29,041 nucleotides of DNA, taken from positions 1 through 29,041 of the IMG/VR virus record IMGVR_UViG_3300035698_005664; one strand, 5' to 3'. The DNA comes from a virus. The position numbers and the translations under genes are program-made. Of this stretch, positions 1 to 29,041 are shown one piece after another (within the stretch, counting starts at the first letter, position 1; each line of letters begins with the position of its first letter). The notes under the pieces are model-generated. The model saw only the letters and a list, made by a program, of their open reading frames with translations. It had not been told where the DNA came from and made no database searches.

Positions 1-2
1 AG

Positions 3-1670
3 ACGGCAAACTGTTTCCTGGCACCACAACGTGACGGAGTGTTTCGGGTCTATCGATTCGGTCAGTCCCAGCACGAACCCTCGTGGACGTTCACGAACGG
101 TAAGAACTTCTGCACGCTCAACGACGCGCCCAGCATCGAAGAGTTGGTCAGCAGCAAGGCAACCCGCCTGCGTTCCGGTCGCTACGAAATGACATCCGAA
201 GCGGTGTCGGAGTTAGCCGCCAGCCTGGGGGAGTCTTTGGAGTCGCCCGCACCGAATGACGTGTTCGCTGTCCTGATGGACGGCTCTGTCCAACTACAGT
301 CGAAGTCTGGTGTCTACTCGGTCGGCGACGAGACCGCACCGGTCGTGGGCTGGGAGCGTGTCGGTGACCTGTACATAATGAACTTGACCCCGGAGGCACG
401 CGGCAGGACGCTTCACTCCCGTCTGCTGTCACGTGCGGACGAGATCGTTCGTTGTGTCATCCAAGATGGTAATCCTCGCGGTTGGTATCTTCGTCAGGCG
501 GACGGTCGTTGGGTCACCTACCGAGGCTACGCCGACGTCTCGTGTGCCGTCGTGAATCAGTTCAGAGAATTTGCCAGCACGGTACACGAACTGATGATGA
601 CCTCACCATGGTCCCTGGAGTCGATCCCATTCGCTCCAGAGTATCCGGGCAGCAGAGTGTGGAACAAGGACGCCCCGGGCCTCCTGGTGCAACCAGCGGA
701 CTCTGGCGGCGATCATCCACACTTCGACATGATCCTGGACCATATCGGCGAAGACCTCGATGACGCGGTGTCCTCGAACGAGTGGTGCCGACGAGGCGGT
801 ATCGTGACCGGTGCAGACTACTTGCGTTGCTGGGTTGCGTGCTTGATCCACCACACCGATCAACCACTCCCATACTTGTTCTTGGCAGGTCCACAGAACA
901 GTGGCAAGTCCGTGTTCCACGAGTGCATGACGTTCCTGTTCTCGTCAGGTGTCGCGTCGGCCAACTCGGCGTTGACGTGTGACTTCAACGGGGAACTGGT
1001 CGGGTGCTTCCTGGCATACGTCGAAGAGTGTGACCTTGGTGACAAGCGAAATGACGCCTACACGAAGATCAAGGAATGGGTGACCGGTCGATCGATTCAG
1101 ATCCGTGAGAAGTACCACACCCCCTACTTGGCGAAGAACTATCTTCACTTCGTGCAGATGTCAAACAATACGACGCACCTTCCGTTGGAGGACGGTGATA
1201 CCCGGATCGTCGCGATCGATGTACCCTCGCTGGAAAGTCCGATGCCCAAGGCTCTCTTGGAAAACGCACTCCGTGAAGAGGCACCGCGATTCCTTCGCAC
1301 ACTTCTGAACACCGTCGTGCCACCCCCAGTCGACCGCCTACGCATCCCAGCGCTGGCAACCGAGACTAAGAACCTGATGGAGCGTCGTGCGATGTCACCG
1401 CTGATGGCGATGGTGAAGGACGTCGTCTTCAAATGCCCAGGACGTAAGGTGTCAATTGAAGATATGTACAAAGCGTACACCGAATACTGTGCAAAGACAA
1501 ACGCCAAGGCATCGTCAATGCACGCCTTCCAAGGTGAGCTAATCCTGCGATCAGACAAGGTAACCTTGGGTGACACCAAGCGGAAGACATACGTTGTGAA
1601 CGTCTCGCTCGATCCGAAGATGTTACCCGGGAAGAAAGCAATCCGAGTAAAGGGAGGATTTATCGTTTGA
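3..1670 (+). CDS. Primase/superfamily 3 helicase (P4/D5-like), 5'-truncated
   Basis: This is probably the replicative helicase, with any primase domain lying outside the window. A GTG at 39 could start it, but the frame is open to the left edge and the codons before 39 read as ordinary protein, so I treat the gene as cut off. Counting from the GTG, a Walker A motif GPQNSGKS lies at residues 284-291, an acidic Walker B-type motif (VEECD) at 328-332, and a sensor-like M-S-N-N at 374-377. This order and spacing is the superfamily 3 / D5-type helicase pattern that follows the primase in phage and plasmid primases. The C-terminal ~90 residues look like a winged-helix tail. It is the first gene of the rightward replication block, and the next promoter starts at its stop codon. 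Function is confident; the true start is not visible. Confidence 0.88.
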   Translation, partial: TANCFLAPQRDGVFRVYRFGQSQHEPSWTFTNGKNFCTLNDAPSIEELVSSKATRLRSGRYEMTSEAVSELAASLGESLESPAPNDVFAVLMDGSVQLQSKSGVYSVGDETAPVVGWERVGDLYIMNLTPEARGRTLHSRLLSRADEIVRCVIQDGNPRGWYLRQADGRWVTYRGYADVSCAVVNQFREFASTVHELMMTSPWSLESIPFAPEYPGSRVWNKDAPGLLVQPADSGGDHPHFDMILDHIGEDLDDAVSSNEWCRRGGIVTGADYLRCWVACLIHHTDQPLPYLFLAGPQNSGKSVFHECMTFLFSSGVASANSALTCDFNGELVGCFLAYVEECDLGDKRNDAYTKIKEWVTGRSIQIREKYHTPYLAKNYLHFVQMSNNTTHLPLEDGDTRIVAIDVPSLESPMPKALLENALREEAPRFLRTLLNTVVPPPVDRLRIPALATETKNLMERRAMSPLMAMVKDVVFKCPGRKVSIEDMYKAYTEYCAKTNAKASSMHAFQGELILRSDKVTLGDTKRKTYVVNVSLDPKMLPGKKAIRVKGGFIV

Positions 1671-1695
1671 CTTCCGTCCCATTGTGTGGTAGAGT
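1667..1695 (+). promoter_or_regulatory. Sigma70-like promoter of the rightward small-gene operon
   Basis: TTGACT (1667-1672), a 17-base spacer and TAGAGT (1690-1695) form a good -35/-10 pair. It starts on the stop codon of the helicase gene and points at the 1740 gene. The same hexamer form, TTGACT-N17-TAGACT, occurs upstream of the leftward regulator gene at 28824-28796, which supports both. Confidence 0.6.
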
Positions 1696-1727
1696 ATATG
1701 TAGTTAAGTTTCCTGTCTCTACCACAC
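1684..1727. promoter_or_regulatory. Inverted repeat over the -10 box: likely operator
   Basis: Perfect 11-bp arms (GTGTGGTAGAG at 1684-1694 and its complement at 1717-1727) flank a 22-base spacer. The left arm covers most of the -10 hexamer and the right arm sits just before the ribosome-binding GGAG of the next gene. A dimeric repressor site is the simplest reading. As an RNA hairpin it could also act on the leader. There is no T-run after it, so it is a poor terminator. Confidence 0.5.
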
Positions 1728-1739
1728 TTCGGAGTCTCT

Positions 1740-1901
1740 ATGTCACGTCAAGTCCAAGCATCAGGTATCCTCGGTTGTATCTTGGTCGCACCGTTCATCC
1801 TGTTGCAAATCTTCTTCGCCTTGGCGATCCCGTGTGCCGTGCTTTCGGTCCTCGTCGCTGGCGTCTACTTTCTCTGCACCGGGGAGTTCATCCTACAGTG
1901 A
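1740..1901 (+). CDS. Small hydrophobic membrane protein (53 aa)
   Basis: A short gene with ATG at 1740 and a clear GGAG five bases upstream. The product begins with a short polar N-terminus (MSRQVQ) followed by about 38 mostly hydrophobic residues (roughly 9-45), enough for one long or two short membrane segments, and ends FILQ. Its stop codon overlaps the GTG of the next gene (GTGA), showing translational coupling. It is the first gene after the promoter/operator. No family is recognised. An early phage inner-membrane protein, for example for superinfection exclusion or host takeover, is possible but speculative. Confidence 0.6.
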   Translation: MSRQVQASGILGCILVAPFILLQIFFALAIPCAVLSVLVAGVYFLCTGEFILQ

Positions 1902-2059
1902 ACTACCTGATCCAAGTGATTCGGGCGGGTGCCGTGGTCGGCGTAGATCACGTTGACGAACACCCGTCCGAAGCGTACCTCGACAAACTGGTGAAGCTGC
2001 ACGGTGCAGACTTCTGCGACGTTTCCCGAAAAGACATTGATCCACACGATGAATCCTAA
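1898..2059 (+). CDS. Small acidic hypothetical protein (53 aa)
   Basis: GTG at 1898 overlaps the previous stop as GTGA, and its own end overlaps the next ATG at 2049 by 11 bases, so it sits in a tightly coupled chain. It is soluble-looking and acidic towards the end (DIDPHDES), with a predicted helix around EAYLDKLVKLHGADFC. I do not recognise the family. The frame is open upstream to 1667, but that longer form would run through the promoter and the membrane-protein gene, so the GTG is preferred. The evidence that it is real is the coupling on both sides and the protein-like composition. Confidence 0.5.
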   Translation: MNYLIQVIRAGAVVGVDHVDEHPSEAYLDKLVKLHGADFCDVSRKDIDPHDES

Positions 2060-2726
2060 AGACCGAGTCGGCGTCACCAAGCCAAACCTTTCTATCCTCC
2101 CTCTTGCCCCGTTGTACGAACTTATCGCCGGGTTCACCGAGGGTGCCCGTAAGTATGGCCCATGGAACTGGAGAAAAGAGAAAGTCAGCGAGACGATCTA
2201 TGTCGACGCCGCCATCCGCCACCTGAACCAATGGATCTCGGGCGAGACCATCGACCCCGACTCTGGCTTGAGTCATATCACGAAGGCAATCGCTGGACTA
2301 ATCATTCTGCGTGACGCCCAGATCCACGACTGCTCGATCGATGACCGGGGACCGGAACAGAAGATCGACATCAAGGGAGCGATGGAGAAGCTGGCAGCGG
2401 TTGCGGAGAAGTATCCTAACCCGGTTGACGTTGCGGAACAGCCAAGTGAGGGTCGGTGTACCTTAGCCGCCGGGGGTTCATACGTTATGACCAAGTCGGA
2501 TGTCGGAAAAGCTGTCAAGTTGCGTGACGGTACGCACGGAACCATCTGTAGCGTCTCTAACGACCGTTCAGACCCATACCGGGTAGAACTCTTGCTGGAC
2601 GGGACACGCAAGGATGGGCATGGAAACTACGACATCTGTGTTGGAGTCAAAGGCCATTACAACGGGGACTACATCCTGGAAGCTGTACAGCATTGCCCGG
2701 AAGATGTCGTGGTGGTCTACTCGTGA
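2049..2726 (+). CDS. MazZ-like dATP/dGTP diphosphohydrolase-type protein
   Basis: A 225-residue protein beginning MNPKD. The N-terminal ~100 residues carry the pattern GARKYG-WNWR, then AAIRHLNQW-GE-DPDSGLSHITKAIAGLIIL. This is the signature I associate with the 'dATP/dGTP diphosphohydrolase N-terminal' family, an all-helical MazG-related fold whose described member is cyanophage MazZ. The role would be hydrolysis of purine dNTPs to monophosphates, trimming host pools. After a variable linker, the last ~75 residues (from VGKAVKLRDGTHGTI) look like a small beta-barrel appendage common on phage accessory proteins. The ATG at 2049 overlaps the upstream gene, and the end overlaps the exonuclease start as GTGA. 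An earlier in-frame ATG (2004) would overlap the upstream gene by 56 bases and is less likely. The family call is fairly firm; the substrate is inferred. Confidence 0.7.
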   Translation: MNPKDRVGVTKPNLSILPLAPLYELIAGFTEGARKYGPWNWRKEKVSETIYVDAAIRHLNQWISGETIDPDSGLSHITKAIAGLIILRDAQIHDCSIDDRGPEQKIDIKGAMEKLAAVAEKYPNPVDVAEQPSEGRCTLAAGGSYVMTKSDVGKAVKLRDGTHGTICSVSNDRSDPYRVELLLDGTRKDGHGNYDICVGVKGHYNGDYILEAVQHCPEDVVVVYS

Positions 2727-3325
2727 ACCATTACAACCTCATCACCCTGAACGACAATGTCCTCGCAGCGATGGACGTTGAGACGACCGGTCGCGACCCG
2801 TACCACAACGAAGTCTGCCAGTTGGCGATCGTTGCGTTGGACTGCCACCTGAACCCCGTGAAGCACTTCTACACGAACATCCGACCGGAACACCCGGATC
2901 GTATGCACCCGGAGGCGACCGCGACTCACGGGTTGACGTTGGAAGTCTTGAACCAGTCCCCCGACAGATACGAAGTCGCGGATCAGTTGTGGGACTGGTT
3001 CCAGTCCTTCTCCCTGGCACCGGGCAAGCGTCTTATCCCGCTTGTCCACAATGCCCAGTTCGACATCCCGTTTTTACAACAGATGTTGGGGTACGAGTTG
3101 TTCGCCGAGATCGTCGGATACCCAACTCGCGACACCCAGGCTCTCGTCTGCGGAGTCAACGACAAAGCAGCCTTCAACGGGCTTCCGATCCCGTTCCCTC
3201 GTGCAAACCTGGGCACCTGCTGCGAGACGTTAGGGGTTACTCTTGATGGTGCCCACGATGCTCTAGCTGATGCGTTGGCGACGGCTCGGGTGTATCGGGC
3301 ACTACTGGGACAGGGACAGTGGTAG
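2723..3325 (+). CDS. DnaQ-like 3'-5' exonuclease (DEDDh)
   Basis: A 200-residue nuclease. Exo I is MDVETTG with D18 and E20, Exo II is HNAQFDIPFLQ, and Exo III is the HDALADA stretch with the histidine of the DEDDh subtype. All catalytic acids are present. It resembles the proofreading epsilon subunit or stand-alone phage exonucleases and would act in replication, repair or host DNA turnover. The start is taken as GTG 2723, which overlaps the preceding stop as GTGA. An ATG 10 codons upstream is in frame but lies inside the previous gene. No polymerase lies in the window, so whether it proofreads for a phage or host polymerase is open. It is the last gene of the rightward operon, and a strong hairpin follows nine bases after its stop. 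Confidence 0.85.
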   Translation: MNHYNLITLNDNVLAAMDVETTGRDPYHNEVCQLAIVALDCHLNPVKHFYTNIRPEHPDRMHPEATATHGLTLEVLNQSPDRYEVADQLWDWFQSFSLAPGKRLIPLVHNAQFDIPFLQQMLGYELFAEIVGYPTRDTQALVCGVNDKAAFNGLPIPFPRANLGTCCETLGVTLDGAHDALADALATARVYRALLGQGQW

Positions 3326-3437
3326 CGACCGGTCGGGGTCTCCCATTAGGAGACCCCGTGGGGACGACCCACTTGATCCCGTTGACGACCGGTGCCTGAA
3401 TTTTCTTCTCGGTACACTTCGGACATGGTCTAGGCAT
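3237..3437 (-). CDS. Putative small CxxC protein (66 aa), last leftward gene
   Basis: An ATG at 3437 overlaps the end of the SPFH gene by eight bases (ATGCCTAG), the coupling used throughout this operon. The product starts MPRPCPKCTEKK, with a CPKC zinc-knuckle-like pair, and ends in a Pro/Thr/Val-rich tail. Against it, the last ~90 bases lie opposite the exonuclease 3' end and it passes through the convergent hairpin, so the C-terminal part may be an accidental open frame. I do not recognise a family. The gene, if real, is a tail-operon end gene of unknown role. Confidence 0.4.
   Translation of the reverse strand: MPRPCPKCTEKKIQAPVVNGIKWVVPTGSPNGRPRPVATTVPVPVVPDTPEPSPTHQLEHRGHHQE
3334..3358. 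terminator. Hairpin between converging operons
   Basis: A 10-bp perfect stem (CGGGGTCTCC / GGAGACCCCG) with a five-base loop sits nine bases after the exonuclease stop. Neither strand has a T-run after it, so it may be Rho-linked, a transcript-end protector, or an imperfect intrinsic terminator. Its position where the rightward and leftward operons meet argues for a role in ending transcription. Confidence 0.5.
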
Positions 3438-3945
3438 CGTTGATAATCCTGAACGCGGGGCTGATACACAGTTCAGTGAACGTCGACTTCTGAACCCGAA
3501 TCCCCAAGTCCCGTAGTTCACTTTGTAGCTCAAGCGTAAGGGCCACGGATAGTGACTTGGTCTGCTGGAGGAACGATCGGTCCACCGAGCTTAGGACGTT
3601 GACCAGGACCGCCTGGGCCGTCTCTGCCACCGTGTCACTGTAATCCGCTTCACTGTTGATAGCCGTGAGCAAGTCAGCAGGCTTCCATCGGGTCAGAGTC
3701 CGTGCTGACACGCTCGTGCCGTCGGATAATGTGACGGTCTGGACACTGGTCACCATCGACTGCCACCGGATGTCGATCTGCTGTACCTCGGTCACCAACG
3801 GCCAGTACCACACTAGACCCGGTCCGTGGATCGTCGCATCCCCACATCGAGACCACTTGACCATCCGGTCGGTTGGTGCCACCTTGGCGAAGCGTGGCAC
3901 GATGGCGGTTATCTTGTCCGCGAACGCGGGAATCCAATCGAGCAT
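3430..3945 (-). CDS. SPFH/Band-7 domain protein
   Basis: A 171-residue protein built almost wholly of one SPFH (stomatin/prohibitin/flotillin/HflK-C) domain. An amphipathic start (DWIPAFADKITAIVPRF) leads to the diagnostic turn GPGLVWYWPLVTEVQQIDIR. A beta region follows (VTLSDGTSVSART), then the AxDY-type helix stretch EADYSDTVAETAQAVLVNVL and a final GIRV-K beta strand. SPFH proteins oligomerise on membranes and scaffold proteases or lipid domains. Here there is no clear transmembrane segment, only a hydrophobic N-terminus, and the long C-terminal coiled coil of bacterial members is missing. It starts by TAATG overlap with the Cys-rich gene and lies at the end of the tail operon, so it is expressed late. 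A role in virion-membrane contact or host protease control is speculation. Confidence 0.75.
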   Translation of the reverse strand: MLDWIPAFADKITAIVPRFAKVAPTDRMVKWSRCGDATIHGPGLVWYWPLVTEVQQIDIRWQSMVTSVQTVTLSDGTSVSARTLTRWKPADLLTAINSEADYSDTVAETAQAVLVNVLSSVDRSFLQQTKSLSVALTLELQSELRDLGIRVQKSTFTELCISPAFRIINDA

Positions 3946-4481
3946 TATAAGTCCATTTCAAATTGTCCCAGTGGACAGGATTGTGTTGCCATCTTTAACT
4001 TATTCCCCAGGGGAAACGATGACGTGTTGACCGCACACCCGCACGACTTGCAGGCTTTCTTTTCTGTATCATACATGGAACACTTCGAGCAGTGTTTCTC
4101 GTAGATCTCCTGAACCCTCTCGTCCGAACGAACCGGACGACCAGCCGCCACCCAATGCTTGACGGCGGATGTGAAGTTTCCGATCTTATCTACAATCCCT
4201 GCTTCGGCTTCCTTTGTCTCGGCGACACACCGGTTGCACTTCTGTTCGTCGATCTCCAGACCCGTGACCACACACTTATTCCCCATGATCCGATACTCGC
4301 ACGGGGCGACATTCAGGATCGGGAGCGAAGGGGTCTGAGACCTCGATATAGCCTCTCGGACAGGGCACGCGGCACAGATGTCATCGTTGACGTGCTGACC
4401 CTTCGTGGTGGCTTTCTGGCTTAGGCAGCGGTGCATGACGACGTCGCCAGCACGCTCTCTCTGTTTCATCTTGCAGTCCAT
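3945..4481 (-). CDS. Cys-rich zinc-binding-type protein after the tail hub
   Basis: A 178-residue protein. The ATG at 4481 lies one base after the hub stop codon. Cysteines come in clusters: DICAACP, CNRC, HCSKCSMYD, then ACKSCGC followed by LGNKLKMATQSCPLGQF. The last block, C-x-x-CGC ... K ... CPLG-(F/W), is a motif I know from small phage proteins encoded next to tail-tip genes. Zinc or iron-sulfur binding is likely, but the function is unknown to me. A second ATG at 4469 (MKQRERAG) is possible. The stop overlaps the next ATG as TAATG. Given its place it may be a tail-tip cofactor or a tail-associated regulator. Confidence 0.65.
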   Translation of the reverse strand: MDCKMKQRERAGDVVMHRCLSQKATTKGQHVNDDICAACPVREAISRSQTPSLPILNVAPCEYRIMGNKCVVTGLEIDEQKCNRCVAETKEAEAGIVDKIGNFTSAVKHWVAAGRPVRSDERVQEIYEKHCSKCSMYDTEKKACKSCGCAVNTSSFPLGNKLKMATQSCPLGQFEMDL

Positions 4482-4482
4482 C

Positions 4483-7400
4483 TTAGAATCCCGCCTCCCC
4501 GGCAATGCCAGCATCTTCTGGCGAGTTGAATCGAGTGGACACGAGACCGTTTATCTCGGAGCAGTTGCCGCCAGAGACTTGCCATGGTCCGGACACGCTC
4601 ACAGGTCCGATCGTTCCCATCTGCCATGAGCAATACCCTTGCTCAATCAGTCCACGGATTATAATGACTTTGACCAGGGCTGCCTCGCGGTTGCCAAACG
4701 TCTCGGTGCGGAAGAAGTTCGGTCCACTACACTTTGTACCAGTACCCTCCTGCTTGCACGGTCCCGGGAGAGTTAAGCAATCGAATCCACTACCGCCGTC
4801 AGACTCACCAATCGACGTCGCTAATCCGTACTGGATTCTGACTTCAAACTTGCAGAGGTTGGGGTCTTCGTTCTCGTCCTCCAGATCCTCATCGTCCTCG
4901 GAAGAGTAGTTGATCCCCACGTTCGCTGGATAGTTTTGTGCAGCTACTTGATCGGCCCGGGACGCCGCTCCTTGCAAGTCAATTTCCTCGAATTGAGGTT
5001 GGATAACTTCGATGACACTTGGGTCAGACGTCTCGCGACACTCGTTGAATGGTAAGACGTCACCGGTATCGCTAGGGAATCGGTCACCACGAGTTGCGGC
5101 TGCCTTGCCACCCTGAGTCTCGATATACAATGGGCTGCCGACCGGAGGTGTCAGTGACACTCGCGGTGCTGGTAAGTCTTCGTTATTCAGGGGGTACGGG
5201 ATCGCCTTGTTGTTACCGGCAGGCCAAGCGAAAAGGTATTGCTCAGTCGTGCCGGATAGGACTGGAGTCCACAAATCCAAGTCTATCACACCAGACGTCG
5301 GGTCAAACGCCACCCGCTCCACCAAACATTTGACGCTTGGAAAAGATGGGATGTCAAGCGTGACGCAGTCGTATGTGTCAAGGTCCAAGTTCTCCAGTCC
5401 GACCTTCAATCGAGCCAACCTCCATGTGTTGCTGTCTCGAATAGACCAGAACGTAGCAGTCTTCAACGCTTGATCTTTATTCGTCACCGTGACGTAACTA
5501 TCAGTGGACGGGATGTACCCATACTTGTCAACATTGTTTTCGACTGTGAAGAAGTTCTGAACCGTGTCCGACTTAATACTGCCGGTCCCCACGTCTTGCC
5601 AAGTTACTCGCGATGATGTCACCAGAGATTCCGTCCCGGTGTGGTCATAATAGAACGACGACGCGACGACGTCCGAAGACGTCAGCGTCCTAATCGACGA
5701 AGGTTCATCTGGCAGGTATATGATTTTCAATACGTTGTCTGACACGGTCAACGCACACCGAGCCTCATACGCAATCTTATTCAGAACGGACAAGGCGTTC
5801 TCTCTTGATGCGTAGTAGTAGTTGCACGGGTATCGACCTAACTTTGTCTGTGCTTGAGCAAGGCTACCAGCGTCGACTGTCAGGTCCGTGTACCTCTCCG
5901 CGATCCATTGTATAACGTCGGCAGGGTTTGCCGGGATACTGGACGTGAACGTGACATACAATTCAGATGACCAGTCTTCGTTCTCGTAGGTGCTAAGTGG
6001 GCGGTCTAGGTGAACCTCAACTGCGGACAAGTCACCGTAATCGATTGTCACGACTTCATAGTATGAAGGTGGGACTTGCGTCAAGATATCAATGTCGCCC
6101 ACCTTGCGGTAAGCCATCACTTGGTCAACGCTACCAGGGGTCAGTGACACGATGTGAACTTCGATGCCGCTCTCTTGCAACGTGACTTCGGTCCCACTGG
6201 GTAGCCAGATAAACCCCTTGCTCTCGATCTCGTCGAGTGCCCGGAACGCTTCGCCAGCGCCCCCTACGATTTTTAGTTCGTACTCTGCTGGTGTCGCCTC
6301 GCAGGCAGCTAGACTATTCGGGAGTGTAGACGTTGAAGGTCGGTAGCCGCGAGCGTAGGGAGGGATCTGCTTACATAGCTGGGCGTCCAGAGCCCCGGGG
6401 TCGGTAGTCTCCGTGATGGTAAAGATTTCACCAGAGAAGGTTCCCTTGTACAAGATGTCTCCGACAAGTATCGTGACAAGTCTACCTTGTGGGAAGTCAT
6501 CACCACCAGCGATAGTCAGAGTAGGCTTCGCCCAGAACTGTTGCTCTGACCTCTGACGCAAGTATTGACACAAAGCCGCGAACCTGTCTCTGGCACAGTT
6601 CTTCTCGTCTTCGTCGTAGTCCCCAATACACTTCCCTTTGATGAATTGGTATCCAAAGACTTCCGGGTCGTAGTCTGGTTGACCGTATCCGAACGGGATA
6701 TCAGACACAGCAGTCACGATAACCTGAGTAATGGCACCGTTACACTTGAAACCCGTGAAGTAGTTTTGCAGCGAGCCCCCGTCCGGGATCGGGCCGACAC
6801 GCTCGTACCCAGGAACGATGAGGTCTGAGTTTCGGACTTGAAACAACTTAGTAGCGTCCGTGCCCCCGTTGCCGTAGCTACCATCGATATTTTGACTCAG
6901 GATGGATGGGCATTTGATTTGCTGTGCTTGACAGATCTTGGCATCGAGAGATGGGTCGACAACCCCTTGAGGTTTACGAAGGAACCCCTTGACACCATTA
7001 CCAATCTTCACAGTCGGACGCGAGCATGTGAACCCGAAACGGAAGGGCCACGGAGTAGTAAGTCGCGAGGGGTCGACACTAGCGAATAAACCATCTTCCG
7101 CCGCGAACCCGAATCGATTGCTTTCGATCTTCGACAGGATCGAGAAGGTCAACGATCGAGTCGAGTCGTTCCACTTAATCTCACTGTTAATCTCACCGTC
7201 GATCAGTACAACCGCTTGGTCAACGGGCACGCCGGGGAACGACAGGTAAACCTTGGCTGGTCGCTTGTGTACGTCAACGGTGTTAAGGATACTCGTCAAG
7301 TCACCACCAGTGTCAGACAACTCGACCGTCACCGACTGAGACGACCCGCCTTGGAGACGTGTCGTGGTCTCTAATCCACTCATGGACACGACGGACTTAA

Positions 7401-7533
7401 TACACCCCTCAACTTCTGTACTTGAATAGAATGTCTCTGAACCGTCGGCCCACTCGACACCGATGTACAGGACGATCTCGACCCCTTGCTTGCGGGCGAG
7501 TTGAGAGGCTACTGGTGTTGATAGTTGTTTCAT
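4483..7533 (-). CDS. Tail hub / baseplate-like protein (1016 aa)
   Basis: The largest tail-tip protein. The N-terminal ~150 residues (EIVLYIGVEWADGSE... SGLETTTRLQGGSSQSVTV...) resemble the first hub domain of siphophage tail proteins, with beta strands and a 'sum of loops' layout. A Cys-containing insertion (about residues 165-400, with CSRP, KCPSIL, CNGA and KCIGDYDEDEKNCARDRF) follows. A gp27-like core comes next, ending in an acidic segment (SSEDDEDLEDENEDPN) and a short C-terminal domain with four cysteines. It would sit below the tail tube, gate DNA release and carry the receptor-binding parts. It starts by ATGA overlap with the 129-aa gene upstream. Assignment rests on size, order after the tape measure and fold-like motifs, not on a single signature. 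There is no visible lysozyme or peptidase motif. Confidence 0.65.
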   Translation of the reverse strand: MKQLSTPVASQLARKQGVEIVLYIGVEWADGSETFYSSTEVEGCIKSVVSMSGLETTTRLQGGSSQSVTVELSDTGGDLTSILNTVDVHKRPAKVYLSFPGVPVDQAVVLIDGEINSEIKWNDSTRSLTFSILSKIESNRFGFAAEDGLFASVDPSRLTTPWPFRFGFTCSRPTVKIGNGVKGFLRKPQGVVDPSLDAKICQAQQIKCPSILSQNIDGSYGNGGTDATKLFQVRNSDLIVPGYERVGPIPDGGSLQNYFTGFKCNGAITQVIVTAVSDIPFGYGQPDYDPEVFGYQFIKGKCIGDYDEDEKNCARDRFAALCQYLRQRSEQQFWAKPTLTIAGGDDFPQGRLVTILVGDILYKGTFSGEIFTITETTDPGALDAQLCKQIPPYARGYRPSTSTLPNSLAACEATPAEYELKIVGGAGEAFRALDEIESKGFIWLPSGTEVTLQESGIEVHIVSLTPGSVDQVMAYRKVGDIDILTQVPPSYYEVVTIDYGDLSAVEVHLDRPLSTYENEDWSSELYVTFTSSIPANPADVIQWIAERYTDLTVDAGSLAQAQTKLGRYPCNYYYASRENALSVLNKIAYEARCALTVSDNVLKIIYLPDEPSSIRTLTSSDVVASSFYYDHTGTESLVTSSRVTWQDVGTGSIKSDTVQNFFTVENNVDKYGYIPSTDSYVTVTNKDQALKTATFWSIRDSNTWRLARLKVGLENLDLDTYDCVTLDIPSFPSVKCLVERVAFDPTSGVIDLDLWTPVLSGTTEQYLFAWPAGNNKAIPYPLNNEDLPAPRVSLTPPVGSPLYIETQGGKAAATRGDRFPSDTGDVLPFNECRETSDPSVIEVIQPQFEEIDLQGAASRADQVAAQNYPANVGINYSSEDDEDLEDENEDPNLCKFEVRIQYGLATSIGESDGGSGFDCLTLPGPCKQEGTGTKCSGPNFFRTETFGNREAALVKVIIIRGLIEQGYCSWQMGTIGPVSVSGPWQVSGGNCSEINGLVSTRFNSPEDAGIAGEAGF

Positions 7534-7919
7534 ACTTCTGTCATTTCAATGGTTGTCTCATACGCCTCGTCACCGGGCCAGCCGTTAGCACGACCTTCAC
7601 CAGAAAACTCGACCGGGTTCAGGTTCACCTTGCCGACGACCTCTCGGCCTCGCCAGATAACCTGGAACGTCTCTCCGCGATAACGCAAGATAAAATCTTC
7701 CACTTCTTCCATTTTATCACGAGATAGCACAAAAGTCCAGCGATGTCTACTCTTATTTCCAGATTTCTTGATAATAGATCGACGGCTACCGTCCATCATC
7801 CGAATCACTGTCACCTCGGCGTTCAACCCCTGGTTGTTTCCCATCCGTGGCGACGGGAGCATCATCGAGGACGCCAGTGCAGGGTAGGGTGCCCGGATCA
7901 AGAAGTAGTTGGTAGCCAT
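7530..7919 (-). CDS. Minor tail protein, small (129 aa)
   Basis: A small beta-rich protein (ATNYFLIRAPYPALASSM...; RHRWTFVLSRDKMEEVEDFI; then GETFQVIWRGREVVGKV). Its middle resembles residues ~295-360 of the next upstream gene product, which has the same 'helix, G-E/R-x-hydrophobic, W-x-G, beta, N-P' arrangement. This suggests two copies of one distal-tail type domain. It starts by TAATG overlap with that gene and ends by ATGA overlap with the hub gene. The position between tail-tip genes and the size fit a distal-tail or hub-adaptor protein. The exact role is inferred. Confidence 0.6.
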   Translation of the reverse strand: MATNYFLIRAPYPALASSMMLPSPRMGNNQGLNAEVTVIRMMDGSRRSIIKKSGNKSRHRWTFVLSRDKMEEVEDFILRYRGETFQVIWRGREVVGKVNLNPVEFSGEGRANGWPGDEAYETTIEMTEV

Positions 7920-9202
7920 TAGGGAGTCTCGATCGTAAAGGTGGACGAGTCACTGAGACTCAGGGCGGTCAACGGCCCAACAGGGTATCCGCGATTCAGT
8001 CTCAGTTGGTCAGACACGGAGAGGTCGGCGATCCCAGGTCTCAACCACTCGCTGCCAGATCTGCTAATCGGGTCAGAGAGACTCGGGTTGTCCAGGACGT
8101 ATTCTCCCATAATCGCTTGACCCTCGACCTGGAAGTCGACGGTCCAGTACCCCTCACGGTCCTCTGTGTAGACCTCGCCCGGGTTGGTGATGATGACGAT
8201 CCAGGTGACACCTTTCCAATCCCTCAGTAGGATCTCTCGGCCCAGGTTGTCCAGCAAGAACTGGAACAAGGTGTCCAACTTCTCTCGCTTCAATCCGGTC
8301 AACGTGTAGATCTGAGTCTCTTCCGTGACCCACGACGGGTCGGAAAAGATATCAACTGTGCCGTCGAAGAACTTACGGTTGACACGGCTGAAAGCCAGAC
8401 GTCGTTTGTCGTCCGTCTCTGGGTTCTTCAACTCCAGTAATTGCCCGGTGTCCAGTGACCTCAAGGTCAGCTTACCGTTGTACGTTAGATGTTTCTCTTT
8501 CGGCTCGACCCCGCCAGATCCGTGGAAGGAGTTGAACTTGACTCGGTTACACCGAGACTCCATATAGTATGCAACTGCTTGACCAACATTAAGGTTGTGG
8601 GACAACCCTTTGTTCAGACCTTGAATCACTCCGAGGGATTGAGTAATCGTCAAAGTGTTTTCTGCGTCGTATCCATAACCCCACTCCGCTGCGTCCGTCA
8701 GTGACAGGTCACTCGACACACCAGTAAAACTGGCGTAGTCCGTTACGCCAAGAGTGCTGGCAACTGCAAAGTCGCGTGACAACCCTAAGAGTTGTGTGAA
8801 GGCTAGTGTGTCCGTTGCCGTCAGGTTCCTCACCAGGAACCCAACTTCAACTTGTTGGGTCAGGTCAAGATCATTCCGGGAGGACACTGGAAAGTCTGCG
8901 AAATCAAACGTAGCAACGTCGCTGAGAGATAGGACATCTGTGACGGTCTCGAAACCGAAGGCTTGCACAGAGTCACTCAGGGACAAATCCTGGATGACCG
9001 TGCTGACACCTCCCGGTAGTAAGAGGAACACAGCTTGGTCAAACAGACTCAACGTCTCAGTGGCGCTAAGTAGTTCTGTGTTTAGTAGAAACTCAACACC
9101 GTCACTAAGTGCGAGCGACTGGGCAACAGACGCCGTGACCTCACCACCCGTTCCAGGTGTGACGAGTGCTTGCACCTGATACTGGTATGAGCGAATTGTC
9201 AT
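7919..9202 (-). CDS. Tail protein with LSLSD repeats around an inserted domain
   Basis: A 427-residue virion protein. Ten imperfect repeats of about 20 residues, consensus L-S-L-S/T-D-x-x-x-F, begin near residues 30, 51, 73, 91, 112, 127, 151, 166, 184 and 204. Two more copies lie at 394 and 414. Between them (about 215-365) is a globular domain like the 129-aa downstream protein. Such Ser/Asp repeats form extended beta stacks in adhesins and tail fibres. It therefore may be a tail-tip protein that displays a repeat stalk. It begins right after the receptor-binding-type gene and ends by TAATG overlap. No enzymatic motif is seen. Host contact is inferred from context. Confidence 0.6.
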   Translation of the reverse strand: MTIRSYQYQVQALVTPGTGGEVTASVAQSLALSDGVEFLLNTELLSATETLSLFDQAVFLLLPGGVSTVIQDLSLSDSVQAFGFETVTDVLSLSDVATFDFADFPVSSRNDLDLTQQVEVGFLVRNLTATDTLAFTQLLGLSRDFAVASTLGVTDYASFTGVSSDLSLTDAAEWGYGYDAENTLTITQSLGVIQGLNKGLSHNLNVGQAVAYYMESRCNRVKFNSFHGSGGVEPKEKHLTYNGKLTLRSLDTGQLLELKNPETDDKRRLAFSRVNRKFFDGTVDIFSDPSWVTEETQIYTLTGLKREKLDTLFQFLLDNLGREILLRDWKGVTWIVIITNPGEVYTEDREGYWTVDFQVEGQAIMGEYVLDNPSLSDPISRSGSEWLRPGIADLSVSDQLRLNRGYPVGPLTALSLSDSSTFTIETP

Positions 9203-9203
9203 A

Positions 9204-10313
9204 TTACTCTGTCATCCTTTGAGTCGCTTCTACATCATTCACGCTGGTTTCGTTCCACGCGGAACCACTGGGGTCGAGTGGGAACAATTTGCGAACCACT
9301 TTAGTGGACGCCGTTCCTATAACTCCACCACTTTCCTCGTCGGCAGTACCGTCGTCGAATCCGACGTGCAGGGTAGGTGTGCCGTTAGTGGCCTTACAGA
9401 CGACATCGATCTGTAATGCGTGGACTGCGTCAGTGCCGCTTAATGTCTCAAGACCATAGTGGTCGTCGTCTCCCGTCACGTCGCCTTCGACGTAGTCGGT
9501 CTCGTTCCACGACTGCTCGTCAATCATAGCGAAGTTGTCGGCACCAGCCGACGGTGCCCAATCATTCGGTGTTGCGTCACTTGTCGGTGTGAGCAGTTTG
9601 ACACGGATGTCGCCGAGGGGAGTGGTATGGGTGACACCATCGATTGACATATTGTACCAGTCGTCGATCGCGGGGCGGTTCCCTCCAACTTCGTTGTTGG
9701 CAGTAGACACTCCGAGTCGAGTACCATACGACGAGTAGAACGTGAACGTCACGAGGCTGCGGCTTGCACCAGAGTAGACTTCTGTGCCATCGACGTACAG
9801 CTTAACGTAACCCCCGTTGGCGGACGGCACTGGCTTGTACTCGATCTCGATGAAGTGCCACTCGTCGACAGATAACACGTCACTGATAGTAACAGCACCC
9901 GTGTTGTCTGTCCACGTCAAGTCGACTCCGTTCGACGCGACACCAAGGGTGGGTCCGAGTCCGGTGGCAGACGTCATGAAGTTCCAGATACTCCTAGCAT
10001 AGGCTGGAGATGTCGCCGAGTTATACCAGCGAAACCCTGCTGCCATAACGGGGTGACCCGAGTTGGTAGACGCCTTAAAGGCGGCGGGCCACTCGGATCG
10101 AAGGTACGATCCGCGAGACGACAACCCAAGTGGAAGACGCAATGCTAGACCTTCGGTCGCAAAGTCATCCACCAGAGCTATCAGATCCGTGTGACCGCCG
10201 CTCACTTCCTGGAAGGTATATCCAGGATACTTAGGAATACGGGCTTCGAGGTCGGCACCCGTACTCGACGTTGTACCAATCGTCTCGAACCCTTCGTAAT
10301 GAAATATCGTCAT
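9204..10313 (-). CDS. LamG-like tail/receptor-binding protein candidate
   Basis: A 369-residue protein whose residues ~5-215 read like a concanavalin/LamG jelly roll. It has an opening YEGFE, repeated beta strands, the block DVLSVDEWHFIEIEYK, then GYVKLYVDGTEVYSG and a late AIDDWYNM. That is the strand order of carbohydrate-binding laminin-G-like domains found in phage tail proteins of environmental phages. The C-terminal ~150 residues (from THTTPLGDIRVKLLTP) form a second beta domain. Binding of a host surface glycan is the natural role. It lies between the tape-measure side and the LSLSD repeat protein, two bases from the latter. Receptor binding is an inference. Confidence 0.6.
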   Translation of the reverse strand: MTIFHYEGFETIGTTSSTGADLEARIPKYPGYTFQEVSGGHTDLIALVDDFATEGLALRLPLGLSSRGSYLRSEWPAAFKASTNSGHPVMAAGFRWYNSATSPAYARSIWNFMTSATGLGPTLGVASNGVDLTWTDNTGAVTISDVLSVDEWHFIEIEYKPVPSANGGYVKLYVDGTEVYSGASRSLVTFTFYSSYGTRLGVSTANNEVGGNRPAIDDWYNMSIDGVTHTTPLGDIRVKLLTPTSDATPNDWAPSAGADNFAMIDEQSWNETDYVEGDVTGDDDHYGLETLSGTDAVHALQIDVVCKATNGTPTLHVGFDDGTADEESGGVIGTASTKVVRKLFPLDPSGSAWNETSVNDVEATQRMTE

Positions 10314-10336
10314 AACGTAGAAGTCCGATTCCAGGT

Positions 10337-10834
10337 TTAGCCGTTGATGGTGTAAGTGATCTTCAACGTGTCGCCGTTAGTAACAGAGGCGTTGCTACTG
10401 AACGTAGCGGTCGACCACAACGTCCCGGTCGTACCGGACTTAGTGTTGTTCGACGTGATGAACACACCCTTGATCGTAGCGGTCGCGTTCATCGTGAAGT
10501 CAGACGTCGTTGAGTTCGTCATCGTCCGAGACGAGGTGGCACCGTTGGCCCAGGTCACGCGGGCCGTCTCCCCGTATGCAGCCGACTCGGCCCACCCAGT
10601 GTGTGACGACATCGTGTCGGCAGCCGCCAATGCACTGAACGCGGCGTTATCGATCAGACCGATATACCACGTCGTACTTTTGGTACCGTCATCGAATCCG
10701 GCGTCGAGCAGGTAGGCGATGCCCACGTCGGTGATACCATTTGGGAAGTCTTGTTCCCACTTGATGTTGCCGTCGGCGTCGATACACTGGACTCCGAACT
10801 TACCCTTGAGCCCTGCTTTGTCTGTTAATTTCAT
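10337..10834 (-). CDS. Virion structural protein, tail-associated (165 aa)
   Basis: A Thr/Ser/Ala-rich beta protein. Its start, MKLTDKAGLKGKFGVQCIDADG, is followed by TDVGIAYLLDAGFDDGTKS and TWYIGLIDN, and it ends in an Ig-like strand set with VTNGDTLKITYTING. I know this overall pattern from small tail or capsid-decoration proteins of environmental siphophages and podophages. It begins by ATGA overlap with the tape-measure gene and precedes the LamG-like protein, so a tail-tip or fibre-linked role is most likely. A head decoration role cannot be excluded. Confidence 0.5.
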   Translation of the reverse strand: MKLTDKAGLKGKFGVQCIDADGNIKWEQDFPNGITDVGIAYLLDAGFDDGTKSTTWYIGLIDNAAFSALAAADTMSSHTGWAESAAYGETARVTWANGATSSRTMTNSTTSDFTMNATATIKGVFITSNNTKSGTTGTLWSTATFSSNASVTNGDTLKITYTING

Positions 10835-13800
10835 AGCTTGAATGTTCCTCTGCGAAGTTCGCGTTTGATGGAAAGGCCGACTTCTCTAGCTGTTTGAGAA
10901 GGTAGCTGAGATTGTGAACTGACGTTGATATCACCGATTGTGATATTTGTGTTGGAACCAGATCCGGCATCCGACGGTGCGTTACCGGCGTTGATGGCTT
11001 GAAGTTCTGGTAGAAAGTTAGCGGTCGCTCGTTGGTTAGCAACGAACTCCCCAGGTGCGAGCATCGTAGGAATTGTATCCTGCCCACGACTACTACCACC
11101 AGCGTTACGGTACTGGACTCCGCCATGGAAGGCATTACCAGACCCGCCACCACCTGCCGAAGCAGCGGCAGCAGCAGCGGCAGCAGCAGCGAGAGCGGCA
11201 GCCTCCATTCTGCGGAACGCTTGCTCGGCATTGGCGGCGGCTCCAGCCAGCGTACCCGTGGTGGAGGCTAGGCTACTGACTGATCCTTGTGTACCGACAG
11301 CATTCGTACCAATCTTGGCAGTTGATGTTGCGGCGTCTTCTGCGGATGTTGCTGTGAGGTCAATCTGACGTTTCGCTTCTCGAATACCGGAGTCATCCGT
11401 ATCAAGGATAACTTCGATAGGTTGATCGCCCAGTGACTTGAGCGAATCGATGTCTTGTAACAGGTCCTCGCTGAACAACGACTGTTGACCAAGGATCTGG
11501 AACCGTTCTCGAATCGCACCAATTGCCGCGTCAACACCTGATACAAGTTGAAGCCGAGTTGCTTCCTGCAACCCACCAGTGGCTTCATCACTCTTCAAAA
11601 ACTCGGCGAGTTGGAGAAAACCATCTCTGTACTTAATCAACGCTTCGGTGGACGCGGTGCTAACACTGTCCAAGGCAGCGATCGACGGCTGAACAAGTGC
11701 CTGAGCGTTTGCTTCCTGTTGGTCAGAACCAAACAGCTTTGTCTCGCCAGCTTTCTTAAACTCGGCAGCGGCGAGGGCAGCGTTCTTGTTGAATGATGCA
11801 CCGGCAAGTTCGATTTCGTTGGCAGACTCTTGTTGAGAGGCAGCGGCGTCCTTGAAGATCCTCGACCGTTCAGCCAACCCTTGTGTAGGGTCGTCAGACT
11901 GAATACTTGCGAAGGCGTCTTGAAGTTGCTTTGATACAACTGACTCATCGAGAAGTGCATTTAACTTGACAGTCGCCTCGAAGGTCTCGCCGAGCAACTG
12001 GTCCTTGAGGGATGTGATAGAGTTATCCCACTTCACATCCAAGTTGTTAAGTGCATCGAGAGTCTCTTGCTCAACGGACTTCGCAAGGTTGGTCAGACCG
12101 AATCTTTTGACGATGTCAGACCCGGAGAAGTCTGGCAAGTCTTCGCCGATCTTCTCAAGGTTATCTCGGATCTCTTGGAACTGACCGGCGAGTGCCTCGC
12201 GAGGTACTCCGTCTGCGACTTGCTTCGTGAGTTCGTTATAACTTTCGACCTGCTCCCTGATCGAGTCCTTCTGTGCCTCGTTGACATTCTCCAACGCTGC
12301 GAGTTGTTCTTTCAGGATAGTTTTGTTAATGTCCTTACGAAGTTCAACTTGTCGCTTTAGTAGGTTCTCTTCCGACTGGAGGACAGACCGAACTTGCGAC
12401 TGGGCACTCGCGATGTCTCGGACGTTACCACTCGACTTTGCCGCTTGCAACGCGAAGTCGGCTTGGTTCCTAGCTAGGTCAAGTGCTGCTCTTGCAGTGG
12501 CTACGGACTCTTCACTTAATCCAGAGTTGGCAACGAGTTGGGAGGCGTCGGCGGTCGACTGGAACGATCGTGCCAGTGCGGCAGATGACTGTTGCAACTT
12601 TCCTAGTCCAGCAATCGCTTGCTTGAAGTCGAAGTCTGCAAGGTTCTCTGTGGCCTTGGATAGGTCTCGTGTCCCTTGTTCAATCTCGTCGTCGAGACGT
12701 TTGATACCACCACGAATCTGATCGAGTATGCGTTCGCGACTATCACCAAACCCTTCTAAGATATTCGTACCTAAACGGCGCAGCGTACTCTCTGTGCCTC
12801 GGAAGGCTTCGATGATACCATTGGCAGTAGACTCGGACTCACGCAACAGAGTGTTCATGCCACCGCTGGCTCTATCCAGCGAGTCACGAAGTTCTTGTAG
12901 GTTTTCGTCTCCAATCTCTTTGGTGATCTCAACCACGCGGTCCAGGCGATCCAGGTCAAACTGGGTGGCGTCGTCAAACCCACGGGCGGCTTCTTCCAAC
13001 CCGTTGATGACAGTCTGAGCCAGGACTGCACCGGCTGCGAACGCAACAAAACCAGCGGTAATTAACCCAAGTGGAGAGGCAAACCCCAGCATTGCAACTG
13101 CCGCCGCCGAGGCACTAAGTTTAAGACCTACGAACCCGGCAGCAGAAAGTACAGTAGCACCGGCGAAGGCCGTAAGAACTGCCTTTGCATCTTCCGAGCT
13201 ATCGATGATCGTCAAGAAAGTCGAGACAGCTTCGTTCTTCAACTTCAATGCGGACTCGCCGACTTCCTCGAAGATCACACCCAGCTTGGCGGAATTGACT
13301 TCCGCGACACGGGCGTCAAGTTTGTTGATATCGTCAAACGAGGCAGCCAGACCATCAGCACTTTCTTGTACGGTCTTCAATGTATCAGAGGCGATCTTAC
13401 CGTCTTGAGCCAACACGTTGAACACACCGAGGTTGCCACGGATCGTATTGAAAGCCTTGGCGATGGCACGTTCGTCGTTACCCAACTCCGTTGCAATCAG
13501 TTGCAACGCTTGAGCGAAGTCTCCGTTGGTGCGTTCGATAAGTTCGTCGAAGCCTTGTACTCGCAGGCCACGGAACGCCTTGGTCAGTTCCTCGGTCGGT
13601 TTGATAAGTTTGTTGAGGATGTTACGCAGTTGCGTTTGTGCAGTCGCCGCGTCGACACCTGCCAACGAGATCGTAGCGATGGACGATGCAGCTTGCTCGA
13701 AGCTGACACCGACTCGCTCTGCCAATGGGATGACCGTACCGAGACTCCCTGCAAGTTCTTGCAAAGTCAGTCGACCGGCATTGATCGCCCCGAATAGGAT

Positions 13801-14454
13801 ACCAGATGCGTTGGCGGCGTCGTCGCTGTCTTGACCATACACCTTGATGATAGAAGACAAAGCACTGACGGCATCGCCGAGTGTACCACCCGTCACAACA
13901 GCCAGCTTGCTCGCTTGGTCTTCCAGTAACGCGAAGGTCTCGTCGGTTGAGCCAAGGTCGTTCTGCAAGGCTTCAAAGACAGCTTCGCTGGTCTCGCCCA
14001 GGTCACGACCGATAGAGACGGAGAGCGTCTTGATACGCTCGGATAGGTTGTCGAAGTTCGTTTCGCTTTGGTTCGCGATCGCATTGATACGACCTACGGA
14101 CAGTTGAAACTCTGCGGCGGCGTCGGCGGACTCGAAGAAGGCGTCACGAAGTTCATTGATACCACGGACGAGAAGTTGTGTCTGCACGACACGAGCTATC
14201 GTTTCCCACGACAGGCGAAGTTCACCTGCTGCCGAGGCTGCTGCTTTAGTACCAGTCCCGACCCGACTCGTCTGAGTCGCCAGATTCCTAGCACTGTTAG
14301 ATGCCCGGTCGAACGAGTCATCAATTGACCCGTCAGCGTTGATCTTAAAATTTGTCAGGATAGCATTAGCTTGACTCAACGATCGGTTCAACTTACCCAA
14401 GGACGCAATAGCGTCTGAGGCGTCGAGTCCAATCTTATTGTTGATGTCGCTCAT
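10831..14454 (-). CDS. Tape measure protein (1207 aa, TP901-type)
   Basis: It sets tail length and is ejected with the DNA. Residues ~105-345 carry the TP901/PhageMin_Tail core (ESADAAAEFQ...; INAIANQSETNFDNL; VTGGTLGDAVSALSSII; then VGVSFEQAASSIATIS and TAQTQLRNILNKLIKP). Hydrophobic stretches lie at about 427-483. Long helical coiled-coil regions follow up to ~1050, then a poly-alanine run, then the usual C-terminus (DTIPTMLAPGEFVANQRA...). At the ~0.15 nm per residue rule known from lambda, 1207 residues would give a tail near 180 nm. That supports a siphovirus. The gene starts one base after the previous gene's end and overlaps the next gene by ATGA. Confidence 0.93.
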   Translation of the reverse strand: MSDINNKIGLDASDAIASLGKLNRSLSQANAILTNFKINADGSIDDSFDRASNSARNLATQTSRVGTGTKAAASAAGELRLSWETIARVVQTQLLVRGINELRDAFFESADAAAEFQLSVGRINAIANQSETNFDNLSERIKTLSVSIGRDLGETSEAVFEALQNDLGSTDETFALLEDQASKLAVVTGGTLGDAVSALSSIIKVYGQDSDDAANASGILFGAINAGRLTLQELAGSLGTVIPLAERVGVSFEQAASSIATISLAGVDAATAQTQLRNILNKLIKPTEELTKAFRGLRVQGFDELIERTNGDFAQALQLIATELGNDERAIAKAFNTIRGNLGVFNVLAQDGKIASDTLKTVQESADGLAASFDDINKLDARVAEVNSAKLGVIFEEVGESALKLKNEAVSTFLTIIDSSEDAKAVLTAFAGATVLSAAGFVGLKLSASAAAVAMLGFASPLGLITAGFVAFAAGAVLAQTVINGLEEAARGFDDATQFDLDRLDRVVEITKEIGDENLQELRDSLDRASGGMNTLLRESESTANGIIEAFRGTESTLRRLGTNILEGFGDSRERILDQIRGGIKRLDDEIEQGTRDLSKATENLADFDFKQAIAGLGKLQQSSAALARSFQSTADASQLVANSGLSEESVATARAALDLARNQADFALQAAKSSGNVRDIASAQSQVRSVLQSEENLLKRQVELRKDINKTILKEQLAALENVNEAQKDSIREQVESYNELTKQVADGVPREALAGQFQEIRDNLEKIGEDLPDFSGSDIVKRFGLTNLAKSVEQETLDALNNLDVKWDNSITSLKDQLLGETFEATVKLNALLDESVVSKQLQDAFASIQSDDPTQGLAERSRIFKDAAASQQESANEIELAGASFNKNAALAAAEFKKAGETKLFGSDQQEANAQALVQPSIAALDSVSTASTEALIKYRDGFLQLAEFLKSDEATGGLQEATRLQLVSGVDAAIGAIRERFQILGQQSLFSEDLLQDIDSLKSLGDQPIEVILDTDDSGIREAKRQIDLTATSAEDAATSTAKIGTNAVGTQGSVSSLASTTGTLAGAAANAEQAFRRMEAAALAAAAAAAAAASAGGGGSGNAFHGGVQYRNAGGSSRGQDTIPTMLAPGEFVANQRATANFLPELQAINAGNAPSDAGSGSNTNITIGDINVSSQSQLPSQTAREVGLSIKRELRRGTFKL

Positions 14455-14940
14455 CTATATCTTCTGACTTATCAGAGGGATCAGTGGTAGGTCGACTGTT
14501 TGCAAGTAGGCTTGAACAGCTTGGTTGCCAGCTTCGCGGAACTTATACGGAGTTGGTGAGACCAGGCTCCCACGGAGACCGTTGGTTCTCGGTGCTACCT
14601 TGGTTGTCTCGTTGGCGATCAGGTAGTTCAACTGAGTCTCATAGTAAAACTCCCATGACCCCTGACCGTTCCGGGTCACCCCACCTCGACTGTATAAACG
14701 ACCAAGTGAGATTCGGTCGGGTGCTTTCGATTTGATATCGATTGCCACATGCTCGTTGACCGCAGACGCCAGAGATTGAAGAGTTGCCCTTGAGGCACCT
14801 GACCAACTCGGGATGATTTCCAATGCTGCTCGAACCCAGATCCGGGCAGCCTCCTTAACGACTCCTTCGACGTACTTATCGATTACGTCGTACTGTTTTG
14901 GGTGCAGAGTTATGCGACTTAGGCTGGCTTGGAACTTCAT
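14455..14940 (-). CDS. Hypothetical protein between tail chaperone and tape measure (161 aa)
   Basis: A mixed helix/strand protein. It starts MKFQASLSRITLHPKQYDVIDKY, then has a helical segment EGVVKEAARIWVRAALEIIPSWSG and later NGQGSWEFYYETQLNYLIANETT. The W-SG...A...L...A pattern and FYYETQ-Y-LANE resemble HK97 gp10-type neck/tail-completion proteins, but the position after the chaperone is unusual for that family. The ATG at 14940 has a good GAGGT eight bases upstream, so I keep it even though it overlaps the chaperone extension by 65 bases. It ends directly at the tape-measure start. A tail completion or tape-measure partner role is an inference. Confidence 0.55.
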   Translation of the reverse strand: MKFQASLSRITLHPKQYDVIDKYVEGVVKEAARIWVRAALEIIPSWSGASRATLQSLASAVNEHVAIDIKSKAPDRISLGRLYSRGGVTRNGQGSWEFYYETQLNYLIANETTKVAPRTNGLRGSLVSPTPYKFREAGNQAVQAYLQTVDLPLIPLISQKI

Positions 14941-15070
14941 CGTGTGACCTCACTTGGTCGTATGCGATTATCATCGCTTGTGTCTGGACGTCGCAATCGT
15001 CCCAAGACTCAGAAACCCCTGGCGGTCGGCAGCCTACTCTAATGCAGGCGGACCAGACCGCGTAATCCAT
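14876..15070 (-). CDS. Tail chaperone T-like extension, probably made by -1 frameshift
   Basis: A 64-residue frame with an ATG at 15070 but no ribosome-binding site. Its core, SESWDDCDVQTQAMIIAYDQ followed by VRSHDE, matches the second part of siphophage tail assembly chaperones (W-D...Q-A-IAY-Q-R-H-E). The frame stays open upstream past the end of the gene ending at 15100, and the upstream codons also look like protein (GRVLWPPRRTMDYAVWSACI). It lies in the -1 frame relative to that gene. I therefore read it as the T part of a G-T fusion, joined near 15104-15130, with the ATG being incidental. Compare lambda gpG/gpGT. Confidence 0.6.
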   Translation of the reverse strand: MDYAVWSACIRVGCRPPGVSESWDDCDVQTQAMIIAYDQVRSHDEVPSQPKSHNSAPKTVRRNR

Positions 15071-15099
15071 CGTTCGACGTGGGGGCCAGAGGACTCTTC

Positions 15100-15558
15100 C
15101 TACGCTTTGATCCCCTGACCAAGTAGAAAAGATTCTCGTGCCTCTTTCAACTTGCCCTCGTTCAGAGAGTTTGCGTCAATGACAACTTGTTGAACTCGCT
15201 GGATCTCGATGGAACAGAGACCACCGTTTTCCAGATCCTTCATCCAGTTTTCCCAAGTCGAAGCCTTGTCAAGTTTGACAGTGTCCCACTCGATGTTGGA
15301 AGGTTCCAAAGACTTGATGCAAATGTATGCGTGACGACGGTTCGACCAGTTTGCAACTTCTTGCAAATAGCTGGGAGCGTCTGTGTTTTCTTCCTTGCCG
15401 TTCTTGGTCAACTTGACCGGGGCAGAGGGTCGCGGGCACAGTGCGTTGAAGTCTTCCATCGATAGGACCGATTGAGCCTTGAAGATAAGGTCACCATCGG
15501 GTCTCGGTAGGATCAAAACGTCGTGGGCACGGGACGGGGTTACACCACCAATTTTCAT
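15100..15558 (-). CDS. Tail assembly chaperone, G-like (152 aa)
   Basis: Located between the tail tube and tape-measure genes, where phages keep the tail chaperone. The product (MKIGGVTPSRAHDVLILPRP...; SVLSMEDFNALCPRP; EVANWSNRRHAYICIKSLEP; then GGLCSIEIQRVQQVVIDANS) has the layout of environmental siphophage G-type chaperones. It would coat the tape measure during tail assembly and be absent from the virion. A GGAG lies seven bases before the ATG. The end, ...SFLLGQGIKA-stop, contains two possible slip sites (a T-run and a G-run), and the -1 frame leads into the T-like segment. Confidence 0.7.
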   Translation of the reverse strand: MKIGGVTPSRAHDVLILPRPDGDLIFKAQSVLSMEDFNALCPRPSAPVKLTKNGKEENTDAPSYLQEVANWSNRRHAYICIKSLEPSNIEWDTVKLDKASTWENWMKDLENGGLCSIEIQRVQQVVIDANSLNEGKLKEARESFLLGQGIKA

Positions 15559-15591
15559 TGCTTACTCCACGTTAGCATGAAAGGAATAGAA

Positions 15592-15618
15592 AGGTGGAGG
15601 GCACGTTACCCGCCACCT
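15592..15618 (-). terminator. Terminator hairpin after the tail tube gene
   Basis: AGGTGG and GGG pair with CCC and CCACCT, with one internal mismatch and a seven-base loop. On the leftward transcript it is followed by a T-rich run (TTTCTATT). It lies between the tail tube stop and the chaperone start. A partial terminator would lower expression of the chaperone relative to the abundant tube protein. Confidence 0.5.
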
Positions 15619-15660
15619 GAATTGAACTTAGAGCCGCATCACAAGCCGCTCAATTCCAAC

Positions 15661-16401
15661 TTAGCAAGTTGCGTTGTTAGACCGGGTGGTCGTAACACGG
15701 GTCGTGTTGCATTGACCAGAGACACTGATCGCGGCGTCGGCGATCGAGTAGTCCAGTGACTCGTAACGGAAGTCGGGGAAGAGGATCTCTTGGTCTTCGT
15801 CCGTGCCGCACGGCACGCAGTGTATGACAATCAAGTCGACTGCATACGGTTCGCACAGGTCAGTCGAACTGGAAACCCAATCGCTCGCAAGGCCGTCGCG
15901 GTTCAGTGCGTCGATAGGGGTTGGGGGGTTCGCGGTCGAAGCGGTGACGTACTCGAATGTGAACGACAGGTCGACCGAGACAGGTTGGTCTTGACCCTGA
16001 CGGACGGTGTCCAAAACGTCGCGGTCCAAGTCATAGATGAACTCGCGGCTTTCGGACCACGACATATCGCCTTCACCGATCTTGATCTCCAACCGTTGCG
16101 GCAGGAAGGTGATGACGCCGTCGTCGGCAATCGTGCCAGTAACCTTAGCGGGCGTAAACGTGACCGCGGTCGTCGGAGCCGCCCCGGTCACAGCGGTCAC
16201 GGTGTAGATGGTCGAGTCACCGACAAACGTGAACCGGGCACCGACAGGAACGGTCGTGGCGACGGTCGTATTCAGGGCGACCGCGTCAATGGTTGCGGTC
16301 GTGTCAGTAGCAACAATACCAGCGGCGTCGTTGACAGCGGCGGTTCCGGCCAAGCCGTCTTGGATGTAGATCTTTGTGTCACGAAGTTGGATGCGTGCCA
16401 T
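15661..16401 (-). CDS. Major tail (tube) protein
   Basis: A 246-residue tube subunit. It starts MARIQLRDTKIYIQDG and carries a beta insertion at residues ~36-101. The tube-fold block RLEIKIGEGDMSWSESRE, with FIYDLDRD and PVSVDLSFTFEYVT, follows. The insertion (VGARFTFVGDSTIYTVTAV... TPA) resembles a module in the coat protein of this same phage. The gene is preceded by a leader shared with the coat gene, including AGGAA seven bases before the ATG, and followed by a terminator hairpin; both fit very high expression. Its place after tail terminator and before chaperone is standard. The C-terminus has a CNTT...NNATC end, with possible cysteine cross-linking. Confidence 0.8.
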   Translation of the reverse strand: MARIQLRDTKIYIQDGLAGTAAVNDAAGIVATDTTATIDAVALNTTVATTVPVGARFTFVGDSTIYTVTAVTGAAPTTAVTFTPAKVTGTIADDGVITFLPQRLEIKIGEGDMSWSESREFIYDLDRDVLDTVRQGQDQPVSVDLSFTFEYVTASTANPPTPIDALNRDGLASDWVSSSTDLCEPYAVDLIVIHCVPCGTDEDQEILFPDFRYESLDYSIADAAISVSGQCNTTRVTTTRSNNATC

Positions 16402-16463
16402 GAGTGATTCCTAAAGGAAAGAGGGTTGTTTGAAGTGTTGCACAGAACCCGGCGAACCGGTAA
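16402..16463 (-). promoter_or_regulatory. Leader with UNCG-type hairpin before the tail tube gene
   Basis: On the transcript, TTACCGGTTCGCCGGG forms a CCGG/CCGG stem (16449-16460) with a UUCG loop, 48 bases before the ATG. A stretch with CAAACA, pyrimidines and TAGGAA follows. The same order is found before the coat gene with a UACG loop. Likely a translation-enhancing or RNA-stabilising leader, though a promoter function is possible. Confidence 0.5.
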
Positions 16464-16466
16464 ATA

Positions 16467-16931
16467 CTACAGGCAGATCTCATACCGAGCGATGACAGCA
16501 CCTTGCACGACTTCCGTGTCCTTGTCCATCTTGCCGAACTGCACAATTCGGAGAGGCTCTGATGCGTTTCGATCGATGTCGAGACAACCAACTTGGGCAT
16601 CGCCGTCACCGTATTTGAACACGGGGATGGGTCCGCACAATGCGTTTCCGATGGTACCGAGGCGATCGTAATTCAGAAAGCCGTTCGCGGTGTCATCGAC
16701 GAGGTCAGTCAACATTGTCATAACCTCGAAACGATAGCGGGTCACGCCGCTACCAAATACTGGTGTGGGTCCGACGACTCGTAAGACTACGGAGTCCTTT
16801 CGGAACCAATCTTTCTCTTCGCGGTCCACGCCTTCTACAAAGAACTGGAGCGAGAGAGTTGTTTCGATCAGCGTCTTCAAATGCAGGGCCACGCTGGACG
16901 TGACCCATCTTGCAAGTCTAGGTTCTATCAT
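16467..16931 (-). CDS. Tail terminator-like protein (154 aa)
   Basis: A small protein between a head-tail connector and the tail tube gene, the usual place for the tail terminator that caps the tube and joins it to the head. Sequence features fit the family loosely: an N-terminal helix (MIEPRLARWVTSSVALHLKTLI), a beta strand region (SGVTRYRFEVMTMLTDLV) and a closing strand (VVQGAVIARYEICL) typical of the terminator fold. The start overlaps the previous gene as ATGA. No catalytic motif is expected. The call is mainly positional. Confidence 0.6.
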   Translation of the reverse strand: MIEPRLARWVTSSVALHLKTLIETTLSLQFFVEGVDREEKDWFRKDSVVLRVVGPTPVFGSGVTRYRFEVMTMLTDLVDDTANGFLNYDRLGTIGNALCGPIPVFKYGDGDAQVGCLDIDRNASEPLRIVQFGKMDKDTEVVQGAVIARYEICL

Positions 16932-17368
16932 GTTCGGGAGCCTTTCGCGATCTTGCAGTGAACCACTACACCACCGTCAAAATGCTGAACGTCTGAAACC
17001 TCGTAGGACGACGATCGCCACTGAATGAATTGTGTTGAGTCCAGGTCGCCCCAGCCTCGGATGTCTCGTTCGCAGACCAGGAAGGACACCGTTTCAATGT
17101 CTTGCCCTGCACCGCCTTGCCAAGCGTACTGGCGAACCGCCTGCATCATCGAAGGTGTGTACGTCACGTTTCTCGCCACGGTGGGCGGGACGTACACGGC
17201 GTTTCGGATTGTCACGCTTGTGTATGTTCTGGTCGGGTCTCCCGTGGCATAGTCCACGTCAGATTCCAAGACCTTTGAAAGCACGATCTGTTCGCCGTAC
17301 CGTCGAGTGAAGTTATAGAACGTGCGTTTCTGGGAGTTGGCGACTCGTGCGTTTCGGGTCGGCTCCAT
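16928..17368 (-). CDS. Head-tail connector / stopper-like protein (146 aa)
   Basis: A small beta-rich protein: RRYGEQIVLSKVLESDVDYA, then TRTYTSVTIRNAVYVPPTVA, GGAGQDIETVSFLVCERDI and a final SSSYEVSDVQHFDGGVVV. The barrel-like C-terminal pattern (F-L-x-D/ER-I... Y-V-V-D) is that of head-closure or stopper proteins such as SPP1 gp16-type. It precedes the tail terminator candidate with ATGA overlap and follows the small membrane protein with TAATG overlap. The role would be sealing the portal after packaging. Confidence 0.6.
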   Translation of the reverse strand: MEPTRNARVANSQKRTFYNFTRRYGEQIVLSKVLESDVDYATGDPTRTYTSVTIRNAVYVPPTVARNVTYTPSMMQAVRQYAWQGGAGQDIETVSFLVCERDIRGWGDLDSTQFIQWRSSSYEVSDVQHFDGGVVVHCKIAKGSRT

Positions 17369-17658
17369 TACTGCGCCCTGATGAGTGACTTCAACTCGAT
17401 GATCTGTTGTGTGTTCATTTCGAGTGCCCGACGTAGTTCGAGATTAACTTCCCGGAAGTCGGTCAGTGCTTGTAGGATCATCGAGCGGTCCTTGGCAAAC
17501 AAAGACTTGTCCTCGATCATTTCCTTCACACGGTTCTCTGTTGGCCGGTCGTAGACAGCGGCAACTGCCCAAGCATTGAACGAAATCGCTCCTGTCAACA
17601 AGGTGCCCAGAATCAGAAGGATTACTGGACTCGGAACTTTGTAACTCTCGCCAGCCAT
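17368..17658 (-). CDS. Single-span membrane protein with coiled coil (96 aa)
   Basis: After a nine-residue polar start there is one strong membrane helix (PVILLILGTLLTGAISFNAW and the next few residues). A charged amphipathic helix follows, rich in Glu, Leu and Arg (ENRVKEMIEDK..., LTDFREVNLELRRALEMN). This is the shape of holin/spanin-like or membrane-anchored accessory proteins found in many phages, but it is placed between the coat and connector genes. It is coupled to the connector by TAATG. No signal peptidase or lipobox site is seen. The function is unknown; membrane anchoring of assembly or a second holin are options. Confidence 0.55.
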   Translation of the reverse strand: MAGESYKVPSPVILLILGTLLTGAISFNAWAVAAVYDRPTENRVKEMIEDKSLFAKDRSMILQALTDFREVNLELRRALEMNTQQIIELKSLIRAQ

Positions 17659-17725
17659 TTCATTCTCACTCCATTGTCAACTTGGTAAAGATGCGGGTGA
17701 AGGATTCCCCAACCCGTATTAAGAA

Positions 17726-17753
17726 ACACGGGACTGGGTTTCCAGTCCCGTGT
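17726..17753 (-). terminator. Intrinsic terminator after the coat gene
   Basis: A perfect 12-bp GC-rich stem (ACACGGGACTGG and its complement) with a four-base loop lies 20 bases after the coat stop. On the leftward transcript it is followed by TTTCTTAAT. This is the best terminator in the window and would keep the coat transcript abundant relative to downstream connectors. Confidence 0.75.
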
Positions 17754-17773
17754 AAGTTTCTGCTACCGGAAAC

Positions 17774-19189
17774 TTAGCCGTTGAGAACAACAGCCAAGCG
17801 AGTGTCCAGGATCGCGACACCGCACAGCACGTCGAAGGTCACTCGCGTGCCTTGAGCCTTGCTATCGTATTGCATCGTCACTCGCATGGACAGACCGTCC
17901 ATCGAAGCGACGTAGGACGAGGCTCCCGAACCTTCTGGCACGCTTGCCAACGGGCGGCTGACCAACGCGATTGCTTCGCGGGTGAAGGCGACCGAGCGGC
18001 TACCGGCAGGGCCGGGGAACGCCAGTTGGTTATCGGTCAAAGCTGCCGACAACGGGCGGTCCAACAGGACTGCGTGTTCCGTGGTCGAGGTTTCCGTCAC
18101 GGAGATGACCGTGTAGGTGTGGGTCGATCCACCAGTGCCGAACGAAACCAATTGACCAACTTGTGGTCCCTTGTTCGCAGCGAAGCCGTCCAGGACGACT
18201 TCCTTGGCATATCCAAGGGCGAATGCACCCTTGACGTCGCACGCCATGTAGACGATCACGTCTGCACCGGAGGCGATGTTAGCGGTGACACCTTCCGTTA
18301 GCGTAATGTCCGAGGCCAACGTGTCGGCGGTGGCGGACGCAATCCGGTGAGCGTAGTGGCTACCTTCGATCGTGACATACTCACCACCAGCGTTCGTGAC
18401 ATTGGCAATCAGGTTAGTCGCTTCGATGGCAGTCGAGCCTTTAGCTTCTACACCGTCGGTCACACCTGGAGCAACTTCTGCGTCCGAGACGTTGACGTGA
18501 GCGACGTTCTGGTCCATGAAGCTATCGAAGCCATAGATGCGCCCAACGCTTGCTTCACGCAGAGCGGTACCTTGGTCACCACGCTTGTCAGCTTCGGTGA
18601 CGATGTCAGCACCCAAGGCCGAACGGTTGAAGCGGCTCGACATAACCAAGTAGCGACCGAACTTCGGTGCCTTGTTGTCGTTCAGCTTTTCGTCGGCGTC
18701 CAGGATGTACTGGTCGACGTTCAACTCACTGACCGCACCGGGTTCGCCGACTTGGTAGGTTTGCAGGCGAGCGACTTGACCACACAGGACTTGGTCGATC
18801 TTTTCTGCGATCTCGCGAGCGGCGGGTTCCATGTATCGTTCCAACAGGTCGGGCAGAGCCTTGCTGCGTTCGCCGTCCTTGATGACGTAGGAAACGTGGA
18901 AGTGCTGGTCCAAGGGGACCGGGATGTTCGGGCTGACGGCATCTTGGTCAGTCACGTTGTCGGCGTCGGTCTTCCGCTTACCGGAGAAGTCGGCGGGACG
19001 ACTGGTGTTGACAACATCGCCTTCGCTTGCGACGTTGTTGCTAAAGTCGCGGTGGACCAGTTGTGCCATCACGGTATTCGACATCAAAGTCATCAAAGCC
19101 TCGCGGCTCCAGACTTCGGGAATCAAGGCGTCGTTGTCATTTGCCTTGGCGACCATTCGGACGTCTGCTGCCAGGATCATTTTGAACAT
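17774..19189 (-). CDS. Major capsid protein, P22-coat-like
   Basis: A 471-residue coat protein of the P22 gp5-like branch of the HK97 fold. The N-terminus has ALIPEVWSREALMTLMSN, then MAQLVHRDFSNNVASEGDVV and NTSRPADF, which is the family's start. The spine segment (AAREIAEKIDQVL) follows, then beta-rich insertions at ~255-315 and ~333-395, and AFTREAIALVSRPL near 401-414. It is flanked by the scaffold upstream and a strong terminator downstream, and preceded by the leader also used by the tail tube gene. The ATG at 19189 is kept because an AGGAAA lies upstream; the ATG at the fourth codon is an alternative. Confident family call. Confidence 0.88.
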   Translation of the reverse strand: MFKMILAADVRMVAKANDNDALIPEVWSREALMTLMSNTVMAQLVHRDFSNNVASEGDVVNTSRPADFSGKRKTDADNVTDQDAVSPNIPVPLDQHFHVSYVIKDGERSKALPDLLERYMEPAAREIAEKIDQVLCGQVARLQTYQVGEPGAVSELNVDQYILDADEKLNDNKAPKFGRYLVMSSRFNRSALGADIVTEADKRGDQGTALREASVGRIYGFDSFMDQNVAHVNVSDAEVAPGVTDGVEAKGSTAIEATNLIANVTNAGGEYVTIEGSHYAHRIASATADTLASDITLTEGVTANIASGADVIVYMACDVKGAFALGYAKEVVLDGFAANKGPQVGQLVSFGTGGSTHTYTVISVTETSTTEHAVLLDRPLSAALTDNQLAFPGPAGSRSVAFTREAIALVSRPLASVPEGSGASSYVASMDGLSMRVTMQYDSKAQGTRVTFDVLCGVAILDTRLAVVLNG

Positions 19190-19248
19190 GCTGGAAAGTT
19201 TCCTAGAGAAAGGTGAATGTTTGAGAGGTGAGCCCGGCGTACCGGTAA
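19190..19248 (-). promoter_or_regulatory. Leader with UNCG-type hairpin before the coat gene
   Basis: On the transcript, TTACCGGTACGCCGGG gives a CCGG/CCGG stem (19234-19245) with a UACG loop, 45 bases before the ATG. CAAACATTCACC and CTAGGAAA follow. Compared with the tail-tube leader, the stem is kept while the loop changes from UUCG to UACG, so it stays within the UNCG class. Confidence 0.5.
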
Positions 19249-19272
19249 GTGACCCGCTACTGCGGTGAGTTG

Positions 19273-20112
19273 TTAGAATCCGCGTCGTTCTCGGATGCCA
19301 TATTGTTTCTTGATGGCATCACGGTTGGCAAAGTATTCTTCGTCGGTCATCTTACCAACGTCGACTCGACTCTTGCCAGCGAATGAGGTATTGCTACCTT
19401 CGCCGATTCCCTTTGCGACGTTGCCACGGAACAGGTTGCCATACTTGGCGACGTCCTGCTTCATGTCTTCGATCGCTTCTTCCGTGGTCACATAGACCTC
19501 GGAGACGGTGCCGTCTTCCGCCTTCTTCTGAACCTTCACACGGGGAACGTAGCGACCGGTCTGCTCGCCTTGTTCATTCGTTTCAGCGACGATCTCTGTG
19601 CGGGGACCGAGGACCGAAATGAACTGTTCAGGGTTGTACGCTCCATGCTGGCTTGCCGCCGACAGGATCGAATTGTCTCGGGTCTGGGTTTCAAACAACG
19701 AACGATAGCGTTTGGCTTCGTTGGTGGTCTCTTCCAGTTTCTTGCCAAACTCGGTTTCCCGTTTCTTGGCTTCGTAAGTGGTTTGTTGTTCGCGGGTGCG
19801 AAGCTGTGCCTGGACTTGCTCCAGTTCACTTTGCAGTTCAGACTTCTCGTTGGCGGTGAGGCTCTGCGATTGCAGGAGAGTCTCGTACCGGCGTTCCGTT
19901 TGCTCCAACTGCGAGCGAACTTTCTTGACACGCTTCACAACGATGTCGTTGACCAGGGCTTGTTGTTCGGCAGTAAACTTGGCGTTTGAAATGTCGGCAC
20001 CGGCACCATCGTCGCCGTCCGAGTGTTGGTCGTCTCCGTCGGCTCCGTCGGCTCCCTCATTGTCTCGTGCGATGAAACGTGGGTCTGCCAATAGGATAGC
20101 AAGCAACTTCAT
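19273..20112 (-). CDS. Scaffolding protein
   Basis: A highly charged helical protein directly upstream of the coat gene. It opens MKLLAILLADPRF, then has an acidic Gly/Asp tract (EGADGADGDDQHSDGDDG). A long coiled coil at about residues 50-145 (QLEQTERRYETLLQSQSLTA, then SELQSELEQVQAQLRTREQQ) follows, and a basic end (KKQYGIRERRGF) that could dock the coat. This is the standard tailed-phage scaffold architecture. I place the start at 20112, with GAGG seven bases upstream; the in-frame ATG at 20124 also has a GAGGT upstream and would add MRQK. No protease motif is seen. The leader contains several short inverted repeats. Confidence 0.78.
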   Translation of the reverse strand: MKLLAILLADPRFIARDNEGADGADGDDQHSDGDDGAGADISNAKFTAEQQALVNDIVVKRVKKVRSQLEQTERRYETLLQSQSLTANEKSELQSELEQVQAQLRTREQQTTYEAKKRETEFGKKLEETTNEAKRYRSLFETQTRDNSILSAASQHGAYNPEQFISVLGPRTEIVAETNEQGEQTGRYVPRVKVQKKAEDGTVSEVYVTTEEAIEDMKQDVAKYGNLFRGNVAKGIGEGSNTSFAGKSRVDVGKMTDEEYFANRDAIKKQYGIRERRGF

Positions 20113-20205
20113 TTTCTGCCTCATTCAAGAGTGACCTCGAAACCGTCGAGTCGGGCCTAGTCAGGCGATTGACCTACGTCAAGTGGACAAAGTGTCCGGT
20201 CAACA

Positions 20206-20261
20206 GTAATATGGTAACTTGTCTCGGGTTTTCATCGAGATTCTGGGAATTTTCACGAAAT
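20206..20261 (-). promoter_or_regulatory. Putative late promoter element, copy B (before scaffold)
   Basis: On the leftward strand the block reads GAAAATTCCCAGAATCTC, 19 bases, then TTACCATATTAC (20217-20206). The same two blocks at the same 19-base spacing occur at 28113-28057 upstream of the small terminase. Both copies start just after a gene end and lie about 100 bases before a leftward gene. No sigma70 hexamer pair fits well. It could be read by a phage-controlled or alternative sigma factor. Confidence 0.5.
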
Positions 20262-20269
20262 ATCCAGAA

Positions 20270-20959
20270 TTACTGCTTGCCTACCCGAAACCCGGTCGAA
20301 ATACCAAGAAACGGGAGAATCAACGCCCAGGCGGACGGGGACGGCACGAGATTGGCGATATGCTGCATTGGTCCCTTGTCCGTGGCGAACTCTGTCCGTA
20401 CAGGGCCGAATGTCTCGACCTTCACGTTCTGGCTCTCGAAGTCCGACTGGGGATCTCGTCCGCCCAGCAGGGCGTCGGCGATCAGGTAGATCGCTCGCTC
20501 GATCTCGACCGGCACGCCGGATACGCCGCCAATGAGGCAGACGACGCCGTCGGATCGGGTTCGGGTTCGCGGGAACGCAAGGGTCTGGCTTGGTTCCGTC
20601 TTGGTGCCGACAAAGTTGAACTTTTCGATAAGCTCGGTGGCGGTGTACAGTGCCCGGACCTTGTCGTCCAGCGGTGAGTTGTTCCAGTCGTAGCTATGCG
20701 TCCGCCTACTATGGAACAGGTCGCCAGCGGTGACGGCTCCGTAATACTCTTGACTCGCGTCGAGCAGAAAGGCGTCAGAGTCGACAGGAGAGGCTCCAGC
20801 TTGGGCGTAGACGAACTTGGACGACAAAAGGGCTGGATACACGCCCGGGAGCCCAACGTCCTCTGTGATAGCCACAGCGTCGTCTGCCCAGGGCGTGGAA
20901 TCGACTACCGCTTTCCCGTACAGGGTCAGTCCGGTCGGGGCGATGATGTACTTAGTCAT
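20270..20959 (-). CDS. Head-tail connector (DnaT-like/gp6-like), 229 aa
   Basis: The ATG at 20959 overlaps the portal stop as ATGACTAA. The N-terminal ~65 residues (IIAPTGLTLYGKAVVDSTPW...) form a small beta domain. The C-terminal part contains FNFVGTKTEPSQTLAFPRTR, then GVSGVPVEIERAIYLIADAL and LGGRDP. This 'G-K/T...Q-L-x-(F/W)-P-R ... I-P-x-E-I-x-x-A' pattern is that of the head-completion adaptor family annotated as 'DnaT-like ssDNA-binding protein', which binds below the portal. It is not a replication protein here. The position between portal and scaffold is unusual, since adaptors mostly follow the coat gene. Confidence 0.7.
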   Translation of the reverse strand: MTKYIIAPTGLTLYGKAVVDSTPWADDAVAITEDVGLPGVYPALLSSKFVYAQAGASPVDSDAFLLDASQEYYGAVTAGDLFHSRRTHSYDWNNSPLDDKVRALYTATELIEKFNFVGTKTEPSQTLAFPRTRTRSDGVVCLIGGVSGVPVEIERAIYLIADALLGGRDPQSDFESQNVKVETFGPVRTEFATDKGPMQHIANLVPSPSAWALILPFLGISTGFRVGKQ

Positions 20960-22703
20960 TGGTGTCTGCCTTCGGCTTGTCTTCCAGGGATTCGTCTTTC
21001 TCGACGGCACCGCTATTCGGGTCACCATCCAGTTCGGGGGCACCGCGTGCGGCGGGTCGGTCCTCGCCCGGTGCCGGGGCGTCCTTCGGCGTCTGTGCCT
21101 TCAACGTCTCGGCGATCCGCTTGGCTCGGTCCTTGCGTGCCTGCTCCACGACCTTCTCGGAGTCGTAGCCCAGGGCCTCCGATGCGGTCTTGTCGTCGAC
21201 CAGACCCGCCTTGTGGGCTTCCAGGGTGTTCTGCGGATCTGACATGATGTAGTCGTTGGAATCGATCTTGCGGTAGATCTTGTCCAATTCCAGTTGTGGC
21301 ACCTTACCAGACAACAGCGAGTCGACGATCATCTTTGATGCAACCCGCTTCAACTCTTGGGTAGGCAGTCGATCGACTAGATCCAACGTACCCTTGGCTT
21401 CCTCTTGTCGTTCCATATCGGACTTCAAGACGTAGCGGTCGGGGTAGTGGATGATGGCGGGTTTCGGGTTGACCACGTCTTCGTACTCAGCCCAGATGTC
21501 GGCGATCAACTTCTCACCCTTGGCGAGTGCCATCCCGATGAACGATAGACCGGCTTCCAACCCACCCTGCCCGACTTTCTTGGATTCGGCGGATTCGGTT
21601 CGGCTGCCAGCTTTGCCTTGCACGGCGAGGTTGATAAGTGACCGGATGTTCGCTTCGAGTCTGTCCTGCAACTTCATCGAGGCTTCGAGCGGGTCGGTCG
21701 ACGGGCTGATGAACCCAGGTCGATCGAGGTTGGTGTCGTAGTAGCGACCCTTTCCTGCACCGAGGTTCTCAGCGGCACCGCTGGCACCTTCTGCGGATTC
21801 GGCTTGCTTCAAGTGGTCACCAGACGCAAACGGGTCACGTTGGATCGTGAGGAAGGGGGCGTTCGACTTAATAGCATAGTAGACGTCGCTGCTCGACAGG
21901 TTGAGCAGGGCACGTTGGTAGGATGCGACATCTTTCATCAGAGAGTCGCCGATGTCCATGAGGACGAACGGTACTCGCTTCAAGTTTGTGAGGACGGCAC
22001 CATCAGGGACACTTCCGTCGCGACGAAGAACTTCACCGGCGGAGTTGTAGAGACGGTACCAGACTTGACCCAGTTCGTCCTTCCATACCAAACGCAGACG
22101 TTCTTCGCTACCACTCGGCATTTCAACACCCCCGACCTCGGTAGTCACTGTGACGTTGTGGTCGCGGAGTAGTACGGATTGGAACTCACCACCACCGACG
22201 CCACGGGCGGACTTCGTGTAGGACAAGATGTCCTCGACGCGGTAGTACGTCAAGAATGGAGGGTATGATTTGTCAGCAAGGGTTGGACCTTCCGGCGGGG
22301 CAGCGTCAACGTAAACTCCGACCTTACCCATGAGCAACAGTTCGGTTAGCACGTCATCACCGATGAACGAATCGATCGTCGACCCTTCACCATCAACACC
22401 ACCATTGATACCAGCGATGGCGTCACGGTAGGTCTTCGATCCGCCGATGCGACTGACACTGACGAGACGTTGATAGATGTTGTTGCGAACGTCCAGCAGA
22501 GCCGACTTCGCGAACGCCGGGATCGGTGTCAACTCACGACGTTGACTAAAGTCTGTGTCAGTCTCCCGATCTTGGAACTTGACGAGATAGCGATCGCGGT
22601 AGTATTCTCCGCCCTCGAACGTATCACGCCACTTCTCCCAGTCAAGGGAGTCGGCGAGGTATCGTGGGTGACGGAGTGTTCCGATAGTGAATTTCTGAGT
22701 CAT
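20952..22703 (-). CDS. Portal protein (583 aa)
   Basis: It follows the large terminase without a gap (TAA then ATG). The N-terminus (HPRYLADSLDWEKWRDTFEG, YYRDRYLVKFQDRE, then RRELTPIPAFAKSALLDVRN and NIYQRL) and the middle (LLLMGKVGVYVDAAPPEG; PPFLTYYRVEDILSYTKS) match phage portals of the DUF4055-like group. Later helices (EANIRSLINLAVQ) and a charged, Pro/Asp-rich C-terminus are also typical. The portal forms the dodecameric DNA channel at the head vertex. Its place after the terminase agrees. No insertion or break is seen. Confidence 0.8.
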   Translation of the reverse strand: MTQKFTIGTLRHPRYLADSLDWEKWRDTFEGGEYYRDRYLVKFQDRETDTDFSQRRELTPIPAFAKSALLDVRNNIYQRLVSVSRIGGSKTYRDAIAGINGGVDGEGSTIDSFIGDDVLTELLLMGKVGVYVDAAPPEGPTLADKSYPPFLTYYRVEDILSYTKSARGVGGGEFQSVLLRDHNVTVTTEVGGVEMPSGSEERLRLVWKDELGQVWYRLYNSAGEVLRRDGSVPDGAVLTNLKRVPFVLMDIGDSLMKDVASYQRALLNLSSSDVYYAIKSNAPFLTIQRDPFASGDHLKQAESAEGASGAAENLGAGKGRYYDTNLDRPGFISPSTDPLEASMKLQDRLEANIRSLINLAVQGKAGSRTESAESKKVGQGGLEAGLSFIGMALAKGEKLIADIWAEYEDVVNPKPAIIHYPDRYVLKSDMERQEEAKGTLDLVDRLPTQELKRVASKMIVDSLLSGKVPQLELDKIYRKIDSNDYIMSDPQNTLEAHKAGLVDDKTASEALGYDSEKVVEQARKDRAKRIAETLKAQTPKDAPAPGEDRPAARGAPELDGDPNSGAVEKDESLEDKPKADTND

Positions 22704-24365
22704 TTAGAATTTCTCGTCTGGTTGAATTGAACGTCCCGTCGAACACTTGTATCCCATGAAGTGGGCGACCTCGCAATACGCAGCAGCGTGTGCTTGGTGG
22801 TCGTCGGCGATGCTTTTGTAGACTCCGCGAGGGAGCCCCATTTCATCCAACTCATAGGTCCGCATGGGAGCCTTCAAGTGTTCACGAGCCACGCTTGGGA
22901 AGCGAGTCGGGATTGACACCTTACCCTTGTGGAACCTTCCCAACGCGAGGTCGAGGAAGGTGGTCCGGTCGACGGTCAGGATGGGCACGCCCCGTTCGTC
23001 CTCTACTACTTTGATCTCTTTGCCGGTTGTGCCCCGGCGGTACTGACACATGCCAGCGAAGCCCCGGAAACGTCGACAGAATCGTCGAGCGTTCACGGTG
23101 TCCGGGTGACTGTCAACTACTGCGTATCTGACTTGCCACTCTCGCATCAGGTTACAGACCCCGTCCCAGTCTTCTGACGGGAGTCGTAGGATCTGTAAGA
23201 CTTCCATCTTTGAAGTCTCATAGGGGAACTGGCCGGGGTTGCTATCGTACTTGATCTCAGCGATCCAGCAGTCGAGAAATGTTCCAACGTCAATCCCCAT
23301 GTAGATGTTTCGACTGGAGTCCTCGGGACGATCGGTCCCAAGAATCTTTGTGGTGTCTCGGCAAGACTCGATGATCGCGTCGGTAAGCCGGGCACCTTCT
23401 GCGATGTAAGTCTCGCCCAACTTCTGATTCGTGAACTCGGTCGCCGCGGGGTCTGACAGCAGTGACTTCTGATAAGCGTTCACCATTTCTGACGGTGACA
23501 CGGTCATCGAATAAAGCTGGTTGACATGGAATGACCGGTGCCCCTGCACGTTGGTACGTTCTGGTACGAAGCTGGCTGGTGCGAGCCACTCTGTTTTAGT
23601 CTCGTGCGGAAGTACGTTCTTGCACTCGTTGCAAATGTATTTCGACTTGGCGGTCTCTGGGTCACCCAGGTAGTCGCCGCATATCAACACGTTGTCGGGG
23701 AACTTGAGTTGGATGTGCTTTCCGCACGAGGGGCACGGGAAGAAGAATTTCTCCATCGTGCCGTCTTGGAATTGTTTGTTGATACCGAACTCTGGGAGCG
23801 TCGGTGTCGAGAGTGTGAACAGATACTTTGTCAACTGACCAGACAACCGTTCGGTCACCAAGTCATACGTCCCGTCGGCACACCTGTCATACTCGTCGAT
23901 GATCGCAGATGACACGGGGACCGAGACGAGGCCACGGCTCGATACTGATCCACGGATGTAAAGGTTCGTGCGGTCCAGGGTAGTCTTCAAACCGACGGAG
24001 TCACCGCCTTTGAATATACCTTTGAGGTGTGGCGACAGTTCGGTCAGTGCGTCGAGGCGACCCTTGGAGAAGTCCCCCGCGAGCCCTTGAGTTGGTAGGA
24101 CGTACAACACGTCGTTCTTGCGTTCGGATACGACATACAACGCACGGATCATACCGGCGATAGAGTATCCAATCTGTGCTGCCTTCTGGACAGTCACCAG
24201 ACCTTCATCAATGTTAAGGATCTCACGTTGCCACGGAAACCGGTTGAAGTTGACCAGACCCGGGAACGGGTTCGGCATGTGAACGCGAGCCTCGGCCCAT
24301 CGAGTACAACTCGTGAGCGAGGCGTCGGTCAACTTGCTTTGGATTCTGGAGCGGAGGTCAAACAT
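22704..24365 (-). CDS. Terminase large subunit, GpA-like
   Basis: It packages DNA into the head, using ATPase and nuclease domains. There is a deviant Walker A (KAAQIGYS, residues 61-68), Walker B AIIDEYD (154-160) and a coupling motif TLSTP (184-188). A zinc site CPSC...CNEC (C211, C214, C245, C248) is typical of lambda GpA-type terminases. The nuclease begins with GIDVG (D359) and a second acidic site follows near VVDSHPD. Length 553 residues is typical. It begins by TAATG overlap with the 141-aa gene and joins the portal directly. The small subunit candidate is about 3 kb away, across the lysis-type cassette. Confidence 0.93.
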   Translation of the reverse strand: MFDLRSRIQSKLTDASLTSCTRWAEARVHMPNPFPGLVNFNRFPWQREILNIDEGLVTVQKAAQIGYSIAGMIRALYVVSERKNDVLYVLPTQGLAGDFSKGRLDALTELSPHLKGIFKGGDSVGLKTTLDRTNLYIRGSVSSRGLVSVPVSSAIIDEYDRCADGTYDLVTERLSGQLTKYLFTLSTPTLPEFGINKQFQDGTMEKFFFPCPSCGKHIQLKFPDNVLICGDYLGDPETAKSKYICNECKNVLPHETKTEWLAPASFVPERTNVQGHRSFHVNQLYSMTVSPSEMVNAYQKSLLSDPAATEFTNQKLGETYIAEGARLTDAIIESCRDTTKILGTDRPEDSSRNIYMGIDVGTFLDCWIAEIKYDSNPGQFPYETSKMEVLQILRLPSEDWDGVCNLMREWQVRYAVVDSHPDTVNARRFCRRFRGFAGMCQYRRGTTGKEIKVVEDERGVPILTVDRTTFLDLALGRFHKGKVSIPTRFPSVAREHLKAPMRTYELDEMGLPRGVYKSIADDHQAHAAAYCEVAHFMGYKCSTGRSIQPDEKF

Positions 24366-24790
24366 TAGTTGTCCAGAGGGCTTTCCGGTTGAGTGACTTC
24401 CACGTTGTCCTTGACACCGTGGACAGTCTCAATCGTGACCTTCGACTTCGGTTTCGACTTCGGTTTCGATTTCGGTTTCGATTTCTGCTTCTCGGCTTCA
24501 ACTTCGGCGGCATCGCGGAGGACGGGGGTGCCGTCGTCGGCGAACATGATAACCAATCCGAGGATGCGGAGGATCGCTTCGCGGTGCTTCCACAACCAAT
24601 CGGTCCACACCTTGAATCGGTTGATCCATCGGCTGCCTTGGTTCGTGGAGTAGTAGTCGTTCAGTGCACGGTAGGTCGTCGGGTTATCCAGCTTCGCGTT
24701 AATCAGAGCAACGGTTGCCTTGTCATCGCCTACGATTCGTCGGCGGATGAGTCCACGGAGCAGGTTGGGTCGGGGGAGTCGCTTGGCCAT
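24365..24790 (-). CDS. Basic protein with KPKS repeats before terminase (141 aa)
   Basis: The first ~90 residues are helical and basic (RLPRPNLLRGLIRRRIVGDD; STNQGSRWINRFKVWTDWLW; then AILRILGLVIMFADDG). The middle has four copies of a KPKS-type unit coded by a 12-bp tandem repeat, and the end is acidic-neutral. A GAGGAA lies six bases before the ATG, and the stop overlaps the large terminase start as TAATG. I do not recognise a family. With its lysine tail it might bind nucleic acid or the membrane, and its coupling to terminase suggests a packaging or late-stage accessory role. It overlaps the preceding membrane-protein gene by 61 bases. Confidence 0.55.
   Translation of the reverse strand: MAKRLPRPNLLRGLIRRRIVGDDKATVALINAKLDNPTTYRALNDYYSTNQGSRWINRFKVWTDWLWKHREAILRILGLVIMFADDGTPVLRDAAEVEAEKQKSKPKSKPKSKPKSKVTIETVHGVKDNVEVTQPESPLDN
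24441..24488. repeat. Tandem 12-bp repeat, four units
   Basis: Four head-to-tail 12-bp units (TTCGACTTCGGT and close variants) lie inside the 141-aa gene and encode Lys-Pro-Lys-Ser repeats on the leftward strand. Unit number probably varies by slippage, changing protein length in whole four-residue steps. Confidence 0.85.
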
Positions 24791-25032
24791 TCGGGTTCCT
24801 CGTGATAGGTACTCATTGACCAGTGGATCAGGAGTACGGTGAAGTTGGCGACCGCCATCGTGGCGAAAATCGTGAGTGACGGATCAAACGCAAGCGAGAC
24901 CCAGAAACTCGTACACAGTGGGCAGTTCAGTAGCTTGGGAGCTAGTCGTCTAAGCCGTGCCATAATTGAGGCGGTGCAGAGGATGACTGTGACGGCTCCT
25001 GCACCAAGCCCGGCGACGATGACGGATTCCAT
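24730..25032 (-). CDS. Membrane protein with CPLC motif (100 aa)
   Basis: Two predicted membrane helices (about residues 3-24 and 55-73) flank a loop with LLNCPLCTSFWVSLAFD. The C-P-x-C-T-x-F-W arrangement is known from small DUF1360-like phage and sporulation membrane proteins (LL-CP-C-GFW). The CxxC pair may hold a metal or undergo thiol exchange, which is of interest because the next gene upstream encodes a thioredoxin. The tail is acidic and Ser/Asp-rich. It overlaps the thioredoxin gene by 91 bases and the next gene by 61 bases, both unusually long, so all three frames are read in these stretches. Function is unknown. Confidence 0.6.
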   Translation of the reverse strand: MESVIVAGLGAGAVTVILCTASIMARLRRLAPKLLNCPLCTSFWVSLAFDPSLTIFATMAVANFTVLLIHWSMSTYHEEPEWPSDSPDPTCSVDSSADES

Positions 25033-25487
25033 AGTCTCTCTTTTACTTTCTGTTCGGAGATTGCACCGGAGTGAGACTCTCCCACTTCCATATCAAGTTC
25101 GGAGTTGTACCATCGAATGGTTGGGACACTATTGGGTCGGTCCTCCATCGCACTATCGACCAACTCTTGGGTCGCATAAGGGTACAACCCTACATAGGCG
25201 TTGGGCTGGTCGATGTCAATGTAAACTATCTGGTAACCCTGGTCACGAAGTCTCTTCCACGTCGGAACCATCGCACGACACGGGGCACACCACTTGGCGG
25301 AGTAGACGATGAGGATGTCGGCTCGTCCCTCGGGGATTCGTCGGACTTCGACGTCGGGGGAGGCGATACCGAGATCGTATTCAACCACTTCACTAGGATC
25401 GGGTACGAGGTCAGGAGTTTGACCTTGAGCGACTTGTCCGAACGCCAAAGCAAGTACAATCGTAAGTATGGTATTCGCATGGTTCAT
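24942..25487 (-). CDS. Secreted thioredoxin-like protein (WCAPC)
   Basis: A 181-residue protein with a signal peptide (MNHANTILTIVLALAFGQVA, likely cleaved after QGQ near 22-23). A thioredoxin fold follows: strand DILIVYSA, active site WCAPC at 66-70, helix VPTWKRLRDQG, strand YQIVYIDID, and cis-proline in SVPTIRWY (P122). It is thus a periplasmic or external disulfide oxidoreductase; with Cys-Ala-Pro-Cys the redox direction cannot be stated. The C-terminal ~30 residues are a Ser/Pro/Gln-rich tail. It lies immediately downstream of the secreted protease. A reductase role that loosens disulfide-linked wall proteins or activates the protease is a hypothesis. Confidence 0.85.
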   Translation of the reverse strand: MNHANTILTIVLALAFGQVAQGQTPDLVPDPSEVVEYDLGIASPDVEVRRIPEGRADILIVYSAKWCAPCRAMVPTWKRLRDQGYQIVYIDIDQPNAYVGLYPYATQELVDSAMEDRPNSVPTIRWYNSELDMEVGESHSGAISEQKVKERLWNPSSSPGLVQEPSQSSSAPPQLWHGLDD

Positions 25488-25496
25488 GTAGTTCTC

Positions 25497-26321
25497 TTAT
25501 TGATTGATCGGAAGTAGAGCCCAGCAGTCGCCGTAACTCATCATCTTTTCTGCGTCACGTTGTGAGACCCAGAAGCTACCATCAGGCTCGTCGCCAATCC
25601 ACTTTGGTCCCGACACCCACTCGCTGCCCCAACTATTGAGAAGTAGTGCTTGCTTTGAGTTGCCATCGCTGACACCACAAAATACCATCGCGTGGGACCA
25701 TCGGCTCCACCACCTCGAAGTCAACCTGCCCTTAGCGTCGCGCACTTGTCCGGTATGAGACCCGAACCCAACTCCACTCCCAACGATGACTGGGTAGCCT
25801 TGAGAGATCGCGTCTCGCAACTCTTCCCACGTTGTGATATGGACGAAACCTTTCGTCCGGTATCGACTGGCAACCCACTCCAGGGAATCCGGTGGGCCTC
25901 GTGCCCATACGTTCGACCGTTCAGCACTGTACGCTGTCAAGTCGTGCCCGACGACTGCGTAGTTGAACGCGGGAAGAACGCCGATATCCTTACCTGCTTG
26001 TGCCGCCCACGCACAGTTGCTACCGGCTGGTTTTGCAGTCCAGTCGTACAACTTGCGTCCGCTTCCGTAGGACCACTCTGCACTGAATGGAACGCCGTGA
26101 AGCATTTCCATACCCTTGCTGTGAGCGGCACCCACGCACGAACCGGCTGATCCTTGTGACATTGCCTGCGTATTGTAACGGCGGTACAGGACGTAGGTGT
26201 TGCCTTCACCTTGGTTGACCCACGCTTGCGGATACGGGTCTGGCGTCACTGTGAATGACGCATACTCGCCCGACGTAAGTGACACTGTCACGACCGCCGC
26301 GAGCCATAATAGATTCAACAT
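25497..26321 (-). CDS. Secreted papain-like cysteine protease (C1 family)
   Basis: A 274-residue protein with a signal peptide (about residues 1-19). The papain catalytic set is complete: oxyanion Q56 and nucleophile C62 in the stretch SQGSAGSCVGAAHSKGMEML, with the six-residue gap seen in papain, H210 in WSHAMVFCGV and N229 in LLLNSWGSEW. No prodomain of usual length precedes the catalytic domain. Extra cysteines (C103, C215, C266) could form disulfides. The position in a holin cassette, and the lack of a recognisable peptidoglycan hydrolase nearby, suggest it serves envelope lysis, but entry or host-competition roles are possible. AAGGA lies about seven bases before the ATG. Confidence 0.88.
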   Translation of the reverse strand: MLNLLWLAAVVTVSLTSGEYASFTVTPDPYPQAWVNQGEGNTYVLYRRYNTQAMSQGSAGSCVGAAHSKGMEMLHGVPFSAEWSYGSGRKLYDWTAKPAGSNCAWAAQAGKDIGVLPAFNYAVVGHDLTAYSAERSNVWARGPPDSLEWVASRYRTKGFVHITTWEELRDAISQGYPVIVGSGVGFGSHTGQVRDAKGRLTSRWWSRWSHAMVFCGVSDGNSKQALLLNSWGSEWVSGPKWIGDEPDGSFWVSQRDAEKMMSYGDCWALLPINQ

Positions 26322-26471
26322 CTGTGCTTCCTTTCAGGTTACGGTAGTAGCAGGGTATTCCCGTTTGCGTCCAAGTCGTTGTCTCTGATGCTGGTTACCA
26401 GATGAATCATAACCGATTGATCCAGCACCTTCGTCGCATGTGTACTTGTCGACGATACCAGACGCAGTCCA

Positions 26472-27152
26472 TTACAGACCCTTTGAGTAGTTGATGAGGC
26501 CATCACCGATTTCGGAGAAGGCACACTGGTGTGCGGTGAAGTCCTTACCTTGGACCTCTTGAAAGATATGCCGTTGGACCCTCGCCAACACAGCTTCGGC
26601 ACCCTTCTGATTCGTCTTACGGTTCAGATCTGACACAATGTTGAGCAACTCGGTGATTGTGTTCGCGTCGGTCGCGGCTTTGATAAAGTTGTTGCCCAAC
26701 TCCAAGCACACCGTCTTAGGGGCATCGGCGTCAACGCACCACGCTGCAACGTCTGCTGCGAGGTCGCTGGCGGCTGGGACCGGCGGTGCGGGAGCGGGCG
26801 GAGTCGGAGGATTGACAGGTTCGGGCACGCCGACTACAATGACGTGACGGACGATGGATGTCTTCCCACCGGCGATGGCGGTCGCGATGACTTCATAGGT
26901 GCCCGTGGATCGGAAGCTGATGTAACACTCACCCTCGGTCACCTTCGCATCGCCGGTAGGCGTCAACCAAGAGGGTCGCGAGCCGCTTACCTTGAGGGTG
27001 ACAAGTTCACCCACGTCGGCGGTCTCTGGACCCGTGATGGTTACCGATGACTCGACCGTACCCTGAACGTCCAGGGTGTAGTCGACCGCGACAGGTCCGC
27101 CAAGGGCGGCAGCGATCAACATTAAAACAGACGCAATGGTTTTGTGGGACAT
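26472..27152 (-). CDS. Secreted PKD/Ig-like protein with Pro-rich linker (226 aa)
   Basis: A signal peptide (MSHKTIASVLMLIAAALGGP) leads to an Ig/PKD-like domain (residues ~30-105: VTITGPETADVGELVTLKVS ... YISFRSTGTYEVIATA...). A proline-rich linker (PVNPPTPPAPAPPVPA) and a ~90-residue helical domain with ELGNNFIKAATDANTI, QRHIFQEVQ and SEIGDGLINY follow. Four cysteines lie in the exported part. I associate this overall layout with planctomycete genomes and their phages, where it has no assigned function. I take the ATG at 27152 since the signal peptide starts there, though no clear ribosome-binding site precedes it. It may sit on the envelope and assist lysis. The 150 bp between its stop and the protease start hold no clear gene, apart from a stretch of open frame reading on past this stop. 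Confidence 0.65.
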   Translation of the reverse strand: MSHKTIASVLMLIAAALGGPVAVDYTLDVQGTVESSVTITGPETADVGELVTLKVSGSRPSWLTPTGDAKVTEGECYISFRSTGTYEVIATAIAGGKTSIVRHVIVVGVPEPVNPPTPPAPAPPVPAASDLAADVAAWCVDADAPKTVCLELGNNFIKAATDANTITELLNIVSDLNRKTNQKGAEAVLARVQRHIFQEVQGKDFTAHQCAFSEIGDGLINYSKGL

Positions 27153-27195
27153 GGTGAGTTTACTACGCGGTAAGGTGCCTGATTTCTGTGCAAGG

Positions 27196-27214
27196 GTGCC
27201 TAATAAACAGGCAC
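27196..27214 (-). terminator. Small hairpin at the holin stop codon
   Basis: GTGCCT/AGGCAC with a seven-base loop overlaps the holin stop. A further GGTGCCT copy lies about 25 bases downstream at 27172-27180, giving two pairing choices for one arm. There is no T-run, so this is at most a weak terminator or attenuator. Confidence 0.3.
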
Positions 27215-27405
27215 TACTTGACGGGAACCTTGGTGACCAATCGGAGGCCGACATTGACCAGGGCGGTCACGACGGACAAGACGCCGACGGCGACAGGATT
27301 CTCGACGATGATCGTGCTGTCTGCGACTGCGGTGAGGCTAAGGGCCAAGAGGGTCAAGACGTTGAAGATGACGGTCTTGCTGGTGAACAGGGATTTCGGT
27401 TCCAT
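27214..27405 (-). CDS. Holin (63 aa)
   Basis: The product, from MEPKSLFTSKTVIFNVLTLL to a C-terminal GLRLVTKVPVK, has a short charged start. Two membrane helices (about 10-28 and 36-54) are joined by a loop with a NPV turn. 'S-K-T-x-x-F-N-x-L-T-L' with 'N-P-V-A-V' and 'N-x-x-L-R-x-x-T' is the pattern of small phage holins of this type. It would permeabilise the inner membrane at the end of infection. The ATG at 27405 is preferred to an upstream TTG. It is the first gene of the secreted-protein cassette. Confidence 0.72.
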   Translation of the reverse strand: MEPKSLFTSKTVIFNVLTLLALSLTAVADSTIIVENPVAVGVLSVVTALVNVGLRLVTKVPVK

Positions 27406-27459
27406 GGCTGCGTTCTCTGGGTTTAGGGTGTTGGGAGTCAAGTTTTCGATTGAAGGCTG

Positions 27460-27948
27460 TTAGGATTGATCCTGGGTGCCTTCCTGGTCATCTAAGCGGG
27501 TCACGATGCGGTCAACGATCGCCTCGAAACCCGGGACCGACTTCAACTCGTCGATCACAATCTCCAGCACACTGTCAGTGTATGCCTCGACCTGGGAGCG
27601 TTCCATCAACTCGCCGCTCTCTTTCGACAGCTTCACGAGCGTCTCGGTCATCTTCGTCAGTGCGGCCAGTTGAGTCGCCACAAAGTTGAATGCCGAGATC
27701 TGATCGGCGTCGGAGCCGTCGCCCATGTTCAGGCGGCGTTCGATGATGCCACGCATCAGGACGATCTGCTGGCTGATGTCAAGAAGTGAGGCTTTCGCGT
27801 GATACTCTACCGACTCCTGTAGGTCAGGATTAGACAGTCGGTAAGCCGTAGCGAGGTTCGCGTCCCGCGTGTGTTGACGGCAGTAGCTACTGCCGGGTTT
27901 CACGGGGTTCGGGCACGGTCCTCGGCTTGTGTCAGCTTTGCAACTCAT
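27460..27948 (-). CDS. Terminase small subunit candidate (162 aa)
   Basis: An N-terminal zinc-type knuckle (C3, C12, C23, H26 in MSCKADTSRGPCPNPVKPGS, then SYCRQH) precedes a helical body: ESVEYHAKASLLDISQQIVL, RGIIERRLNMGDGSDADQI, then LTKMTETLVKLSKESGEL. This resembles the small terminase subunits of environmental siphophages that start with a C...C...C...H box and end in a long helix. GGAG stands five bases before the ATG at 27948; a longer form to 28041 lacks support. It would bind the packaging site and pass DNA to the large subunit encoded about 3 kb downstream. The gap suggests the lysis-type cassette inserted between them. The call is from pattern only. Confidence 0.6.
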   Translation of the reverse strand: MSCKADTSRGPCPNPVKPGSSYCRQHTRDANLATAYRLSNPDLQESVEYHAKASLLDISQQIVLMRGIIERRLNMGDGSDADQISAFNFVATQLAALTKMTETLVKLSKESGELMERSQVEAYTDSVLEIVIDELKSVPGFEAIVDRIVTRLDDQEGTQDQS

Positions 27949-28056
27949 TTCGTCTCCAACGGCCAAATGGTAGGGGTGGTTCGGGTCGCCGATAAGAGCG
28001 TGTACACTACCCGAGCGTTCCATCAGTAAGATACCACTCACACCTACCCTGCAAAG

Positions 28057-28113
28057 GTAATATGGTAAGAAGTAGGCTGTTTTTGGAGAGATTCTAGCAA
28101 TTTTGTCAAAATA
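28057..28113 (-). promoter_or_regulatory. Putative late promoter element, copy A (before small terminase)
   Basis: On the leftward strand, TTGACAAAATTGCTAGAATC and CTC lead over 19 bases to TTACCATATTAC (28068-28057). Copy B before the scaffold has the same core and the same 19-base gap. A TTGACA occurs here, but no -10 hexamer sits 16-18 bases after it, and copy B lacks it, so a plain sigma70 promoter is unlikely. It would drive small terminase and the cassette. Confidence 0.5.
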
Positions 28114-28116
28114 CTG

Positions 28117-28713
28117 CTAATCGATCAAGCTGACACCCATCGCGGCGTAGAATGATCGGGTCCACAAGCCTCGATCGGCTTGGTCGAGGTCGGAAAACTT
28201 ACACCAACTGGTCCACCGGGTACAGGCTTTTCGGGAAAAGACTGGAAACGCCGAAACAACACCTCCACCGGCAACGAACCCCTCCAGGATTGAGTCGTGC
28301 GGGACCATCCGACCCACCACGGCGTTCGTCGCGGAGTTGATTCGGGTATATTCGAGAAAATCCCGAGTGAGGGCTGCGGCGACCATACGATCGAGACCCC
28401 CGACTCGGAGGGTGGGGGCGAAAATCTCGTCGAATTTGGCAAAGTTTCTCCCAAAAACAGACGTTTCGGGCGTCCAACGGCGGCGGGAGCGAGCCAAGAT
28501 CTTCCAATACTCGGTACCACTGACGGTTGCCCAGGTGCCGACCGTGAGGGTGACCCATCGCAGGGTGAGCGTGGGCGGCTTGCGACCGATCCCGAACACC
28601 GCCTGCGTCGAATCGAGGTCTCGACCGAGCCGGGTTCGGATGGTGGAAGCCGGTACGTTGAGCGTGTCGGCCCAGTCGGATGCGGTCATGGTGTGGTTGT
28701 CGGCGGTTATCAT
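28117..28713 (-). CDS. Duplicated helix-turn-helix regulator (198 aa)
   Basis: The start, NHTMTASDWADTLNVPASTI followed by RTRLGRDL, is the 'hsa-x-x-W-A-x-x-x-x-V-x-x-x-T-I-x-x-R-L' helix-turn-helix known from phage HNH and regulator proteins. A second copy seems to follow at about residues 55-87 (TLTVGTWATVSGTEYWKI ... RRRW ... SVFG), so the protein may carry two DNA-binding units. The remainder (FAKFDEIFAPTLRVGGLDRM..., TRWTSWCKFSDLDQADRGLW) has no clear catalytic motif. It has GGAG eight bases before the ATG at 28713 and a repeat array in its leader, which suggests autoregulation. It may control the leftward operons. Family is not firmly known. Confidence 0.6.
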   Translation of the reverse strand: MITADNHTMTASDWADTLNVPASTIRTRLGRDLDSTQAVFGIGRKPPTLTLRWVTLTVGTWATVSGTEYWKILARSRRRWTPETSVFGRNFAKFDEIFAPTLRVGGLDRMVAAALTRDFLEYTRINSATNAVVGRMVPHDSILEGFVAGGGVVSAFPVFSRKACTRWTSWCKFSDLDQADRGLWTRSFYAAMGVSLID

Positions 28714-28723
28714 TCGGGAGTCT

Positions 28724-28815
28724 CCAGGGATCAGGTGTATCCGGTAAGTCTACACCAGGGATCAGGTGTATCCGGTGGATCAGGTGTCTCCAGTAAGTCT
28801 ACACCAGGGATCGGG
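28724..28815 (-). repeat. Operator-like tandem repeats in the regulator leader
   Basis: Consecutive copies of CCAGGGATCAGGTGTATCCG plus GTAAGTCTACA begin at 28724, 28755 (cut short) and 28777, and a fragment begins at 28804. Each full unit contains GGTGTA ... TACACC arms 11 bases apart. They lie between the promoter at 28796-28824 and the regulator's ATG, partly covering its -10 box. This suggests multiple binding sites for the regulator, as in iteron or operator arrays. Confidence 0.65.
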
Positions 28816-28824
28816 CAAAGTCAA
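28796..28824 (-). promoter_or_regulatory. Sigma70-like promoter of the regulator gene
   Basis: On the leftward strand TTGACT (28824-28819), 17 bases, TAGACT (28801-28796). This gives a leader of about 80 bases containing the repeats. Same -35 and spacing, and near-identical -10, as the rightward promoter at 1667. Confidence 0.6.
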
Positions 28825-28861
28825 GGGAAAATCCAAAAAATATCGTGTTTTGAGACGCGGG

Positions 28862-29041
28862 TTTTAATAGCGGGCGTTGATGAAACCCCTGTTGCTCCTG
28901 GGTGGGACTACTATTTCTCTAAAAACCTCTATAGAGAAAATAAAAGAGAAGAAGAAGGAATTACATATAGAGGGTGCTGTTTGACCGCAACTTGCTCCCG
29001 CCCGGTTTTGAAGTGGGTTTCACCAACGCCCGCTATTAAAA
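28862..29041. repeat. 27-bp inverted repeat around AT/purine-rich core, at window end
   Basis: Arms at 28862-28888 and 29015-29041 (TTTTAATAGCGGGCGTTG and the rest of the 27 bases) match with one mismatch. They enclose 126 bases with a long purine run (about 28934-28960) and two mutually exclusive inner hairpins, TTTCTCTA/TAGAGAAA and CCTCTATA/TATAGAGG. No gene is seen here. It could be a replication origin, a transcription boundary or a break point in assembly, since the window stops at the arm's last base. Confidence 0.75.

Follow-up and report, generated by a model that had tools for sequence, protein, structure and literature searches.

Gene content between the terminase genes

The window, a 29,041-bp linear virus fragment in which the absence of a gene does not amount to its absence from the genome, carries on its minus strand a cassette flanked by the small and the large terminase genes (Table 1). 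The region between the phage DNA-packaging genes is a frequent place of the wall-cutting enzyme. All five products listed here by the first-pass annotation (a holin, a four-cysteine PKD-like protein, a papain-like protease, a thioredoxin with WCAPC and a two-span protein with CPLC) were confirmed at the positions given, all on the minus strand, and the last of them can now be named as a DUF1360 protein. A further gene, encoding a 141-aa protein and omitted from that annotation, is part of the conserved set. From the thioredoxin gene onward the genes overlap or abut, with 91 nt shared between the DUF1360 and thioredoxin genes and 61 nt between the 141-aa and DUF1360 genes.

Table 1. Coordinates of the cassette genes and of their neighbors in the window
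Product	Position	Strand	Basis and remarks
Probable small terminase subunit, 193 aa	27460..28041	-	Position; L003 relative 50% identical; without Pfam match; 5' neighbor of the cassette
63-aa two-span membrane protein, holin-like by topology	27214..27405	-	Two main hydrophobic stretches, no Cys
Exported PKD-like protein	26472..27152	-	Hydrophobic segment at the N-terminus, PKD/Ig-like region, linker rich in Pro, C-terminal helical domain
Papain-family (C1A, xylellain-like) cysteine protease, 274 aa	25497..26321	-	Catalytic residues, AF2 fold, structural matches
Exported thioredoxin-fold protein, WCAPC	24942..25487	-	PF00085, E 1.7e-6; PDB profile matches; N-terminal hydrophobic segment
DUF1360 membrane protein, two-span, CPLC	24730..25032	-	PF07098, borderline: 21.5 bits against a Pfam gathering threshold of 21
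141-aa protein, one hydrophobic stretch and charged tail	24365..24790	-	Conserved; no function assigned
Terminase large subunit, GpA type	22704..24365	-	PF05876, E 6.6e-25; relatives 46-70% identical; 3' neighbor of the cassette
Portal	20952..22703	-	Next gene after the large terminase

For the 63-aa membrane protein the two-span topology stood, while no holin profile rose above noise in its family, phrog_34682 'holin' reaching just E 0.093, in one of eight members; it is thus a putative holin, so called from its topology and position. Its homologues occur in L003, L009, L015, L017, L018, L062 and the planctomycete contig L096. The PKD-like protein does have the four cysteines described, but they are not conserved (the relative in L009 has two). 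None of the Pfam PKD models matched the window protein; its homologue in L096 matched PKD_4 (PF18911) with E 2.4e-4 and 21.5 bits, below the cut-off of 27, which points faintly to a PKD identity. Eight viruses, as well as the planctomycete contigs L064 and L096, have a homologue of this protein before the protease.

A papain-family protease and its CxxC-bearing neighbors

The protease was described from the window as papain-like with Q56, C62, H210 and N229, and these residues proved exact. Together with S230, W231 and G232 (the NSWG motif) they are invariant across 30 family members, in which the catalytic cysteine is the sole conserved cysteine. The AF2 model built from this 30-sequence alignment reached a pLDDT of 91.5 and a pTM of 0.88, an input of three sequences having given a pLDDT of only 35.5. 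Its top structural match is xylellain (3ois; Foldseek E 1.4e-10; VIA-align Z 21.1, rmsd 2.9 over 226 residues), papain (1ppn) gives Z 18.6, and a profile made from six of the protease sequences also finds xylellain with E 1.2e-6. Because of the papain fold and the invariant catalytic residues, the window protease is a C1A peptidase by predicted fold and catalytic set, with a predicted proteolytic activity. The fold thus withstood the first-pass annotation's own check, under which a structure unlike papain would have counted against its reading. Searched alone, it matches no Pfam model; PF00112 misses it and matches one family member weakly, the family being too divergent for this profile, whose cut-off is a detection aid and not a defining biological feature. 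Close homologues were not found with the single protease sequence, and three different proteases of the family gave no match among 50,697 GenBank phages.

The protease has a hydrophobic N-terminus and no room for an I29-type prodomain. In L018 and L062 the corresponding N-termini are Tat-like, and the Tat route exports folded proteins, while the hydrophobic segment is missing in the L032 group, L098 and L102. This last observation, together with the adjoining terminase and portal genes, would suit a protease of capsid or virion maturation placed near the head genes. We rejected a prohead protease identity because of the export-type N-termini of the window-type members, and regard the maturation reading as highly improbable, as the partners encoded alongside are an exported thioredoxin, membrane proteins and an exported PKD-like protein.

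In the thioredoxin, C67, C70 and P122 are invariant in six sequences, P122 lying at the cis-Pro place, and a PDB profile search gave matches to thioredoxins and PDI, in agreement with its first assignment. The DUF1360 protein keeps C37, C40 and W44 invariant in six relatives; its profile matched none of the solved structures, and a search for it among the 50,697 GenBank phages gave no match. Since the protease family has no conserved cysteine besides the catalytic one, a co-exported reductant would be harmless to the enzyme.

Recurrence in viruses and in planctomycete genomes

Relatives were collected by terminase and protease searches. Adjacent protease and thioredoxin genes occur in ten distinct viruses (the window, L002, L003, L004, L009, L011, L015, L017, L018 and L062), and in nine of the ten DUF1360 comes after the pair. 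The cassette lies upstream of the large terminase gene, and between both terminase genes wherever the contig is long enough. The holin-like gene was found in 7/10 viruses and the PKD-like gene in 8/10, counts in which some contigs are too short or have other genes at that place. Within this conserved order the lowest identities are about 31% (protease) and 22% (thioredoxin, its CxxC retained), and between the proteases of the window and L009 the substitutions are mostly synonymous (pS 0.83, pN 0.25). Because it recurs in ten viruses down to this protease identity, the order protease, thioredoxin, (DUF1360), terminase is, judged from comparative sequence data, a selected module, with chance excluded.

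The adjacency of protease and thioredoxin is therefore well founded, but an obligate pairing is not, as no neighboring thioredoxin was detected for most of L019 to L061, nor for L096, L097, L101, L103 and L104. From this distribution the protease is taken as the core of the module and the thioredoxin as an accessory, apparently not essential to the enzyme in general, because it goes undetected beside many related proteases. The terminase of L011 is preceded, in addition, by a serine protease of trypsin-like type (PF13365, E 7e-16). In L012 a serine protease occupies that place, and the sequence covered contains neither the cysteine protease nor thioredoxin nor DUF1360, a single case which suggests that an exported protease may be the constant need.

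The planctomycete association proposed from the window was borne out at the level of whole genomes. With the protease profile at E <1e-15, matches were obtained in 12/392 Planctomycetota genomes, a count that includes the genome chosen as center, against 0/398 Pseudomonadota, where two weak matches did not reach this level (Fisher p about 2e-4). The phage lysozyme family PF00959 showed the reverse, with 6/392 against 122/398; lysogeny rates differ between the phyla, and PF00959 is one lysozyme family and not all lysins. Several of the planctomycete protease copies sit among portal, capsid, tail-tube and terminase genes, that is, in prophages, and portal, capsid and tail families are present in all four prophage regions scanned. 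At six independent planctomycete loci (L093 to L095, L098, L099 and L102), of which L094 and L098 are on contigs of genome size, the protease adjoins a thioredoxin of exported or lipoprotein type, and contig L096 has both the holin-like and the PKD-like genes. A GTDB-based contig set gave a single strong match, on a Gemmataceae contig where the protease and a PKD-like gene lie beside chromosomal genes typical of planctomycetes. Chromosomal copies are interspersed with viral ones at more than one point of the protease tree. When 20 kb of the window were compared with 362 Planctomycetota genomes, the matches were short, mostly of low complexity and never long, no spacer match was recognised in the same search, and the terminase was not found in the Gemmataceae and Rhodopirellula genomes. 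As there is no long genome match, the assignment of the host rests on homologous genes, whose kinship indirectly supports Planctomycetota as the probable host phylum of the virus.

A canonical lysin was also looked for. The main genes of the window, scanned with Pfam, contain no domain of the lysozyme, amidase, CHAP or NlpC/P60 type, and PF00877 gave none either, which upholds the first reading of the window. Two PHROG families labeled 'endolysin; inhibits RNA polymerase' matched positions 2004-2726 and were rejected, this stretch being a dATP/dGTP diphosphohydrolase (PF18909, E 2.5e-25). Beyond the window, no lysozyme, amidase, CHAP or NlpC family is among the matches listed (the 25 leading Pfam families, to E of about 2e-4) for the 87 genes of L062, a 78.7-kb contig colinear with the window. 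No strong lysin family is among those listed (25 leading, to E of about 6e-10) for the 93 genes of four planctomycete prophages, and PF01510 and PF00959 are absent from 20 related virus records. The window is incomplete, as L062 perhaps is, and the absence of a lysin holds for their sequenced parts.

Proposed role and comparison with known systems

Four features make host exit the most economical role for these genes: their order, N-termini of export type, a small membrane protein among them, and the fact that no lysin was recognised. We therefore hypothesize, with a confidence that stops somewhat short of an even chance, that the cluster may be a host-exit module of Planctomycetota tailed phages, in which an exported papain-family protease would replace the endolysin and a periplasmic reductant would keep it active or assist it. 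In the window phage the N-terminal signal of the protease would take it across the inner membrane, while in relatives without a signal it would need a pore, for example the two-span membrane protein; endolysins also swap between self-exported and pore-dependent forms. Once outside, it would cleave an envelope constituent, peptide or protein, that bears load. A papain-type cysteine is readily oxidised outside the cytoplasm, and the exported thioredoxin may keep it reduced in the oxidising periplasm, open disulfides of the substrate, or both. We guess that the DUF1360 membrane protein, with its CxxC, passes electrons across the membrane to the thioredoxin, and the PKD-like protein may anchor the protease in the envelope or direct it there. 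The idea of redox partners fits the joint loss of protease, thioredoxin and DUF1360 in L012. Counting against the host-exit hypothesis are the many related proteases with no thioredoxin detected beside them, the family members without a hydrophobic N-terminus, and the incomplete sequences, where a lysin matching more weakly than the families listed for L062 and the prophages could be hidden. Planctomycetes, moreover, have peptidoglycan, and to our knowledge no C1A peptidase is known to hydrolyse it.

Lysis by a protease plus a reductant, as first proposed from the window, is thus plausible from the gene content, but the rationale offered for it, a cystine-rich protein wall, is weak, given that the peptidoglycan of planctomycetes is sensitive to lysozyme. 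The idea of a protein wall in planctomycetes is old (reviewed in PMC3422733), Jeske and colleagues described peptidoglycan sacculi that are broken by lysozyme (PMC4432640), and neither paper mentions cystine or disulfides. Its substrates could still be envelope proteins that the cell needs under turgor, or the peptides of peptidoglycan, in either case as targets of the protease.

The same lysozyme-sensitive peptidoglycan (PMC4432640) favors a strict endolysin, namely a papain-family enzyme shifted to the stem peptides or cross-links of peptidoglycan, with a thioredoxin that merely protects the active site and no protein wall involved. Viral fold matches that include phage proteins named 'Peptidoglycan binding-like' and 'N acetylmuramidase (Fragment)' point the same way, as does the swapping, seen also in endolysins, between family members that have a hydrophobic N-terminus and members that have none. 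The top structural matches, however, are ordinary endopeptidases (xylellain and cathepsins), and Pfam detected no wall-binding domain in the window protease, so that we judge this explanation to be quite unlikely.

A role apart from lysis seems doubtful, yet deserves more weight. The genes would then form a late-expressed cassette for envelope modification or exclusion, acting for instance in the removal of a surface receptor or S-layer-like protein or in the folding of disulfide-bonded phage proteins, while the true lysin would be unrecognised or elsewhere. Two related families, phrog_781 and phrog_22 (DUF1360-like and thioredoxin), carry no lysis label in the phages from which they are known, the genomes are incomplete, and the thioredoxin is not universal beside the protease. 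This is opposed by the position together with a holin-like gene, by the deep conservation in unrelated prophages, and by the colinear L062, in which no recognisable lysin is among the matches listed.

The host-exit hypothesis may be carried further, to several unrelated lineages of Planctomycetota phages sharing a lysis strategy of papain protease and periplasmic thioredoxin in place of a peptidoglycan hydrolase, an extension that we consider rather unlikely as yet. If true, it would imply a load-bearing role for some protein of the planctomycete envelope. This envelope is odd and long disputed, phage exit from planctomycetes is little known, and a proteolytic exit system would make directly testable what holds the envelope together. 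A peptidoglycan endolysin class on the C1A fold, should that be the case instead, would also be new. The protease gene also serves as a marker of planctomycete prophages and viruses in sequence data.

Short bacterial C1A peptidases of the xylellain type have already been reported as transferred to tailed phages (PMC10380794). The phage protease shares its fold and catalytic set with xylellain of Xylella fastidiosa (3ois), but at 19% identity and clustered with a thioredoxin and DUF1360. In the openly licensed papers searched on planctomycete phage lysis, papain and thioredoxin no description of such a cassette was found; what we did not find in those papers is the coupling of a C1A peptidase to thioredoxin and DUF1360, the link to planctomycete prophages and the possible lytic role. 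Phage-ZRK32 of a planctomycete is described as chronic and non-lytic, in a paper that mentions no protease (PMC10945688). With CHAP and NlpC/P60 endolysins, which belong to the papain-like superfamily, the phage protease has the catalytic Cys and His in common; these form a separate cluster of peptidoglycan amidases and endopeptidases (PMC10318531), whereas the phage protease carries the C1A signature Q..C..H..NSWG. The exported thioredoxin and the CxxC membrane protein recall the periplasmic thiol reductases of the DsbD/CcdA type, a similarity of idea and not of demonstrated kinship for DUF1360, the electron transfer being a guess. Finally, the cassette resembles the holin-endolysin cassettes of tailed phages in its late position, in the small two-span membrane protein beside an exported hydrolase and in the variable mode of export, but in place of a peptidoglycan hydrolase domain it has a C1A protease with a reductase partner and a putative role in lysis.

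Proteases and neighbouring exported proteins

At three loci that carry a related protease (L101, L103 and L104), the place of the thioredoxin, 3' of the protease, is taken by short predicted exported proteins in which cysteines occur in pairs and the C-terminal part contains Cys. Judged by eye, a Tat-like signal is present in the cysteine protease homologues of the related virus L018 (N-terminus MERRKFLYYG) and of the colinear relative L062 (MNRRDALKYL). The related viruses L011 and L012 encode, immediately 5' of the large terminase, a trypsin-like serine protease whose N-terminus resembles a signal sequence; in the available L012 sequence this serine protease stands where the cysteine protease block would be.

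Other genes of the window and L062

The PHROGs label "endolysin; inhibits RNA polymerase" at window 2004-2726 was rejected as misleading, the product having a dATP/dGTP diphosphohydrolase domain. A low-complexity repeat inside the tape-measure gene gave many spurious DNA matches. The 78.7 kb record of L062 (handles L071 and L072) encodes a protein of the TROVE/Ro60 type as well as several DNA methylases, and also contains matches to RNA ligase. The phage-encoded Band 7/SPFH protein of the window has a counterpart in the matching part of L062.

Coordinates of the features
Location	Feature	Detail
L018:2817-3815	cysteine protease homologue	
L062:5347-6366	cysteine protease homologue	
L011:2754-3434	serine protease	
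L012:2732-3415	serine protease	
L072:1045-1548	resembles C39-type cysteine peptidase (by eye)	167 aa
window 2004-2726	diphosphohydrolase domain protein	
window 3430-3945	Band 7/SPFH protein	PF01145, E 2e-14
window 11161-11201	low-complexity repeat
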